Source: Natronohydrobacter sp. (GTDB taxonomy: Bacteria; Pseudomonadota; Alphaproteobacteria; Rhodobacterales; Rhodobacteraceae). Taken from it: a DNA stretch of 63,672 nt. The DNA is taken from NCBI GenBank assembly GCA_020832585.1, contig JAFIEL010000004.1, positions 1-63,672 of the forward strand. Reading direction: 5' to 3'. The notes beneath the pieces are model-generated. The model was not told the DNA's origin. It searched no databases and was given only the letters and a program-made list of their open reading frames with translations. Shown piece by piece: positions 1 through 63,672 of this stretch. Numbering within the stretch: the stretch's first letter is position 1; each line of letters begins with the position of its first letter. The position numbers and the translations under genes are program-made.

Positions 1-706
1 TCTGTTCGCCCCAGGTCATGGGTGACGCGGGCGGCAGGTCGCAATACCAGTCATAAAAGCTCATGCAGGTGCCGCCCAGCAGCGACAGGTAGCGCGAACC
101 AGCCGCATAGCTGACCATCGACATGGCGGGGATCGGCGAGAAGCCGAACACACGGTCCGGGCCGTATTCCTTGGCCGTGTAGGCATTGGCCGCCGCCGTG
201 ATCTCGGTCACTTCGTCCCATGTGGCACGCACAAAACCACCGGTGCCGCGCTTGCGCGTGTAGCTGGCGCGGGCGACAGGGTCTTTCTGGATCGCGACCC
301 AAGCCTGCACGGGCGTCATGGTGCGGCGCTTCTCGCGCCACAGCCGCATCAGCGCACCGCGAACAAGCGGGGTTTTCACGCGGTTGGCGGAATAGAGATA
401 CCAACTATAGGACGCGCCGCGCGCACAGCCGCGCGGTTCGTGGTTGGGCAGATCAGGGCGCGTGCGCGGGTAATCGGTCTGCTGCGTTTCCCAGGTCACA
501 ATACCCGATTTGACGTAGATCTTCCACGAACAGGACCCGGTGCAGTTCACCCCATGCGTCGAGCGCACAACCTTGTCATGCTGCCAGCGCTTGCGATAGG
601 TGTCTTCCCAATCGCGGTTTTCAGTCGTGGTCTGGCCGTGACCATCCGAGAACGTGTCCTTGCGCACGCTCTTCAGGAAGTTCAGCCGGTCAAGAAGATG
701 GCTCAT
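1..706 (-). CDS. narG: Respiratory nitrate reductase alpha subunit, N-terminal part (cut by window edge)
   Basis: These are the first 235 codons of the membrane-bound nitrate reductase catalytic subunit, which reduces nitrate to nitrite with electrons from the quinol pool. The ATG at 706-704 follows a GGAG ribosome site. The start [13 protein letters not shown], the [15 protein letters not shown] stretch near residue 50 (His and Cys ligands of the [4Fe-4S] FS0 cluster) and the later [16 protein letters not shown] stretch are typical of NarG. The gene continues beyond base 1, where narHJI would be expected. It lies last in the visible leftward run usp-narK1-narK2-narG, 62 bp after narK2. Identification is by motif recall and is very likely right. 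Confidence 0.95.
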
Positions 707-735
707 CAGCTTTCTCCGTTGTTATGGTGAGTGGG

Positions 736-760
736 GTGGGCGCGCAGATCACGCGCCCAC
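736..760 (-). terminator. Perfect 9-bp hairpin between narK2 and narG
   Basis: The arms GTGGGCGCG and CGCGCCCAC flank the 7-nt loop CAGATCA. No T-run follows on the minus strand, so this is more likely an RNA-stability or processing hairpin, or a partial attenuator, than a full terminator. It could set different narK and narG mRNA levels from one transcript. Confidence 0.5.
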
Positions 761-768
761 GCGCGAAT

Positions 769-2133
769 TCAGCAGGGGTAAGGCGCGTTCTTGCGGGCGT
801 AGAGCACCCAGTTCAGCACCACGTTGACGGCGAAGAAGGCAGAAAGGCCCCAGAAAACCGGCGCAGCCGAGTTGAACGCTGCGAAGGACCAGGCGAACAG
901 CATCCCGAACAGGAACGGGCCATAGGCCGCAATCGCTGCCGTGAAACCGATCACACCACCTGCCTGACGTGGCGCGAACAGCATCGGCATCTGCTTGAAG
1001 GTCGAGGCATTGCCCACGCCTGCAAAGAAGAACAGCGCCAGCATGGCCGTCACGAACATCGGGAAGGTTGCGAGGCTGTCTGCACCCGTGACGACCCAGG
1101 CCACCAGACCTGCACAGACCAGCATCCCCAGACCCGCCCAATGCGTCACCCGCGCGCCGCCCAGTTTGTCCGAGACCGGGCCCGCGATCACGCGGCTGGC
1201 AGAGCCGATAAGCGGACCATAGAACGCCCATGCCAGCGGGTCGGGCGCGCCTTCATAATCCCCATAGATCAGGCGGATCAGCAGCGGGAAGGTCGCCGCC
1301 AGCCCCGAGAACGCCCCGAATGTCATGATGTAGAGCGAGGTCTGCGCCCAGGTGTGGCCCGATCTGAAGATGTCGAACTGCTCGCGGAAATTCGATGTGA
1401 TCGGGATGGATTTCAGGAAAATCCAAGCCGTGATGCCAAAGACCGCGACAAACGGGATCATCACCAGCGGCGCGTTCTGCAGATAGATTTGCGATTCAAC
1501 GCCTGCGCGCGTCATCGTCTGCGGCTCGCCCACCCAGGCCATGCCGCCCAAGAGCGCAAAGCCGATGACCCAAGGGGTCACGAATTGCACCACGGACACC
1601 CCGAAATTGCCGACCCCCGCCTGAATGGCCAGCGCCGTGCCCTGCAGGCGCTTGGGGAAAAACATGCTGGTCGAGGGCATGAAGCTGGAGAAGTTGCCGC
1701 CGCCAAGACCCGCAAGGAAGGCCAGCAGCATCAGCACCCAATATGGGGTTTCAGGGTTCTGCACTGCATAGAACCAGCCCACCAGCGGGATCAGAAGCGA
1801 CAGGGTGGACAGCGAGATCACATGCCGCGTGCCATAGATCGGCACAAGGAACATGTGGATCAGCCGCAGCGTGCCGCCCGCAAGGCCGGGCATGGCCGCC
1901 AACCAGAAGAGCTGGCTTGCCGTGAACTGAAACCCGATCTGCGGCAGGCGAACGACCAGCGCCGAGACCAGAAACCATGTGATGAAGGCCATGGTCAGGG
2001 CCGCTGTGGTCAGGATCAGGGTGGTCCACGCCTGCCGCTTGCCGCTTGCTTCCCAGAACGCCTGATTTTCAGGCTCCCAATGCTTCAGCCACGTCCTTGA
2101 AGACGCGATCTGATCTGTGTGTTGTGCGGTCAT
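769..2133 (-). CDS. narK2: NarK-type nitrate/nitrite transporter (NarK2-like, E. coli NarK type)
   Basis: This is a 454-residue major facilitator protein of the nitrate/nitrite porter family. The start like E. coli NarK (W-x-PE-x-AFW; here WEPENQAFWEAS), the GGGNFSSFMPSTSMFFPK stretch and GVGNFGVSV (the nitrate signature with its glycine-rich helix) support the NarK2 type, thought to exchange nitrate for nitrite. The ATG at 2133 is preferred because AAGGCGAG sits just upstream; a longer in-frame extension to 2208 lacks this. About 12 membrane helices are expected. In Paracoccus, NarK1 and NarK2 are one fused protein; here they are two genes in the same order. Confidence 0.92.
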   Translation of the reverse strand: MTAQHTDQIASSRTWLKHWEPENQAFWEASGKRQAWTTLILTTAALTMAFITWFLVSALVVRLPQIGFQFTASQLFWLAAMPGLAGGTLRLIHMFLVPIYGTRHVISLSTLSLLIPLVGWFYAVQNPETPYWVLMLLAFLAGLGGGNFSSFMPSTSMFFPKRLQGTALAIQAGVGNFGVSVVQFVTPWVIGFALLGGMAWVGEPQTMTRAGVESQIYLQNAPLVMIPFVAVFGITAWIFLKSIPITSNFREQFDIFRSGHTWAQTSLYIMTFGAFSGLAATFPLLIRLIYGDYEGAPDPLAWAFYGPLIGSASRVIAGPVSDKLGGARVTHWAGLGMLVCAGLVAWVVTGADSLATFPMFVTAMLALFFFAGVGNASTFKQMPMLFAPRQAGGVIGFTAAIAAYGPFLFGMLFAWSFAAFNSAAPVFWGLSAFFAVNVVLNWVLYARKNAPYPC

Positions 2134-2166
2134 TGGTATCTCGCCTTTCGTGGCTAAGGTGGGTGA

Positions 2167-2190
2167 CGGACCTGCACCCTTGCGGGTCCG
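2167..2190 (-). terminator. Short intercistronic hairpin between narK1 and narK2
   Basis: CGGACC and GGTCCG form a 6-bp stem around a 12-nt loop in the 71-bp gap. There is no T-run. It is probably an mRNA structural element, and the evidence is weak. Confidence 0.3.
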
Positions 2191-2204
2191 CATGATTGGG
2201 TGGA

Positions 2205-3851
2205 TCACTCGGCAGGTTGCGATTTGCCGCGACCGATCCCATCCAGCGCCGCGCGCAAATCATCGACCGATCGGAACTGTGCCCTCAGTTGCAGCCCGCT
2301 GCCGCGCTGGATCAGCTCGACCTTTTCCGAGCCCGCGAAGATCTGGGCTACTTCGGCATCGAGGGCCTTCTTTTCGGCGGCCTCGCGGGCAATCTCGCGG
2401 TCCACCGACGAGATGATGTATTCATCCCCGAACCCGCCCTCGGGCTCTTTCAGCCAGATGTAGCAGACAATCCAGCTGATGAAGGCCCCGGCGGCGATGA
2501 TGAAGAAGAAGGTCGAGGCATCGACGAACATGAACACGAACAGGTAGAAGACTGCGCCGACATTGCCGTAAGCCCCAGCCATGCCAGAAATCTGCCCGGT
2601 CACGCGGCGCTTGATCGACGGAACGATCCCGAAGGTCGCGCCCTCTGCCCCCTGCACGAAGAAGGAGCACATGATGGTGATGGCAATGGCGATGATCAGC
2701 GGCCAGCTCGAATTCAAGAGCCCCATCATCACGAAACCCACTGCAATACCGAACATATAGGCCATCATCACAAAACGGCGGTTACCGAAACGGTCCGACA
2801 CCAGCCCACCCATGGGGCGCGCAAACAGGTTCACAAAGGCAAAGCTTGCGGCGATCAGACCTGCGGCCACAGCCGTCAGACCCCAGGTTTCCTGAAAGAA
2901 CATCGGCAACATCGACACCACGGCCAGTTCCGCGCCGAAATTGGCGAAATAGGTGATGTTCAGCGCCGCAACAGAGGTGAAGGGGTATTTGTCATCCTCT
3001 GGCACGCCCTTTTTCAGGATCGGCACATTGACACTGATCGCCTGCCAGACCTGCCAGGTCACGATGACAGCAATGGCGATGTAGCAGATCGTCGCGGTGA
3101 GCGCGTCAATGTAGCCCATCAGATGCACACGGTAGACCAGGATCGACAGCACACCGACCATAGGAACTGTGAAGATGCACAGCATGACCAGATCACGCCA
3201 GCTCGACACTTCCAGCGCCGAGGCCTTGCGCGGCTTCTTCTGCGTGTCTTTGCTCGGCCCGTCGGTGATGGCGAACCAGTAGAACACACCGTAAGCCGCG
3301 ATCACGACGCCAGATGTCGCCATCGCCAGACGCCAGCCTTCGGGGCCGCCATAGACATGCAACGCAATCGTAGGGATCGTGATGGCGGCCGCCGCAGAGC
3401 CGAAATTGCCCCATCCCGCCGCAAACCCTTCGGCAAAGCCGATAGAGCGCGGCGGGAACCACAGGGCCACCATGTGAATGGTCACGACGAAGCTCGCGCC
3501 GATCGACGACAATACGAGCCGCGACATGAACAACACTTCGCGCGAGTCGCCAAAGGCGAAGACAAAGGTCGGGATCGCCATGAGCACCATCAGCACCGAG
3601 AACACCCGGCGGGGGCCAAATTTATCAAGCGACATGCCCACGATGATGCGGGCAGGAATGGTCAGGGCCACGTTCGCAATCGCAAACAGGCGGATATCGT
3701 CACGGGTCAGCCAATCGACCGAGGCAAGCATCGAACTCGCCAGCGGGGCCATGTTGAACCAGACGTAGAAACTCATGAAAAAAGCAATCCACGTCAGGTG
3801 GAGCGCCTTGATCTCGGCATTCTTGAAGCGGAACAGATCGCTGACCTGCAT
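2205..3851 (-). CDS. narK1: NarK1-type nitrate transporter with soluble C-terminal tail
   Basis: This 548-residue major facilitator protein resembles the N-terminal NarK1 half of the fused Paracoccus NarK and assimilatory NasA/NrtP-like nitrate importers. Family motifs include the FAIANVALTIPARIIVGMSLD region (about residues 57-77), GFAAGWGNFGSAAAA and the RPMGGLVSDR loop. NarK1 types are thought to bring in nitrate with protons when respiration starts. GAGG lies just before the ATG. About 80 residues after the last helix form a charged soluble tail, longer than I expect for the family. It follows usp by 48 bp with no separate FNR box, so it probably shares the usp promoter. Confidence 0.9.
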   Translation of the reverse strand: MQVSDLFRFKNAEIKALHLTWIAFFMSFYVWFNMAPLASSMLASVDWLTRDDIRLFAIANVALTIPARIIVGMSLDKFGPRRVFSVLMVLMAIPTFVFAFGDSREVLFMSRLVLSSIGASFVVTIHMVALWFPPRSIGFAEGFAAGWGNFGSAAAAITIPTIALHVYGGPEGWRLAMATSGVVIAAYGVFYWFAITDGPSKDTQKKPRKASALEVSSWRDLVMLCIFTVPMVGVLSILVYRVHLMGYIDALTATICYIAIAVIVTWQVWQAISVNVPILKKGVPEDDKYPFTSVAALNITYFANFGAELAVVSMLPMFFQETWGLTAVAAGLIAASFAFVNLFARPMGGLVSDRFGNRRFVMMAYMFGIAVGFVMMGLLNSSWPLIIAIAITIMCSFFVQGAEGATFGIVPSIKRRVTGQISGMAGAYGNVGAVFYLFVFMFVDASTFFFIIAAGAFISWIVCYIWLKEPEGGFGDEYIISSVDREIAREAAEKKALDAEVAQIFAGSEKVELIQRGSGLQLRAQFRSVDDLRAALDGIGRGKSQPAE

Positions 3852-3899
3852 GTCAGACCTCGAAAATTTGGGATGGGTTCGCGCGCTTTTTCGGATGGG

Positions 3900-4373
3900 T
3901 TATTCGGCGTGCGTGGGTATGATCAGCAGCGGACAGGTGGCGCGCCGCGCCAGAAAGGCGCTGACAGATCCAAAGGTCATGTGGTCGAATTCCTCGACCA
4001 GCGCATCCAGCTTGCGGGTGATGAAATTCAGCGGGCCGGGATCGGGCTTGTAACTGTGGCGCGCCATGACCAGCAGATCGGGCTTGCGCTCCTCGATGGC
4101 GCGCAGGATCATCTTGCGTGCATCCCCTTCGGCAATCAGGACCGAGGCATTGAACCCCGCCGCGGCCAGTTCCGCCGCCGCCGATTCAGTGCCGGCTTTC
4201 TGCTCGGCATATTGCGCGCTGAAAAGCTCATCTGCGCCTGCGGTCGCGCTGCCGACCTCTTCGACAACAGAGATCAGCGTGATCCTGGGCTTCAGGGCCG
4301 AAAGCAGTTCACGCACAACGTCCAGCGCGATCCTTGCGTTGCGGGAATTGTCATAGGCCAGCATCACATGCAT
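3900..4373 (-). CDS. Universal stress protein (single Usp domain), first gene of the nar transcript
   Basis: This 157-residue cytoplasmic UspA-fold protein starts MHVMLAYDNSRNARIALDVV and ends with a hydrophobic strand (ATCPLLIIP) usual for the fold. ATP-binding Usp proteins carry G-2x-G-9x-G-S/T near the end; here that stretch reads FITRKLDALVEEFDHMTFGS and lacks a clear version, so nucleotide binding is doubtful. The start ATG at 4373 is preceded by GGAG. A perfect FNR-type box lies 77 bp upstream, and narK1-narK2-narG follow on the same strand. This suggests an oxygen-limited, nitrate-linked stress role. Its partner is unknown. Confidence 0.88.
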   Translation of the reverse strand: MHVMLAYDNSRNARIALDVVRELLSALKPRITLISVVEEVGSATAGADELFSAQYAEQKAGTESAAAELAAAGFNASVLIAEGDARKMILRAIEERKPDLLVMARHSYKPDPGPLNFITRKLDALVEEFDHMTFGSVSAFLARRATCPLLIIPTHAE

Positions 4374-4449
4374 GGGGTGTCTCCTTGCGGTCCCGACGCC
4401 TTCGGGGTTCCGTTCGCAGGCAGACAGTCACAGCCGGATTCAGGAAAAC

Positions 4450-4463
4450 TTGATCGAGATCAA
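4450..4463. promoter_or_regulatory. Perfect FNR/NarR-type box upstream of usp-nar
   Basis: The sequence TTGATCGAGATCAA is an exact match to the FNR consensus TTGAT-N4-ATCAA. For a class II arrangement (box at about -41.5), the leftward transcript would start near 4415, about 42 bases before the usp start codon. FNR, NNR and NarR proteins of this group all recognise this half-site, so the sequence alone cannot say which one acts. Confidence 0.9.
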
Positions 4464-4587
4464 TACAGGCAACAACCTTTGCCAAATCGCACCTGAATTG
4501 AAATTCGCCAATCTTTGTGTTTTAACATTTCTTCTCGACGAAAAGACTTTTGCCATCCTCGGCCTTGACGTTTATGTGCCCCAAGAG

Positions 4588-4601
4588 TTGACAAATATCA
4601 G
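4588..4601. promoter_or_regulatory. Imperfect FNR-like box just before the narR start
   Basis: TTGACAAATATCAG matches 8 of 10 conserved FNR positions and ends 19 bp before the GTG start of the regulator. In that position it could mediate autorepression. It may be a chance match in an AT-rich stretch. Confidence 0.4.
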
Positions 4602-4620
4602 TCCAAACAAAGGCGGCCAA

Positions 4621-5358
4621 GTGCGACCCGAAGAGCTACCAGAGATTCGTCATCTGCACCTGTTCCGGGATATGGCCCATGCCAATTTCGAAGCGCTGAT
4701 GGCCAGCTCCTATGCGCAGAATTTTCCCCAAGGCCTGGAGATGATCCGCCAGGGCGACCCGGCCGATTTTCTACATATCGTGCTGGAAGGGTCCGTCGAG
4801 TTGTTCGCTAGGTGGTCAGGCCGTGAATGTACGATGTCCGTGGTCCGCCCGGTCTCGACCTTTATCCTTGCGGCCTGTATTCGCGATGCCCCCTATCTGA
4901 TGTCCGCGCGCACGCTGGAACGCACCCGGATCATTCTTATCCCGTCATCCGATTTGCGGGCCATGTTCCGGCGCGACACCGAGTTTTCAGTGTCTGTGAT
5001 CAATGAACTGGCGGCCTGCTACAGGGCAGTCGTGCGCAACGCAAAAACCCTCAAATTGCGCAACTCGCGCGAACGGGTCGCCTCTTATCTGTTGCGGCAG
5101 TCACTGCTGGCGGGCGGGGTGGTGTCTTATACCCTTCCTGTCGAAAAGCGGCTTCTTGCGTCTTACCTGGGCATGACGCCAGAGAACCTGTCGCGCACAT
5201 TGCGAATGCTGGAAGCGGATGGTGTAAAGATTGATGGGGCGCGTGTCATCATCACCGACCGCGACAAGCTGGCAGCCCTCGCGCATCCTGACCGACTGAT
5301 CGACGGCCCCGACGAGATCGCAGACGGGAACGGGTCTGCACTCCCAAGGGCTGAGTAA
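4621..5358 (+). CDS. narR: CRP/FNR-family regulator, NarR-like
   Basis: This 245-residue protein has a cyclic-nucleotide-binding-type beta roll (residues about 15-130), a long dimer helix, and a C-terminal winged helix with TPENLSRTLRMLE as recognition helix. The E-x-x-S-R spacing there equals the FNR residues that read TTGAT half-sites, matching the box at 4450. It lacks the N-terminal cysteine cluster of oxygen-sensing FNR, as Paracoccus NarR does; NarR responds to nitrate/nitrite. The GTG start is chosen because it gives a family-typical N-terminus with AAAGGCGG ahead of it; the open frame extends further upstream. It is divergent from usp-nar, as in Paracoccus. A DNR/NNR-like member cannot be excluded. 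Confidence 0.8.
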   Translation: MRPEELPEIRHLHLFRDMAHANFEALMASSYAQNFPQGLEMIRQGDPADFLHIVLEGSVELFARWSGRECTMSVVRPVSTFILAACIRDAPYLMSARTLERTRIILIPSSDLRAMFRRDTEFSVSVINELAACYRAVVRNAKTLKLRNSRERVASYLLRQSLLAGGVVSYTLPVEKRLLASYLGMTPENLSRTLRMLEADGVKIDGARVIITDRDKLAALAHPDRLIDGPDEIADGNGSALPRAE

Positions 5359-5724
5359 CCCCGGTGAACAGGTGCCCAGACTTGCTCCTTGACTGCGCGC
5401 GATCTGCAAGCAGATGCAAGGCGCGCAGTGCGAACGGCCAAAGCATCTGAAACGGGCCTGCATCTGGCCAAGAACGCCGCATACAAGCCGCTGCCGAATG
5501 TTGCGGCAAAACCCGCGAACATTTAGAAAATTCAGGCACCAGCGTGTTGAAACCGCGCTGTGGACTTGGCAACTTGCGCGACTTCGTCTATGCGGCATCG
5601 CAGCGAACATGGAGCCGGGTGCAAGTCCCGGCTGGCTCTTCCGGCCGCCAATCCGCCGGACAACCAGACAAGACCAGATGCCGATGCAGGCGCGCAGCCT
5701 TGGCGCGGCAGGGGAATAATTCGC
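5359..5724. other. 366-bp non-coding gap with a T-arm-like hairpin
   Basis: No credible ORF is seen between narR and the SulP gene. Positions 5613-5633 form a perfect 7-bp stem (AGCCGGG/CCCGGCT) with the 7-nt loop TGCAAGT, and CCA occurs at 5648-5650, so the 3' part looks like the end of a tRNA. I could not find a matching 5' acceptor or anticodon arm. It may be a leader structure for the SulP mRNA. Confidence 0.4.
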
Positions 5725-7224
5725 ATGATCTCTATAGATGCCTACCGTCGGCAATGGACCGGCAATATACGCGGCGACCTGCTCTCGGGACTGGTCGTGG
5801 CCCTCGCCCTGATCCCGGAGGCAATCGCCTTTTCCATCATCGCAGGCGTGGATCCCAAGGTAGGGCTGTATGCCAGTTTCTCGATTGCCGTGATTACCGC
5901 GATCACAGGCGGGCGGCCCGGCATGATTTCAGCCGCAACTGCGGCGACAGCGGCGACAGCGGTGCTGATGATCACACTCGTGCGCGATTACGGGTTGGAA
6001 TATCTTCTGGCCGCCACTGTGCTGGCGGGTCTGTTACAGATCGGCGCGGGCCTATCCGGTCTGAGCTTCGTGATGCGCTATGTCTCGAAATCGGTCATGA
6101 CGGGGTTCGTCAATGCACTCGCCATCCTGATCTTCATCGCGCAACTGCCAGAGCTAGACCCGCGCAACGTGTCAGGGATCACCTATCTTCTGGTCGCAGC
6201 CGGTCTGGCCATCATTTACCTGTTTCCGCTCTTGACCAGGGCTATCCCATCGCCGCTGGTCACGATCATCGTCTTGACGGCACTGGCCTGGGCGCTGGGC
6301 CTTGATGTGCGCACCGTGGGCGATATGGGCGCATTGCCCGACACGCTGCCGATCTTCCTGATCCCGCAAATCCCGCTGACGCTGGAAACGCTGCTGATCA
6401 TCCTGCCCTATTCGACGGCTATCGCTGTTGTGGGCCTGTTGGAAAGCCTGATGACACAGAACATCGTCGATGATCTGACCGACACCACATCGAACCGCAA
6501 TCAGGAATGTGTGGGTCAAGGCATCGCAAACACGGCAACGGGCTTTATCGGTGGCATGGCCGGTTGCGCGATGATCGGGCAGTCGATCATCAACGTCAAA
6601 TCAGGCGGGCGCGGGCGGCTGTCATCTTTCGTTGCTGGCGTATTCCTGCTGATACTTGTCGTGGGCCTTGGCGATCTGGTCAGCATCATTCCCATGCCCG
6701 CGCTGGTGGCGATCATGATCATGGTGTCTGTCGGCACTTTCTCCTGGTCCTCCATCAGCAACCTGCGCACGCACCCGCGCTCCAGTTCCGTTGTCATGCT
6801 GGCGACAGTGGCGACCGTCGTCTATACGCATAATCTGGCCATCGGGGTTCTGGTAGGCGTCTTGCTGTCGGGCATCTTCTTTGCCGCCAAGATTGCGCAA
6901 CTGTTCCGCGTGACCAGCGACATCAGCCCGGATGGGCGCATCCGCACCTACAGGATTGAAGGGCAGCTTTTTTACGGTTCGGTCGAAGATTTCATGGCAG
7001 CCTTCGATTTCAAGGAAGCGCCCGAGCGCGTGATAATTGATGTCAGCCGGGCGCATATCTGGGATATTTCCAGCGTGCAGGCGCTGGACATAGCAGTTCT
7101 GAAATTCCGCCGCGACGGGGCAGAGGTGGATATCATCGGAATGAACGAAGCCTCGGAAACCATCGTCGACAAGCTTGGCACGCATGACAAGCCCGGCGCG
7201 ATGGGCAAGCTGATGGCGCATTAA
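5725..7224 (+). CDS. SulP-family anion permease with STAS domain
   Basis: This 499-residue inner-membrane protein has the SLC26/SulP pattern: the N-terminal signature around [20 protein letters not shown], about 12-14 hydrophobic segments to residue 390, then a cytoplasmic STAS domain (residues about 400-490, containing [20 protein letters not shown]). SulP members carry sulfate, bicarbonate, dicarboxylates or other anions; the substrate cannot be told from sequence. The ATG at 5725 follows GGGGA. The two-domain Usp gene begins 13 bp after it, which suggests a transporter-Usp operon downstream of narR. Bicarbonate or nitrate/nitrite are possible given the context, but this is a guess. Confidence 0.88.
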
Positions 7225-7237
7225 GGGGGGCGCAGCG

Positions 7238-8092
7238 ATGAGTGACAAGATTATTGCCTTGGTAGATGGCTCGGTCTATTCCGCGTCCGTTTGTGAATAT
7301 GCCGCCTGGATTTCAGGACGCACAGCTGCGCCTGTGGAACTGCTGCATATCCTTGACCGCCGCGAGGGGGCCGAAACGCGGGACCGCTCTGGCGCGATTG
7401 CTCTTGGCGCGCGCACGGCACTTTTGCATGAACTGGCCACGCTGGATGCCCAGCGCGCGAAGTTGATCATGGAACGCGGGCGCGCGATCCTTGAAGATGC
7501 CCGCGCAATTCTGGAACGCGCAGGCGTAACCGAGATCACCACCCGGCTGCGCCACGGCGACATTGTCGAGACCGTGGCAGAGGTCGAGCACGAGGCCCGC
7601 GTCATCCTGATCGGCAAACGCGGAGAGGCTGCCGATTTCGCCACGGGGCATCTGGGATCGAATCTGGAACGTATCGTCCGCAGCAGCCACAAGCCGGTCT
7701 TTGTCGCGGCGCGCGCCTTTCGGCCCGTCCAGAAAGTCCTCGTCGCCTATGATGGCGGCACCTCTGCACTCAAGGCCATTGACCACATCGCGCGAAGCCC
7801 GTTGTTTCAGGGGTTGGCGGTGCATGTCGTCACTGTGGGCAGCGCTACGCCCGAAGTGACAAAGGGTCTGGAAAATGCCAAGGCCATGCTGCAGGCTGCA
7901 GGGATCACGGCAGAGACATCTGTCCTGCCGGGTCAGCCCGAAACCGCCCTTGCCCAGTTGGTCGAGGAGGCGCATTTCGACATGCTGGTGATGGGTGCCT
8001 ACGGCCATTCACGCATCCGCAGCCTGATCATCGGCTCCACCACCACCGCAATGGTTCGCGCCTGCAAGGTGCCGGTGGTCCTTTTGCGGTAA
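7238..8092 (+). CDS. Two-domain universal stress protein
   Basis: This 284-residue protein carries two Usp folds, residues about 1-150 and 160-284. The second contains VLVAYDGGTSALKAI at its first strand and GAYGHSRIRSLIIGSTT near the end, the G-2x-G-9x-G(S/T) ATP-binding motif. The first has GKRGEAADFATGHLGSNLER, a related version. ATP binding is therefore likely at least in domain 2. It is 13 bp downstream of the SulP gene, with a GGGGGG-rich ribosome site, so the pair is probably co-transcribed. Tandem Usp proteins often modulate transport or redox enzymes, but the target here is unknown. Confidence 0.9.
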   Translation: MSDKIIALVDGSVYSASVCEYAAWISGRTAAPVELLHILDRREGAETRDRSGAIALGARTALLHELATLDAQRAKLIMERGRAILEDARAILERAGVTEITTRLRHGDIVETVAEVEHEARVILIGKRGEAADFATGHLGSNLERIVRSSHKPVFVAARAFRPVQKVLVAYDGGTSALKAIDHIARSPLFQGLAVHVVTVGSATPEVTKGLENAKAMLQAAGITAETSVLPGQPETALAQLVEEAHFDMLVMGAYGHSRIRSLIIGSTTTAMVRACKVPVVLLR

Positions 8093-8214
8093 GTGCCCAT
8101 ATGGGTTGTGCGCGACGCGGCGTCGCCGGGTCGTATCCCCCCAAAGTCGGATGGGATGCATTACCGCATCCGCGGCTGCCAAGATCGATTCATCTTTCGC
8201 CTGTTGCGATCACC

Positions 8215-8258
8215 GCGGGGGTGGGGGGGGGGGGGGGCGCCCCCCCCCCCACCCCCGC
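8215..8258. repeat. G/C homopolymer palindrome between convergent genes
   Basis: The structure is GCGGGGGT, then 15 G, CG, 11 C, then ACCCCCGC. The outer 8-bp arms pair perfectly and the G and C runs extend the stem to about 19 bp. It sits in the 210-bp gap between the end of the two-domain Usp gene and the end of the dehydrogenase gene. It may be a slippage-prone hairpin, or a sequencing/assembly artefact. Confidence 0.85.
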
Positions 8259-8302
8259 GCAAGTGGCATCAGGTGACACTCTCTGGTCTGCGTCAGCGCG
8301 CC

Positions 8303-10789
8303 TCATCCATCCTTGCGAATGGTCGCGTTTGACGGATCATAGGGGCTGTCACAGGTGACAACCGCATCCCAAAGCTGATCAAACATGCGGACCTTGAGTT
8401 TGGTGCCCTCAGTCGCCAGATCGGGACGGACATAGCCCATGCCGATGGATTTTCCGAAAGCCACGGAATAGCCACCAGAGGTCAGACGCCCAATCTTTGT
8501 ATCGCCGAGATAGAGCGCTTCGCGGCCCCAGGGATCAGCATCGGCAGGTCCGTCAATCAACAGCGTGCAACACTTTGCACGAACACCCGTCCGTTCCATT
8601 GCAGACTTGCCGTTAAACTCCTTGGACATGTCGATGAAGCGCGGCAGATCGGCTTCCAGCGGAGTGGCATCGCGGCCGAGTTCATTGCCGAAAGCGCGAT
8701 ACGATTTTTCCTGCCGCAACCAGTTCTGCGCCCGTGCGCCCACCAGTTTCAGCCCCACATCCTCGCCCGCTGTCATCAACTGGTCGAACAGGTAATTCTG
8801 CATCTCGATTGGATGGTGCAATTCCCATCCCAGCTCGCCCGTATAGGCGACGCGCACCGCGCGGACCGGACACATTCCCAGTTCGATATTGCGCATCGAC
8901 AACCAGGGGAAACGTTTGTTGGACAGCGCCGTTGCAGGATCGGCGTCCTTCACCAGCTTTCCTAGAAGATTACGCGATTTCGGACCTGCAACAGCAAAGA
9001 CACCCCATTGCGTTGTCACATCATGAATGTCGATCCAGCCGAATTCGGCCATCTTGTCCTCGGCAGCCTTGCGCAGGAAATCGCCGTCATAAGCTGTCCA
9101 TGCACCCGCCGAAATCAGGTAGTATTCATGCTCAGCCAACCGGACGATCGTGTATTCCGTGCGCACAGTGCCAGCAGAGGTCAGCGCATAGGTCAGGTTG
9201 ATCCGCCCGACGCTTGGCAGCTTGTTACAAGTAAACCAGTCCAGAAACGCAGTTGCGCCCGGTCCGCGCACCAGATGTTTGGTGAAGGCCGTGGCATCGA
9301 TCATGCCCACGCCTTCTCGGATGGCCTTTGCCTCTTCAACCGCATATTGCCACCAGCCGCCCCGGCGGAAACTGCGCGCGGCATGGTCGTCGAACCCTTC
9401 GGGCGCATAGTAATTCGGCCGCTCCCAACCGTTCACCTGCCCGAACTGCGCGCCCTTCGCCTTTACACGATCATAGCAAGGGGCGGTGCGCAGTGGGCGG
9501 CAGGCTTCGCGTTCTTCGTCCGGGTGGTGCAGGATGAAGACATGCTCATAACATTCCTCGTTCTTGCGCGCCGCATATTCGGTTGTAATCCAGGAACCGT
9601 AGCGCTTGGGGTCAAGCGATGCCATGTCGATCTCGGCCTCACCGTCAACCATCATCTGCGCCAGATAATAGCCCGTACCGCCTGCCGCGGTTATCCCGAA
9701 GCTGAACCCTTCGGCCAGCCACATATTGCGTAAGCCCGGCGCGGGCCCGACCAGCGGGTTGCCATCGGGCGTATAACAGATGGGGCCGTTGTAATCGTCC
9801 TTCAAGCCGACCGTTTCCGATGACGGCAGGCGATGGATCATGGACATGTACTCTTCTTCGATCCGCTCCAGATCAAGCGGGAAGAGGTCGGCGCGGAAAC
9901 TCTCGGGCACATCATATAGGAAACGCGCGGGCGCATTGCGCTCATATGGGCCAAGAATCCAGCCACCGCGCTCTTCGCGCACATACCATTTGGCATCAGC
10001 GTCCCGAAGAACCGGGTGTTCGGGATTGTTCTTGCGGTATTCGACCAGCATCGGGTCCGGTTCGGTGACGATATACTGATGCTCGACCGGAATCGCCGGG
10101 ATCTTGATCCCAAGCAGACGCGCTGTGCGCTGGGCATGATTGCCCGTGGCCGTCACGACATGTTCCGCAGTGATCTCGAAACGCTCATCCGAGGGCACAA
10201 GATTGCCGCCTTTCTCGATCATGCGGCTGCAGGACACGATCCATTCCGCACCAGTCCAGCGGTATCCATCGACCTGTACCTTGCGCAGGATCTCGGCACC
10301 AAACTGGCGCGCACCCTTTGCCATGGCCTGAGTCACGTCCGCCGGGTTGATATACCCATCTGTCGGATGATAGAGCGCCCCGACAAGGTCTTCTGTGCGC
10401 ACCAGTGGCCAGCGATCCTTGATCTGGGCAGGGGTCATCCACTCATAGGGGACGCCGACGGATTCGGCCGTTGCAGCATAGAGCATGTATTCATCCATGC
10501 GCGCCTGCGTTTGGGCCATCCGCAAGTTGCCCACAACCGAAAACCCGGCATTCAATCCGGTTTCCGCTTCGAGCATCTTGTAGAATTTCACACTGTAATC
10601 ATGGATATGGCTGGTCGCATAGCCCATATTGAACAGCGGCAGAAGCCCTGCAGCATGCCAGGTCGAACCAGAAGTCAGTTCGTCGCGCTCCAGCAGAAGG
10701 GTGTCCCATCCGGCCTTCGCCAGATGATAGGCAATCGAAGCTCCTACGGCACCCCCACCGACGATGAGCGCTTTCACATGCGTTTTCAT
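8303..10789 (-). CDS. Dimethylglycine/sarcosine dehydrogenase-like flavoprotein with GcvT domain
   Basis: This 828-residue protein has an N-terminal FAD-binding oxidoreductase domain (ALIVGGGAVGASIAYHLAK dinucleotide motif, residues 8-26; STWHAAG, where related enzymes attach FAD to His) and a C-terminal aminomethyltransferase (GcvT-like) folate domain from about residue 430. Such enzymes oxidatively demethylate dimethylglycine or sarcosine and pass the one-carbon unit to tetrahydrofolate, as in glycine betaine catabolism. The ATG follows GGAGG by 7 bp. No betaine or sarcosine oxidase partner gene is adjacent, so the exact N-methyl substrate is open. It is a single-gene unit between a non-coding region and the flagellar cluster. 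Confidence 0.85.
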   Translation of the reverse strand: MKTHVKALIVGGGAVGASIAYHLAKAGWDTLLLERDELTSGSTWHAAGLLPLFNMGYATSHIHDYSVKFYKMLEAETGLNAGFSVVGNLRMAQTQARMDEYMLYAATAESVGVPYEWMTPAQIKDRWPLVRTEDLVGALYHPTDGYINPADVTQAMAKGARQFGAEILRKVQVDGYRWTGAEWIVSCSRMIEKGGNLVPSDERFEITAEHVVTATGNHAQRTARLLGIKIPAIPVEHQYIVTEPDPMLVEYRKNNPEHPVLRDADAKWYVREERGGWILGPYERNAPARFLYDVPESFRADLFPLDLERIEEEYMSMIHRLPSSETVGLKDDYNGPICYTPDGNPLVGPAPGLRNMWLAEGFSFGITAAGGTGYYLAQMMVDGEAEIDMASLDPKRYGSWITTEYAARKNEECYEHVFILHHPDEEREACRPLRTAPCYDRVKAKGAQFGQVNGWERPNYYAPEGFDDHAARSFRRGGWWQYAVEEAKAIREGVGMIDATAFTKHLVRGPGATAFLDWFTCNKLPSVGRINLTYALTSAGTVRTEYTIVRLAEHEYYLISAGAWTAYDGDFLRKAAEDKMAEFGWIDIHDVTTQWGVFAVAGPKSRNLLGKLVKDADPATALSNKRFPWLSMRNIELGMCPVRAVRVAYTGELGWELHHPIEMQNYLFDQLMTAGEDVGLKLVGARAQNWLRQEKSYRAFGNELGRDATPLEADLPRFIDMSKEFNGKSAMERTGVRAKCCTLLIDGPADADPWGREALYLGDTKIGRLTSGGYSVAFGKSIGMGYVRPDLATEGTKLKVRMFDQLWDAVVTCDSPYDPSNATIRKDG

Positions 10790-11006
10790 TCAGGAACCTC
10801 CGACAGGATATTGGCTGCAATCCTATTCGCAAATCCTGTGAATTGAGGGAAAGGCTTTGCCGACTAACCACAGGTTAAAAACGACCTTTGATAACGTTGG
10901 GGCCGGCCAGTTGCGTCATGCGCCGAATCCGCCTGCGCAAAGCCTGTCCAGGAACGACTGTGTCGAAGGTGAATTGACTTGAGATACCAAGGTAACGGGC
11001 CAAATT

Positions 11007-12119
11007 CTATTGCACGATCATTTCCGCATGTAGGGCACCGGCTGCATTGATACTGCTCAGAATATCGATCATGTCGCGCGGAGAAACCCCAAGAGCATTC
11101 AGCCCTGCAACGATCTCTGACAGCGACGTGCCGCCATTGAACTCTGCCAGATTGGTCGCGGGCCTGTCGTCAAGCCCGACCTGTGTTCGCGGCACCACGA
11201 TCGTCTCCCCCTCCGCGAAGGGATTTGGCTGCACGACCAATGGCGCTTCTTCCACGCGCAATGTCAAACCACCCTGCGCTACAGCAACCCGGCTGATACG
11301 GACATCTTCACCCATGACGATTGTGCCAGAGCGCTGATCGACAACGACCCGCGCGCGGGTTTGCGGTGTGATCAGCACGTTTTCGATCCTTGCGAGTGCA
11401 TGCGCCGGTGACGACATGCCGGTAGCGGCAAGGTCCAGCACCACAGTTCCGGGATCGGTCATGGACGCGACCGCGCGATTGAAAGTTCGGTTAATCTGCT
11501 GTTCTATCTGCGCTGCCGTGGAAAAATCCGGCACACGCAATGCCAGACGAATGCGCGACAGGCTTGACAGGTCGAAATCCACTTCACGCTCGACACGCGC
11601 ACCCATCGGTATCGTCCCCGAGGTCGGAACACCGCGAACTTCCCGTGCCCCTTGCCCTTCGATAGCGGCACCACCCGCAATGACCGTTCCCTGGGAAACA
11701 GCGTAGATCGTGCCATCTGCGCCATTCAACGGGGTCATCACCAAGGTTCCGCCCAACAGACTTGTAGCGTCACCGATGGCCGAAACCGTCACATCGACAC
11801 GCCCCCCTGCCCGTGCAAAGGGTGGAAGAGTCGCCGTGACGATCACTGCCGCGACATTCCTGGGCCGAAACTGCTCTCCAGTCACGTTGACACCCAATCT
11901 TTCCAGGATGTTGGAAAGGATGTCTTCGGTGAATGGCGAATTGCGCATGCCATCACCCGTTCCGTCCAAGCCCACTACAAGACCATAGCCTAATAGGTCA
12001 TTACCGCGAACACCATCGAATTCGACAAGATCTTTCAATCTCACCGACGCATCGGCCGATGTTATCACAAGTGCTGACATCATGGTACACAGCAAAAGAC
12101 GCAGCATCGCCCCTATCAT
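11007..12119 (-). CDS. flgI: Flagellar P-ring protein FlgI
   Basis: This 370-residue exported protein has a Sec signal peptide (MIGAMLRLLLCTMMSALVIT, cut near ADAS-VRLK). The mature start VRLKDLVEFDGVRGNDLLGYG and the GLVVGLDGTGD motif are hallmarks of FlgI, which polymerises in the peptidoglycan layer as the bushing of the flagellar rod. Its ATG overlaps the flgL stop by 4 bp (ATGA), so the two are translationally coupled. It is the last gene of the leftward run motB-flgE-flgK-flgL-flgI. No strong terminator is seen after it. Confidence 0.96.
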   Translation of the reverse strand: MIGAMLRLLLCTMMSALVITSADASVRLKDLVEFDGVRGNDLLGYGLVVGLDGTGDGMRNSPFTEDILSNILERLGVNVTGEQFRPRNVAAVIVTATLPPFARAGGRVDVTVSAIGDATSLLGGTLVMTPLNGADGTIYAVSQGTVIAGGAAIEGQGAREVRGVPTSGTIPMGARVEREVDFDLSSLSRIRLALRVPDFSTAAQIEQQINRTFNRAVASMTDPGTVVLDLAATGMSSPAHALARIENVLITPQTRARVVVDQRSGTIVMGEDVRISRVAVAQGGLTLRVEEAPLVVQPNPFAEGETIVVPRTQVGLDDRPATNLAEFNGGTSLSEIVAGLNALGVSPRDMIDILSSINAAGALHAEMIVQ

Positions 12120-13123
12120 CGTAAGTAATCCGCCAAGCTCAATCGCGAAAGCCGTGCAGTCATCGTGTAGATCATTTCCAGCTGACTCATTGTCTGCTCC
12201 AGTTTGCTGGCGGATTCGTAGGGATCGACAGCGAGCAACTCTGCCAACGAGATCGACAGACTGGTGCGCTCCGCCTCTGTTCGACTGGACGCTATCGCTG
12301 CGCGCTCTTCCGAGATCCCAAGGCGTGCCGACAGGTCCAGCAGGCCCTGTGATGCGTCTTTCATGGGCAGGGCGTTTTGCAGAACAATCGTGCGCTGTTC
12401 AGCCATTCCAATCCCGGGGAGTCCGCGGCTGAGCACCGCCCCTGTCGCCAGAGTCGCAAGAGCTTTCCTGATCGCCTTGTCTTGCGCGGTAACAGTCATG
12501 CTGATCTCCGTTCCATGGCCCAGATCAATCGCCCCTGGAATCGGTGCGCCGCCAAGATATCCGAGATTGTCGAAACCCGAGCCAGGAGCAAACCACGCAC
12601 CGACAAGGCCCGACAGTGCGGCGGGATCGACCGGATCAGGAAGGTCCGAAATCAGCGCATCGAGTATCGCCTCCGGTTTCGCAAGCGAAGGTCCATCCCC
12701 ACGCGTTCCGGCAAACAGAGTACGTTCGCCGAAACTGGTATTCAGCAGCCTCACGACATCGGAGAAGGCGTTCGAAACTCCATCCATTTTTCTCTCGAAG
12801 GCAGCGTCGTCCGTCACAAGCCCTAGGCGCTGCGCATCCAGGGCGACTTGCTCTACCTTGCTCGCCAGATCCTGGACGATGGCTTGTTGCGCGCCCAGCA
12901 ACGACGCCGTCGTCTGTGCAATGCTCCTTCGAGTGGTGGCAAGTTCCAGTGACTTTTGAAGTGCGCCAAGTTCGGCAACATTTCCGCCCAGATGATGAAC
13001 CTTGTCGCGCGCCTGACCGGTTGTCATTTCCTGAGACAAGACCGAGAGCGCAGTTTTGAGCCGCGCATTATGTCGACCCAGCGAAAGCGTACGGGACATG
13101 TCACCAAATGATGTCGGAATCAT
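12116..13123 (-). CDS. flgL: Flagellar hook-filament junction protein FlgL
   Basis: This 335-residue protein has a flagellin-like N-terminal helix region (MIPTSFGDMSRTLSLGRHN and the following coiled coil) and a matching C-terminal helix (residues about 280-335, SKLEQTMSQLEMIYTMTARL). These pair in the junction between hook and filament. Between them is a variable domain. It lies 3 bp downstream of flgK and overlaps flgI by 4 bp. It could be called a flagellin-related HAP3; the position next to flgK supports FlgL rather than flagellin. Confidence 0.9.
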   Translation of the reverse strand: MIPTSFGDMSRTLSLGRHNARLKTALSVLSQEMTTGQARDKVHHLGGNVAELGALQKSLELATTRRSIAQTTASLLGAQQAIVQDLASKVEQVALDAQRLGLVTDDAAFERKMDGVSNAFSDVVRLLNTSFGERTLFAGTRGDGPSLAKPEAILDALISDLPDPVDPAALSGLVGAWFAPGSGFDNLGYLGGAPIPGAIDLGHGTEISMTVTAQDKAIRKALATLATGAVLSRGLPGIGMAEQRTIVLQNALPMKDASQGLLDLSARLGISEERAAIASSRTEAERTSLSISLAELLAVDPYESASKLEQTMSQLEMIYTMTARLSRLSLADYLR

Positions 13124-13126
13124 GAC

Positions 13127-14572
13127 TCAGATCTCCAGAATTGTTCGCAACATGGCATCAACTGTGGACAGCACTCTCGCGTTGGCACTGTAAGCCTGCT
13201 CCAGTATCAGAAGCTTGCTCAGCTCTGCGTCAGTATCGACCCCCTGTGCTGCGAGAGTTTCGCTGAGCATAGCAACGCGCGCAACGTTGAACCCGTTGCG
13301 CTGATCGGACCCAAGACGTTGCGTGGCGACACTGGACAAAAGGTCAGTCGCGTGGCCCTGCAACGATCGTAACGGTGACTGAGTAGCGCCGAGTGTTGTC
13401 TGCATGTCTAGCGTGCGTGCCATTCGATCCAACACAGAGTTGTCCAGTACATCCCCAGGACCCGTCGCATTGATGCCTGTGCGCAGCCGCCATTCTGCGC
13501 CCCCTTTCGATGGGTCCAGCGCTGGGTTGATGGAAAGCAGTCCTGCAATTCCATCCAACGCAGCGGGTAGCGTTGTGTGGCCCGCCAAACTGAACAATCC
13601 GAAATCGCCAGGATCAAGGCTTTGATCAATGTCGGAACCCGAAAAGCGTGAAACAAGATCAGCTGCCAGTAGGTCAAGGTCGTGCAGCATCGCCGGCGCA
13701 ACATCGTCCCGCAGTTGCAAAAACGCCCCGACAGTGCCCTCAGCGAAGATCACCGATCCGGACACAATCTCGCGACCATTTATCGAAACGCGCGAAAGCG
13801 CGCCATTTTCAACGCCATCGCCCGCTCGAGGATCTGGACTGCGCGAAAAGCTGAACTGTGCAGCATCGCGATCAACCAGAATGGAGCCATCGCGCGCCAT
13901 CAACATGATCCGCCCGTCATCGCGCGGGAATTCTTGAACGGGAATGCGCTGAGCGACTTTGTCCACGAGCGATTGACGGAGGTCCATCAGCCCCTCCGGG
14001 GTGCCGCCAAGGAGGGTCTGTCGCTGTATCTTGTGATTCAAATCGGCGATATCATTCAGGGTATTGTTCAACCATTCGATATCTTGGGCAACACCTGCAT
14101 CTGCCCTGTCGCGTTCGACAGCCAGCATGTCGTGCAAGCCTCTGATCTTTGTGGAAATATCGTTCGCTGCCTGAATGCTTTGCTGCAAGAAAGCCGTCTG
14201 ATCCGGTTGAAGGCTGGCGCGTTGCAAGGCGGTGCCAAGACGCGCTATGCTTTGCCCTAGGCTGCCATCTTCACTGGGCAAGCCAAGCCCGGTTTCCATC
14301 TTCTGCCAGAACGCTCCGAGCAGACTGTCGCCACTTGCCAGGGTGGTCGCCTGTCGAAGATCGCCAATCAAAGCACGATCCATATGCCGGGTGATGCCCG
14401 TCATGGCCACGCCACTGCCTGTACCCCCCAGTACCCTCGCTCTCTGATTGAGGGTTCGCACACCATAAGATTCGGTCTGCGAATTCGCGATATTGTCAGC
14501 GACAATCTGGGCGCCGCGTGCAGACAGGTTCAAACCGCTCAGTGCTGCAGAAAAGGCAAGCGATAGCGACAT
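13127..14572 (-). CDS. flgK: Flagellar hook-associated protein FlgK
   Basis: This 481-residue protein carries the N-terminal rod/hook signature (FSAALSGLNLSARGAQIVAD, then NIANSQTESYGVR) and the C-terminal helix pair of the FlgK family (AYSANARVLSTVDAMLRTIL). FlgK joins hook to filament together with FlgL. The ATG at 14572 with an upstream GAGGGGG is preferred over a TTG at 14578, which lies too close to that site. It is 23 bp downstream of flgE. Confidence 0.93.
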   Translation of the reverse strand: MSLSLAFSAALSGLNLSARGAQIVADNIANSQTESYGVRTLNQRARVLGGTGSGVAMTGITRHMDRALIGDLRQATTLASGDSLLGAFWQKMETGLGLPSEDGSLGQSIARLGTALQRASLQPDQTAFLQQSIQAANDISTKIRGLHDMLAVERDRADAGVAQDIEWLNNTLNDIADLNHKIQRQTLLGGTPEGLMDLRQSLVDKVAQRIPVQEFPRDDGRIMLMARDGSILVDRDAAQFSFSRSPDPRAGDGVENGALSRVSINGREIVSGSVIFAEGTVGAFLQLRDDVAPAMLHDLDLLAADLVSRFSGSDIDQSLDPGDFGLFSLAGHTTLPAALDGIAGLLSINPALDPSKGGAEWRLRTGINATGPGDVLDNSVLDRMARTLDMQTTLGATQSPLRSLQGHATDLLSSVATQRLGSDQRNGFNVARVAMLSETLAAQGVDTDAELSKLLILEQAYSANARVLSTVDAMLRTILEI

Positions 14573-14595
14573 GATCAAGACCCCCTCGAATATCG

Positions 14596-15909
14596 TTACC
14601 GTTTGATATTTGTTGTTTCCTGGAACATCTCATCGACGGTCTGGATGACCTTCGCATTCGAGGAGTAGGCGCGTTGGGTCTGGATAAGTCCTGTCAGTTC
14701 CGCCGCGACATCGGTCGCGGATTCCTGAAGGGCGAAGCCCACGAACTCTCCTACCGGGCCGTCGCCAGCATCCCACAGGAAGTAAGGCCCACTGTCCCGC
14801 GAGACCTGAAAGGCTTGTGCGTTTCGCGCGGTCAATCCATTGGGATTGGGCACATCGACAATCGGGATGCGAAACAGTGTCCGGCGAAAGCCCTGATCGT
14901 ACACAGCGTCAAGATTGCCATTGGCATCAACCATCAATCCAACCAGGCTACCAGCCCCGAAACCGTCCTGCTCCACTCCGGCAGGCGAGAAAGTTGCCCC
15001 GCGCTGTACGATCCCACCGCCTTCGCCGAGCCGTCCGATCGCGAACTGAATCTGCTGACCACCTGCTTCTATCATCATCTGACCTGTGGCGGGATCGTAG
15101 TCACCGCCTTCGGCACCGACCCTGTCGACAGTCAAGAGCGTGCCCCCACGCCCAGGCGAATCGTCGAATACAAGGTCATAGGTTCCCAGAGATTCACCAT
15201 TCTGTGCATGGGTGAGTTCCAGACGCCAACTGTTCGAGACTGTCGGGGGCGTCAGGTTAGGTGTCATTTCAACATCGATTGTCTGGGCAAGTCCCAGTTC
15301 GTTAAAATACTCTACGGACATGCGAAACGGATCACCCGATGCTGTTGGCAAGGTCGCCGAGGCCGGAAGATTGACGCCAAACCGGATATTCTTCGTCGCG
15401 ACAAAGGATTGCTGGTTGACCTCGACCTGGACCGGTCGAAGCCCTGCGGAACTGTCACGCGGAAAAACCGGGATCGTGCCATCCGGGTTGGCGGGCCAGC
15501 CCAGCAACGCATGCCCCGCAGCATCTCGCAGATATCCCTGCGCATCCTGCCTGAATGACCCGGTAGTGCTCAACAACAAGGGCGCTGTCCCGTCCTGAAG
15601 CCGTGTCCCGAGTTCCGTTGTCACAGGCAGGAACCCACGACCGGAAATGGCGAGATCGGTCGCATTCTGGGTGCCTATCAGCGATCCGCCCTGATCAACA
15701 AGGCGCTGCGTCGTCGTCCGCACCCCGCCGGCAGAGTATTGACCCTGGCCTGCAATGCCCGATCCCACTACCATAGAGTGAAAGGATGTATTGGCCCGTC
15801 GATACCCATAGGTTGCCGAGTTCGCAATGTTGTCCGAGATCGTGGCAAGCCTGGTCGCATTGGCACGCAGCCCGGCAACGCCGGCGTTCATTGAGGAAGA
15901 AATGCTCAT
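14596..15909 (-). CDS. flgE: Flagellar hook protein FlgE
   Basis: This 437-residue protein starts with the conserved MSISSSMNAGVAGLRAN and SDNIANSATYGYRRANTSF (rod/hook family N-terminus), has a FlgE D1/D2-like central part, and ends QTQRAYSSNAKVIQTVDEMF (family C-terminus). FlgE subunits form the hook. ATG 15909, five bases after GGAG, is chosen; a GTG six bases upstream is possible. It lies 69 bp downstream of motB, so the gene order is motB-flgE-flgK-flgL-flgI. Confidence 0.93.
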   Translation of the reverse strand: MSISSSMNAGVAGLRANATRLATISDNIANSATYGYRRANTSFHSMVVGSGIAGQGQYSAGGVRTTTQRLVDQGGSLIGTQNATDLAISGRGFLPVTTELGTRLQDGTAPLLLSTTGSFRQDAQGYLRDAAGHALLGWPANPDGTIPVFPRDSSAGLRPVQVEVNQQSFVATKNIRFGVNLPASATLPTASGDPFRMSVEYFNELGLAQTIDVEMTPNLTPPTVSNSWRLELTHAQNGESLGTYDLVFDDSPGRGGTLLTVDRVGAEGGDYDPATGQMMIEAGGQQIQFAIGRLGEGGGIVQRGATFSPAGVEQDGFGAGSLVGLMVDANGNLDAVYDQGFRRTLFRIPIVDVPNPNGLTARNAQAFQVSRDSGPYFLWDAGDGPVGEFVGFALQESATDVAAELTGLIQTQRAYSSNAKVIQTVDEMFQETTNIKR

Positions 15910-15978
15910 GTCCACTCCAGTCAGAAGGTGATTCTCTCATCCAATCTGACGGCAAGCCCTTAATTTCCAGCTAAGGCG

Positions 15979-16767
15979 TCAGAGTTTCTCTTTGCGAAGC
16001 AGCAAAATCAGTTCAAGCCGGTTGTTTCTTGCTGCCGTCGCGGGACTGACGGAAGGCATGCGATCGGCATTTCCCGTGACGCGATGCACGCGCAATTCGG
16101 GCAAGCCTGCTGCCTCCATGAGCTGCTTCATCGCCTCGGCGCGGCCAATGGTCATGGTCCAGACGGGGTTTTCCAGAAAGACCGCAGGAAAACTGCGCGC
16201 GTGTGCTGTGATCGCGACAGGGTTCGAAACTGTAAGGAATGCATCAGTGATGACATCTGTCAGGAGCCGCAGAACCGGGCGCGGTTGATGTGTCTCGGCT
16301 TCGAAAAGCGGGCGATCATCGAGGTCGAACAGCTCGATCAGCAGTCCCTCATCCGTCATGCGAATGGCCACATGCTCGAATGCTTCCCCTAGAATCTCAT
16401 CCGCTGCAATCTGGGATTCGAGCGCTTCGACGACCATTTCCAACAATTCAAGATCTGCGCGATACCGCTCGCGCGTGGCAATGCTGTCAGTGATCGATTC
16501 GATCACTGACAGGGATTCGCCACCAAGAACGCCGTCACTGCCGGCAGAATTCGACTGGATTGCAAATGTCGCCGAGAAGTAATCCGCCACACCCTTGCGT
16601 TTCTCTTCTTCGACTGAGCCGAGCAGCCAAAGCATGAGGAAGAACGCCATCATAGCGGTCACGAAGTCCGCATAAGCCACTTTCCAGGCACCACCATGAT
16701 GCCCATCGCCTGCCACCACACGCTTGCGTTTGATGATCACAGGCCTGACATTGTCAGAACCTTTCAT
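15979..16767 (-). CDS. motB: Flagellar stator protein MotB
   Basis: This 262-residue inner-membrane protein has one transmembrane helix (residues about 30-52) whose Asp34, in AYADFVTAMMAFFLMLW, matches the proton-carrying Asp of MotB. A plug-like segment follows, then an OmpA-type peptidoglycan-binding domain (residues about 140-262, with GRAEAMKQLMEAAGL and ARNNRLELILLL). No motA is adjacent in this window, and none is next to it on either side; it must be elsewhere. The ATG at 16767 is preferred over an upstream GTG because the family begins close to this point. Confidence 0.92.
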   Translation of the reverse strand: MKGSDNVRPVIIKRKRVVAGDGHHGGAWKVAYADFVTAMMAFFLMLWLLGSVEEEKRKGVADYFSATFAIQSNSAGSDGVLGGESLSVIESITDSIATRERYRADLELLEMVVEALESQIAADEILGEAFEHVAIRMTDEGLLIELFDLDDRPLFEAETHQPRPVLRLLTDVITDAFLTVSNPVAITAHARSFPAVFLENPVWTMTIGRAEAMKQLMEAAGLPELRVHRVTGNADRMPSVSPATAARNNRLELILLLRKEKL

Positions 16768-16965
16768 AATACCACCCGAAATTTCACCCAACTCTACTGT
16801 AAGCTTTGCGGCTGAATCAGAAGTTAATGTCCGGCTGGGCAGGTATCGATCCGATCACAAATACATCAGAAACCGGGTTAAGCATCGTTTTGTCGCCGTG
16901 ACAGACTGCGAGAGGGGATTACAAATGCTCTGAAGCGCGCTAAAATGAAAGAAAAAGAGGCAGTG

Positions 16966-17559
16966 ATGAGCAGAGTAATCATTTCGCTGACACTTGTGTT
17001 GGCGCTGGCGGCTTGTGGCAGCAGAGGAGGAGGCAATTTCTCCGCGCCACGAAATCTGGAAAACGCATGTCTGATGGAGCGCGAGCGACCGCAATATTTC
17101 GCGGCCATGCGCGCAACAGAACGTCGCTGGGGTATACCCCTGCCCGTTCAAATGGCCATCATCCACGCAGAAAGCCGCTTCATCGGTGACGCCAGAACGC
17201 CGGTGCGCTATACACTTGGCGTGATCCCGATGGGACGACAATCCTCGGCTCTCGGCTATTCACAGGCACTGGATGGCACCTGGGATGAATATGTGCGCGA
17301 AACTGGCAATCGCCGCGCTTCGCGCACGAATATCGCGGATGCGACCGATTTCGTCGGCTGGTACAACAACAAGACACGCGAACGCAACGGCATTGCCCTG
17401 ACCGATGCGCGCAACCTGTATCTGGCCTATCACGAAGGTCACACAGGTTTCGCGCGCGGATCGTACAACGCCAAACCATGGCTGCTTGGCGTTGCAGATC
17501 GAGTTGCGTCGCGGGCCGCAATGTATGACCAGCAATTGCGGGGCTGCGGCCGCCGCTAG
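16966..17559 (+). CDS. SLT-domain lipoprotein, probable lytic transglycosylase
   Basis: This 197-residue protein has a lipoprotein signal (LVLALAAC lipobox; acylated Cys at about residue 17) and a C-terminal transglycosylase domain with catalytic-type Glu in HAESRFIGDA, a tyrosine/glycine-rich ALGYSQALDGTW stretch, and AYHEGHTGFARG. Such enzymes cut peptidoglycan, for instance to let flagellar or secretion structures pass. Its position divergent from motB (199 bp between the starts) suggests, but does not prove, a flagellar role. The ATG at 16966 follows AGAGG; an earlier ATG at 16945 is less likely. Confidence 0.88.
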   Translation: MSRVIISLTLVLALAACGSRGGGNFSAPRNLENACLMERERPQYFAAMRATERRWGIPLPVQMAIIHAESRFIGDARTPVRYTLGVIPMGRQSSALGYSQALDGTWDEYVRETGNRRASRTNIADATDFVGWYNNKTRERNGIALTDARNLYLAYHEGHTGFARGSYNAKPWLLGVADRVASRAAMYDQQLRGCGRR

Positions 17560-17831
17560 GCAACGGCCTGTGCATCAATGCGCTGTCACAATACCCTTGC
17601 CTGGCGCGCGTTTCGCCGGACCGTTTGTTGCACTTCGTTCACGCTGTGCAGGGGCGTGCTCGCGCTCGGCCATTCGGGCATGACGCTGCTGACGGCAGGA
17701 ATAGCTGATCAAGGCAGGTCACAGAATGCTGGAAAGTTCTTCGTTAAAATATCACTATCGTGCCGCATTTTTGACCAAACTGATCGCGAATGTCGGCTCA
17801 ACAAAGTCGATGGCTCTAGAAGGAGACGATC
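17560..17831 (+). promoter_or_regulatory. Leader region before the 57-codon ORF
   Basis: No convincing gene is seen here. An AT-rich stretch (TTCGTTAAAATATCACTATC, 17740-17759) stands out in the GC-rich surroundings and could be a promoter for the downstream small ORF. A 39-codon frame from 17726 overlaps that ORF but lacks a good ribosome site. Confidence 0.3.
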
Positions 17832-18005
17832 ATGTTCACAAGTGACGAAACCGGCGGCAAGAAAATCGCAGGCTTCCTGAAAGGCTCGCTGTTCTCGCGG
17901 CAGAAAAGCGCCGGTGAAGCGCCCGATCAAATCGACACACGTCTCGACATGCTGTCCGAAGGGCTGTCCGCCCGACTGCCGCAGCGCGGCTATATCAGAC
18001 ACTGA
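17832..18005 (+). CDS. Small protein of unknown function (57 aa)
   Basis: This 57-codon reading frame (MFTSDETGGKKIAGFLKGSL at the start, LPQRGYIRH at the end) has a strong ribosome site, AAGGAG, 7 bp before the ATG. Composition is mixed basic/acidic with no membrane helix or signal. It points toward mipZ and the two genes overlap tail-to-tail by 11 bp (17995-18005). I do not recognise the family. The strong ribosome site and clean termination are the evidence that it is real; conservation could not be checked. Confidence 0.6.
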   Translation: MFTSDETGGKKIAGFLKGSLFSRQKSAGEAPDQIDTRLDMLSEGLSARLPQRGYIRH

Positions 18006-18804
18006 CCATCAGGTCTGGCAGGTCAAGAACCTGCATCAGTTCACGCAATTCCTGACGGGCGGCGACATGCGACATCGTCATGCTTTCGCCGCCAGCATCC
18101 GCAAGGTCCAGAAGTGTCAGGCCCTTGGGGAACAATTCGCGAAAAATCACGCGCTCGCTGAAACCCGGTGCCAGCCGGAATCCGATACGGCGCGACAGTT
18201 CTTCCAGCGCATCCCCGACCTTGCGTTTGTTGTGCATCGCGGTCGTTCCCATGCGATTGCGCAGCACCACCCAGTTCAGCGGTTTCAACCCGGCCTGCGC
18301 ACGCACCTGGCGCGCTTTCCACACCATTTCGGAATAGATCGAGGGGGCAAGAACCTTGCCGGTTTCCGGGTCGGTGCGTGCCAGCAAATCGAAATCGATG
18401 AAGCTGTCATTGATCGGCGTGATCAGCGTATCGGCGACAGAATGGGCAAACTGGCTGTAGCGGGTATGCGATCCGGGGCAATCAATCACGATGAAATCAC
18501 ACTCCGGTGCCAGCGATTCAAGGGCGGCACTCATGCGCATGTCATGAAGCTGCGGACCCTCTGGCAAATCGAAAGCTTTCGCATCAGGCAAAGGCATATA
18601 GCGCGGTCCCGGCAGGTCGAGACCTGCGCGTGACGTCCAGTTGGCCCGGTTCTCGATATACCGCCCGAAGCTGAGCTGGCGTACATCCAGGTCCATAGCA
18701 CCGACACGCATCCCCATCCGCGACAGCGCCACCGAGACATGCATCGAGACCGTGGACTTGCCTGAACCACCCTTTTCATTGCCCACAACGATGATATGCG
18801 CCAC
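17995..18804 (-). CDS. mipZ: Division-plane positioning ATPase MipZ
   Basis: This 269-residue ParA-family ATPase has the deviant Walker A motif EKGGSGKSTVSMHVSVAL (Lys11 and Lys16), the Walker A' region DLDVRQLSFGRYIENR and a Walker B-like FIVIDCPGS. The combination is typical of MipZ of alphaproteobacteria, which forms a gradient from the ParB-bound origin and inhibits FtsZ away from midcell. The GTG at 18804 is the start, with GGAG upstream. It is followed tail-to-tail by a 57-codon ORF. It is the last of the leftward genes rpmE-rplS side of the cluster but has its own leader. Confidence 0.92.
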   Translation of the reverse strand: MAHIIVVGNEKGGSGKSTVSMHVSVALSRMGMRVGAMDLDVRQLSFGRYIENRANWTSRAGLDLPGPRYMPLPDAKAFDLPEGPQLHDMRMSAALESLAPECDFIVIDCPGSHTRYSQFAHSVADTLITPINDSFIDFDLLARTDPETGKVLAPSIYSEMVWKARQVRAQAGLKPLNWVVLRNRMGTTAMHNKRKVGDALEELSRRIGFRLAPGFSERVIFRELFPKGLTLLDLADAGGESMTMSHVAARQELRELMQVLDLPDLMVSV

Positions 18805-18909
18805 GCTCGATACTCCTGTCTGTCAGCGGTTTCCCGCTGTTCATCTAGGCTGGGCGTGAACCGGTTACAAGCCAAGACACTGACCAAGCCAAGAGATTGT
18901 TCTGGAACG

Positions 18910-18938
18910 AAAAAAGGCGCAGGGTTTCCCCTGCGCCC
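18910..18938 (-). terminator. Rho-independent terminator after rpmE
   Basis: Read leftward, GGGCGCAGGGG-AAA-CCCTGCGCC is followed by TTTTTT. The strong stem and T-run make a confident intrinsic terminator between rpmE and mipZ. Confidence 0.9.
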
Positions 18939-18960
18939 ATTCTGACCGCTGGTCGGTTTC

Positions 18961-19182
18961 TCAGAAACCCAGACCTGCGTACTTGTTCTTGAACTTCGAC
19001 ACCTTGCCGCCAGTGTCCAGCAGGCGCGAAGAGCCGCCAGTCCAGGCCGGGTGCACGGACGGATCGACGTCGAGCGAGAGAGTGTCGCCCTCTGAACCCC
19101 AGGTGGATTTCATCTGGACGATCGTGCCATCGGTCATCTTGACATTGATCAGGTGGTAATCGGGATGCGTATCGGATTTCAT
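18961..19182 (-). CDS. rpmE: 50S ribosomal protein L31, Cys-free form
   Basis: This 73-residue protein has the L31 pattern ([40 protein letters not shown]). It lacks the zinc-binding CxxC pairs, so it is the zinc-independent type. It lies 11 bp after rplS, on the same strand, with a strong terminator after it. Confidence 0.95.
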
Positions 19183-19193
19183 CGCAGCGCTCC

Positions 19194-19574
19194 TCAGGCT
19201 TTCGCGTCCAGCGGACGGTAGTTCGTTTTCTCGGCGATCCGGGCAGATTTGCCACGGCGATCACGCAGATAATAGAGCTTCGCGCGGCGCACGCGGCCAC
19301 GGCGCACGACTTCGATGCTGTCGATATTGGTCGAATAGAGCGGGAACACGCGCTCCACACCTTCGCCGAAGGAAATCTTGCGCACGGTGAAGGATGCGCC
19401 GATGCCAGCGCCACCCTTGCGGCCGATGCAGACGCCTTCGAAATTCTGCACACGCGAACGGGTGCCTTCGGTCACTTTGTAACCGACGCGGATGGTGTCA
19501 CCGGCCTTGAAATCCGGGATGGTCTTGCCAAGCTCTGCGATTTGCTCGGCTTCAATCTGTGCGATCAGGTTCAT
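19194..19574 (-). CDS. rplS: 50S ribosomal protein L19
   Basis: This 126-residue protein matches L19 ([64 protein letters not shown]). L19 sits at the interface of the ribosomal subunits. The ATG at 19574 follows GAGG; the frame stays open upstream but those residues do not fit the family. It is 11 bp upstream of rpmE. Confidence 0.96.
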
Positions 19575-19874
19575 CGCTGGTCCTCTGTACATGCACGCGG
19601 GTTTGCCCACGCTGGTGATGCTGGCCAAGAGCTCTGATCTTCGACCGGGTCCGCAGGATGCGCCCGTCAGAGTTTGGTCACGCTTCTGTTCTTGCCTTGC
19701 ACATCCCGCACCCTGCCGAAGCTGTCAGGTCTGGGAAAAGCGCGAGGGTCCACATGCCGAATCTGTGGCAGTGATCCGCAACCTGTTACGGCGCGGCGGC
19801 AGTTGCGTCAAGCCATTCAACGCGAACACCCCGCGATGTAATCCATCGCGGGGCCTGTCTGTGTTGGCCAGTTA
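19575..19874. other. 300-bp gap between rplT and rplS
   Basis: No gene is seen. It contains the hairpin at 19829-19853 (listed separately) and presumably the rplS promoter, which I could not assign. It separates the rpmI-rplT pair from the rplS-rpmE pair. Confidence 0.4.
19829..19853 (-). terminator. Terminator hairpin after rplT
   Basis: CCCCGCGATG and CATCGCGGGG form a perfect 10-bp stem with a TAATC loop, just downstream of rplT. The T-run on the minus strand is weak (TGTTC), so termination may be partial. Confidence 0.65.
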
Positions 19875-20237
19875 TCAGGCCAGTGCGGCTTGCGCCTTGG
19901 CAACGATCTGGCCGAACGCATCGGGTTCGTGCACAGCGAGATCGGCCAGAACCTTGCGATCCACTTCGATCCCTGCCAGCCCCAGCGCGTTGATGAAACG
20001 CGAATAGGTCAGCGTGGGGTCGATTTCGCGCACGGCTGCGTTGATCCGCTGGATCCAGAGCGCGCGGAAATTGCGCTTGCGCACCTTGCGGTCACGGGTT
20101 GCGTATTGGTTCGCTTTGTCCACAGCCTGCGTGGCAGTGCGGAAATTGCGCGAGCGTGCGCCATAATAGCCCTTGGCCGCCTTGATGACCTTGCGGTGAC
20201 GGGCATGGGTGACGGTGCCGGATTTGACTCGAGACAT
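19875..20237 (-). CDS. rplT: 50S ribosomal protein L20
   Basis: This 120-residue protein begins [19 protein letters not shown] and has the [15 protein letters not shown] stretch of L20, an early assembly protein of the 50S subunit. It is 12 bp downstream of rpmI. In many bacteria L20 represses the operon by binding its leader; no such leader structure could be shown here. Confidence 0.97.
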
Positions 20238-20249
20238 GACAGCGGCTCC

Positions 20250-20450
20250 TTAGCGGTCGTAGGGCATGTATTTCTTGACGATACGCGAATCCTGATCCGA
20301 CAGGATCGTGGTGCCGCGCGCGTCGCGAATGAACTTCTTGGTCCGTTTGATCATGCCGTGGCGTTTGCCGGCCTGACCTGCCTTGACCTTGCCAGAAGCG
20401 GTCATGGAGAAGCGCTTTTTCGCGCCCGATTTGGTCTTCATCTTGGGCAT
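20250..20450 (-). CDS. rpmI: 50S ribosomal protein L35
   Basis: This 66-residue basic protein ([38 protein letters not shown]) is L35. GGAG lies 8 bp before its ATG. It forms the usual rpmI-rplT pair; infC and pheST, often neighbours, are not seen here. Confidence 0.97.
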
Positions 20451-20566
20451 TTCAAACTCCTTTCACTGGAGGTTGGATCATGCGACTCGGCATGCCACGG
20501 GGGCCGGACGCATGTGTTTGGAGCGCGCCCGATAGCGCAGATCACCCCGGACTGCAAGCCCTCGCC

Positions 20567-20800
20567 CTAGAAAAGCGCGATAACGCGGGCAATCAACATG
20601 ACAGTCAACTCTGGAATTTCGCGCCAGTCGAACAGACCATCCTCACGCATTGTGTGGATATACCCGAAAATCGCGATGGCCATTGCCGCAAGCAGACCCG
20701 CGACAACGGGTCTGCGGTTAGAGGCCCAGGCACCCACGAAACTGACAAATGCCAGAGGTAGCAGGTAAACGCCCAGGAGATAGAGTGTCTCGAAATCCAT
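20567..20800 (-). CDS. Small membrane protein of unknown function
   Basis: This 77-residue protein has two or three hydrophobic stretches (YLLGVYLLPLAFVSFVGAW, VVAGLLAAMAIAIFGYI, ELTVMLIARVIALF). It lies 30 bp downstream of pyk and upstream of rpmI, all on the minus strand. I do not recognise the family. The ATG at 20800 has GGTGG upstream. Confidence 0.75.
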   Translation of the reverse strand: MDFETLYLLGVYLLPLAFVSFVGAWASNRRPVVAGLLAAMAIAIFGYIHTMREDGLFDWREIPELTVMLIARVIALF

Positions 20801-20830
20801 GGGCCACCGGGGTCAGTTAATCAACCAAGC

Positions 20831-22291
20831 CTACTCTGGCTCGCCTTGCGCAATCAAGTGTTCCGCACAGGGTGCCACGCGCAGGATGTTCGTCGTGCCG
20901 GGCTGGTTGAACGGAATACCAGCGGTGACAAGGATCTGGTCGGTCTCTTTCGCGAATTCATATCTTCGCGCAACGCGCACGGCATTGAGAACCGCCTTCT
21001 TGAACCGCTCGACCTCGCCGGTGACGGTCTCGCAATGCACACCCCAGACCAGCGACAGGCGACGGGCGACAGGCTGGAACTGCGTGATCGCGATGATCGG
21101 CACATGCGGACGCTCGCGCGCAACCAGATTGGCGGTGGTGCCGGATTGGGTGAAACAGCAGATCGCGGCAATATCGGTCTTTTCCGCCAGTTCCCGCGCC
21201 GCCGCCACAATACCATCGGCAATCGTGTGGTGTTTCACCTTGCGCGAGGAATCGATAATCTCGATATAGGTCGGATCGCTTTCCACCTCGATGGCGACAT
21301 TGTTCATCGTGGTGACAGCTTCCACCGGATACTGACCAGCCGCCGATTCGGCCGACAGCATGATCGCATCCGCCCCTTCATAGATCGCCGTTGCCACATC
21401 CGAGACTTCGGCACGGGTTGGCATCGGGCTCTCGATCATGGATTCCAGCATCTGCGTCGCCACGATGACCGGCTTTGCCGCAGCACGGGCACGGCGCACC
21501 AGTCGTTTCTGGATCGGGGGCACGTTCTGGACGGGCAATTCGACCCCCAGATCCCCACGCGCCACCATGATCCCGTCAGAAACCGAAAGAATCTCTTCAA
21601 ACGCTTTCACCGCCGCAGGCTTCTCGATCTTCGACAGGATCGCGGCGCGTCCCTGTGCCAGTTCGCGCGCTTCCGACACGTCCGAGGCACGCTGCACGAA
21701 AGACAGTGCCAGCCAGTCCACGCCCAGCCGACAGACAAATTCCAGATCCTTGCGGTCCTTGTCCGACAGCGCGGCCAGCGGCAGAACCACATCGGGCACG
21801 TTCACGCCCTTGCGGTTGGAAATCGTGCCACCCACGGTCACAGTGCAATTGGCATGTTCCGCGCTGCAATCATTGACCTTCATGCGGATCTTGCCATCGT
21901 TGACCAGCAACTCCGCGCCCGGTTCCAGCGCCTTGAAAATCTCTGGATGCGGCAGGTTCACGCGTTTCAGGTCGCCGGGGGCCGTGTCCAGATCCATGCG
22001 GAACGCCTGCCCTTCAACCAGATCAACCGCATCATTGGCAAAAGTCCCCACGCGCAGTTTCGGACCCTGAAGATCCGCCAATATACCGATCGGGCGACCA
22101 AGATCAGCCTCGACCTTGCGAATGATCGCATGGCGCGCGGCAATCTCGTCATGACTGCCATGACTCATGTTCAGGCGAAAGACATCGGCGCCTGCCTCGA
22201 AGAGCGTTCGGATCATCTCATAGGTGGACGACGAGGGGCCAAGCGTGGCCACGATCTTGATCATTCGATGACGACGCAACGGAGAGGTCAT
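20831..22291 (-). CDS. pyk: Pyruvate kinase
   Basis: This 486-residue enzyme makes pyruvate and ATP from phosphoenolpyruvate and ADP at the end of glycolysis. Motifs: RHRMIKIVATLGPSSS at the start, FRLNMSHGSHDE, LADLQGPKLRVG, ILSKIEKPAAVKAFEEI (catalytic Lys), MVARGDLGVELP, VIVATQMLESMI. The start ATG at 22291 follows AAGGAC. The C-terminal domain is complete, ending after residues about 465-486. It is a single gene followed by the small membrane gene. Confidence 0.97.
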   Translation of the reverse strand: MTSPLRRHRMIKIVATLGPSSSTYEMIRTLFEAGADVFRLNMSHGSHDEIAARHAIIRKVEADLGRPIGILADLQGPKLRVGTFANDAVDLVEGQAFRMDLDTAPGDLKRVNLPHPEIFKALEPGAELLVNDGKIRMKVNDCSAEHANCTVTVGGTISNRKGVNVPDVVLPLAALSDKDRKDLEFVCRLGVDWLALSFVQRASDVSEARELAQGRAAILSKIEKPAAVKAFEEILSVSDGIMVARGDLGVELPVQNVPPIQKRLVRRARAAAKPVIVATQMLESMIESPMPTRAEVSDVATAIYEGADAIMLSAESAAGQYPVEAVTTMNNVAIEVESDPTYIEIIDSSRKVKHHTIADGIVAAARELAEKTDIAAICCFTQSGTTANLVARERPHVPIIAITQFQPVARRLSLVWGVHCETVTGEVERFKKAVLNAVRVARRYEFAKETDQILVTAGIPFNQPGTTNILRVAPCAEHLIAQGEPE

Positions 22292-22479
22292 TCAGGGTCC
22301 TTTCGCACGGTGTGACACCGCGATGAGAGATGGATACAGGCGATGTATGACAGGTTTCCGGATTCCCGAAACCGTTAGCGCAAACAAATATCACGTTCGG
22401 CACTGTTTGCAAGCTTGGCGAACCTTGACGCCCCGTTGCGCGATGGACAGGTTATACACAACAACACAAAAGGTGAGCT

Positions 22480-22791
22480 ATGGATGACACGACTCGCACC
22501 GAACTGGAAGCCGCAGCGTTTCGCACGCTTCTGGAACACCTGAACCGCCGGACGGATGTGCAGAATATCGACATGATGAACCTGACAGGGTTCTGCCGCA
22601 ACTGCCTGTCGCGCTGGTATCAGGAAGCCGCCAATGCGCGCGGCATCGAGATGGACAAGGACGCCGCCCGCGAGATCATCTACGGCATGCCCTATGCCGA
22701 ATGGCGGGAAAAATTCCAGACCGAGGCAGGGGCCGACAAGCAGGCGGAATTTGTGAAATCGTTTCAGGAAAATGTCGGCCCGCGCGAATAG
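22480..22791 (+). CDS. DUF1244-family protein
   Basis: This 103-residue cytoplasmic protein has the DUF1244 pattern: HLNRRTDVQNIDMMNLTGFC, RNCLSRWYQEAA and the YGMPYAEWREKFQ stretch. The two Cys in GFCRNCLSRW are conserved in the family, so metal or redox binding is possible, but the function is unknown. GGTGAG lies just upstream of the ATG. It is divergent from pyk. Confidence 0.85.
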   Translation: MDDTTRTELEAAAFRTLLEHLNRRTDVQNIDMMNLTGFCRNCLSRWYQEAANARGIEMDKDAAREIIYGMPYAEWREKFQTEAGADKQAEFVKSFQENVGPRE

Positions 22792-23026
22792 TCGGAAAGG
22801 CCGTGCTGCCTCGTAGCCTGCTTTTGCCGCGACGGTTGATTCGAGAACTGCGCGTTGAAATCTCCGTCTGAGGCTTTCAATTGCGGGACAATCCGCGGCG
22901 CATAGCGCGCATCGCTACGCCTTTGGAAACAATGGCGCAGCGTCAACGCGTATCGAAAAATATCATTGGACAAGAAAAGGTTAACTTGCTTCATGTTGCG
23001 AGTTGAGCATGCGGAGGTCGCATGTG
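22792..23026 (+). promoter_or_regulatory. Leader region before the RTX-like gene
   Basis: No gene is seen in these 235 bp. An AT-richer stretch (22947-22989, with AAAAATATC and AAAAGG) may hold the promoter of the RTX-like gene. Start codons of that gene are uncertain (see its entry). Confidence 0.3.
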
Positions 23027-24931
23027 ATGGCGGTTGTGGGGTATCATGCCATGGAAGTCCTTTTTCTATTGTTTGGATTAGCAGCGCTGCTTGCAGTTGC
23101 AGGAACCATTTCCGACGGGCCGGAAGCAGAGCCTGAACCGCCAGAGGATGATGAGAACGAGCGTTCGGGCACGGACGGCGACGATATCATGTTCAGCGAC
23201 GGCGGAGAAATCCTGCGCGGGCTGGATGGCGATGATACTCTGATCACGTCTGGCGACAGCACCCTTCTCGGTGGCGAAGGCGATGACACGCTGGTGTCTT
23301 TTGGTGGCGGTGCGCTGCTGAATGGTGGCGCGGGCGAAGATACCTTTGTAATCAACCTGCTTGGCGTGACGGACGAGGGCGACCTGCTCGATGTGAACGG
23401 CCAGCCTGTAGCACCGACAGTGATCGACGACTTCAACCCCGATCAAGACCAGCTTGTTATCGACCTGCGCAACAGTGGCCTACTGCCCGACGATGGTGCG
23501 CCAGTTGTGCTGACTGGCGTGGTCGCGCCCGATGGCGAAGGACTGATGATTCAGTTCAACGGCGTGAACGTCGTGCAGCTCTCTACCTATGGGAGTGTCG
23601 GCGATGAAGGGATGCAGCTTGCCCTTGAAGCCTTGGTGAACGATTTCGACGCGCTGCAAATCATCGGTGCCGATTTCGACTTCCCCGAGCGCGAAACCGA
23701 GCTCCCGGAGGGCGTTGAAGTCATTGAAGACGACTTCGGTGCACTGACTTTTGTCGTGACTGATGAATTCGCAGGCGGTGGCGTACTGGTCGGATCGCAA
23801 GGCATACCTGACGTGCTCGATCTGTCGCAATTCTCGGGCGGTGTATCAATCTATACCAACGAAACCGGAGATCTTGTCCTTGAAATTTCCACGGCGGATG
23901 CGCCTGTGACAACACTGGTGAACATTCATAATGTCATTCTTGGGCCTGGTGTTAATCAGGTTGATGCAAGCGACATCCCGGTGCCATTGAATGTGACCGT
24001 GACCGAAGGAACCAACAGCATCATCGGCGGGACTGCCGGAATACACCTGTCGCTCGAGGGCGGGACAAACACGGTATCCATCGTGGACGGCGGCAGGGCA
24101 TCATTTGATATTTCGGGCGGCGAAAACCGCGTCACTCTCTCTGATGGAACCCCGATTCAAAACGCCGGCTTTGCCGATATCTTCATTCAGCCTGATGCAA
24201 CTGGCACAACGACAGTCTCCGGTGGCAACGCCAGTCTCTCTTTCGCTGGATTGACAGAGATGCCCGACCTGAACGTTATCCTGACAGAGGAAAGCGGAAC
24301 CGCAACTTGGGAGGGCGGTCGGGTCGATCTGGAGAATGTCATCGTAGTGATTGTAGGCGATGGCGCTACAGTTGATGCCTCTGCACGAGTATCCGAAAGC
24401 ACCGTCACTATTGCAAGTGTCGGCGCGAGCACGAACGTAATCGGAAGTGCGGGCCCAGATATCATGATTGGACAGGGGAATTTCTCTGGCGGTGCCGGGA
24501 ATGACCAGATCACACTCTTCAACTATGCCGATGGCGGCGCAACAGCTGACGGTGGGGCAGGAGACGACACTCTGATCGCTGATATTTCTGATGACTTTTC
24601 CGGCGACCTTGTGCTGAGCGGCGGCGACGGCACAGACAGTTTTGTGGTGCAGATTGATACGCTTAGATGGGACGCAGAAGGCGGCATCGCGCGCATCACA
24701 GATCTGGAAGATGGCGAAACGGTCCGGCTCGATGTAACGACATATCAGTTCACATCGACTTCGGTTGCCCCGCCCGAGATCACTGTCGAACCCGATCCCG
24801 TGGCCAATGAAGTGCGCGTGTTCGTGAACGGCGAGCTTGCACTCGTCATCGAAGGCCGGTCCCTGCTCGAACCGGGGATGCTGCAAGCCAATGTCACCCT
24901 CATTCGGGATTTCGATGACGTTTTTGCCTGA
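23027..24931 (+). CDS. RTX-like calcium-binding repeat protein with N-terminal membrane segment
   Basis: This 634-residue acidic protein starts with a hydrophobic segment (VLFLLFGLAALLAVAG) followed by an Asp/Glu-rich linker, then glycine-aspartate repeats (GTDGDDIMF, GLDGDDTLI, GGEGDDTLV, GGAGEDTF; residues about 45-110) and a second short set (GNFSGGAGNDQITLF, DGGAGDDTLI; residues about 475-520). Between are Thr/Val/Asn-rich beta strands. Such repeats bind calcium and form a beta roll. Anchoring or export through the N-terminal segment is inferred; no type I secretion genes are adjacent. The ATG at 23027, 9 bp after GGAGG, is preferred; 23009 and 23051 are alternatives. Confidence 0.72.
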   Translation: MAVVGYHAMEVLFLLFGLAALLAVAGTISDGPEAEPEPPEDDENERSGTDGDDIMFSDGGEILRGLDGDDTLITSGDSTLLGGEGDDTLVSFGGGALLNGGAGEDTFVINLLGVTDEGDLLDVNGQPVAPTVIDDFNPDQDQLVIDLRNSGLLPDDGAPVVLTGVVAPDGEGLMIQFNGVNVVQLSTYGSVGDEGMQLALEALVNDFDALQIIGADFDFPERETELPEGVEVIEDDFGALTFVVTDEFAGGGVLVGSQGIPDVLDLSQFSGGVSIYTNETGDLVLEISTADAPVTTLVNIHNVILGPGVNQVDASDIPVPLNVTVTEGTNSIIGGTAGIHLSLEGGTNTVSIVDGGRASFDISGGENRVTLSDGTPIQNAGFADIFIQPDATGTTTVSGGNASLSFAGLTEMPDLNVILTEESGTATWEGGRVDLENVIVVIVGDGATVDASARVSESTVTIASVGASTNVIGSAGPDIMIGQGNFSGGAGNDQITLFNYADGGATADGGAGDDTLIADISDDFSGDLVLSGGDGTDSFVVQIDTLRWDAEGGIARITDLEDGETVRLDVTTYQFTSTSVAPPEITVEPDPVANEVRVFVNGELALVIEGRSLLEPGMLQANVTLIRDFDDVFA

Positions 24932-24960
24932 ACCTTGGTCGGCTGCGGTCCGGGCATCGC

Positions 24961-25824
24961 TCAGATCGCAGCCTTTCGGCTTTCCTCGATATAGATTTCG
25001 CGCAACCGCAGGGCCATCGGACCGGGCACACCTGCACCGAGCTTTGCGCCGTCGATCTCGACCACCGGCATCACAAAGGTGCTGGCAGAGGTCACAAACG
25101 CCTCATCCGCCGTTTTCGCCTCTTCCACAGTGAAGCTGCGTTCCTCGACCGGCATCTGCGCTTCGCGCGCGAAGCGCAGCACAGCGGCGCGGGTGATCCC
25201 GTGCAGGATGTCATTCGACAACGCCCGCGTCACGATCCGCCCGTCCTTGATGATATAGGCGTTGTTGGACGTTCCTTCGGTCACGCAGCCATCCTGCACC
25301 ATCCAGGCATCATCCGCGCCCTGCTTGATCGCCATCATCTTGCCCATCGACGGGTAGAGCAGCTGCACCGTCTTGATATCGCGCCGTCCCCAGCGAATGT
25401 CATCAATCGTGACGACCTTGATACCCTTCTTGGCTTTGGGGCTATCCACCAGCGCCGGATTGGACTGGGTGAACAGCACCACGGTCGGTGTGGTTGTTTC
25501 CGGGTCAGGGAAAACAAAATCCCGGTCGCCAGGCGCCCCGCGCGTCACTTGCAGATAGATCATCCCCTGATCCAGCCCGTTCTGCGCAACCAACTGGCGA
25601 TGCACCTCCAGCCAGTCCTCGCGGCCCATCGGATTGGCAATGTCCAGTTCGCCCAAGGACCGCTCCAGCCGCGTGAAATGCCCGTCAAAATCGATCAGCT
25701 TGCCGTCAATGACCGTTGTCACCTCATAGACGCCATCGGCCATCAGAAACCCCCGATCGAAGATCGAGACCTTGGCCTCAGCTTCCGGCAGATAGTCGCC
25801 ATTCACATAGACGATACGGCTCAT
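24961..25824 (-). CDS. dat: D-amino acid aminotransferase (class IV)
   Basis: This 287-residue PLP enzyme is of the fold-type IV transaminase family. Signature stretches are RIVYVNGDYLPEAEAKVSI, DRGFLMADGVYEVTTV, IYLQVTRGAPGDRDF, RDIKTVQLL (catalytic Lys) and TEGTSNNAYII. These fit D-alanine-type transaminases, which exchange the amino group between D-amino acids and 2-oxo acids. The start at 25824 begins 2 bp after the ilvD stop, so the genes are likely co-transcribed. A branched-chain specificity is possible but ilvE is present elsewhere in the window. Confidence 0.85.
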   Translation of the reverse strand: MSRIVYVNGDYLPEAEAKVSIFDRGFLMADGVYEVTTVIDGKLIDFDGHFTRLERSLGELDIANPMGREDWLEVHRQLVAQNGLDQGMIYLQVTRGAPGDRDFVFPDPETTTPTVVLFTQSNPALVDSPKAKKGIKVVTIDDIRWGRRDIKTVQLLYPSMGKMMAIKQGADDAWMVQDGCVTEGTSNNAYIIKDGRIVTRALSNDILHGITRAAVLRFAREAQMPVEERSFTVEEAKTADEAFVTSASTFVMPVVEIDGAKLGAGVPGPMALRLREIYIEESRKAAI

Positions 25825-25826
25825 TC

Positions 25827-27668
25827 TCACCATCCTTCAGGCAATTTACGCACGGCCCCCTTGGCCGCCGATGTGGTCAGCGCGGCATAGGCCCGCAACG
25901 CAGTCGTGACCTTGCGCGGGCGCGGCTTGGCGGGCTTCCAGCCCTTTTCATCCTGCGCCTTGCGCCGTGCGGCAAGGGTCGCGTCATCCACCGCCAGATG
26001 GATTGTCCGGTTGGGAATGTCGATCTCGATCAGATCGCCCTGTTCCACCAGCCCGATCAGCCCGCCTTCTTCCGCTTCCGGGCTGACATGGCCAATGGAC
26101 AGGCCCGATGTGCCGCCCGAAAACCGCCCGTCCGTCACCAGCGCGCAGGCTTTGCCAAGGCCCTTGGATTTCAGATAGCTCGTGGGGTACAGCATTTCCT
26201 GCATCCCCGGCCCACCGCGCGGCCCTTCATAGCGGATGATCACCACTTCACCGGCCTTGACCTTGCCGGTCAGAATCCCGCTGACGGCATCATCCTGAGA
26301 TTCGAACACATGCGCAGGGCCAGAGAATTTCAGAATCGACTCGTCCACGCCTGCCGTTTTCACGATGCAACCCTGTTCAGCCAGATTGCCGAACAGCACC
26401 GCCAACCCGCCATCCTGACTGAACGCATGTTCCTTCGACCGGATCACGCCCTTCTCTCGGTCCATGTCCAGCGTGTCATAGGCCTTGGCCTGACTGAATG
26501 CCTGCGTCGTGCGCACACCGCCAGGTGCTGCCTTGAAGAAATCATGCACTTCCGGGTCATCTGTGCGCATGATGTCCCACATATCCAGCGCCATGCCCAT
26601 CGTCGGGCTATGGACCGTCGGCAAGTCACGATGCAACAGCCCCGCGCGATCCAGCTCGCCCAGAATGGACATGATCCCACCAGCGCGGTGCACATCTTCC
26701 ATATGCACATCATCTTTCGCAGGGGCCACTTTCGACAGACAGGGCACACGCCGCGAAAGCCGGTCGATATCGGCCATGGTGAACGCGATCCCGCCTTCAT
26801 GGGCGGCGGCCAGCAGATGCAGCACAGTGTTCGTGGACCCGCCCATCGCAATGTCCAGCGACATGGCATTCTCGAACGCCTCGAAACTCGCTATATTGCG
26901 CGGCAGTACACTCTCGTCATCCTGCTCATAATAGCGCTTGGCCAGATCGACGACCACATGACCCGCGCGCAGGAACAACTGCTTGCGGTACGCATGGGTT
27001 GCAAGGGTCGAGCCATTGCCCGGAAGCGACAAGCCCAGCGCTTCGGTCAGGCAGTTCATCGAATTGGCGGTGAACATGCCCGAACAGGAACCGCAGGTCG
27101 GGCAGGCTTCTTCTTCCATCGCCTGCACCTGCGCGTCGGTGTATTTGTCATCTGCCGCCCAGACCATCGCATCGACCAGATCGACGGCCTTGGTGACACC
27201 ATCGACCTCGACCTTGCCCGCCTCCATCGGCCCGCCAGACACAAACACGCACGGAATGTTCAGCCGCATCGCGGCCATCAGCATCCCCGGCGTGATCTTG
27301 TCACAGTTGGAAATGCACACCATCGCATCGGCGCAATGCGCATTGACCATGTATTCCACCGAATCCGCGATCACCTCGCGCGAGGGCAGTGAATAGAGCA
27401 TCCCGTCATGGCCCATCGCGATCCCGTCATCGACCGCGATCGTGTTGAACTCCTTGGCGACACCGCCCGCCTTTTCCACCTCGCGCGCGACCATCTGGCC
27501 CAGATCTTTCAGATGCACATGGCCCGGCACGAACTGGGTGAAGGAATTGACAATCGCGATGATCGGCTTGCCGAAATCGCTGTCCTTCATCCCTGTGGCC
27601 CGCCAAAGCCCACGGGCTCCGGCCATGTTGCGTCCATGTGTGGTCGTGCGCGAGCGGTATCTTGGCAT
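25827..27668 (-). CDS. ilvD: Dihydroxy-acid dehydratase
   Basis: This 613-residue iron-sulfur enzyme makes 2-oxo acids in the valine, leucine and isoleucine pathway. Motifs include [33 protein letters not shown] (cluster Cys) and [19 protein letters not shown] (further Cys). The ATG at 27668 follows GGAGG. It lies 60 bp downstream of dgcA and 2 bp upstream of dat in one leftward run. Confidence 0.96.
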
Positions 27669-27728
27669 CTGGCTATCCTCCGAAATCGCGCAATGCATAG
27701 CGCATGCGCAGGGCTTGGGGAAGAGTAG

Positions 27729-28691
27729 TCAACCCCAAAGCGCGGGCAAGGGGGGATGCGCCCCGCTGGCATCATAGTGAAGCGGCGGGTCGCGGTCCTC
27801 TGCCAGCAGAAGCGGCCCGTCCAGATCGACGATCTCGACCCCTTGCGCGACCAGCACAGCAGGTGCCATCGCCAGCGAAGACCCCACCATACACCCCACC
27901 ATGACCTGATAACCCTCAGCCCGCGCCGCGTCACGCAAGGCCAGCGCCTCAGTCAACCCGCCGGTCTTGTCGAGCTTGATATTGACCATGTCATACTTGC
28001 CCTTCAACCTTGGCAGGCTGGCCCGATCATGGCAGCTTTCATCAGCGCAGACCGGCAAGGGCCGCGCAATCTCGGCCAGCATGTCATCCGCGCCCGCAGG
28101 CAAGGGCTGCTCCACCATTGCCACGCCCAAACGCAACAGATGCGGGGCCAGGTCTGCATAGACCTCGGCGCTCCAGCCTTCATTGGCGTCAATGATGATC
28201 CGCGTCCTTGGGGCACCCCTGCGCACAGCCTCCAGACGCGGCATGTCGTCAGGCGTACCCAGCTTGATCTTCAGCAATGGCCTATGCGCATGACGCTGCG
28301 CCGCCGCCTCCATCCGCTCTGGCGTGTCCAGCGACAAGGTAAAGGCTGTCACAACCGGCATAGGATCAGGCAGCCCAAGCAAATCCCAGACCCGGCACCC
28401 CGCGCGCTTGGCCTCCAGGTCCCAGAGCGCGCAATCAACCGCGTTGCGCGCGGCCCCGGCGGGCAAGGCACCCTGCAATGCGGCCCGCGTCACGCCCTCA
28501 GCCAGCCCCTCGATCTGCGCGCGCACCGACGCAAGTGTCTCGCCATAACGCGCATAGGGCACACATTCCCCCTGCCCGGTGAACCCGTCCCGCGTAACCG
28601 CCACGCGCAACACATCCGCATGGGTGCGCGAGCCCCGCGCGATGGTGAACACCTCTGCCAGCGCAAAGCGATCCTCAGTGACTGTCAACAC
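27729..28691 (-). CDS. dgcA: DgcA: enolase-superfamily epimerase/racemase of the D-glutamate route
   Basis: This 320-residue protein is of the mandelate-racemase/enolase superfamily, with the LLKIKLGTPDDMPRLEAVR stretch (Lys of the catalytic pair), metal ligands in IIIDANEGWS and MVEQPLPAGADDML, ADESCHDR and the VNIKLDKTGGLTEAL lysine. It belongs to the L-Ala-D/L-Glu epimerase type. Next to dgcN it fits the described pathway in which DgcN acetylates D-Glu and DgcA racemises the N-acetyl product. The start is GTG at 28691. It lies 101 bp downstream of dgcN, with repeats between them. Alternatively it could act on murein dipeptides. Confidence 0.82.
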   Translation of the reverse strand: MLTVTEDRFALAEVFTIARGSRTHADVLRVAVTRDGFTGQGECVPYARYGETLASVRAQIEGLAEGVTRAALQGALPAGAARNAVDCALWDLEAKRAGCRVWDLLGLPDPMPVVTAFTLSLDTPERMEAAAQRHAHRPLLKIKLGTPDDMPRLEAVRRGAPRTRIIIDANEGWSAEVYADLAPHLLRLGVAMVEQPLPAGADDMLAEIARPLPVCADESCHDRASLPRLKGKYDMVNIKLDKTGGLTEALALRDAARAEGYQVMVGCMVGSSLAMAPAVLVAQGVEIVDLDGPLLLAEDRDPPLHYDASGAHPPLPALWG

Positions 28692-28702
28692 GACCCCACC
28701 CT

Positions 28703-28792
28703 TTCATTCTTGCAAAAATATCCTGGGGTGAATGGGGCCAAAGGCCCCAGAGGGGCAAAGCCCCTCATGTCTCACAACACGGGCAAAGCCCC
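28703..28792. repeat. Dispersed-type hairpin repeat between dgcN and dgcA
   Basis: It holds GGGGCCAAAGGCCCC (28734-28748), GAGGGGCAAAGCCCCTC (28750-28766) and a further copy GGGCAAAGCCCCTC (28781-28794), with TTGCAAAAATATCC next to them. I recall similar blocks in intergenic regions of Rhodobacteraceae, but could not check this. It may act as a stabiliser or partial terminator in the dgcN-dgcA transcript. Confidence 0.55.
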
Positions 28793-29794
28793 TCAGATCC
28801 CCGCCAGCGCGTCCACAAGCCGCCCGGCACCGTGGCGGAACGGATCAACTGTCGGCAGCCCCATCCGCGCTTCGACCTCGGCGCAATAGTCCAGCGCCTC
28901 CTGCTCGCCCAGCCCGGCCGTGTTGATCGAAATCCCCACCACCTGACAGGCCGGATTGGCCACCCGCGCAAGTGTCAGCGCCATGTCACGCAATGCTTCC
29001 AGCGAGGGCAACGCATAGCCCGGCAATCCGCGCATATGCTCCCGCGTCGGCTCATGGCTCAGGATCAGCGCATCGGGCTGGCCACCATGGATCAGTGCCA
29101 TCGTGACCCCGGAATAGGACACATGGAACAGCGACCCCTGCCCCTCGATCAGATCCCAGTGGTCGGGGTCATTGTCGGGCGTCAGCCATTCGACCGACCC
29201 GGCCATGAAATCCGCAATCACCGCATCCAGCGGCACCCCGTCCCCGGTGATCAGAATGCCTGTCTGGCCCGTGGCGCGGAAACTCGCCTTCATCCCGCGC
29301 GCGACCATCTCACGCTCCATGCACAGCGCCGTATACATCTTGCCGACAGAGCAATCCGTGCCAACCGCAAGGCAGCGCTTGCCGCTGCGCTTGACCCCAT
29401 TGGCAATCGGATACTTGACGGACGGGATGCGCACATCATGCAACTTGCGCCCGCAGGCTTCGGCCACGGCCTGCAGGTCTGGTTCATCGCGCAGCAGATT
29501 GTGCAGGCCAGATGCCAGGTCAAACCCTTCTTCCAGCGCCGCCACCAGAACCTTCTTCCACGCGGCCGAGATCACCCCGCCTCGGTTCGCGACCCCGATC
29601 ACCAGTGTTTTTACCCCTGCCACCTTCGCTTCTTCCAGCGTCATGTCAGGCAGCTTCATGTCGGCCTTGCAGCCCTCCATGCGGAACTGGCCCAGCGCAA
29701 ATTCCGGGCGCCAGTCCTTGATGCCTTGCGCGACCTTGGCGGCCAGGGCATCGGGCGCATCGCCCAGAAACAGAAGATATGGGGTTTCGATCAT
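28793..29794 (-). CDS. dgcN: DgcN: DUF1611 protein of the D-glutamate route
   Basis: This 333-residue protein has a DUF1611-type pattern with a P-loop-like GTDCSVGKMYTALCMER (residues about 150) and GTDCSVGK region as well as the FRATGQTGILITGDG loop. In the pathway reported for marine bacteria, DgcN N-acetylates D-Glu before DgcA acts. The ATG at 29794 follows GGAGG. Its upstream region is shared with divergent mcl1. The pathway role is inferred from the pair with dgcA. Confidence 0.82.
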   Translation of the reverse strand: MIETPYLLFLGDAPDALAAKVAQGIKDWRPEFALGQFRMEGCKADMKLPDMTLEEAKVAGVKTLVIGVANRGGVISAAWKKVLVAALEEGFDLASGLHNLLRDEPDLQAVAEACGRKLHDVRIPSVKYPIANGVKRSGKRCLAVGTDCSVGKMYTALCMEREMVARGMKASFRATGQTGILITGDGVPLDAVIADFMAGSVEWLTPDNDPDHWDLIEGQGSLFHVSYSGVTMALIHGGQPDALILSHEPTREHMRGLPGYALPSLEALRDMALTLARVANPACQVVGISINTAGLGEQEALDYCAEVEARMGLPTVDPFRHGAGRLVDALAGI

Positions 29795-29985
29795 GGCAGG
29801 CCTCCGACACATTGGGTGACAGACGCAGCATCATCCAATTCATATGCAATGTCTTGATCGTTCTTGATGGATTTGCGAGCATCCATCGAATTTTCTTCGG
29901 CGAATGTTCAATAATTCAGCGTTTTCTTCTCATTCCTCGATTCCAACCCGGAATACTACGCGCCTTCGCACCTGCAGAAATCGGG

Positions 29986-30012
29986 TTGCGGCGACATGCG
30001 CAAGAATATAAC
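29986..30012 (+). promoter_or_regulatory. Candidate operator and -10 box for mcl1
   Basis: TTGCGGCGACATGCGCAA (29986-30003) has perfect 5-bp arms TTGCG/CGCAA. Four bases later comes TATAAC (30007-30012), a good -10 hexamer, so the palindrome covers the -35/spacer region. This would suit a repressor of the acyl-CoA-metabolism regulator kind, but no regulator gene is adjacent. Confidence 0.45.
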
Positions 30013-30057
30013 ACGACTGACGAAAACTTCGCAACTTCCTGACCCAAAAGGTGCCCC

Positions 30058-31014
30058 ATGAGCTTCCGCATCCAGCCCACTCCGCCTGCGCGCCCCAATC
30101 GCTGCCAGCTGTTCGGCCCCGGCTCGCGCGTGGCGCTGTTCGAAAAGATGGCAGCCTCGGGCGCAGATGTGATCAACCTGGACCTGGAAGACTCGGTCGC
30201 ACCCTCCGACAAGGACAGCGCGCGCGCCAATATCATCGCGGCCACGCATGATGTGGACTGGGGCAACAAGTATCTCTCCGTGCGCATCAACGGTCTGGAC
30301 ACGCCCTTCTGGTATCGCGATGTCGTTGAACTTCTGGAACAGTCCAGTGACCGGCTGGACCAGATCATGATCCCCAAAGTCGGCTGCGCCGCAGATGTCT
30401 ATGCAGTTGATGCGCTTGTCTCGGCCATCGAGGCCGCCAAGGGCCGCAAGAAGCGCATCAGCTTCGAGGTCATCATCGAATCCGCCGCTGGCATCGCCCA
30501 TGTCGAAGAAATCGCGGCCTCGTCGCCCCGCCTGCAGGCCATGAGCCTTGGCGCGGCCGATTTCGCGGCATCGATGGGCATGGCCACGACTGGAATCGGT
30601 GGCACACAGGAAAACTACTACATGTTGCATGATGGCGCGAAACACTGGTCCGACCCATGGCACTGGGCGCAATCGGCCATTGTCGCGGCCTGCCGCACGC
30701 ATGGCATCCTGCCAGTTGACGGCCCTTTTGGCGATTTCTCGGATGACGAAGGCTTCCGAGCGCAGGCCCGGCGTTCGGCCACCTTGGGCATGGTCGGCAA
30801 ATGGGCGATCCACCCCAAGCAGGTGGCGCTGGCCAATGAAGTGTTCACCCCGTCAGAAGCCGCTGTGCTTGAGGCACGCGAAATTCTGGAAGCGATGGAA
30901 GCCGCGAAAGCCCGTGGCGAGGGGGCGACTGTCTACAAGGGTCGTCTGGTCGATATCGCGTCGATCAAACAGGCGGAAGTGATCGTGCGTCAGTCGGAAA
31001 TGATTGCGGGCTGA
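30058..31014 (+). CDS. mcl1: L-malyl-CoA/beta-methylmalyl-CoA lyase
   Basis: This 318-residue CitE-fold enzyme splits malyl-CoA or methylmalyl-CoA to glyoxylate plus acetyl- or propionyl-CoA, a step of the ethylmalonyl-CoA pathway in Rhodobacter. Motifs: PARPNRCQLFGPGSR (CoA-binding), NLDLEDSVAPSDKDSARANI (metal ligand region) and GMVGKWAIHPKQVALANE. AAAAGGTG lies upstream of the ATG. It is a single gene in this window, divergent from dgcN and convergent with dnaE. Confidence 0.93.
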   Translation: MSFRIQPTPPARPNRCQLFGPGSRVALFEKMAASGADVINLDLEDSVAPSDKDSARANIIAATHDVDWGNKYLSVRINGLDTPFWYRDVVELLEQSSDRLDQIMIPKVGCAADVYAVDALVSAIEAAKGRKKRISFEVIIESAAGIAHVEEIAASSPRLQAMSLGAADFAASMGMATTGIGGTQENYYMLHDGAKHWSDPWHWAQSAIVAACRTHGILPVDGPFGDFSDDEGFRAQARRSATLGMVGKWAIHPKQVALANEVFTPSEAAVLEAREILEAMEAAKARGEGATVYKGRLVDIASIKQAEVIVRQSEMIAG

Positions 31015-31028
31015 AAAAATGCAATCAT

Positions 31029-31059
31029 ATAAGGTGCGTGTGCTGGGCACGCATCTTAT
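31029..31059. terminator. Bidirectional terminator-like hairpin between mcl1 and dnaE
   Basis: ATAAGGTGCGTG and CACGCATCTTAT pair at 11 of 12 positions with a 7-nt loop. It sits between convergent gene ends. Read leftward, ATGATTGCATTTTTTC lies after the stem; the rightward T-run is weak. Confidence 0.6.
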
Positions 31060-31074
31060 GCCTGCACCGCGCGC

Positions 31075-34000
31075 TTACAGCTCTTCCACCATCACAACAC
31101 CACCCAGCGATTTCACCGCCCCCCGGATTTGCGGAGTGACGGCAATCTGCCTGCCTGTGTCAATCTCGTAAGCCTGCCCCAGCACTGGATCGGTCACGCA
31201 GAACCACAGCGGCCCCTTTGCGCGCTGCGGGCCTTCCTTGTAACGCTCCAGCAAACTCGCGACCGAGCCGATCGCATCGGTCGTTTCGACATGCACCCGC
31301 AGCCCTGCCGCCCCGGCATCAGCCACAACGGAATCAATCGGCTGCACCCCGCGCGCCAGCAGTTTCAGTGTCTCGGCCTCCATCGTCGCCTCTACTGTCA
31401 GAACGACATTCTGGCCGGGTTCCAGATATTGCCTCCCGGCTTCCAGCGTGTCCGAAAAGACCGTCACTTCATAAAGTCCGGTCGGATCGGAAAGTTGCAC
31501 AAAGGCAAAGCGATTGCCGCGCGCCGATTTGCGTTCCTGCCGGGCTGAAACAGCGCCCGCGAGTTTCGCCACCAGCGGCCCGCCTGCAGCCTTCCTCTCG
31601 ATCTCGGCCAGCGTCATCACCTGCTTGCGCTTGAGCGGCCCTGCATAATCATCCAGCGGATGGCCCGACAGGTAGAACCCGATGGCCTGATGTTCCTGCG
31701 TCAGCCGCTCGGTCGGCAGCCAGTCATCGCATTGGCTCAGGCGCGGCTCGGGAATATCAGACCCGGCCTCGCCAAAGAGCGAGACCTGATTGGACGCCCG
31801 CGCCTCATGGATCGCCGCCGAATAGATGACCAGCGCATCAAGGCTCTCAAACACCCGCTTGCGGTTGCGGTCCAACTGATCGAAAGCCCCCGCCCGCGCC
31901 AACATCTCCAACGGACGCTTGCCCACCCGCTTCAGATCGACCCGCCGCGCCAGATCAAACAGCGTGGCGAAAGGCGTTTCGCCGCGTCCGTCCACGATCA
32001 GCCGCATCGCATCGACGCCCACGTTCTTGAGCGCGCCCAGCGCATAGACCAGCGCGCCGTCCTTCACATCAAACCGCGCGCGCGAGCGGTTCACGCAGGG
32101 CGGGATGACCGTGATCTCCATCCGGTCCACCTCGCGCTTGTAGACGGCCAGTTTCTCGGTCAGATGCAGATCGCAATTCATCACGCCCGCCATGAATTCG
32201 ACCGGATAATTCGCTTTCAGCCATGCCGTCTGGTAGCTGACCACGGCATAGGCCGCCGCGTGTGACTTGTTGAAACCGTAATTGGCGAATTTCTCCAGCA
32301 GGTCGAAAACCTCGCCCGCCTTCTTCTTGTCCACGCCATTGGCAACTGCACCATCGACGAATTTGGGCCGCTCCTTGGCCATTTCCTCGGCGATCTTCTT
32401 GCCCATCGCGCGGCGCAACAGGTCCGCGCCGCCAAGCGAATAGCCCGCCATGACCTGCGCGATCTGCATCACCTGTTCCTGATAGACGATGATCCCTTGG
32501 GTTTCCTCAAGGATATGGTCAATCGACGGGTGAATGGATTCCAAGGGCTTCAGCCCGTTTTTCACCTCGCAATAGGTCGGGATATTCTCCATCGGGCCGG
32601 GACGATATAGCGCCACAAGCGCCACGATATCCTCGATACAGGTGGGTTTCATGCGCCGCAGCGCGTCCATCATGCCCGAGCTTTCCACCTGAAACACGGC
32701 CACAGTCCGCGCGCTGGCATAGAGCTTGTAGGTCGCTTCATCATCCAGCGGGATCATGGAAATATCCAGATCCACCCCGCGCCGCTTCAGCAGATCAACG
32801 GCGTTCTGAATGACCGTTAGGGTTTTCAGCCCCAAAAAGTCGAATTTCACCAGCCCCGCCGCTTCGACCCATTTCATGTTGAATTGCGTCGCAGGCATAT
32901 CCGAGCGCGGATCACGATACAGCGGCACCAGCTGATCCAGCGGCCGGTCCCCGATCACCACACCGGCAGCATGGGTCGAGGCATTGCGCAACAGCCCTTC
33001 GACCTTCTGCGCATGTGTCAGCAACCGGCCCACGACCTCTTCGGATTTCGCGGCTTCGCGCAGGCGCGGCTCATCGGCCAGCGCCTTTTCGATGCTGACG
33101 GGCTTCACCCCTTCCACCGGGATCATTTTCGACAGCTTGTCCACCTGCCCGAACGGCAGTTGCAGCACCCGCCCCACATCACGCACCGCGGCCTTACTCA
33201 GCAACGCGCCAAAGGTGATGATCTGGCCCACCTTGTCATGGCCGTATTTGTCTTGCGTATAGCGGATCACCTCTTCGCGGCGGTCCATGCAGAAATCGAT
33301 GTCGAAATCCGGCATGGACACACGTTCAGGGTTCAGGAATCGCTCGAACAGCAGCGCATAGCGCAGCGGGTCCAGATCGGTGATCGTCAGCGCATAGGCG
33401 ACCAGAGACCCGGCCCCGGACCCACGCCCCGGACCCACGGGAATGTCATTATCCTTGGCCCATTTGATGAAATCAGCCACGATCAGGAAATAGCCGGGAA
33501 AGCCCATCCCTTCGATGATCCCGAGCTCAAACTCCAGCCGCTTCTCATACTCCTCGACCGGCGCGGCATGGGGGATCACCGCCAGACGCGCGGCCAAGCC
33601 TTCGCGAGCTTGCCTGCGCAATTCCTCGACCTCATCCTCGGCAAAACGCGGCAGGATCGGCGCGCGCTTTTCCGCCTTGTAGGCGCAGCGCCGCGCGATC
33701 TCGACCGTGTTTTCCAGCGCCTCGGGCAGGTCTGCGAACAGTGTCGCCATTTCCTCGGGCGATTTCAGGTAATGCTGCGGTGTCAAACGGCGGCGCGGCG
33801 CAGACTGGTCCACATAGGACCCTTCCTTGATGCACAGCAGCGCATCATGGGCTTCATACATCGCTGTGTCCGGGAAATATGCGTCATTGGTCGCCACCAA
33901 TGGCAGGTCCAGCGCATAGGCCATCTCGACAAAGGCGCGTTCCGTGACGCGCTCTGCCTCCATCATCTGCCCGCCCGCGCCCGCGTGGCGCTGCAATTCG

Positions 34001-34518
34001 ACATACAGCCGCCCCGGATAAATCGCCGCCAGCCGCTCCATCAGCGCGCGGGCTTTCGGCATCTGGTTGGTCTGGATCAGCTTGCCGACAGCCCCCTCCG
34101 CCCCACCCGACAGGCAGATCAGCCCCTCTGAATACTGTGCCAGTTCCTCGACCGTTACTTGCGGGACCGGGCGATCCCTGGGCAGATACAGGCAGGAATT
34201 GAGCGCCATCAGGTTCATGTAACCCGCCTCAGACTGCGCCAGCAGCACGACGGGCGCCGGCATCCGCAGCTTTTCACCCGGCGCTGGCGGGTCATAGGCC
34301 ACGGAAATCTGACAGCCCAGGATCGGTTGCACCCCGGCACCAGAGGCCAGCACTGAAAACTCCAGCGCCGCGAACATATTGTCAGTATCGGTGACAGCAA
34401 TCGCGGGCCAGCCCTTGGCGGCGCATGATTTCACGAGTTTTTTCAATGGGATAGCCCCTTCAAGCAGGGAATATTCCGTATGCGTGCGCAGATGGATGAA
34501 ACGAGGGATCTGGGTCAT
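31075..34518 (-). CDS. dnaE: DNA polymerase III alpha subunit
   Basis: This 1147-residue replicative polymerase has an N-terminal PHP domain (FIHLRTHTEYSLLEGA), then the polymerase palm with catalytic Asp pair in MPDFDIDFCMDRREEV and the third Asp in VKFDFLGLKTLT. Finger, HhH and OB-fold parts follow, ending at residue 1147, a normal length. The ATG at 34518 is chosen since the family begins there. No ribosome site is obvious, and TATGCT lies 6 bp before the ATG, so a leaderless start is possible. The bordering ABC transporter is divergent. Confidence 0.97.
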   Translation of the reverse strand: MTQIPRFIHLRTHTEYSLLEGAIPLKKLVKSCAAKGWPAIAVTDTDNMFAALEFSVLASGAGVQPILGCQISVAYDPPAPGEKLRMPAPVVLLAQSEAGYMNLMALNSCLYLPRDRPVPQVTVEELAQYSEGLICLSGGAEGAVGKLIQTNQMPKARALMERLAAIYPGRLYVELQRHAGAGGQMMEAERVTERAFVEMAYALDLPLVATNDAYFPDTAMYEAHDALLCIKEGSYVDQSAPRRRLTPQHYLKSPEEMATLFADLPEALENTVEIARRCAYKAEKRAPILPRFAEDEVEELRRQAREGLAARLAVIPHAAPVEEYEKRLEFELGIIEGMGFPGYFLIVADFIKWAKDNDIPVGPGRGSGAGSLVAYALTITDLDPLRYALLFERFLNPERVSMPDFDIDFCMDRREEVIRYTQDKYGHDKVGQIITFGALLSKAAVRDVGRVLQLPFGQVDKLSKMIPVEGVKPVSIEKALADEPRLREAAKSEEVVGRLLTHAQKVEGLLRNASTHAAGVVIGDRPLDQLVPLYRDPRSDMPATQFNMKWVEAAGLVKFDFLGLKTLTVIQNAVDLLKRRGVDLDISMIPLDDEATYKLYASARTVAVFQVESSGMMDALRRMKPTCIEDIVALVALYRPGPMENIPTYCEVKNGLKPLESIHPSIDHILEETQGIIVYQEQVMQIAQVMAGYSLGGADLLRRAMGKKIAEEMAKERPKFVDGAVANGVDKKKAGEVFDLLEKFANYGFNKSHAAAYAVVSYQTAWLKANYPVEFMAGVMNCDLHLTEKLAVYKREVDRMEITVIPPCVNRSRARFDVKDGALVYALGALKNVGVDAMRLIVDGRGETPFATLFDLARRVDLKRVGKRPLEMLARAGAFDQLDRNRKRVFESLDALVIYSAAIHEARASNQVSLFGEAGSDIPEPRLSQCDDWLPTERLTQEHQAIGFYLSGHPLDDYAGPLKRKQVMTLAEIERKAAGGPLVAKLAGAVSARQERKSARGNRFAFVQLSDPTGLYEVTVFSDTLEAGRQYLEPGQNVVLTVEATMEAETLKLLARGVQPIDSVVADAGAAGLRVHVETTDAIGSVASLLERYKEGPQRAKGPLWFCVTDPVLGQAYEIDTGRQIAVTPQIRGAVKSLGGVVMVEEL

Positions 34519-34691
34519 GGACCAAGCATAGGGCGCTGCGCGGTCGCAGAAAAGGGGTTCAATGATTATCAATGAGGCATTGAATCAGTCTCGCCGCTCT
34601 GGAAATAGATTTTCCTTGAGAAAAACCGGGCACACCGCTTTGCTGTGGTACAGAAAAACGGCCAAAGGCCACGAACAGGGGGAAGACAACC

Positions 34692-36218
34692 ATGCGCAAG
34701 CCATTGCTGCGCCTTGACGGGCTGACCAAGGCCTATCCCGGCGTTCTGGCCAATGACGATGTATCCTTCGAAATTGGCATCGGCCAGATGCACGCGCTTC
34801 TGGGCGAGAACGGCGCAGGCAAATCCACGCTGGTCAAGATGATCTACGGCCTGGTGAAACCCGACAAGGGCCAGATGGTGCTGCGTGACCAGCCCTATGC
34901 GCCCGCCCAACCGTCAGAAGCTCGCAAGAATGGCGTCGCGATGGTGTTTCAGCATTTCAGCCTGTTCGATGCGTTGGACGTGGCGGAAAACGTTGCACTG
35001 GGCATGGAAAACCCGCCCGCGATGCGCGATCTGGCCAAGCGTATCCGCGATGTGTCGGAAGAATATGGCCTGCCGCTGGACCCGAACCGTCTGGTGGGCG
35101 ATCTGTCCGCCGGGGAACGGCAGCGCGTGGAAATCGTGCGTTGCCTGCTACAAGACCCGAAGCTTCTGATCATGGATGAACCGACCAGCGTGCTGACCCC
35201 GCAAGAGGTTGAAATCCTGTTCCGCACGCTGCGCCAGCTCTCCAGCGAGGGCACCGCGATCCTCTATATCTCGCACAAGCTGGAAGAGATCCGCGCGCTT
35301 TGTGATGAAGCCACGATCCTGCGCGGTGGGAAGAAGGTCGCGACCTGCGATCCGCGCGAGAAATCCGCCCGCGAACTGGCCGAGTTGATGGTCGGACAAG
35401 TCCTGACCCCGCCCGAACGCCCCGCCAAGCCCAAGGGCGATGTGCTGCTGTCGGTCGAAAATCTGTCGCTGAAATCCAACAACCCTTTCGGCACCTCGAT
35501 CAAGGATATCTCTTTCCAGCTTCATGCGGGTGAAGTCCTTGGAATCGCAGGTGTTGCAGGCAATGGGCAGGATGAGTTGCTGCTGATGCTCTCGGGCGAA
35601 ATCCCATCCCCTGCGGCGCAGGTCAAGTTGAAAGGCCAGCCCATCGGCCAGCTTGGCCCCAATGCGCGCCGCGTGCGTGGGCTGGTCACTGCGCCCGAAG
35701 AACGCCTTGGCCATGCCGCAGCCCCTGATATGAGTCTGACCGCAAATGCGCTCCTGTCCGGGGCCGCGCGCAAGGGGCTGGTGAAAAAAGGTTTCATAGA
35801 CTGGAAAAAGACCGACAGTTTCGCGCGCGAGATCATCGCGAAATTCGATGTCCGCACACCGGGGACGCATGTGCTCGCGCGCGCGCTCTCGGGCGGCAAT
35901 CTGCAGAAATTCGTCATCGGTCGCGAGATCGAACTCGCGCCGGATGTGATTGTCGTGAACCAGCCGACATGGGGGGTTGATGCCTCTGCCGCCGCCTTCA
36001 TCCGGCAAGCCCTGCTTGATCTGGCAAGTGCTGGCGCGGGCGTTCTTGTGATCAGCCAGGATCTCGATGAACTGCTGGAAGTGGCCGACAGTTTCGCCGC
36101 CCTCAACGAGGGCCGCCTGACGCCTGTTCGCCCCGCGAAAGGGCTGACCGTGGATGAAATCGGGCTGATGATGGGCGGTGCCCATGACATGCACCCAGCA
36201 CATGAGGCCGCAGAATGA
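34692..36218 (+). CDS. ABC transporter ATP-binding protein (double domain, BMP-type importer)
   Basis: This 508-residue protein has two nucleotide-binding domains, as in sugar- and nucleoside-importing ABC systems. Domain 1 has Walker A (LGENGAGKSTLVKMIYG), the ABC signature LSAGERQRVEI and Walker B (LLIMDEPTSVLTP). Domain 2 has a degenerate Walker A-like GVAGNGQDELL and LSGGNLQKFVIG. GGGGGAAG lies before the ATG. It overlaps the first permease gene by 4 bp. Together with the two permeases and BMP protein it forms a complete importer of the basic-membrane-protein (nucleoside/purine) type. Confidence 0.93.
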   Translation: MRKPLLRLDGLTKAYPGVLANDDVSFEIGIGQMHALLGENGAGKSTLVKMIYGLVKPDKGQMVLRDQPYAPAQPSEARKNGVAMVFQHFSLFDALDVAENVALGMENPPAMRDLAKRIRDVSEEYGLPLDPNRLVGDLSAGERQRVEIVRCLLQDPKLLIMDEPTSVLTPQEVEILFRTLRQLSSEGTAILYISHKLEEIRALCDEATILRGGKKVATCDPREKSARELAELMVGQVLTPPERPAKPKGDVLLSVENLSLKSNNPFGTSIKDISFQLHAGEVLGIAGVAGNGQDELLLMLSGEIPSPAAQVKLKGQPIGQLGPNARRVRGLVTAPEERLGHAAAPDMSLTANALLSGAARKGLVKKGFIDWKKTDSFAREIIAKFDVRTPGTHVLARALSGGNLQKFVIGREIELAPDVIVVNQPTWGVDASAAAFIRQALLDLASAGAGVLVISQDLDELLEVADSFAALNEGRLTPVRPAKGLTVDEIGLMMGGAHDMHPAHEAAE

Positions 36219-37300
36219 TCCGGCTGGAGAAACGCAAGGAACCCTCGAAATTCTGGCGCATCGCCAATCCGTTTCTGGCGGTACTGCTGACCATGATCGC
36301 AGGCGGCATCATGTTCGCGATGCTGGGCAAGGACCCGATCACCGCTATCCGGCTGATTTTCTTCGATCCGATCTTTTCCGAAACCTTCGGCAGCTATTCC
36401 CGCCCGCAACTGCTGATCAAATCCGCGCCGCTGATCCTGATTGCCGTGGGTCTGGCGATCGGTTTCAAGGCAAATGTCTGGAATATCGGCGCAGAAGGCC
36501 AGTACATCATCGGCGCACTGTTCGGCGCGGGCGTGGCGCTCGCGTTCTTCCCTGCGCCGGGGTGGTATATCTTCCCGCTGATGGTGATCGCGGGCGCGTT
36601 CGGGGGCTTTCTCTGGGCCATGATCCCAGCGATCCTCAAGACGCGCTTCAACACCAATGAAATTCTGGTGTCGCTGCTGCTGGTCTATGTGGCCGAGAGG
36701 ATCCTTGCGGCCATGGCGCTCGGCCTGATGCGCAACCCCGATATCGCAGGTTTTCCCGGCTCGCGCGACCTGCGCCGCTATGAGGCCGCACATAATGCAG
36801 AACTGATTGCAGGCACAGGTATCCACTGGGGCGTTGTCGCGGCCATGATCGCCGTGATCTTCGCCTATGCGATGATGACCCGGCACATGCTGGGCTACCA
36901 TGTCCAACTTGCAGGACAGGCCCCGCGCGCGGCCCGCTTCGGTGGTGTCTCGCCCGCGCGGCTGGTGGTGATCTGCCTTGGCATTTCAGGCGCGCTGGCC
37001 GGGCTTGCAGGCATGTTCGAAGTCTCTGGCCCCGGCGGACAGGTCCGCATCGAATTTGCCTCGGGCTACGGGTTCACCGCGATCATCGTGGCCTTTCTGG
37101 GTCGGCTGAACCCCATCGGCATCGTTCTGGCCGGGCTGTTGCTGGGTCTGACCTATATCGGCGGCGAGTTGGGGCAGATGATGCTGCAACTGCCCGGTGC
37201 CGCGATTCAGGTGTTTCAGGGGATGCTGCTGTTCTTCCTGCTGGCACTGGATTTCCAGACGAATTACCGTATCCGGCTGACACAAGGGGCGCGCATATGA
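36215..37300 (+). CDS. ABC transporter permease 1 (BMP-type importer)
   Basis: This 361-residue membrane protein has about eight to ten helices and the BPD_transp_2-type pattern (GLAIGFKANVWNIGAEGQ, FNTNEILVSLLLVYV). It overlaps the ATPase gene by 4 bp at its start and the second permease by 4 bp at its end, indicating translational coupling. Confidence 0.92.
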   Translation: MIRLEKRKEPSKFWRIANPFLAVLLTMIAGGIMFAMLGKDPITAIRLIFFDPIFSETFGSYSRPQLLIKSAPLILIAVGLAIGFKANVWNIGAEGQYIIGALFGAGVALAFFPAPGWYIFPLMVIAGAFGGFLWAMIPAILKTRFNTNEILVSLLLVYVAERILAAMALGLMRNPDIAGFPGSRDLRRYEAAHNAELIAGTGIHWGVVAAMIAVIFAYAMMTRHMLGYHVQLAGQAPRAARFGGVSPARLVVICLGISGALAGLAGMFEVSGPGGQVRIEFASGYGFTAIIVAFLGRLNPIGIVLAGLLLGLTYIGGELGQMMLQLPGAAIQVFQGMLLFFLLALDFQTNYRIRLTQGARI

Positions 37301-38229
37301 TCCTCGGTTCTATCAATCCCGCTGTTCTGATGGCGGCCCTCATGGTCGCGGCAACCCCGATCCTGCTGGCCGCGATTGGCGAGTTGGTCGTCGAAAAGGC
37401 AGGTGTCCTGAACCTGGGCGTCGAAGGCATGATGATCATGGGGGCCTGTCTGGGCTTCATCGTGGCCGTAAACACCGGCAGTCCGGTGCTTGGTTTCATC
37501 GGGGCGGCTTTCGCAGGCATGGCGCTGTCGCTTCTCTTCGCGCTGCTGACACAGGCGCTGATGACCAATCAGGTGGCCTCTGGCCTTGCGCTGACGTTGT
37601 TCGGGCTGGGGCTGACAGCCCTTCTGGGCCAGAAATATGTCGGCATCACCCCCCCGCGCACACCGAAACTGGATCTTGGACCACTCTCGGAAATCCCGTT
37701 TCTGGGGCGTGCCTTTTTCAGCCATGATATCGTGATTTATCTGACCATCGTGCTGGTCGCCGCAGTCTGGTGGTTCCTGAAATACAGCCGCGCGGGCATG
37801 ATCCTGCGCGCGGTCGGCGAAAACCACGACGCGGCGCATGCGCTGGGCTATCACGTCAAACGCGTGCGTACTCTGGCGATCATGTTCGGTGGGGCCTGCG
37901 CGGGCCTTGGCGGGGCTTATCTGTCGCTCATTCGCGTGCCACAATGGACCGAAGGCATGACCGTCGGCGCAGGCTGGATCGCGCTCGCGTTGGTGGTATT
38001 CGCAAGCTGGCGTCCGTGGCGGGCGCTGGCGGGTGCTTACCTTTTCGGCGGGGTCGTCGTCTTGCAGTTGAATCTGCAGGCCGCAGGCGTCAAGATCCCG
38101 GTCGAGTACTTGTCTATGTCCCCCTACCTGATAACGATTGCCGTGCTTGTGTTCATCTCGTCGGGCAAGGCGCGCGGAAGCTCGAACGCGCCCGGCTCGC
38201 TGAACCGTCCTTTCCACGCCTCTAGCTGA
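37297..38229 (+). CDS. ABC transporter permease 2 (BMP-type importer)
   Basis: This 310-residue membrane protein has the related permease pattern (IGELVVEKAGVLNLGVEGMM, VTNQ-type turn, ALGYHVKRVRTLAIMFGG). It pairs with permease 1 and overlaps it by 4 bp. The BMP gene follows after 30 bp. Confidence 0.92.
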   Translation: MILGSINPAVLMAALMVAATPILLAAIGELVVEKAGVLNLGVEGMMIMGACLGFIVAVNTGSPVLGFIGAAFAGMALSLLFALLTQALMTNQVASGLALTLFGLGLTALLGQKYVGITPPRTPKLDLGPLSEIPFLGRAFFSHDIVIYLTIVLVAAVWWFLKYSRAGMILRAVGENHDAAHALGYHVKRVRTLAIMFGGACAGLGGAYLSLIRVPQWTEGMTVGAGWIALALVVFASWRPWRALAGAYLFGGVVVLQLNLQAAGVKIPVEYLSMSPYLITIAVLVFISSGKARGSSNAPGSLNRPFHASS

Positions 38230-38259
38230 GGCTTTTGCTGCCAACAGGGAGAAACCCCA

Positions 38260-39324
38260 ATGAAAAAACTGCTCACTGCCGCTGCGCTGAGTGTCACCAT
38301 GGCCATTCCGGCCGTGGCAGACACGACGAAAGTCGGTTTCATCTATATCGGCCCGGTCGGCGATTTTGGCTGGACGGCTGGCCATGACCGCGCCCGCGCC
38401 GAAATGGCCGAACATTTCGGCGATGCCGTTGAAACCACCATTGTCGAGAATGTCGATTACGGTGCGGATGCCGAGCGCGTCATGACGCAGATGGCGATTT
38501 CCGGCACGGATGTCATCTTTGCGGCCTCTTTCGGATACGGCCCGGATGTGAACGTCGTTGCCGGACGCTTCCCGAATGTCGCGTTCCAGCATGCGACCGG
38601 CTACATTCAGGATCATCCGAATGTGTCGCTCTATGATGCGCGGTTCTATGAAGGCCGCGCGGTTCTGGGCCATATCGCGGGCAAGATGACCGAGACAAAC
38701 ACAATCGGCTACATCGCCTCTTATCCCATCCCTGCCGTGATCGCCGGGATCAATTCGGCCTATCTGCACGCCAAGGCGGTGAACCCGGATGTCCAGTTCC
38801 GGATCATCTGGACCTATAGCTGGTTCGACCCGGCGCTTGAGGCGGACGCAGCCGAAACGCTGATCGAGCAGGGTGCGGATGTGATCATGCAGCACACGGA
38901 CTCGACTGCTGCCGTGCGCGTGGCCGAAGATGCGGGCGTGATGGCGTTCGGTCAGGCCAGCGACATGACCCAGTTCGGCCCGAATGCGCATCTGAGCGCG
39001 ATCGTGGACCGTTGGGCCCCTTATTACATCAACCGCGTGCAGGCGGTAATCGATGGCACTTGGGAAGCGCAGAATTCCTGGCTGGGCTTTGCGGATGGGA
39101 TCATCGAAATGGCCCCCTGGAATGACCGTATTCCGGCAGAACTGCAGGAAGAAGCCGATGGCCTGATCGCAGCGATTGTCGCGGGCGAGTATCACCCCTT
39201 CACCGGACCGATCAACAAGCAGGATGGCACGCCCTGGCTGGCCGAGGGGGAAACGGCCCCGGATGTCGATCTGGCGACGATGAATTTCTATGTCGAAGGG
39301 ATCACGGCAGAACTGCCGAACTGA
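38260..39324 (+). CDS. BMP-family substrate-binding protein
   Basis: This 354-residue periplasmic protein has a Sec signal peptide (MKKLLTAAALSVTMAIPAVA, cut before DTTKVGF) and starts with the KVGFIYIGPVGDFGWTAGHD stretch of the basic membrane protein family, whose members bind nucleosides or purines. No lipobox is seen, so it is probably soluble. AGGGAG lies before the ATG. Here it is the last gene of the four, whereas BMP is often first. A strong terminator follows. The substrate is probably a nucleoside or related base, by family. Confidence 0.9.
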   Translation: MKKLLTAAALSVTMAIPAVADTTKVGFIYIGPVGDFGWTAGHDRARAEMAEHFGDAVETTIVENVDYGADAERVMTQMAISGTDVIFAASFGYGPDVNVVAGRFPNVAFQHATGYIQDHPNVSLYDARFYEGRAVLGHIAGKMTETNTIGYIASYPIPAVIAGINSAYLHAKAVNPDVQFRIIWTYSWFDPALEADAAETLIEQGADVIMQHTDSTAAVRVAEDAGVMAFGQASDMTQFGPNAHLSAIVDRWAPYYINRVQAVIDGTWEAQNSWLGFADGIIEMAPWNDRIPAELQEEADGLIAAIVAGEYHPFTGPINKQDGTPWLAEGETAPDVDLATMNFYVEGITAELPN

Positions 39325-39345
39325 TCATCCCCAGAATGGAGAGCA

Positions 39346-39373
39346 CCCCGGCGCAGCCTGCGCCGGGGTTTTT
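39346..39373 (+). terminator. Rho-independent terminator of the ABC operon
   Basis: CCCCGGCGCAG-CCTGCGCCGGGG followed by TTTTT is a strong terminator 21 bp after the BMP stop codon. Confidence 0.93.
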
Positions 39374-39383
39374 CATGCGCGTC

Positions 39384-40061
39384 TCAGAATGGCACCATGT
39401 CTCCATTCGCATCGCGTCTTGCGACGAAGTGCAGGCTGCGCTTGATATAGCCGCCGAAGCCACGGGCAAGATCAGTCGTGGTTTCGGGCTGCAGGATCGC
39501 GGCGTTCATCAGCGAGTAAGCCAGAAGCGTATTCTCGCCCGCAGGTGGCAGGATACCCAACATGCGCACATAGATCTGCCCGCGCCCGCGCTCTCCGCCT
39601 TCGACATAGCGCCCCAGCAATTCCACTGCCGGATAATCGCCCAGTGTCAGTTCCGAAATCTGCATGATGCTCGGCTCGACATGCCGCTGGGTCAACATGG
39701 GAAAGAACACATCCTGCATCGCCCGCGCGATCGCGCCAAGGCGCTGCTCGGTCGAGGCTTCAGGGACGGGTAAGTTCAGAAATGCGACCGTTTCCACCAA
39801 GGCACCCTCGGGCTGGCCAAGAAAGATCGTCATATAGGCGGGATCATTGGCGGGCTGCACGACCACGTGCAAGGCGTCACTGTCCTGAGGCAGAAGGAAA
39901 TCGAAATACAACTGCGCAGGCGTGCTGCGATGCTGGTCGAAATGCGCATTCATCCCGGCGTTCAGAATGCCGGAAGAGTCGAGAATTTCGCGCACATCGA
40001 ACGCGTTTGCCGGGCTTGACAGAAGCGCCAGCGATGTAATGGCTGCGTGAAAGAAATGCAT
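39384..40061 (-). CDS. Exported protein of unknown function (225 aa)
   Basis: This protein has a signal-like N-terminus (MHFFHAAITSLALLSSPANA-FDV) and a compact mature part of about 205 residues. It has no motif I recognise; an alternating beta/alpha pattern is likely. AGGAGG lies 7 bp before the ATG at 40061. It follows a second small exported protein by 15 bp, so the pair is probably an operon. It is convergent with the ABC operon. Confidence 0.72.
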   Translation of the reverse strand: MHFFHAAITSLALLSSPANAFDVREILDSSGILNAGMNAHFDQHRSTPAQLYFDFLLPQDSDALHVVVQPANDPAYMTIFLGQPEGALVETVAFLNLPVPEASTEQRLGAIARAMQDVFFPMLTQRHVEPSIMQISELTLGDYPAVELLGRYVEGGERGRGQIYVRMLGILPPAGENTLLAYSLMNAAILQPETTTDLARGFGGYIKRSLHFVARRDANGDMVPF

Positions 40062-40076
40062 TGTAACCTCCTGCAC

Positions 40077-40409
40077 TCAGTTCGCGAAATCTTCAGGGCG
40101 CACAGTCTCGCCACAGGTAAGCATCTGCGCGGCATGGCCCGGCAGCAGCGTATCGATCCGCGAGGCATCAGGTTCGGGCGGGTTCATGGCAGTTTCCGCC
40201 AGCAGATCACGATCTCCGGCCTCCAGTCCGGCAAATACGGCAAGGACACACTCGGCCAGCGCGGCAGCATAGGCTTCGCCATGCATTTCGCCATATTCGG
40301 TCTGTGCCATCTCATGCCACATCCGCGCAAAAGCATCGCGATCATCCGGCTGGGCAGGCGTGGCAAAAGCCAGCATGGCAATCAAACTCAGTCTGGGGGA
40401 AAAGCGCAT
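40077..40409 (-). CDS. Small exported protein of unknown function (110 aa)
   Basis: The N-terminus MRFSPRLSLIAMLAFATPAQP resembles a signal peptide; the mature part is about 89 residues with one Cys late (LTCGETVRPEDF) and one in ALAECVLAVF. GGAG lies 7 bp upstream of the ATG at 40409. It precedes the 225-residue exported protein, with a 15-bp gap. I do not recognise the family. Confidence 0.68.
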   Translation of the reverse strand: MRFSPRLSLIAMLAFATPAQPDDRDAFARMWHEMAQTEYGEMHGEAYAAALAECVLAVFAGLEAGDRDLLAETAMNPPEPDASRIDTLLPGHAAQMLTCGETVRPEDFAN

Positions 40410-40499
40410 CTGAAATCTCCAGGGGTAAGGACTGCATAAAAACGGGCGGACAAATCTGCCCGGTTCCAGCCTGACCCCTGACCGGGATTCGATCAACCC

Positions 40500-41258
40500 C
40501 TAGCGCGCAGGCAGACGTGTCGCCCCGTCCAGCCGGATTGTCGTGCCGTTCAGATAGGGGTTTTCGATGATCTGCCCCACCATCAGCGCAAACTCGCCCG
40601 GATCGCCCAACCGCGCCGGAAAGGGGATATTCGCCGTGATCGCGCGTGTCGTCTCCTCTGGCAGCGCCTCCATCATCGGGGTGCGAAACAGCCCCGGCGC
40701 GATGGCCATGCAGCGGATGCCGTCACGCGCCAGATCCCGCGCCACCGGCAGGCACATCGCGGCAATGCCCCCCTTTGACGCCGCATAAGCCGCCTGTCCC
40801 GCCTGCCCGTCCTGCCATGCTGCGGAAGAGGTATTCACGATCACGCCGCGTTCGCCCCCATCCAGCACGTCCAACCCTTTCATGACCGCGACAGCATGAG
40901 ACATCACATTGAATGACCCGATCAGATTGACACGGATCACCCGCTCGAACACCTCGGTCGAGGGCACACCATCGCGCCCGACCACACGCGCCGCAGTGGC
41001 GACGCCTGCGCAATTCACCACAGCCCGCAGCGCGCCCAGCGTCGCAGCTTCGGCCATGACCGCACCGACTGCAGCCGCATTCCCCACATCAACCTTGAAC
41101 GCGTGCCCGCCGATGTCTTCCGCGACGGCGCTTGCGCGCGCAATATCGAAATCAAGAATCGCGACCTTCGCACCCAAGCCTGCCAGATGCCGCGCTGTCG
41201 CTGCCCCCAGCCCGCTGCCACCCCCGGTCACAACCGCCACCTGCCCTGCAATCTGCAT
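40500..41258 (-). CDS. Short-chain dehydrogenase, 3-hydroxyacyl-CoA dehydrogenase type II-like
   Basis: This 252-residue NAD(P)-dependent Rossmann enzyme has GGGSGLGAATARHLA (cofactor-binding), NCAGVATAARV and a catalytic Ser in VIVNTSSAAWQDG with Y-x-x-x-K in YAASKGG. It most resembles HSD17B10-like enzymes that oxidise 3-hydroxyacyl-CoA. It is alone in its direction here; the HD hydrolase is divergent. Confidence 0.88.
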   Translation of the reverse strand: MQIAGQVAVVTGGGSGLGAATARHLAGLGAKVAILDFDIARASAVAEDIGGHAFKVDVGNAAAVGAVMAEAATLGALRAVVNCAGVATAARVVGRDGVPSTEVFERVIRVNLIGSFNVMSHAVAVMKGLDVLDGGERGVIVNTSSAAWQDGQAGQAAYAASKGGIAAMCLPVARDLARDGIRCMAIAPGLFRTPMMEALPEETTRAITANIPFPARLGDPGEFALMVGQIIENPYLNGTTIRLDGATRLPAR

Positions 41259-41395
41259 TGATCGTCTCCTCGCCCTGGCTTGTGGGCAGATTTATCCACC
41301 CCCACGCAGCAGTCGCAAAGGCGACGTTACGTCACCTTCTGGACCTGCCCGCACAGAGCGGCTACCAAGCTGCAAACGGATCAGAGAGGCGCGTC

Positions 41396-41992
41396 ATGCC
41401 CCCACCCCGCCCCCGTGCCTGGCAACGGATGCTTTCGGGCCGCAGACTGGACCTGCTGGACCCCACCCCTGTCGATATTGAAATCGAGGATATCGCGCAT
41501 GGGCTGGCCTTTGTCGCGCGCTGGAACGGGCAGACCATGGGCGACTGGCCCTATTCCGTGGCCGAACATTCGCTGTTGGTCGAGGAAATCTACACACGCA
41601 TGACCCCGCGCCCGGAGCCGCGCTGGCAACTCGCGGCCCTGATGCATGATGCGCCGGAATATGTGATCGGCGACATGATCTCGCCCGTCAAGGCCGCTGT
41701 CGGGCCGGATTATGGCGCATTGGATGACCGGTTGAGCGCTGCCATACATATCCGCTTCGGACTGCCTGCGCGCCTGCCTGCACCAGTGAAGAAGAAGATC
41801 AAGGCCGCAGATCGCTTGTCAGCATGGCTGGAAGCCACACGGATCGCAGGCTTCACCAAGGCGGAATCGGATCGCTTTTTCGGCAAGCCTGACCCCGCCC
41901 TTCTGGACGGATTATCACTGCATCTGCGTCCACCTGCAGAGACCCGCGCGGCCTATCTGGCCCGACATGCGGCATTGCTGGCGCAAATGTAA
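41396..41992 (+). CDS. HD-domain phosphohydrolase (YfbR/nucleotidase-like)
   Basis: This 198-residue cytoplasmic protein has the HD motif in LAALMHDAPEYVIGDMISPVK and an upstream histidine in YSVAEHSLLVEE, the metal ligands of the HD fold. It resembles 5'-deoxyribonucleotidase-type proteins. The ATG at 41396 follows GAGAGG; an earlier in-frame start at 41132 would overlap the divergent SDR gene's start. Confidence 0.85.
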   Translation: MPPPRPRAWQRMLSGRRLDLLDPTPVDIEIEDIAHGLAFVARWNGQTMGDWPYSVAEHSLLVEEIYTRMTPRPEPRWQLAALMHDAPEYVIGDMISPVKAAVGPDYGALDDRLSAAIHIRFGLPARLPAPVKKKIKAADRLSAWLEATRIAGFTKAESDRFFGKPDPALLDGLSLHLRPPAETRAAYLARHAALLAQM

Positions 41993-42055
41993 ACGCAGCT
42001 TGTCACTTTTGCATCAGCATGCCACATCTGGGCAAAGACCGAAGGGGATCAGACC

Positions 42056-42949
42056 ATGAGCGACGAGTTTAACGACCGCAAACGCCGCGCGGCCAGTTGG
42101 TTCCGCGAGTTGCGCGATCAGATCGTGGCCGCGTTTGAAGCGGTCGAGAACACCCATATCGAAGGCCCCCTGTCGGATCGTGCGCCAGGACGTTTCGAGA
42201 TTCGCGACACCCAGCGCCACGGCCCCGACGGGCAGGACGCAGGCGGCGGGTTGATGAGTGTCATGCGTGGCGGGCGCGTGTTCGAGAAGATCGGCGTCAA
42301 TGTCTCTGAAGTTTACGGCGCGCTGGGCGATCAGGCGCAGCGCTCGCTGACCGCGCGCAAGGAAATACCGGGGCTGGAAGATGACCCACGCTTCTGGGCC
42401 TCTGGTATTTCACTGGTGGCACATATGCAAAACCCCCATGTGCCCGCTGTGCACATGAACACGCGCATGTTCTGGACACCGGGCGGCTGGTGGTTCGGCG
42501 GCGGGTCCGACCTGAACCCCTGCATCGAATACGCGGAAGATACCGCGGACTTTCACGCGACGCTGAAGGCGCATTGCGACAAGCACGGGGCAGAGCTCTA
42601 TCCGCGTTTCAAGGACTGGGCGGATGAGTATTTCTTCATCCCCCACCGCAAGCGCGCGCGAGGTGTCGGCGGCATTTTCTACGATGATTACTGCACTGGC
42701 GATTGGGAGGCAGATTTCGCCTTCACGCAGGATGTGGGCAGGGCCTTTCTGCCTGCCTTCCTTGCGCAAGTCGAGCGGCGGCGCAGGATGGCATGGGACG
42801 ACGCGGACAAGGAAACGCAGCTTGTCCATCGCGGCCTTTATGCCGAATACAACCTTGTCTATGATCGCGGCACGAAATTCGGGCTTCAGACCGGACATGA
42901 CCCGGATGCTGTCCTGATGTCCCTGCCCCCCTTCGCGCGCTGGGTGTAG
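42056..42949 (+). CDS. hemF: Coproporphyrinogen III oxidase, oxygen-dependent
   Basis: This 297-residue enzyme decarboxylates coproporphyrinogen III to protoporphyrinogen IX with oxygen. Motifs: VHMNTRMFWTPGGWWFGGGSD, GVGGIFYDDYCTGD, EYNLVYDRGTKFGLQTG. Its TAG stop is the first part of a palindromic repeat (42946-42970). No FNR box is seen directly upstream. Confidence 0.97.
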   Translation: MSDEFNDRKRRAASWFRELRDQIVAAFEAVENTHIEGPLSDRAPGRFEIRDTQRHGPDGQDAGGGLMSVMRGGRVFEKIGVNVSEVYGALGDQAQRSLTARKEIPGLEDDPRFWASGISLVAHMQNPHVPAVHMNTRMFWTPGGWWFGGGSDLNPCIEYAEDTADFHATLKAHCDKHGAELYPRFKDWADEYFFIPHRKRARGVGGIFYDDYCTGDWEADFAFTQDVGRAFLPAFLAQVERRRRMAWDDADKETQLVHRGLYAEYNLVYDRGTKFGLQTGHDPDAVLMSLPPFARWV

Positions 42950-42970
42950 GGTGGGTGAAGCCCACCTTAC
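42946..42970. repeat. Palindromic repeat at the hemF stop codon
   Basis: The 25-bp element has arms GTAGGGTGGG and CCCACCTTAC (9 of 10 pair) with TGAAG between. It starts one base before the hemF TAG stop, which it supplies. It looks like a common short dispersed palindrome and may also act as hemF terminator. Confidence 0.7.
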
Positions 42971-43002
42971 CTTGAGAGGACACACGCATCACAGGGCATA
43001 TC

Positions 43003-43872
43003 TTGGAAATTCATCGTAGCAAATCCGCAATCCGTGCTGAACTGGCGCTCTGGCGCAAGCAAGACGCCACCATCGTCCTTGTTCCGACCATGGGCTTTCT
43101 GCATGAAGGTCATCTTTCGCTCATGCGCCTTGCCCGGCAGCGCGCAGGCGCGCAGGGCCGGGTCGTTGCCTCGATCTTCGTGAACCCCACGCAATTCGGT
43201 CCGGGCGAGGATTTCGAGAGCTACCCCCGCGATGAGTCCCGCGATTTCGACCTGCTGCGCGCGGAAGGCGTCGATGCGGTCTTTGCCCCAGACGCCACCG
43301 AGGTCTATGATCCACACGCCCAGACCATCGTCGAAACCACAGAGCTTGCGAAAACCCTGATCGGCAAGCTGCGCCCAGGCCATTTCCGCGGTGTCGCGAC
43401 CATTGTCACCAAGCTCTTCAACATCATCCGCCCGGATGCGGCGGTGTTTGGCGAAAAGGATTACCAGCAACTTGCCGTGATCCGCACCATGACCCGCGAT
43501 CTGGACATGGGCGTAGAGATCATCGGTGCCCCCATCCAGCGCGAAGCGGATGGGCTGGCCATGTCCTCGCGCAATGTGCGGCTTGCGCCTGCCGACCGCG
43601 CCGCCGCCCCGATCCTTGCGCGCGCGCTCGATCAGGCCGAAGCGATGGCGCCCAGCGGCATCACGGCCTCGCGCCTGCGCTCCCATGTCCGCGCGACGTT
43701 AGAGGCCGAACCCCGCGCCCGCGTCCAGTCCGTCGATATTCGCGACGCCGCCACGCTGGACACCATTTCCGGCCCGTTGACACGGCCCGCCGTGATCCTG
43801 CTTGCCGTCTCCTTCGGCAAGGTCTTTCTCATCGACAACCGTGTTGTCCATCCAAGCCAGGAGGCACCATGA
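43003..43872 (+). CDS. panC: Pantothenate synthetase
   Basis: This 289-residue enzyme joins pantoate and beta-alanine with ATP. Motifs: [18 protein letters not shown] (HxGH), [29 protein letters not shown] and MSSRNVRL. The frame has no ATG or GTG before the family-conserved start; TTG at 43003 with an AGGG 6 bp upstream is the best start. It overlaps panB by 4 bp. Confidence 0.95.
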
Positions 43873-44678
43873 GCGCCCAAGCCCCCATTCGCCGCATCAC
43901 CGCCCCTCAGATTCGCGCCCGCAAGGGGGGCGAACCCATTGTCTCGCTGACCAGCTACCATGCCCATACAGCCAAGATCGTCGACAAATATGCGGATTTC
44001 ATTCTTGTAGGCGACAGTCTGGGCATGGTCATGCATGGAATGGATTCAACCATCGGCGTGCCGCTGGATCTGATGATCATGCATGGCAAGGCCGTGGTGC
44101 GCGGCACGGAACGCGCGCTTGTCGTGGTCGATATGCCCTTCGGCACCTATGAGGAAAGCCCGCAAATGGCTTTTCGCAATGCCGCGAAGATCATGAAGGA
44201 AACCGCCTGCGGGGCCGTCAAGCTGGAGGGCGGCGCGCGCATGGCCGACACCATCCGCTTCCTGTCCGAACGCGGTATCCCTGTGATGGCCCATATCGGG
44301 CTGACGCCCCAATCGGTGAACACGATGGGCGGGTTCAAGGTGCAGGGCCGCGACGAGGCCGCATGGCAGGTCCATATCGACGACGCGCTGGCCGTGTCGC
44401 AGGCCGGGGCCTTCGCGCTGGTGGTCGAGGGCGTGGTCGAGGAACTTGCCAACCGAATCACGGCGGCGGTGGAGATCCCCACCATCGGGATCGGTGCGTC
44501 CAAACACTGCGACGGTCAGATTCTGGTGCTCGAGGATATGCTGGGCCTGAACCCGCGCGTGCCGAAATTCGTCAAGATCTACGGCGATCTTGGCCCTGCG
44601 ATTGAACGCGCGGTTGCGGAGTATGCCAGCGAGGTCAAGACCCGCGATTTTCCCGGCGAGGATCAGGTCTATCGCTGA
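43869..44678 (+). CDS. panB: 3-methyl-2-oxobutanoate hydroxymethyltransferase
   Basis: This 269-residue enzyme makes ketopantoate, the first step of pantothenate synthesis. Motifs: [32 protein letters not shown] (metal ligand Asp), MPFGTYE, VKLEGG and [11 protein letters not shown]. It is translationally coupled to panC by a 4-bp overlap. Confidence 0.97.
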
Positions 44679-44696
44679 ACGGATCAATCACGCCCC

Positions 44697-45080
44697 ATGA
44701 CAGAACCTGCACGGCAACGCCCCCCGCGAAAGACAGGCGTTTCGCATCTGTTCGCTGCGGCAGGGTATTCCCTTGCAGGCGCGCGCAGGCTGGCACAAGA
44801 ACCAGCCGCTCGACATGAAGTGCTGTTCGGGATCGCAGGTGTGGTCGCTCTGGCGATAGGCGGTGCCAGCCTCTGGCATTATCTCGGATTTGCGATCCTG
44901 CTTGTCATTCTGATTGCCATCGAAGCCCTGAATACCGCGCTGGAAGTGCTGGTCGATCATCTGTCACCAGACTGGTCGCAGATGGCCAAGGATGCAAAGG
45001 ATCTGGCATCGCTCGCCGTCGGACTGATGATCCTTGCAAATCTCGCCTATCTCGGGGCAGTGCTTGCCGGTTTTCTCTGA
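44697..45080 (+). CDS. dgkA: Diacylglycerol kinase
   Basis: This 127-residue inner-membrane enzyme has three hydrophobic segments and the family stretch EALNTALEVLVDHLSPDW followed by AKDAKDLASLAV (catalytic region). It phosphorylates diacylglycerol in lipid recycling. It lies 18 bp after panB and shares a bidirectional terminator with rpmJ. Confidence 0.92.
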   Translation: MTEPARQRPPRKTGVSHLFAAAGYSLAGARRLAQEPAARHEVLFGIAGVVALAIGGASLWHYLGFAILLVILIAIEALNTALEVLVDHLSPDWSQMAKDAKDLASLAVGLMILANLAYLGAVLAGFL

Positions 45081-45099
45081 GGCATTTCCTAAAAACGAA

Positions 45100-45132
45100 A
45101 ACCGCCCCGGTGCCAAGCACGGGGCGGTTTCC
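45100..45132. terminator. Bidirectional terminator between dgkA and rpmJ
   Basis: AACCGCCCCG-GTGCCAAGCA-CGGGGCGGTTT is a strong stem. It is followed by TTT rightward and by TTTTCGTTTTT leftward, so it serves both convergent genes. Confidence 0.85.
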
Positions 45133-45155
45133 AGAAATATCGGTCGAGGAAATCC

Positions 45156-45281
45156 TCAGCCCTGACGGGCCTTGAATTTCTTCTGGGTCTTGTTGATCAC
45201 ATAGACCCGGCCCTTGCGGCGCACGATTTGGCAATCGCGGTGACGCTGCTTGAGCGACCGGAGCGAATTTCTGACCTTCAT
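45156..45281 (-). CDS. rpmJ: 50S ribosomal protein L36, Cys-poor form
   Basis: This 41-residue protein ([20 protein letters not shown] at the start) has only one of the four zinc ligands, so it is the zinc-independent type. It lies just downstream of the tRNA-Val gene on the same strand. Confidence 0.95.
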
Positions 45282-45347
45282 CAGCCTATCTCCTGTTCGC
45301 GGCGCACGCGCGCCATTTGGGTTATCCTGCCAAACAGCAGGGGTGAA

Positions 45348-45422
<75 letters not shown>

Positions 45423-45488
45423 TGAGCGGATCATTCCTGCGCCCCAAACAAAAGGGACGCGGCAACAAGCCCGCGTCAATTGAGATGC

Positions 45489-45517
45489 CCTATAAAAGGA
45501 GTCGCAGCCATGATCAA
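45489..45517 (-). promoter_or_regulatory. Promoter of the tRNA-Val gene
   Basis: Read leftward, TTGATC and TATAGG are separated by exactly 17 bp. Transcription would start near 45482, about 60 bases before the mature tRNA. A second TTGACG box lies closer to the gene. Confidence 0.5.
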
Positions 45518-45545
45518 GGGCTTTCGAAACACGAACGGCTTGGTC

Positions 45546-45551
45546 TATAGT
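45546..45551 (+). promoter_or_regulatory. -10 box 10 bp before the amidohydrolase GTG
   Basis: TATAGT ends 10 bp before the GTG at 45562, with TTCGAA (45523-45528) as a weak -35 at 17 bp spacing. Transcription would start at or just before the GTG, so the mRNA may be leaderless. Confidence 0.4.
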
Positions 45552-45561
45552 CAAAAAAACA

Positions 45562-46437
45562 GTGACGCCTGACATGCAAGCCTATCAGTTCATTCCTGCT
45601 CTTACACCCAGCAGCGCTGTGGTCTTCGCCTCGCCCCATAGCGGGCGGGACTATCCGGAGGAATTTCTGTCCAGTTCCATTCTGGAACCCACGGCCTTGC
45701 GCTCGTCAGAGGACGCCTATGTGGACTGCTTCCTGCGGGCCGCCAGCCCTGCAGGCGCGCATGTTCTGCTGGGTGGCGTGCCGCGCGCCTATGTCGATTA
45801 CAACCGCGCCGCCACCGAACTTGACCCCGCCCTGATCGCAGGCGTGGCCGCGCACGGGCTTAATCCGCGCATCAGTTCCGGTCTGGGCGTGATCCCCCGT
45901 GTGGTGGCAGGGGGGCGGGCCATCTATCGCGGCAAGATCACCCGCACAGAGGCCGAAGACCGCCTGCGTCTTTTCTGGCACCCTTACCACGCCAAGCTGG
46001 ATGAACTGATGACCGAACAGCGCAAGCGATTCGGTCGAGCCATCCTGCTCGATATGCATTCCATGCCGCGCGACGCCGTCAGCATGAACCGCCAGCACAA
46101 TGCCTTGCGCCCCGACATCGTGCTGGGCGACCGTTTCGGCGCGGCCGCCCATTCCGCCATTACCGAATCGGTTGCCGCGGTTTTCTCCGCTGCGGGTTTG
46201 CGGGTTGCGCGCAATTCTCCTTTCGCCGGTGCCTACATCACCCAGCGCCACGGAACCCCGTCCATCGGACAGCACGCCATTCAGATCGAGATCGACCGTG
46301 GTCTGTATCTGGATGAGCGCCGCGTCGCACCGAATGGCGATTTCGAGAGCTTCCAGCGCCTGATGGATCAGATCGTGCGCAACCTTGTGGATCTGGGCCG
46401 CGATCAGTCCGTCAAGGTGGCGCTCGCGGCAGAATAG
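45562..46437 (+). CDS. N-formylglutamate amidohydrolase-family protein
   Basis: This 291-residue protein matches the family: VVFASPHSGRDYPEEF at the start, SEDAYVDCF, YVDYNRAATELD and LLDMHSMPRDA (metal ligand His). Members cut N-formylglutamate late in histidine degradation; no hut genes are adjacent, so the substrate is open. No ribosome site is visible before GTG 45562 or ATG 45574; a -10 box just upstream suggests leaderless translation. Confidence 0.87.
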   Translation: MTPDMQAYQFIPALTPSSAVVFASPHSGRDYPEEFLSSSILEPTALRSSEDAYVDCFLRAASPAGAHVLLGGVPRAYVDYNRAATELDPALIAGVAAHGLNPRISSGLGVIPRVVAGGRAIYRGKITRTEAEDRLRLFWHPYHAKLDELMTEQRKRFGRAILLDMHSMPRDAVSMNRQHNALRPDIVLGDRFGAAAHSAITESVAAVFSAAGLRVARNSPFAGAYITQRHGTPSIGQHAIQIEIDRGLYLDERRVAPNGDFESFQRLMDQIVRNLVDLGRDQSVKVALAAE

Positions 46438-46512
46438 TGTCAGCTTGGGCGGAAAAATCGGGCAAACCGGGCAATTTGCAGTGAAATCCGTCGCTTGCTG
46501 CGATCTGGTGCC

Positions 46513-46518
46513 TATAAT
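46513..46518 (+). promoter_or_regulatory. Perfect TATAAT 7 bp before the antiporter ATG
   Basis: TATAAT at 46513-46518 precedes the ATG at 46526 by 7 bases, so +1 would fall on the start codon and the mRNA would be leaderless. The -35 region is weak. Confidence 0.5.
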
Positions 46519-46525
46519 GTAGGCT

Positions 46526-49078
46526 ATGGATATCATCGCTCTTGTCGGCGCCATTGCCGCGTTGTTCATCATTATCGGCCTGTCAGAACCGTTGTCCGAA
46601 CGGTTGCGCCTGCCATTCACCGTGATCCTTGCATTCATGGGCGCGGTCATCGGTGCGCTGGCGCTTTATGTGCTGTCCAGCGATCTGGTGGGCACGATGA
46701 ACCCTACATTCCTGCGCCTGCTGGAACTGCCGATCAGATCCAACATATTCCTTTATGTGCTGCTGCCAACGCTGCTGTTTCAGGTGGCGCTCATGGTCAA
46801 CGCGCGGCGCATGCTCGATGACTGGGTGCCGATCCTTGTCATGGCGGTAGGGGCCGTGGTCGCCTCGACCGTCATCATCGGCTATGCCCTGACCCCGTTC
46901 ACCACCTTGCCACTGACCGCTTGCCTGCTGATCGGGGCAATCGTTTCAACCACGGACCCCTCGGCCGTGGTCAGCATCTTTCGCAATATCGCCGCCCCGC
47001 AGCGCCTGACCCGCATCGTCGAGGGCGAAAGCCTGCTCAATGATGCCGCCGCCATCGCGCTTTTCGGCTTCTTCCTGACATTCGTGATGCTGGGTGTGCC
47101 CGATCCCAGCCTGAATGATGCGCTGGTGATCTTCCCGTGGCTGGTGATCGGTGGCGTGATCCTTGGTCTTGTCTTTGCCCGGCTGGCAATTGCGCTGATG
47201 ACCCTCATGCCGGGTTTCGAGCGCGCGCAGGTCTCGGTCAGCGTGGCGCTGCCCTACCTGACCTATATCGTGGCAGAGCAGTTCCTTCAGACATCAGGGG
47301 TGATTGCCGTTGTGGTGGCGGGACTGGCGCTGAACCTGATGGGCCCCGGTCGCATGACCCCGGTAAGCTGGACCTATCTGCGCGAAGTCTGGGATGTGCT
47401 GGCCTATTGGGCGGGTGCATTGATCTTCATTCTTGCAGCGCTGCTGATCCCGCGCCTGATGGGGGATCTGCGCCTGTCGGACCTGTATCTGCTTCTGGTC
47501 ATGATCGGCGCGGCCTTTGCGGCGCGGGCGCTGCTGCTCTGGGGCATGCTGCCTGCACTCAGCTTCCTGCGCCTGTCACCACAGGTCGAACCGGCCTACC
47601 GCGCTGCGATCCTATGGGGGGGCTTGCGCGGTGCGGTCACGCTGGCGTTGGCGCTGGCCGTCACCGAAAGCGCACTGGTTCCACCGGATATCAAACGCGA
47701 AGTGGGTATTCTCGCGACGGGCTTCACGCTGTTCACATTGCTGGTGCAGGGGACCAGCCTGCGCTGGATGATCGCGCGGCTGGGGCTGAACCGGTTGCCG
47801 CGTCTGGATCAGGCGCTGTCGCATCAGGTCATCGCGGTCGCGCTGCAGAATGTACGCGAGGAAATCGCTGAAACCGCACGCGACTACCAGCTTCCGCAAG
47901 AGGTCATCCGTTCCGAGGCCAAGCGCTTTGCAGAGAGGCTGGATGAAGCTGTCGAGCTGGCCGAGACCGCCGAAGAAATACCGGACCGCGACCGGATCAC
48001 GCTGGGGCTGGTCGCACTGGCCGGGCGCGAGCGCGATCTGATCATCGAGTATTTTCGCCTGCAACTTTTCTCTGCGCGGCTGGTGGATCGGATGCTGTCG
48101 GATGTGGACCGCCTGATCGAACAGACCCGCGGTGGCGGGCGCAACGACTACCGCGCTGCTGCGCGCAAGGGGCTGGGCTATGGTGGCTGGTATCGCGCCG
48201 CGGTATGGCTGCACAATCGGCTGCGCTGGTCATTGCCGCTGGAACAGATGACCGCCGACCGGTTCGAGATCTTGCTGAACCAGCGTCTGATCCTTGGCGA
48301 GTTGCACAGCTATATCGACCGCAAGATCCGCCGCATCCATGGCCGCCGGGTCGCTGATCTGCTGCATGAATTGCTGCGCAGGCGCGAAGAGGAAACCAAC
48401 AATGCGCTTCAGGGTCTGCGCCTGCAATATCCCGGCTATGCCGAGGAAATGGAACGCCGCTTTATCCGCCGCACCTCGTTGCGGCTGGAAGAGCGCGAAT
48501 ATGAACAACTGCATGATGACGGACTGATCAGCCGCGAATTGCACGCGACCCTGCTCAGCCGCATCTCCGAGAAACGCACAAGGATCGAAGCACGCCCACA
48601 TCTGGATTTCGCCCTGCAAAAGGACGCCTTTCTGCGCACATTCCCGCTGTTTCAGGACATGCCTGATGCCCAGCGCAAACAGCTTGCCCGCGCATTGCGC
48701 ACCCATCATGTCGAACCCGGCACGATCCTGCTGCGCAAGGGTGAGGTGCCGCATTGTGTTTATTTCATCGCATCCGGCGCGGTCGAGATGGAACGCAAGG
48801 GCCAGAAACTGCGCATCGGCAGCGGTGAATTCTTTGGCCATATCGGGATGCTGACGCGCGAGCCACGCCGCGCGATGATCAGCGCCATCAGCCATTGCAC
48901 ATTGCTGTCACTGGACGAGGCGCGCTTCAAACGCCTGCTGGCCCGCAATCGCACCCTTTACGCCGCAGTTCTGCACAGCGCCGAATTGCGTGGCATCACG
49001 CTCGACCCGTCGGCCATGCCCGATGCACCCGCCAATTGGAGCAAGCCGCGCGGTCAGGGAAATGACAGCACGGGCTGA
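46526..49078 (+). CDS. CPA1-type Na+/H+ antiporter with C-terminal cyclic-nucleotide-binding-like domain
   Basis: This 850-residue protein has an N-terminal membrane part (residues about 1-410) with the antiporter motifs STTDPSAVVSIF and ESLLNDAAAIALFGFF, then a long helical cytoplasmic region (about 420-690) and a C-terminal CRP-like beta-roll (about 700-815, with HVEPGTILLRKGEVPHCVYF and SGAVEMERKGQ). The layout recalls animal sperm NHE and plant SOS1. The C-terminal domain may sense a nucleotide or only regulate. The end overlaps the GST gene tail-to-tail by 25 bp. A perfect TATAAT lies 7 bp before the ATG. Confidence 0.87.
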   Translation: MDIIALVGAIAALFIIIGLSEPLSERLRLPFTVILAFMGAVIGALALYVLSSDLVGTMNPTFLRLLELPIRSNIFLYVLLPTLLFQVALMVNARRMLDDWVPILVMAVGAVVASTVIIGYALTPFTTLPLTACLLIGAIVSTTDPSAVVSIFRNIAAPQRLTRIVEGESLLNDAAAIALFGFFLTFVMLGVPDPSLNDALVIFPWLVIGGVILGLVFARLAIALMTLMPGFERAQVSVSVALPYLTYIVAEQFLQTSGVIAVVVAGLALNLMGPGRMTPVSWTYLREVWDVLAYWAGALIFILAALLIPRLMGDLRLSDLYLLLVMIGAAFAARALLLWGMLPALSFLRLSPQVEPAYRAAILWGGLRGAVTLALALAVTESALVPPDIKREVGILATGFTLFTLLVQGTSLRWMIARLGLNRLPRLDQALSHQVIAVALQNVREEIAETARDYQLPQEVIRSEAKRFAERLDEAVELAETAEEIPDRDRITLGLVALAGRERDLIIEYFRLQLFSARLVDRMLSDVDRLIEQTRGGGRNDYRAAARKGLGYGGWYRAAVWLHNRLRWSLPLEQMTADRFEILLNQRLILGELHSYIDRKIRRIHGRRVADLLHELLRRREEETNNALQGLRLQYPGYAEEMERRFIRRTSLRLEEREYEQLHDDGLISRELHATLLSRISEKRTRIEARPHLDFALQKDAFLRTFPLFQDMPDAQRKQLARALRTHHVEPGTILLRKGEVPHCVYFIASGAVEMERKGQKLRIGSGEFFGHIGMLTREPRRAMISAISHCTLLSLDEARFKRLLARNRTLYAAVLHSAELRGITLDPSAMPDAPANWSKPRGQGNDSTG

Positions 49079-49674
49079 TCCTGTTGCCAGGGCGGGTTTT
49101 TGTGCATGACCGCCGCGAAACCGTCCGACGCCAGAAACTGCGTCAGCCAGTGCTGCACACGCGGCAAGGGCTGCGCATCGAACCTGCCCTTGTCGATGAA
49201 GGCGAACTGACGGACAAAGGGCAGGATAGCCATATCGGCAAGCGTAGGACGCGCGAAAATCCAGCCATCAAGCTGCGCTTCCAGATCATCAAGAAAGGCG
49301 CAGGCCGTGGCCAGATGCGCGGCCCGGTCCTGATCCGGATAGCGGCTGGCATATTTCACCCGGTCCAGCGCGTGTTTGAACGAACCATCACAGCGCGCGA
49401 TCCAGTCCATCCCTTCGGGCGGCATATCCAGCCAGCCCTCGGGGTCGTTCTGCCCCAAGGCCCAGGCCATGATATCCAGACTTTCGTCAATCACGCCGTC
49501 AGGCGTGACCAGACAGGGCACCGTCCAACTGGGCGAGGCTGCCAGAAACGCCGCCGGTTTCTCGCGCAGCAGGATTTCACGCAACTCGACCGACACGCCG
49601 CTGCACCGGATCGCCAACCGCGCGCGGATGGCGTAGGGGCAGCGGCGAAAGGACCACAGGACAGGTGCGCTCAC
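49054..49674 (-). CDS. Glutathione S-transferase-family protein
   Basis: This 206-residue protein has a thioredoxin-like N-terminal domain (VSAPVLWSFRRCPYAIRARL, with a Cys in the active-site turn) and an all-helical C-terminal domain. It starts with GTG at 49674, overlapping the ilvE stop by 4 bp (GTGA), and ends inside the convergent antiporter gene by 25 bp. It is probably co-expressed with ilvE. The physiological substrate is unknown. Confidence 0.85.
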   Translation of the reverse strand: MSAPVLWSFRRCPYAIRARLAIRCSGVSVELREILLREKPAAFLAASPSWTVPCLVTPDGVIDESLDIMAWALGQNDPEGWLDMPPEGMDWIARCDGSFKHALDRVKYASRYPDQDRAAHLATACAFLDDLEAQLDGWIFARPTLADMAILPFVRQFAFIDKGRFDAQPLPRVQHWLTQFLASDGFAAVMHKNPPWQQDQPVLSFP

Positions 49675-50540
49675 GCGCGCACCAAGGCCTCGTAGGTTTC
49701 GGACACTTTGCGCGTCATCTGGCCAACCTGGAAATGATACTCGCCAATCTGGCCCACAGGGGTCACTTCCGCCGCCGTCCCGGTCAGCCAGCATTCCGAG
49801 AAGCTTTCCAGCTCTTCGGGCATGATATGGCGCTCATGCACGACAATCCCCATGTCGCGCAGCATCGCAATAACCGTCTGGCGCGTGATCCCGTTCAGGA
49901 TCGCGTCAGGAATCGGCGTGTGCACTTCGCCATCCTTGACGAAAAACACATTCGCCCCAGTGGCTTCGGCCACATAGCCGCGATAATCCATGAACAGCGC
50001 GTCCGAACAGCCCTTTTCTTCCGCCGCATGCTTGGACATGGTGCAGATCATGTACAGCCCGGCAGCCTTGGCAGCCGTGGGGATGGTGTCGGGCGACGGG
50101 CGACGCCATTTCGCGATATCGAGCTTTGCACCCTGCCATTTCGCATCACCGTAATAGGCGCCCCATTCCCAGGCAGCGACCGCCAGCCGCACCGGATTGC
50201 GCCGGGCAGCGACACCCATATCTTCACCTGCCCCGCGCCATGCGACAGCGCGCACATAAGCGTCTGTCAGACCATTCGCGGCCAGAACCGCCGCCTTGGC
50301 CGCTTCGATCTGATCGACCGTATAGGGAATGGTCATGTCCAGCAGACGCCCTGATTCCAGCAAGCGCTCGGAATGTTCTCGGCTTTTGAAGATCTTGCCG
50401 GAATAGCAGCGCTCGCCCTCGAACACCGAAGACGCATAATGCAGCGCATGTGTCAGGATATGCACATTCGCATCCCGCCAGGGCACGAGCTTGCCATCCA
50501 TCCAGATTTGTCCGTCCCTGTCATCATACGCGCCGGCCAT
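49671..50540 (-). CDS. ilvE: Branched-chain amino acid aminotransferase
   Basis: This 289-residue PLP enzyme makes or breaks Val, Leu and Ile by amino transfer with glutamate. Motifs: HALHYASSVFEGERCY, YVRAVAWRGAGEDMGV, KAAGLYMICTMSKHAAEE (catalytic Lys region) and EATGANVFFVKDG. The ATG follows AGAGGAGG. It is divergent from petP-petR, an arrangement I recall from Rhodobacteraceae. Confidence 0.95.
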   Translation of the reverse strand: MAGAYDDRDGQIWMDGKLVPWRDANVHILTHALHYASSVFEGERCYSGKIFKSREHSERLLESGRLLDMTIPYTVDQIEAAKAAVLAANGLTDAYVRAVAWRGAGEDMGVAARRNPVRLAVAAWEWGAYYGDAKWQGAKLDIAKWRRPSPDTIPTAAKAAGLYMICTMSKHAAEEKGCSDALFMDYRGYVAEATGANVFFVKDGEVHTPIPDAILNGITRQTVIAMLRDMGIVVHERHIMPEELESFSECWLTGTAAEVTPVGQIGEYHFQVGQMTRKVSETYEALVRA

Positions 50541-50638
50541 GGTGCCTCCTCTAGACCAAGATTTTCAGATATTGCGCAAATTAGCCCCGAGTCAGACATA
50601 AAGTTACGCGATTTTGGGGAATCGCTACCAATTCGCAC

Positions 50639-50667
50639 TTGGAATGTCAACAAGGCTGACATAAAAT
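50639..50667 (+). promoter_or_regulatory. petP promoter with operator palindrome in its spacer
   Basis: TTGGAA (-35, 50639-50644), a 17-bp spacer and TAAAAT (-10, 50662-50667). The spacer is TGTCAACAAGGCTGACA, whose ends TGTCA/TGACA pair perfectly. A MarR-family dimer such as PetP would fit this site and block the promoter. Confidence 0.6.
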
Positions 50668-50693
50668 GCCAACAGAGGGGAAAGGACAAGCCC

Positions 50694-51203
50694 ATGGCCG
50701 ACGGACCATCCAACACCATCGGTGGCGAGAACCTGCTCTTCCTGACGGATGAGCAGTTGCGCAAGGGGATCGAGGCGATGTTCTTCGCCTATCGCGGTTT
50801 CACGGCTGACCCTGACCGCATCCTTGAAGAACATGGCTATGGCCGCGCCCATCACCGCGCCTTGCATTTCATCAACCGCACCTATGGCACGACCGTCAAC
50901 AACCTGCTTCTGGTTCTGGGCGTGACCAAGCAATCGCTCAACCGTGTGTTGCGCACCTTGATCGAGGATGGGCTTGTCGAAAGCCGTATCGGCAAGACCG
51001 ACCGCCGCGAGCGCAATCTCTATCTGACAGAAACCGGTGCCGCACTCGAACGCGCCTTGTCAGAGGCGCAGCGCGAACGCATGCGCGCCGCTTACCGTGC
51101 AGCAGGACCGCAGGCGGTCGCTGGCTTCCGGCAGGTACTGGAAGCGATGATGGATGACGAGATACGTCGCCAATACAACGCATTACGCGAGCGCCGGTCA
51201 TGA
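50694..51203 (+). CDS. petP: MarR-family regulator PetP
   Basis: This 169-residue protein has a MarR-type winged helix (residues about 60-130: NNLLLVLGVTKQSLNRVLRT, LVESRIGKTDRRERNLYLT). In Rhodobacter capsulatus petP precedes petR. The ATG at 50694 follows GAGGGG/AAAGGA. It overlaps petR by 4 bp (ATGA), so expression is coupled. An 17-bp palindrome in its own promoter suggests autoregulation. Confidence 0.88.
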   Translation: MADGPSNTIGGENLLFLTDEQLRKGIEAMFFAYRGFTADPDRILEEHGYGRAHHRALHFINRTYGTTVNNLLLVLGVTKQSLNRVLRTLIEDGLVESRIGKTDRRERNLYLTETGAALERALSEAQRERMRAAYRAAGPQAVAGFRQVLEAMMDDEIRRQYNALRERRS

Positions 51204-51919
51204 CGCCTGACGCGCCTGTGCATCTGCTGATCGTCGATGACGACACCCGCATCCGCACGCTGTTGCAGAAATACCTGTTGCGCAATGGCTATCTGGTCAC
51301 GGCGGCGCGCGATGCGGCGCATGCGCGACGTCTGCTGCAGGGGCTGAGCTTTGATCTGGTCGTGCTCGATGTGATGATGCCGGGCGAGGACGGGGTCAGC
51401 TTGACCCGCCATATTCGCGCGCAAGGCCCGATGCCCGTGCTGCTTCTGACCGCGCGGGGCGAGGCAGAGGACCGCATCACCGGGCTGGAAGCCGGGGCCG
51501 ATGACTACCTGCCCAAACCCTTCGAGCCGCGCGAATTGCTGTTGCGGATCAACGCGATCCTGCGCCGCAGCCCCCAGCCTGACCCGGTGGCGGTGCAAGT
51601 GAAAGTGCTGGTCCTTGGCCCGTTGCGCTATGATCTGGAACGCGGCGAATTGAAACGCGGCGATACCCCGGTGCGCCTGACCCAGACCGAAGCCGCGATC
51701 ATGCGGCTGTTTTGCCAGAATCCCGGCGAGGTGATCACCCGCGAGGCACTGGTCGAGCATCTCAGCCGCGACCGCGCATCGCATGGCGGCATGGTCGGGC
51801 AGGAACGCGCGGTGGATGTGCAGATCACCCGCCTGCGCCGCAAGATCGAGCACGACCCCAAGGCACCGCGCCACCTGCAGACCGTGCGCGGGGCGGGCTA
51901 TGTACTCGTTACGGATTGA
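51200..51919 (+). CDS. petR: OmpR-family response regulator PetR
   Basis: This 239-residue protein has a receiver domain (acidic pocket DDD at residues 13-15, phospho-acceptor Asp57 in LVVLDVMMP, Thr84, Lys106 in LPKPFEP) and an OmpR-type DNA-binding domain (residues about 135-235, with VQITRLRRKIE and VRGAGYVLVTD). In R. capsulatus PetR is needed for growth. No histidine kinase gene is adjacent, so its partner or phosphate source is unknown. A bidirectional terminator separates it from pnp. Confidence 0.92.
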   Translation: MTPDAPVHLLIVDDDTRIRTLLQKYLLRNGYLVTAARDAAHARRLLQGLSFDLVVLDVMMPGEDGVSLTRHIRAQGPMPVLLLTARGEAEDRITGLEAGADDYLPKPFEPRELLLRINAILRRSPQPDPVAVQVKVLVLGPLRYDLERGELKRGDTPVRLTQTEAAIMRLFCQNPGEVITREALVEHLSRDRASHGGMVGQERAVDVQITRLRRKIEHDPKAPRHLQTVRGAGYVLVTD

Positions 51920-51922
51920 AAA

Positions 51923-51946
51923 GGCCCCGGAGTCACCTCCGGGGCC
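51923..51946. terminator. Bidirectional terminator between petR and pnp
   Basis: GGCCCCGGAG-TCAC-CTCCGGGGCC is a perfect 10-bp stem. Rightward it is followed by GTCTTTTCT and leftward by TTTTC. Confidence 0.85.
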
Positions 51947-51970
51947 GTCTTTTCTGTCTGCGAGAGAGTC

Positions 51971-54100
51971 TTATTCCGACTTCTCTTCGACAATCTCTTC
52001 GCCGGTTTCCTGATTGACCATCTTCATGGCCAGACGGACCTTGCCGCGATCATCGAAGCCCAAGAGCTTGACCTTGACTTCCTGACCTTCCTTCAGCGCA
52101 TCCGACGGATGGTTCAGGCGACGACTTTCGATCTGGGACACATGCACCAGACCATCGCGCTTGCCGAAGAAGTTCACGAAAGCGCCGAAATCAACCAGCT
52201 TGACCACGCGACCGGTGTAGACCTTGCCCACTTCCGGCTCTGCCACGATCGAATAGATCATGTCATAGGCTTTCTGGATCGCGGCCTGATCGTTCGAGGC
52301 GATCTTGATTGTGCCATCGTCGTTGATATCGACCTTCGCGCCCGACACTTCGACGATTTCACGGATGACCTTGCCGCCGGTGCCGATCACTTCACGGATC
52401 TTGTCGGTCGGCACCTGCATCGTCTCGATCTTGGGCGCATACTGGCTGAAACCCTGCGGCGCGGTCAGTGCCTGTGCCATTTCGCCCATGATGTGCATGC
52501 GCGCGTCTTTTGCCTGCGCGAGCGCCTGCTCCATGATCTCGAAGGTGATGCCTGCGACCTTGATATCCATCTGCAGGCTGGTGATGCCGTCAGCAGTGCC
52601 CGCCACCTTGAAATCCATGTCGCCAAGGTGATCTTCGTCGCCAAGGATGTCGGTCAGGACAGCAAAACGGCCATCATCTTCCAGGATCAGACCCATCGCC
52701 ACACCGGCAACCGGGGCTTTCAGCGGAACGCCCGCATCCATCATCGACAAGGACGACCCGCAGACCGTCGCCATCGAGGAAGACCCGTTTGATTCCGTGA
52801 TCTCGGACACAACGCGGATGGTATAGGGGAAATCCGTCGCCGCAGGCAGCACGGCTTGCAGCGCGCGCCAAGCCAGTTTCCCGTGACCCACTTCACGGCG
52901 CCCCGGAGGTCCGAAGCGACCAACCTCGCCCACCGAATAGGGGGGGAAGTTGTAATGCAGCAGGAAGCTTTGCTTGCTGGTGCCGGTCAGCGCGTCGATG
53001 AACTGCTCGTCATCGCCGGTGCCCAGCGTGGTCACGCAAAGTGACTGCGTCTCACCACGGGTGAACAAGGACGACCCATGCGTGCGCGGCAGGATGCCGG
53101 TTTCGGCCACGATCTGACGCACCGTCTTTGTGTCGCGCCCGTCAACACGCGGCTCACCATTCACGACAGCACCACGCAGGATCGAGGCTTCCAGCTTCTT
53201 GATCGCCGAACCAAGGTTCTCGTTGGCCAGTTGCTCTTCGCTCAAGCTTGCCTTGATCGCATCGCGCGCCGCCGAAATCGCGCTCACACGCTCTTGCTTG
53301 TCGCGCAGCGCAAAAGCGGCACGCATCAACGGCTCACCTGCCGCTTTCACGGCTGCATAGAGGTCGGAATAATCCGGCGGCGTGAAATCAAACGGCTCTT
53401 TCGCAGCGTCTTCGGCCAGCGCGATAATCAGGTCGATCACCGGCTGATAGCTTTCATGCGCGAATTTCACCGCACCCAGCATCTCGGCCTCGGTCAGCTC
53501 ATAGGCTTCCGATTCCACCATCATCACGGCGTCCTTGGTGCCCGCGACGACCAGATCCAGCCGCTGCTCGGGGTTCTCGCGCAGCTTTTCCATGTCCTGA
53601 CATTCGGGGTTCAGGATATATTCACCGTTCGCGTAGCCCACGCGCGCCGCACCAATCGGCCCCATGAAGGGCACACCGGAAATCGTCAGCGCAGCAGAAG
53701 CCGCGATCAGGGCGACCACATCGGGCTCATTGACCAGATCGTGGCTCAGCACAGTGCAGATCACCAGCACTTCATTCTTGAAGCCATCCACGAAAAGCGG
53801 GCGGATCGGACGGTCAATCAGACGCGAGGTCAGCGTTTCCTTGTCGGAAGGGCGCGCTTCGCGCTTCAGAAAGCCACCCGGCACCTTACCTGCAGCATAA
53901 TATTTCTCGACATAATGCACGGTCAGCGGGAAGAAATCCTGCCCCGGCTTTGCGGCTTTGGCAAAGGTCACATTGGCCATGACGCTGGTTTCGCCCAGCG
54001 TGGCAATGACCGAGCCATCGGCCTGACGGGCAATCTTGCCCGTTTCCAGTGTCAGCGTCTCCTGCCCCCACTGGATGGATTTGGTAACGATATTGAACAT
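51971..54100 (-). CDS. pnp: Polynucleotide phosphorylase
   Basis: This 709-residue enzyme degrades RNA 3' to 5' with phosphate. It has two RNase PH-like domains, then KH (residues about 555-615, [12 protein letters not shown]) and S1 (about 620-690, [20 protein letters not shown]) RNA-binding domains. The ATG at 54100 gives the usual [12 protein letters not shown] start. rpsO, a common neighbour, is not seen in this window. Confidence 0.97.
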
Positions 54101-54251
54101 CTCTTGCGGTTCCTCAGGGAAAGCGCCAGCCCTCTGGCCTTTCCGTTTCCTATGGCGGCCCCATTGCCGCCGACCCCAATCCTTATGCATCACGCCGGGG
54201 CCCCTGCGTCACGTCTCAGATGGCCGGGGCCATACAGGAAAATGGTGCACA

Positions 54252-54285
54252 AGAAAAGCGGGAAAGCCGCAAGGCTTCCCCGCTT
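54252..54285 (-). terminator. Terminator after ahcY
   Basis: Read leftward, AAGCGGGGAAGCC-TTGC-GGCTTTCCCGCTT has a 13-bp stem (one G-T) followed by TTCTTG. It lies 23 bp after the ahcY stop. Confidence 0.8.
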
Positions 54286-54308
54286 GACCCTTGCGCGGTC
54301 GCGCAGTC

Positions 54309-55700
54309 TCAGTACCGGTAATGCTCGGACTTGAACGGCCCTTCAACGGCCACACCGATGTAATCGGCCTGATCCTTCTGCAGTTCCGTCAGCTTCACCC
54401 CGATCCGGTCCAGATGCAGGCGCGCGACCTTCTCATCCAGTGCTTTCGGCAAGATATAAACCCCCGGCGCATAGTCCTCGCCCTTGGTCCACAACTCGAT
54501 CTGCGCCAGAACCTGATTGGTGAAAGACGCGGACATCACGAAACTCGGATGGCCGGTTGCATTGCCAAGGTTCAGCAGACGGCCCTGGCTCAGCAGGATC
54601 ATGCGATTGCCCGAGGGCATCTCGATCATGTCCACCTGGTCCTTGATATTGGTCCATTTGTGGTTCTTCAGCGCCGCGACCTGAATTTCATTGTCGAAAT
54701 GGCCGATATTGCCGACAATCGCCATGTCCTTCATCTCGCGCATATGCTCGATGCGGATCACGTCCTTGTTCCCAGTGGTGGTGATGAAGATGTCGGCGGT
54801 CTTGACCACATCTTCCAGCGTCGTGACTTGATAGCCGTCCATCGCCGCCTGAAGCGCGCAGATCGGGTCGATCTCGGTCACGACCACGCGCGCACCTGCG
54901 CCAGAGAGCGACGCTGCAGAGCCCTTGCCCACATCGCCATAGCCGCAAACCACAGCGACCTTGCCAGCCATCATCGTGTCGGTCGCGCGGCGAATGCCAT
55001 CGACCAGCGATTCCTTGCAGCCATATTTGTTGTCGAATTTCGACTTGGTGACGGAATCATTCACATTGATCGCAGGGAACGGCAGCAAACCCTTCTTGTG
55101 CAGCTCATACAGGCGATGCACGCCCGTCGTGGTTTCCTCGGACACACCTTTCAGCAGGTCCCGCTGCTTGGTGAACCAGCCGGGGCTGGCCTCCAGACGC
55201 TTGCGGATCTGGGCGAACAGGCATTCTTCTTCCTCGCTGGTGGGAACCGCGATCAGATCGGTCTCGCCCGCTTCAACCCGCGCACCCATCAGGATGTAAA
55301 GCGTCGCATCGCCCCCATCATCCAGGATCATGTTCGCGCCTTCGGGGAATTGAAAGATCTTGTCGGTATAGTCCCAGTATTCGGTCAGCGTCTCGCCCTT
55401 GATGGCGAAAACCGGGGTGCCACCTGCAGCAATCGCCGCTGCCGCGTGGTCCTGTGTCGAATAGATATTGCACGACGCCCAGCGCACATCCGCACCCAGC
55501 GCTTTCAGCGTCTCGATCAGCACGGCGGTCTGGATCGTCATGTGCAGCGATCCGGCGATCCGCGCACCCTTCAACGGCTGCGCTTCGCCATATTCCTTGC
55601 GCAAGGCCATCAGGCCGGGCATCTCGGTTTCAGCGATATCCAGTTCTTTGCGGCCAAACTCTGCCAGCGTGATATCCTTGATGATGTAATCATCTGCCAT
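54309..55700 (-). CDS. ahcY: Adenosylhomocysteinase
   Basis: This 463-residue enzyme splits S-adenosylhomocysteine to adenosine and homocysteine. Motifs: [39 protein letters not shown] (NAD-binding), [17 protein letters not shown]. The ATG at 55700 has AAGGAAG upstream. Its leader has an 8-bp inverted repeat (55724-55774). Confidence 0.97.
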
Positions 55701-55723
55701 AAGTTCAACTTCCTTGCATGAGA

Positions 55724-55774
55724 GGCGTTGCGCCGCGACATAGCATCGAGGGAGCCCATCGGCAAGGCAACGCC
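55724..55774 (-). promoter_or_regulatory. Structured ahcY leader (long-range stem)
   Basis: GGCGTTGC (55724-55731) and GCAACGCC (55767-55774) pair over a 35-nt loop containing a smaller GGGCTCCC hairpin. The layout is not that of the known SAH or SAM-SAH riboswitch as I remember them. Confidence 0.4.
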
Positions 55775-55870
55775 ACGACGCACGGAACCACTGAGGTTTC
55801 GGCTGCGTTTAGTGTTGTAGGCATGGGTCTGATCTGCGATTGTCGACCCATATGGATCAAGGACGCGTCA

Positions 55871-57703
55871 GTGCCAGTTCATCGCTTGAGCAGATTACCA
55901 GCTATCCGGGTCACAACTGTCTCGGCCGTATCGCTGGTGGTTGGCATCATGCTCAGCCCGGTCCCGGCAGTGGCATTCGATACGCTTGAATTCCGGGTGC
56001 AAGGGGGCGACGCGGCTCTGGAAACCGCCCTGCAACGTGCCTCGCTGCTGCAGGCCGCGCGCAGCGAAGGTGTGACCGATCCATTCGAAGTCTATTCTAT
56101 CGCGCGCGCCGAATACGGGCAATTGATCGGCATCTTCTACGAACAGGGCTATTACGCGCCCGTGATTTCGGTCCAGATCGACGGTCGCGAGGCTGCGGAC
56201 ATATCGCCACTGACGCCGCCAGGCACTGTGCGCCAGATCGATGTGATCCTGACCCCCGGCCCGGCCTTCGTCTTTGGACGCACGCAGCTTGACCCTGTCG
56301 CAGCGGGCACGACCCTACCCGCTGGTTTTGCCACAGGCGAAATCGCGCGCTCGACTGTGATCCTCGACGCGACCGGCGAGGCAGTCGATGGCTGGCGCGA
56401 TCAGGGCCATGCCAGGGCCGCACCTGTCGATCAGCAGATCACTGCACGCCATCCGGGCAACACACTTGATGTTGCGGTCCAGATTGCTCCCGGTCCGCGG
56501 CTGCGCTTCGGCGAATTGCGCCCCGAGGGTCATGTCCGCACCCGCACGGCCCGCATCCACAAGATCGCAGGCCTGCCCACGGGCGAAGTCTACTCGCCGC
56601 GCGAGATCCAGCGCGCCGCAGAGCGGTTGCGCCGCACCGGCACCTTTTCGTCTGTTGCGCTGCGAGATGCGGAAAGCAACAACCCCGATGGCACAATCGA
56701 CATCAACGCCGCGCTCGTGGAAGCCCCGATGCGGCGGATCGGGGCGTCAATCGAATTTGACACCGAAAGTGGCGGCAAACTCGGTGCTTTCTGGCTGCAT
56801 CGCAATCTTCTGGGCGGGGCAGAACGTTTCCGTATCGAGGGCACGGTCGGTGGCATCGGCGCGCGCAGTGGCAAGCTCGATTACAAGCTTGGGCTGGAAT
56901 ATGCCCGCCCCGCGACCCTGACGCCGGAAACGACCCTGAAACTCGGTGCGCTGATCGAGACCGAGAACGAATCCGATTTCGAGGCCCGCCGCCTGCGACT
57001 CGATCTGGGGCTTGAACACCGCTACAGCGACACACTCACCTTCAGCGGCGGCATCGGTTTTCTGGCCGAGCGCGCCGATTTCGGGCCCGGCTTCGCGATC
57101 CGGCGCGATTACCGGCTGATGCTGTTGCCGCTTGCAGCAACATGGGACCGACGCGACAGTGACCGCAACCCGACGCGCGGGTTCTTTGTGCAAAGCGAAC
57201 TCATGCCTTTCCTTGGCCTGAAAGGCACGGATAGCGGCGCGCGGATCACCGCCGACGCGCGCGCCTATCGGGGCTTTGGCGACGATAACCGTTTCGTGCT
57301 CGCCGGGCGCGCACAGCTTGGCGCAATCCTTGGCGCCGAGATTGATCGCACCCCGCGCGATTTCCTGTTCTATTCGGGGGGTGGCGGCAGCGTGCGCGGC
57401 CAGCCCTTCCGCTCACTCGGTGTCGATGTGGGCGGCGTGCGTTCGGGCGGCAAGGGGTTTGCAGCACTCTCGGGCGAAATGCGGACGCGGGCCACCGACA
57501 CGATAGGTCTCGTGGCCTTTGCCGATGCGGGCTATGTCTCTCAGGGCACATTCTCCGGCCCCTCCGACTGGCATGCCGGCGCGGGGCTTGGCGTGCGCTA
57601 TGACACACCCATCGGCCCGCTCAGACTGGATGTCGGCTACCCCGTGGCAGGCAGCACAGGCCGCGGCTTCCAGCTTTACCTTGGCATCGGACAGGCGTTC
57701 TGA
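55871..57703 (+). CDS. tamA: TamA, outer-membrane assembly factor (BamA-family)
   Basis: This 610-residue protein has a signal peptide (residues about 1-34, cut after PVPAVA), POTRA-type domains (residues about 35-260) and a 16-strand Omp85 barrel (GVDVGGVRSGGKGF, loop 6 region SGGGGSVRGQPF, final strand GFQLYLGIGQAF ending in Phe). With TamB it helps insert outer-membrane proteins. The GTG at 55871 is preferred since AAGGA lies 7 bp upstream; the frame extends to an earlier ATG at 55823. tamB starts in the last base of its stop (TGATG). Confidence 0.88.
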   Translation: MPVHRLSRLPAIRVTTVSAVSLVVGIMLSPVPAVAFDTLEFRVQGGDAALETALQRASLLQAARSEGVTDPFEVYSIARAEYGQLIGIFYEQGYYAPVISVQIDGREAADISPLTPPGTVRQIDVILTPGPAFVFGRTQLDPVAAGTTLPAGFATGEIARSTVILDATGEAVDGWRDQGHARAAPVDQQITARHPGNTLDVAVQIAPGPRLRFGELRPEGHVRTRTARIHKIAGLPTGEVYSPREIQRAAERLRRTGTFSSVALRDAESNNPDGTIDINAALVEAPMRRIGASIEFDTESGGKLGAFWLHRNLLGGAERFRIEGTVGGIGARSGKLDYKLGLEYARPATLTPETTLKLGALIETENESDFEARRLRLDLGLEHRYSDTLTFSGGIGFLAERADFGPGFAIRRDYRLMLLPLAATWDRRDSDRNPTRGFFVQSELMPFLGLKGTDSGARITADARAYRGFGDDNRFVLAGRAQLGAILGAEIDRTPRDFLFYSGGGGSVRGQPFRSLGVDVGGVRSGGKGFAALSGEMRTRATDTIGLVAFADAGYVSQGTFSGPSDWHAGAGLGVRYDTPIGPLRLDVGYPVAGSTGRGFQLYLGIGQAF

Positions 57704-60700
57704 TGCGGGTGCTGCGCTTCTTTCCGGCCCTGCTTGTCTGCCTCTCGCTGATCCTGCCGTCCGCCTCGCAGGCGCAGGACTTGGAAGGATTGCTGCCGCG
57801 TGCGGGCGAAAGCGACGCGGGCTATCTGACCCGTCTGATACAGGACAGCCTCTCGGGCGCAGGTCGCGAAGTGCGTCTTGGCGGCTTTCGCGGTGCGCTT
57901 TCCTCGCGCGCGACCTTCGATCAGATGTCCATCGAGGATGAGATCGGCGTCTGGATGCTGGTTGAAGACGCGGCGCTGCAGTGGAACCGCTCTGCCCTGT
58001 TCCAGCGCCGCATCGAGATTGCAGAGATTTCCGCTCGCCGCGTCACCATCCTGCGCGCCCCGGTCAGCGATGACGACGACGCAAGCGACGAGTTGTTCAC
58101 GCTGCCGCGCTTCGAATTGCCGGAACTGCCGGTCTCGGTCAATCTGGATCAGATGCAGATCGACGAGGTGATCTTTGGCCCCGATGTTCTGGGCGAGCCG
58201 TTGCGCGCCAGTATCCGGGGCAATGCTGCCCTTGCAGATGGCGAAGGCACGGCCACCCTTCGGATCGAACGCATCGACGAAATAGAGGGGCTGATCCGGC
58301 TTGATGCAGCCTTCTCCAACGCAACCCGCATCCTGTCGCTGGACCTGTCCGCCGAAGAAGACGCAGGCGGCCTTGCTGTCTCGCTGCTCGATATCCCCGA
58401 TGCGCCCTCTGCCGCGCTGACCATCGCGGGCGAAGGGCCGATTTCGGATTTCACCGCAGGGATCACGCTGGCAACCGATGGCGTGCCGCGCGTCGAGGGC
58501 GAATTCCAGTTTCAGACCACGCAACCCGGCGTGGCTCAGGCTGTGCGGCTGGACCTGAGCGGCGATCTGCGCCCGCTGCTGGACGCAGAGTTTCACCCGT
58601 TTTTCGGCCCGCAAAGCCGTTTGCGCACACAGGCCCGCCGTTTCGAGGATGGACGCCTGCGGCTTGACGATCTTGATATCGAGACCCAGAAACTTGCGCT
58701 TAGCGGGCGGTTCTATCTGGGCGCGGACCGGTTGCCCGAACTGATCGACCTGCGCGGGCGCGTCGAAGACCCGGCAGGCGATCGCGTTCTTCTGCCCGTT
58801 GCCGGAGCGCGCACCAGTATCGAGAGCGCCAATCTGCGGCTGGGCTTCGATGCTGCCGTGAATGAAGACTGGGAACTGGTCCTTGATCTGCTGGGTTTCG
58901 ACAACGATGATTTCAGGGTCGAAAGCCTCTTTGTCAACGGGATCGGACGGATCACCTCGGACGGGTTCGGCGAAGATATCGACGTGATCGACGCCCTGAT
59001 CGACTTCACGGCACTCGGCCTTGCCGCCGCAGATCCGGGGCTGAACGAAGCACTTGGCAATTCTGTCACCGGCTCTGCCTCACTCATCTGGCGCGAGGGG
59101 CGGCCCCTGCTTCTGCCCGGCTTCCTGCTTGAAGGACGCGATTACGCGCTCAATGGCCGCGCGCGTCTGGACGATGGCGTTATTTTTGCCAATGCGCAGG
59201 GCCAGTTTCGCGATGTCTCGCGCCTGTCCACGCTGGCCGGACGCCCGCTTTCGGGCGCTGTCACAGCGCAGGTCGATGCGACGTTTGGGCCAGAGCGTGA
59301 CAATTTCATGGTCGCAGCCGAAATCGCAGGGCAGGATCTGACGCTGGATCAGGCGGAACTGGACGCACTGCTGTCAGGCCGCAGCCAGATCACGATTGAC
59401 GCCCATGGTGCCGATGGCACAATCTCACTGCGCCGGCTGCAGGCCGAAGCCCGCAGCCTGCGCACCGATCTGCGCGGCACGATCACCAGCACCGATATCG
59501 ACCTGCGCGGCGAAGTCGATTTCACCGATATCGCCGTGCTGGGAAATGGCTTTGGCGGCGCGCTCGATGCGCAGATCGCCCTGCACGGCCCGCGTGAGGC
59601 TGAGCGCCTGACGCTGGAGGCCGTGGCGCGGAACCTGACCGTCGGGCAAGAGGACGTGAACCGCCTGCTGCGCGGTGACACACGGCTGGCGCTGGAGGGG
59701 CAGCGCGACGGCGCAGCCTTTGACCTTGCAAGCCTTACCCTGTCCAACAGCGCCCTGCAGGCCAGCGCCGAAGGGCGCTACGATCCGGGCGCCTCACGCC
59801 TTGCCCTGCGGACAACCCTGCCCGATCTGGCTGCGATCCGGCCGGGTCTGGGCGGGCGCATCACCGCAGACGCGACCCTGCGCGAGGACGGAGACACACG
59901 CCAAGTCACGCTTGACGCCGTGGCCAATAACCTGCGCCTTGGTGCAGCGGCGGCCGATAATCTGCTGGCAGGCACGCACCGGCTGAACGCCAGACTGACG
60001 CAGCGCCCCGATGAAATCCTGCTGGACTCGCTTGCCGTGGCGGGATCACAACTGAATGGCACGGTCACAGGCCGCATCGCGGATAACCGCCCTGAACTGC
60101 AAATCGACGCGCGTCTGAACAATCTCGCCGTTCTGGTGCCGGGCATCACTGGTCCGGTCTCGCTTTCGGGCAGTGCGCGCGACACGGGCGGGGCCTATGC
60201 GCTGGACCTTGGCATCAACGGCCCTGCCAGTCTGACAGCGCAGGTCACAGGCAGCATCACCCCCGACATGACCGGCAATCTGCGCGCAACAGGCAGCACG
60301 GATCTCGCACTGATCAACCCAAGGCTGGAGCCGCGCTCGATTCAGGGCCCGGCACGGTTCGACGTTACGCTGAACGGCCCGCTGGCGCTATCGTCGCTGC
60401 GCGGCACCGCAGAAGTGACGGATGCGACATTGGTCCTGCCCCGCAACAACCTGCGAATCACCGATATCGCCGCTACTGCCCAGCTTGAAGGGCCGCGCAG
60501 CAGGGTCACAGTGCGCGGTCGCGCAGCCACAGGCGGCACCGTCGCGCTGGATGGCGACATCACGCTCGGCCAGCCCATTACTGGCGATCTGCGCGCCACC
60601 CTGAACGACTTGCGCATCGTCAATCCGCAGCTATTTGAAACTGCCGTCTCGGGCAATGTCGCGATCTCAGGCAATCTGACCCAGGGGCCGAATATCACAG

Positions 60701-61560
60701 GGGCGCTCTCGCTCGACCGAACTGAAGTCCGCATCCCGCGCGTGGGTCTGGCCAGTCGTGGTTACATTCCACCCAATATCACACATCAAAACGACACCGC
60801 CCCCGTGCGCACCACCCGCGATCGTGCCGGGATTTTCGCGGGCGAGACCTTTGGCCGACAACCCAATCCGGCCAGACTGGATATCAACATTGACGCGCCC
60901 AGCCGGATTTTCATTCGCGGCCGTGGGCTGGATGCGGAACTTGGCGGCGCTCTGCGCCTGACTGGCACGACAGCCGATGTGATCCCCATCGGCCAGTTCG
61001 GCCTGATCCGGGGGCGGCTTGATCTGTTGGGCAACCGCTTCACCCTGAACGAGGGTTTTGCCAGCCTTGAAGGCGATTTCGTGCCCTATGTGCGCCTGAT
61101 CGCTTCGACCGAACGAACAGGCGTCACAGCGCGAATCGTGCTCGAAGGCCGCGCCGACGCGCCCGAAATCAGGTTTGAATCCACCCCTGAACTGCCACAG
61201 GAAGAAGTCGTCTCGCTCTTGCTGTTCGGGCGCGGTTTCGAGACGCTCTCACTCTTGCAGGCCGCGCAACTGGCCTCTTCCCTCGCCACCTTGTCAGGCC
61301 GCAGCGAAGGCATTTTCGAGCGGCTGCGCCGGAATACCGGTCTTGATGATCTGGATGTCCGCACCGATGAGGATGGTGAAACCTCGATCCGGCTGGGGCG
61401 GTACCTGACCGAGAACATCTATACCGATGTCGAAGTCAGCCCGCAGGGACGCAGTGAATTGTCCATCAATATCGACCTGTCCCCCTCGCTGACCGCACGC
61501 GGGCGCGTCGACAATCAAGGCCGCGCCAGTGTCGGCCTGTTCTTTGAACGCGATTACTGA
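57703..61560 (+). CDS. tamB: TamB, translocation and assembly module protein
   Basis: This 1285-residue protein has an N-terminal signal-anchor and a long repetitive beta-helical region, ending with the DUF490-type C-terminal domain (residues about 930-1285; LIASTERTGVTARIVLEGRA, SLLLFGRGFETLSLLQAAQL). It spans the periplasm and works with TamA. It overlaps the tamA stop codon by one base. Confidence 0.93.
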   Translation: MRVLRFFPALLVCLSLILPSASQAQDLEGLLPRAGESDAGYLTRLIQDSLSGAGREVRLGGFRGALSSRATFDQMSIEDEIGVWMLVEDAALQWNRSALFQRRIEIAEISARRVTILRAPVSDDDDASDELFTLPRFELPELPVSVNLDQMQIDEVIFGPDVLGEPLRASIRGNAALADGEGTATLRIERIDEIEGLIRLDAAFSNATRILSLDLSAEEDAGGLAVSLLDIPDAPSAALTIAGEGPISDFTAGITLATDGVPRVEGEFQFQTTQPGVAQAVRLDLSGDLRPLLDAEFHPFFGPQSRLRTQARRFEDGRLRLDDLDIETQKLALSGRFYLGADRLPELIDLRGRVEDPAGDRVLLPVAGARTSIESANLRLGFDAAVNEDWELVLDLLGFDNDDFRVESLFVNGIGRITSDGFGEDIDVIDALIDFTALGLAAADPGLNEALGNSVTGSASLIWREGRPLLLPGFLLEGRDYALNGRARLDDGVIFANAQGQFRDVSRLSTLAGRPLSGAVTAQVDATFGPERDNFMVAAEIAGQDLTLDQAELDALLSGRSQITIDAHGADGTISLRRLQAEARSLRTDLRGTITSTDIDLRGEVDFTDIAVLGNGFGGALDAQIALHGPREAERLTLEAVARNLTVGQEDVNRLLRGDTRLALEGQRDGAAFDLASLTLSNSALQASAEGRYDPGASRLALRTTLPDLAAIRPGLGGRITADATLREDGDTRQVTLDAVANNLRLGAAAADNLLAGTHRLNARLTQRPDEILLDSLAVAGSQLNGTVTGRIADNRPELQIDARLNNLAVLVPGITGPVSLSGSARDTGGAYALDLGINGPASLTAQVTGSITPDMTGNLRATGSTDLALINPRLEPRSIQGPARFDVTLNGPLALSSLRGTAEVTDATLVLPRNNLRITDIAATAQLEGPRSRVTVRGRAATGGTVALDGDITLGQPITGDLRATLNDLRIVNPQLFETAVSGNVAISGNLTQGPNITGALSLDRTEVRIPRVGLASRGYIPPNITHQNDTAPVRTTRDRAGIFAGETFGRQPNPARLDINIDAPSRIFIRGRGLDAELGGALRLTGTTADVIPIGQFGLIRGRLDLLGNRFTLNEGFASLEGDFVPYVRLIASTERTGVTARIVLEGRADAPEIRFESTPELPQEEVVSLLLFGRGFETLSLLQAAQLASSLATLSGRSEGIFERLRRNTGLDDLDVRTDEDGETSIRLGRYLTENIYTDVEVSPQGRSELSINIDLSPSLTARGRVDNQGRASVGLFFERDY

Positions 61561-61571
61561 AGGGACATCCC

Positions 61572-62186
61572 ATGATCCGCATTGACCAGACAGACGGCCT
61601 CTGGACCCTGACACTTGCCCGCCCCGACAAGGCGAACTCGCTGACAGCGGCCATGTTGGAGCAATTATGCGAAGCCGTCGATGCCGCGACGCAGGCACAA
61701 GCCCGCGCGTTGATCCTGACCGGCGAGGGCCGCGTTTTCAGTGCCGGGGCCGATCTTGACGAAGCCCGCGCAGGTCTTGCAACTTCGCCACTATGGGAAG
61801 ATCTCTCGGGCCGGATCGCGCGCGCTGAATGTCTGACAATTGCGGCGCTGAACGGCACCTTGGCCGGGGGTGCCTTCGGGATGGCGCTGGCCTGCGATAT
61901 CCGGCTGGCGGTCCCGGATGCACGATTCTTCTATCCGGTAATGAAACTGGGCTTTCTGCCACAGCCCTCTGACCCTGCGCGCATGGCGGCGCTGATCGGA
62001 CCGGCACGGGCAAAGATGATCCTGATGGCAGGTGCGCGAATCCCTGCCGAAGAGGCGCTGAACTGGGGCCTGATCGACCGTATCCTCCCCTCGGACCAAC
62101 TTCTTGGCGAAGCGCACGCGCTATGTTCCGACGCGGCGTCAGCACATATCGCACATATTGCCGCGATCAAACGTCTGATCCCGTGA
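61572..62186 (+). CDS. Short enoyl-CoA hydratase/isomerase family protein
   Basis: This 204-residue crotonase-fold protein has the oxyanion-hole turn in FSAGADLDEARAGL and LNGTLAGGAFGMALACDIRL. It lacks about 50-60 residues of the usual C-terminal helical tail (family about 260), so it may be incomplete in function or a distinct short clade. It lies 11 bp after tamB. Confidence 0.83.
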   Translation: MIRIDQTDGLWTLTLARPDKANSLTAAMLEQLCEAVDAATQAQARALILTGEGRVFSAGADLDEARAGLATSPLWEDLSGRIARAECLTIAALNGTLAGGAFGMALACDIRLAVPDARFFYPVMKLGFLPQPSDPARMAALIGPARAKMILMAGARIPAEEALNWGLIDRILPSDQLLGEAHALCSDAASAHIAHIAAIKRLIP

Positions 62187-62230
62187 CAATCCGCTTTGCT
62201 GCATGGCTTTGACAGGATATTCACAACGCC

Positions 62231-62584
62231 ATGCAGGCTCTGTTGCGCATATACTTGACACTTGGACTGGCGCTCGCGGTGGCGCTGGCAAGTATCGGGC
62301 ATGTCCAGGCCCGTCATCAGGTCTATGGCGCGACCACAATGGTCATCTGCACCGGCTACGGGCTGGTTCAGATCACGCTTGATCTGGATGGCGAACCGGT
62401 TGAACTGACCCTTCCCTGCCCCGATTGCACCCTGACAGCAACACCACTTTTGCCAGCGGATACAGGCGCTGTTGGTCTGCAATCGCTGGTCGGACAAGTT
62501 GCCCTGACACCGCATGTCGCAACATTTCACCCTGCCGCCGCGGGCTTCTGGCATCAAAGCCGCGCGCCCCCACGCCCTGCCTGA
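62231..62584 (+). CDS. Small exported or anchored protein with CPDC motif (DUF2946-like)
   Basis: This 117-residue protein has an N-terminal signal-like helix (LLRIYLTLGLALAVALASIG), then MVICTGYGLVQITLDLDG and a CPDC motif near residue 63, with several His. The pattern resembles DUF2946 proteins that occur near copper chaperones. A copper or disulfide role is inferred from the next gene. No clear ribosome site is visible. Confidence 0.65.
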   Translation: MQALLRIYLTLGLALAVALASIGHVQARHQVYGATTMVICTGYGLVQITLDLDGEPVELTLPCPDCTLTATPLLPADTGAVGLQSLVGQVALTPHVATFHPAAAGFWHQSRAPPRPA

Positions 62585-62624
62585 GTTTCCCGACATCCCC
62601 AGAAACCCAGTCAAGGACAATCAC

Positions 62625-63152
62625 ATGAAACGTCTTGCTCTTACCGTAGCTTTCGCTGCGTTCACGGCCCTGCCTGCTGTCGCCTGCGAAGGCATCCACA
62701 TTCATGACGCCTATGCCCGTGCATCTACCGCAATGTCGCAATCGGGTGCGGCCTTCATGCAGATCATCAACCACGGCACAGTCGACCGCCGCCTGATCGG
62801 CGCGCGTTCGGACATCGCCGAACGCGTCGAACTGCACACCCATATCGAGGATGCCGCCGGCGTGATGCGCATGGTCGAAGTCGAAGAGGGCTTCGTAATT
62901 CCTGCCGATGGCGAACACCTGCTGGCAAGGGGCGGTGATCACATCATGTTCCTCGGCCTGACACGCCCGATGCAGCAGGGTGATGAAATCACCGTGACCC
63001 TGATCTTCGAGGAAGGCGACGACATGGACATCGTCATCCCCGTCGATCTGGAACGCATGCCCGCCGCCCATGGGGATCACTCGCACGGTCAGTCTCATGG
63101 CCATTCGCACGGCCACAGCCACGACCATAGCCACGGGCACAGCCACAACTGA
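62625..63152 (+). CDS. PCuAC-type periplasmic copper chaperone with His-rich tail
   Basis: This 175-residue protein has a signal peptide (MKRLALTVAFAAFTALPAVA) and the PCuAC copper-binding pattern (ELHTHIEDAAGVMRM, then GGDHIMFLGL). The second metal position reads HTH where HTM is usual. The last 25-30 residues are a His/Ser/Gly repeat (HGHSHGHSHDH and similar), likely to hold extra Cu or Zn. PCuAC proteins deliver copper to cytochrome oxidase. AAGGA lies upstream of the ATG. It follows the CPDC protein by 40 bp. Confidence 0.87.
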   Translation: MKRLALTVAFAAFTALPAVACEGIHIHDAYARASTAMSQSGAAFMQIINHGTVDRRLIGARSDIAERVELHTHIEDAAGVMRMVEVEEGFVIPADGEHLLARGGDHIMFLGLTRPMQQGDEITVTLIFEEGDDMDIVIPVDLERMPAAHGDHSHGQSHGHSHGHSHDHSHGHSHN

Positions 63153-63172
63153 TCCGCCCTGAAAGCCACGCC

Positions 63173-63672
63173 ATGCGCATCCTCTTTGTCTGTCTGGGCA
63201 ATATCTGCCGGTCACCAAGCGCGCATGGCGTATTTCGCGCGAAAGCGCGCGCAGCAGGGCTATCGGTCACGATTGACAGCGCTGGAACAGGTAGCTGGCA
63301 TATCGGCAATCCCCCGGACAAACGGGCCCTCAAAGCCGCTGCCGCGCGCGGGTATGACCTGTCCGACCTGCGCGCACGGCAACTCACTGCAGCCGATTTC
63401 TCAAACTTCGACCGGCTCTATGCGATGGACCGCAGCAATCTTCGGGCCATAGAAGCCCTGCGCCCCAAGGGGAACACAACGCAAGCGGCCTTGTTTCTTG
63501 ACCTGCTTGGCCAGCCCCAAAGCGATGTGCCCGACCCCTATTACGATAACAGCTTCGATCATATGCTTGACCTGATCGAACGTGGCGCAGATGCGCTGGT
63601 CCAGGATCTCATGCAAAAGGGCGACACTCCGCAAGGAGTGTGGCCCCGGAATAAAACAAAGCTGAAAAAGAC
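63173..63672 (+). CDS. Low-molecular-weight protein-tyrosine phosphatase, cut by window end
   Basis: 166 codons are visible with no stop. The P-loop FVCLGNICRSP has the CX5R motif (Cys7, Arg13), and DPYYD carries the general acid. The family is usually about 150-160 residues, so the frame already exceeds it; the last 20 codons (after VQDLM) are Lys-rich and may be a C-terminal extension. A hairpin (ACACTCC/GGAGTGT, 63624-63641) lies within these codons. Confidence 0.88.
   Translation, partial: MRILFVCLGNICRSPSAHGVFRAKARAAGLSVTIDSAGTGSWHIGNPPDKRALKAAAARGYDLSDLRARQLTAADFSNFDRLYAMDRSNLRAIEALRPKGNTTQAALFLDLLGQPQSDVPDPYYDNSFDHMLDLIERGADALVQDLMQKGDTPQGVWPRNKTKLKK

Follow-up and report, generated by a model that had tools for sequence, protein, structure and literature searches.

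A palindrome conserved at petP across Alphaproteobacteria as a probable autoregulatory operator

Results and discussion

A palindrome that fills the spacer of the petP-petR promoter is probably an ancient autoregulatory operator of petP, through which a PetP dimer would repress petP-petR and probably ilvE as well. Judged by comparison, the site is older than the Rhodobacterales promoter and sits on the petP start codon in other orders. In the proposed mechanism, a PetP homodimer would place one recognition helix on each GTCARY arm, the arm centres lying 9 bp apart, or about one turn of DNA, and bound PetP would bar RNA polymerase from the petP-petR promoter. The site fills the gap between the -35 and -10 boxes in Rhodobacterales and covers the start codon of a seemingly leaderless petP mRNA in most other families. 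The same dimer, on the left arm, should shut or tune ilvE, and a signal that releases PetP would be expected. We infer binding by PetP, repression as its sign, the leaderless start and the co-control of ilvE from sequence comparison, which supports autoregulation well, short of proof. An earlier sequence-only reading had proposed that PetP controls its own gene and petR; an operator at this place finds good support in its conservation, its tie to petP and its position at the promoter or start, with PetP as its putative binder.

The petP-petR promoter

The window, by which we mean the whole 63,672-nucleotide stretch of Natronohydrobacter sp. DNA analysed here, contains a MarR-family gene, an OmpR-type response regulator gene and a divergent aminotransferase gene (Table 1). 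We call the first two petP and petR, which we take to be their names in Rhodobacter capsulatus; profile libraries give only the MarR and OmpR-type family names. A protein similarity search detects petP in 61 of the 114 genomes of the class set and in all 61 genomes of the order set, and petR adjoins it at most petP loci.

The palindrome occupies the promoter spacer exactly, as the sequence-only reading had noted; that observation is confirmed, and was understated. The two boxes and their spacer form the sole sigma-70-like site in positions 50200-52200 (mean 0.5, sd 0.8 in shuffled sequence). The exact pattern TGTCA-N7-TGACA occurs twice in the window, the second time at 34380 within a 546-aa ORF, and at nine places in the 3.3-Mb genome against one for the reversed control pattern. 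By itself the bare motif is weak evidence; its conservation is strong evidence.

Table 1. Features of the petP-ilvE region in the window
Feature	Position	Strand	Basis and remarks
-35 box of the petP-petR promoter, TTGGAA	50639..50644	+	sequence; conservation in Rhodobacterales
Spacer palindrome TGTCAACAAGGCTGACA, 17 bp	50645..50661	.	sequence; conserved at petP loci
Conserved operator core GTCAAC-AAG-GCTGAC	50646-50660	.	part of the spacer TGTCAACAAGGCTGACA
-10 box of the petP-petR promoter, TAAAAT	50662..50667	+	sequence; conservation in Rhodobacterales
Probable -35 box of divergent ilvE, TTGACA	50645..50650	-	overlaps left arm; sequence, conserved arm; putative function
Probable extended -10 of ilvE, TGG-TAGCGA	50622..50630	-	17 bp from the -35; putative function
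petP	50694..51203	+	MarR-family regulator, 169 aa; PF12802, 43 bits against a cut-off of 27
petR	51200..51919	+	OmpR-type response regulator; overlaps the petP end at 51200
ilvE-type branched-chain aminotransferase	49671..50540	-	PRK07544, 516 bits against a cut-off of 396; divergent from petP
Predicted recognition helix of PetP	residues 79-91		predicted model

Conservation in Rhodobacterales

The spacer block is present at all 139 Rhodobacterales petP loci (127 distinct rows), which are the best PetP matches by protein similarity and over-represent near relatives. Among the distinct rows, the -35 bases TTGGA are found in 127, GTCA of the left arm in 126-127 and CTGAC of the right arm in 125-127. 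The -10 box keeps its first T and A in 127 rows and its last T in 125, the middle being variable, as it is in -10 boxes. The outermost bases of the palindrome vary (left T in 80 rows, A in 45 and C in 2; right A in 74, T in 30, G in 22 and C in 1), and the conserved palindrome is therefore GTCARY-N3-RYTGAC; of TGTCA-N7-TGACA as first described, the inner arms are kept and the outermost T and A are not. The inner AAYAA is kept as well and is asymmetric, as is the fixed left A, and this asymmetry counts against the proposed PetP operator. The overlong spacer of 19-20 bp that marks MerR-type activator sites is not seen in the aligned rows, whose spacer is 17 bp.

In 25 petP loci sampled evenly across the family and chosen by the palindrome itself, the TTG of the -35 box is kept at 22 and the -10 pattern at 23. 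The -35 box is changed at three of these 25 loci, which indicates that the palindrome can persist while the -35 changes.

Position over the start codon in most other families

For the other alphaproteobacterial families we took one petP locus from each of 60 genomes (59 from the class set and one further genome; petP identity 32-59%; three paralogs dropped), and searched a zone from 250 bp upstream of the aligned coding start to 24 bp within it. The strict motif GTCARY-N3-RYTGAC is found at 47 of these loci and in none of 1200 shuffles, and the loose motif GTCA-N7-TGAC at 49 loci and in 5 of 1200 shuffles. Conservation upstream of petP in relatives, by which the sequence-only reading had proposed to judge its operator, thus extends from 139 of 139 Rhodobacterales loci to 47 of 60 in other families, and these counts exclude the lack of conservation that would have spoken against it. 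The strict motif is absent from 13 loci, among which L207 and L219 carry the loose form; of the 11 loci without even GTCA-N7-TGAC, five carry a near-variant over the start codon (L195, L251, L260, L264 and L265), and no trace of the site was found in the searched zone at the other six.

The central bases are ATG in 40 of the 49 loose-motif loci, usually in the form GTCAAY-ATG-RCTGAC, and in 39 of these 40 the ATG is in frame with petP and open into it. At ten loci no other ATG, GTG or TTG occurs from the upstream stop to where the alignment begins. The site ATG has a ribosome-binding-like stretch in front of it at 3 of 40 loci, compared with 52 of 109 Rhodobacterales starts that were assigned automatically and are perhaps wrong in some cases, and an AT-rich stretch immediately precedes the site. 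The rarity of the former and the position of the latter suggest that the petP mRNA is leaderless outside Rhodobacterales. The outer TA pairs are also kept in these families (44-45 and 42-47 of 49 loci), which extends the conserved unit there to the 21-bp palindrome TA-N-GTCARY-N3-RYTGAC-N-TA.

The remaining nine of the 49 loci have central bases other than ATG and a start codon further downstream, and their arms are intact. The same is true of Rhodobacterales, where AAG replaces the central ATG and the site lies inside the core promoter; there the right arm and -10 box come from the bases that elsewhere open the coding sequence (GCTGACATAAA). L205 has degenerate tandem copies of the palindrome unit, the last of which contains the start codon, and this suggests one route by which start codon and site could have been decoupled. 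That the arms stay while their setting changes argues for a protein-binding site in DNA. An RNA element controlling petP translation from the start codon would fit the 40 of 49 loci at which the site spans the ATG, but the Rhodobacterales site is upstream of the -10 box and so would fall outside the mRNA, and an mRNA that begins at the ATG elsewhere would lack one arm; we give this explanation almost no credence.

The left arm and divergent ilvE

The left arm reads TTGAC on the minus strand and probably doubles as the -35 box of divergent ilvE, a reading that the earlier description of the site had missed. An extended -10 of the form TGN-TANNNA stands at a fixed place, with its T and its A each in 124 of 127 Rhodobacterales rows and its TA in 36 of 49 loci of other families. 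In the window it has no T at -7, and promoters missing this T are reported to be the majority type in Alphaproteobacteria (PMC8407463, in excerpt). A PetP dimer would cover the ilvE -35, which may account for the near-constant GTCAA of the left arm. The exact site is seen only where an ilvE homologue is divergent from petP, so that synteny cannot separate PetP from ilvE as the cause of conservation. The site tracks the petP start codon, and its distance to ilvE varies.

Conservation of TTGGAA, TAWNNT and the minus-strand TTGAC could also be read as two overlapping core promoters, petP forward and ilvE backward, kept in place with no regulator at all. This reading is very improbable, as it leaves unexplained the invariant right arm CTGAC within the spacer, the presence of this palindrome over the start codon elsewhere in the class and the survival of the palindrome where the -35 has changed.

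PetP as the candidate binder

The most economical reading is that PetP itself would bind the palindrome. Its predicted model (pLDDT 80) has helices and wing in the MarR order, and the best structural matches are MarR proteins, including DNA-bound MepR, MarR, MftR and HpaR (PDB); by these matches, the model and PF12802, PetP has a MarR winged-helix domain and a predicted MarR fold. By position, the operator overlaps the promoter or start of petP itself, as in MarR-type autoregulation. At least 95% of the 53 loci that carry the motif or a near form of it retain the helix TKQSL-x-RVL, and the petP paralogs L274, L276 and L283 have neither the site nor the usual helix. Four of the six no-site loci (L210, L221, L273 and L278) retain the TKQSL helix, so the covariation of helix and site is incomplete.

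PetR, the product of the adjoining gene at most loci, is a highly unlikely binder: the conserved site is an inverted repeat and does not show the direct-repeat half-sites of OmpR-type regulators, and it is present at six loci with no petR found nearby (L201, L212, L218, L262, L263 and L275). The OmpR-type CenR of Rhodobacter sphaeroides, like the putative petP regulator an alphaproteobacterial protein with a conserved site near promoters, is described as binding the direct repeat TGA-N8-TGA at many targets (PMC9275681, in excerpt), whereas the inverted petP site is close to having one target.

Copy number and look-alike sites

Across the 114 genomes of the class set, the ATG form GTCAAYATGRYTGAC has 39 matches, in 38 genomes, against 3 control matches, and 37 of the 39 lie at petP. 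By genome, it is present in 37 of 61 with petP and in 1 of 53 without detected petP (Fisher p 2e-12); the two matches away from petP are in G259, between gltD and uppP, and in G268:C60. Within the family, GTCAAYAANRCTGAC is found in 132 of 149 genomes, mostly once (150 matches by manual table count; 9 control matches). This figure of 132 overstates the number of petP sites, since of 30 loci read 25 are at petP and five elsewhere: L129 and L154 encode VNKAD, L135 lies in an open frame, L128 precedes an aminotransferase gene, and the fifth is L151. The 15-mer GTCAACAAGGCTGAC encodes the VNKAD of GTPase-like proteins at L129 and L154 and, by eye, at L162, L173 and L183; such coding is a source of false matches in motif scans.

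In the genome of the window, GTCARYNNNRYTGAC occurs at five places: at petP, between gltD and uppP (C120:3507), in long ORFs (C14 and C229:88294), and at C229:78829, inside a 109-aa ORF only and between longer genes. Relaxing the pattern to GTCAN7TGACNTA brings in C120:3433, C218 and three more places in or near genes. With five GTCARYNNNRYTGAC places, some in ORFs, a broad PetP regulon in this genome is not supported. A genome scan of the kind first proposed therefore recovers the petP-type site at petP, close to single-copy, and no wide regulon. The suggestion that the site is a model for other PetP targets is not borne out, given this copy number and a gltD-uppP look-alike in two genomes without detected petP.

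In Rhodobacterales, a site with at least seven of eight arm bases lies 122-150 bp before uppP at all 30 gltD-uppP loci sampled from 56 uppP matches (raw counts). It is an exact GTCA-N7-TGAC at 15 of the 30, and a second such site follows 74-75 bp on at seven. The flanks are unlike those of the petP site, and the left arms are mostly GTCAGY. Sites like GTCA-N7-TGAC, mostly followed by CTA, are seen between divergent gltD and uppP at L287-L316, L161 and L285, and those of the genome of the window lie at G000:C120:3433-3524 (L122, L334 and L335). In a search of 28 genomes, 18 had gltD and 17 had its upstream sequence; at the same threshold the site is present in 7 of 11 genomes with petP and in 2 of 6 without (G243 and G259, 90 and 94% complete, absence of petP being no match at E 1e-20). 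PetP control of gltD-uppP is not claimed, as the sites are also present in these two genomes.

In five genomes GTCAAYAANRCTGAC is also found just upstream of a class I/II aminotransferase gene, whose neighbours differ from one genome to another (L156, L164, L165, L168 and L171). Homologues of this aminotransferase occur in 14 of the 61 order genomes, and the same regulator may lie behind these sites. At G000:C218:22849-22869 (L338, about 1501), TAGGTCAATATTTCTGACCTA stands at the start of what is by eye an indolepyruvate ferredoxin oxidoreductase-like gene, with a LysR-type gene adjacent.

The look-alikes bear on a further explanation, in which another regulator linked to amino-group metabolism (ilvE, gltD, aminotransferase) binds the site and petP is one target. 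The similar sites at gltD-uppP and before the aminotransferase in five genomes favour it, as do the gltD-uppP sites of two genomes without detected petP (G243 and G259) and the restriction of the exact site to loci with divergent ilvE. However, the petP form is near-single-copy, with 37 of 39 ATG-form matches at petP; the site follows the petP start codon rather than ilvE, whose distance varies; and the gltD-uppP sites differ in their flanks and mostly in their GTCAGY left arms. We consider such a regulator unlikely and retain PetP as the probable binder. A broader and rather unlikely proposal is that the 21-bp operator has tied petP-petR to amino-group metabolism since early Alphaproteobacteria, through ilvE and, via variants, gltD-uppP and the aminotransferase. 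It would have been at once repressor site, leaderless start codon and ilvE -35, and the old first petP codons would have become the -10 box in Rhodobacterales.

Relation to known systems

The autorepressors MarR, MepR, HpaR and MftR (DNA-bound structures 5h3r, 4lll, 7el3 and 8ylg) have in common with PetP the MarR fold predicted for it, and the likeness extends to an inverted-repeat, pseudo-palindromic site whose arms are spaced by about one turn and which lies at the promoter of the regulator gene itself. The petP site differs in being class-wide, in lying on the start codon in most non-Rhodobacterales families and in sharing bases with the probable -35 of a divergent gene, and here repression is a putative role of PetP. 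LdtR of Liberibacter and Sinorhizobium, like PetP an alphaproteobacterial MarR-family protein, is reported to bind its own and the neighbouring promoter region; in the excerpted account it is described as an activator with other neighbours (ldtP), and the comparison rests on that description (PMC3999280). A literature search at the level of listings found no paper on a PetP operator or DNA site, and none of six forms of the site sequence was found in the papers searched.

The class-wide operator offers a ready probe for PetP binding and for its signal, and it predicts that petP mRNAs are leaderless and that ilvE is controlled along with petP. The petP case would be one in which an operator stays fixed while promoter and start codon shift around it.

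We further note that the ilvE side holds another conserved block, CATAA-N2-TTRCGC-N-AA, at about 50597-50616 of the window and at the same position in relatives, where it is often preceded by a short mirrored TCCG...CGGA whose bases, by eye, change together.
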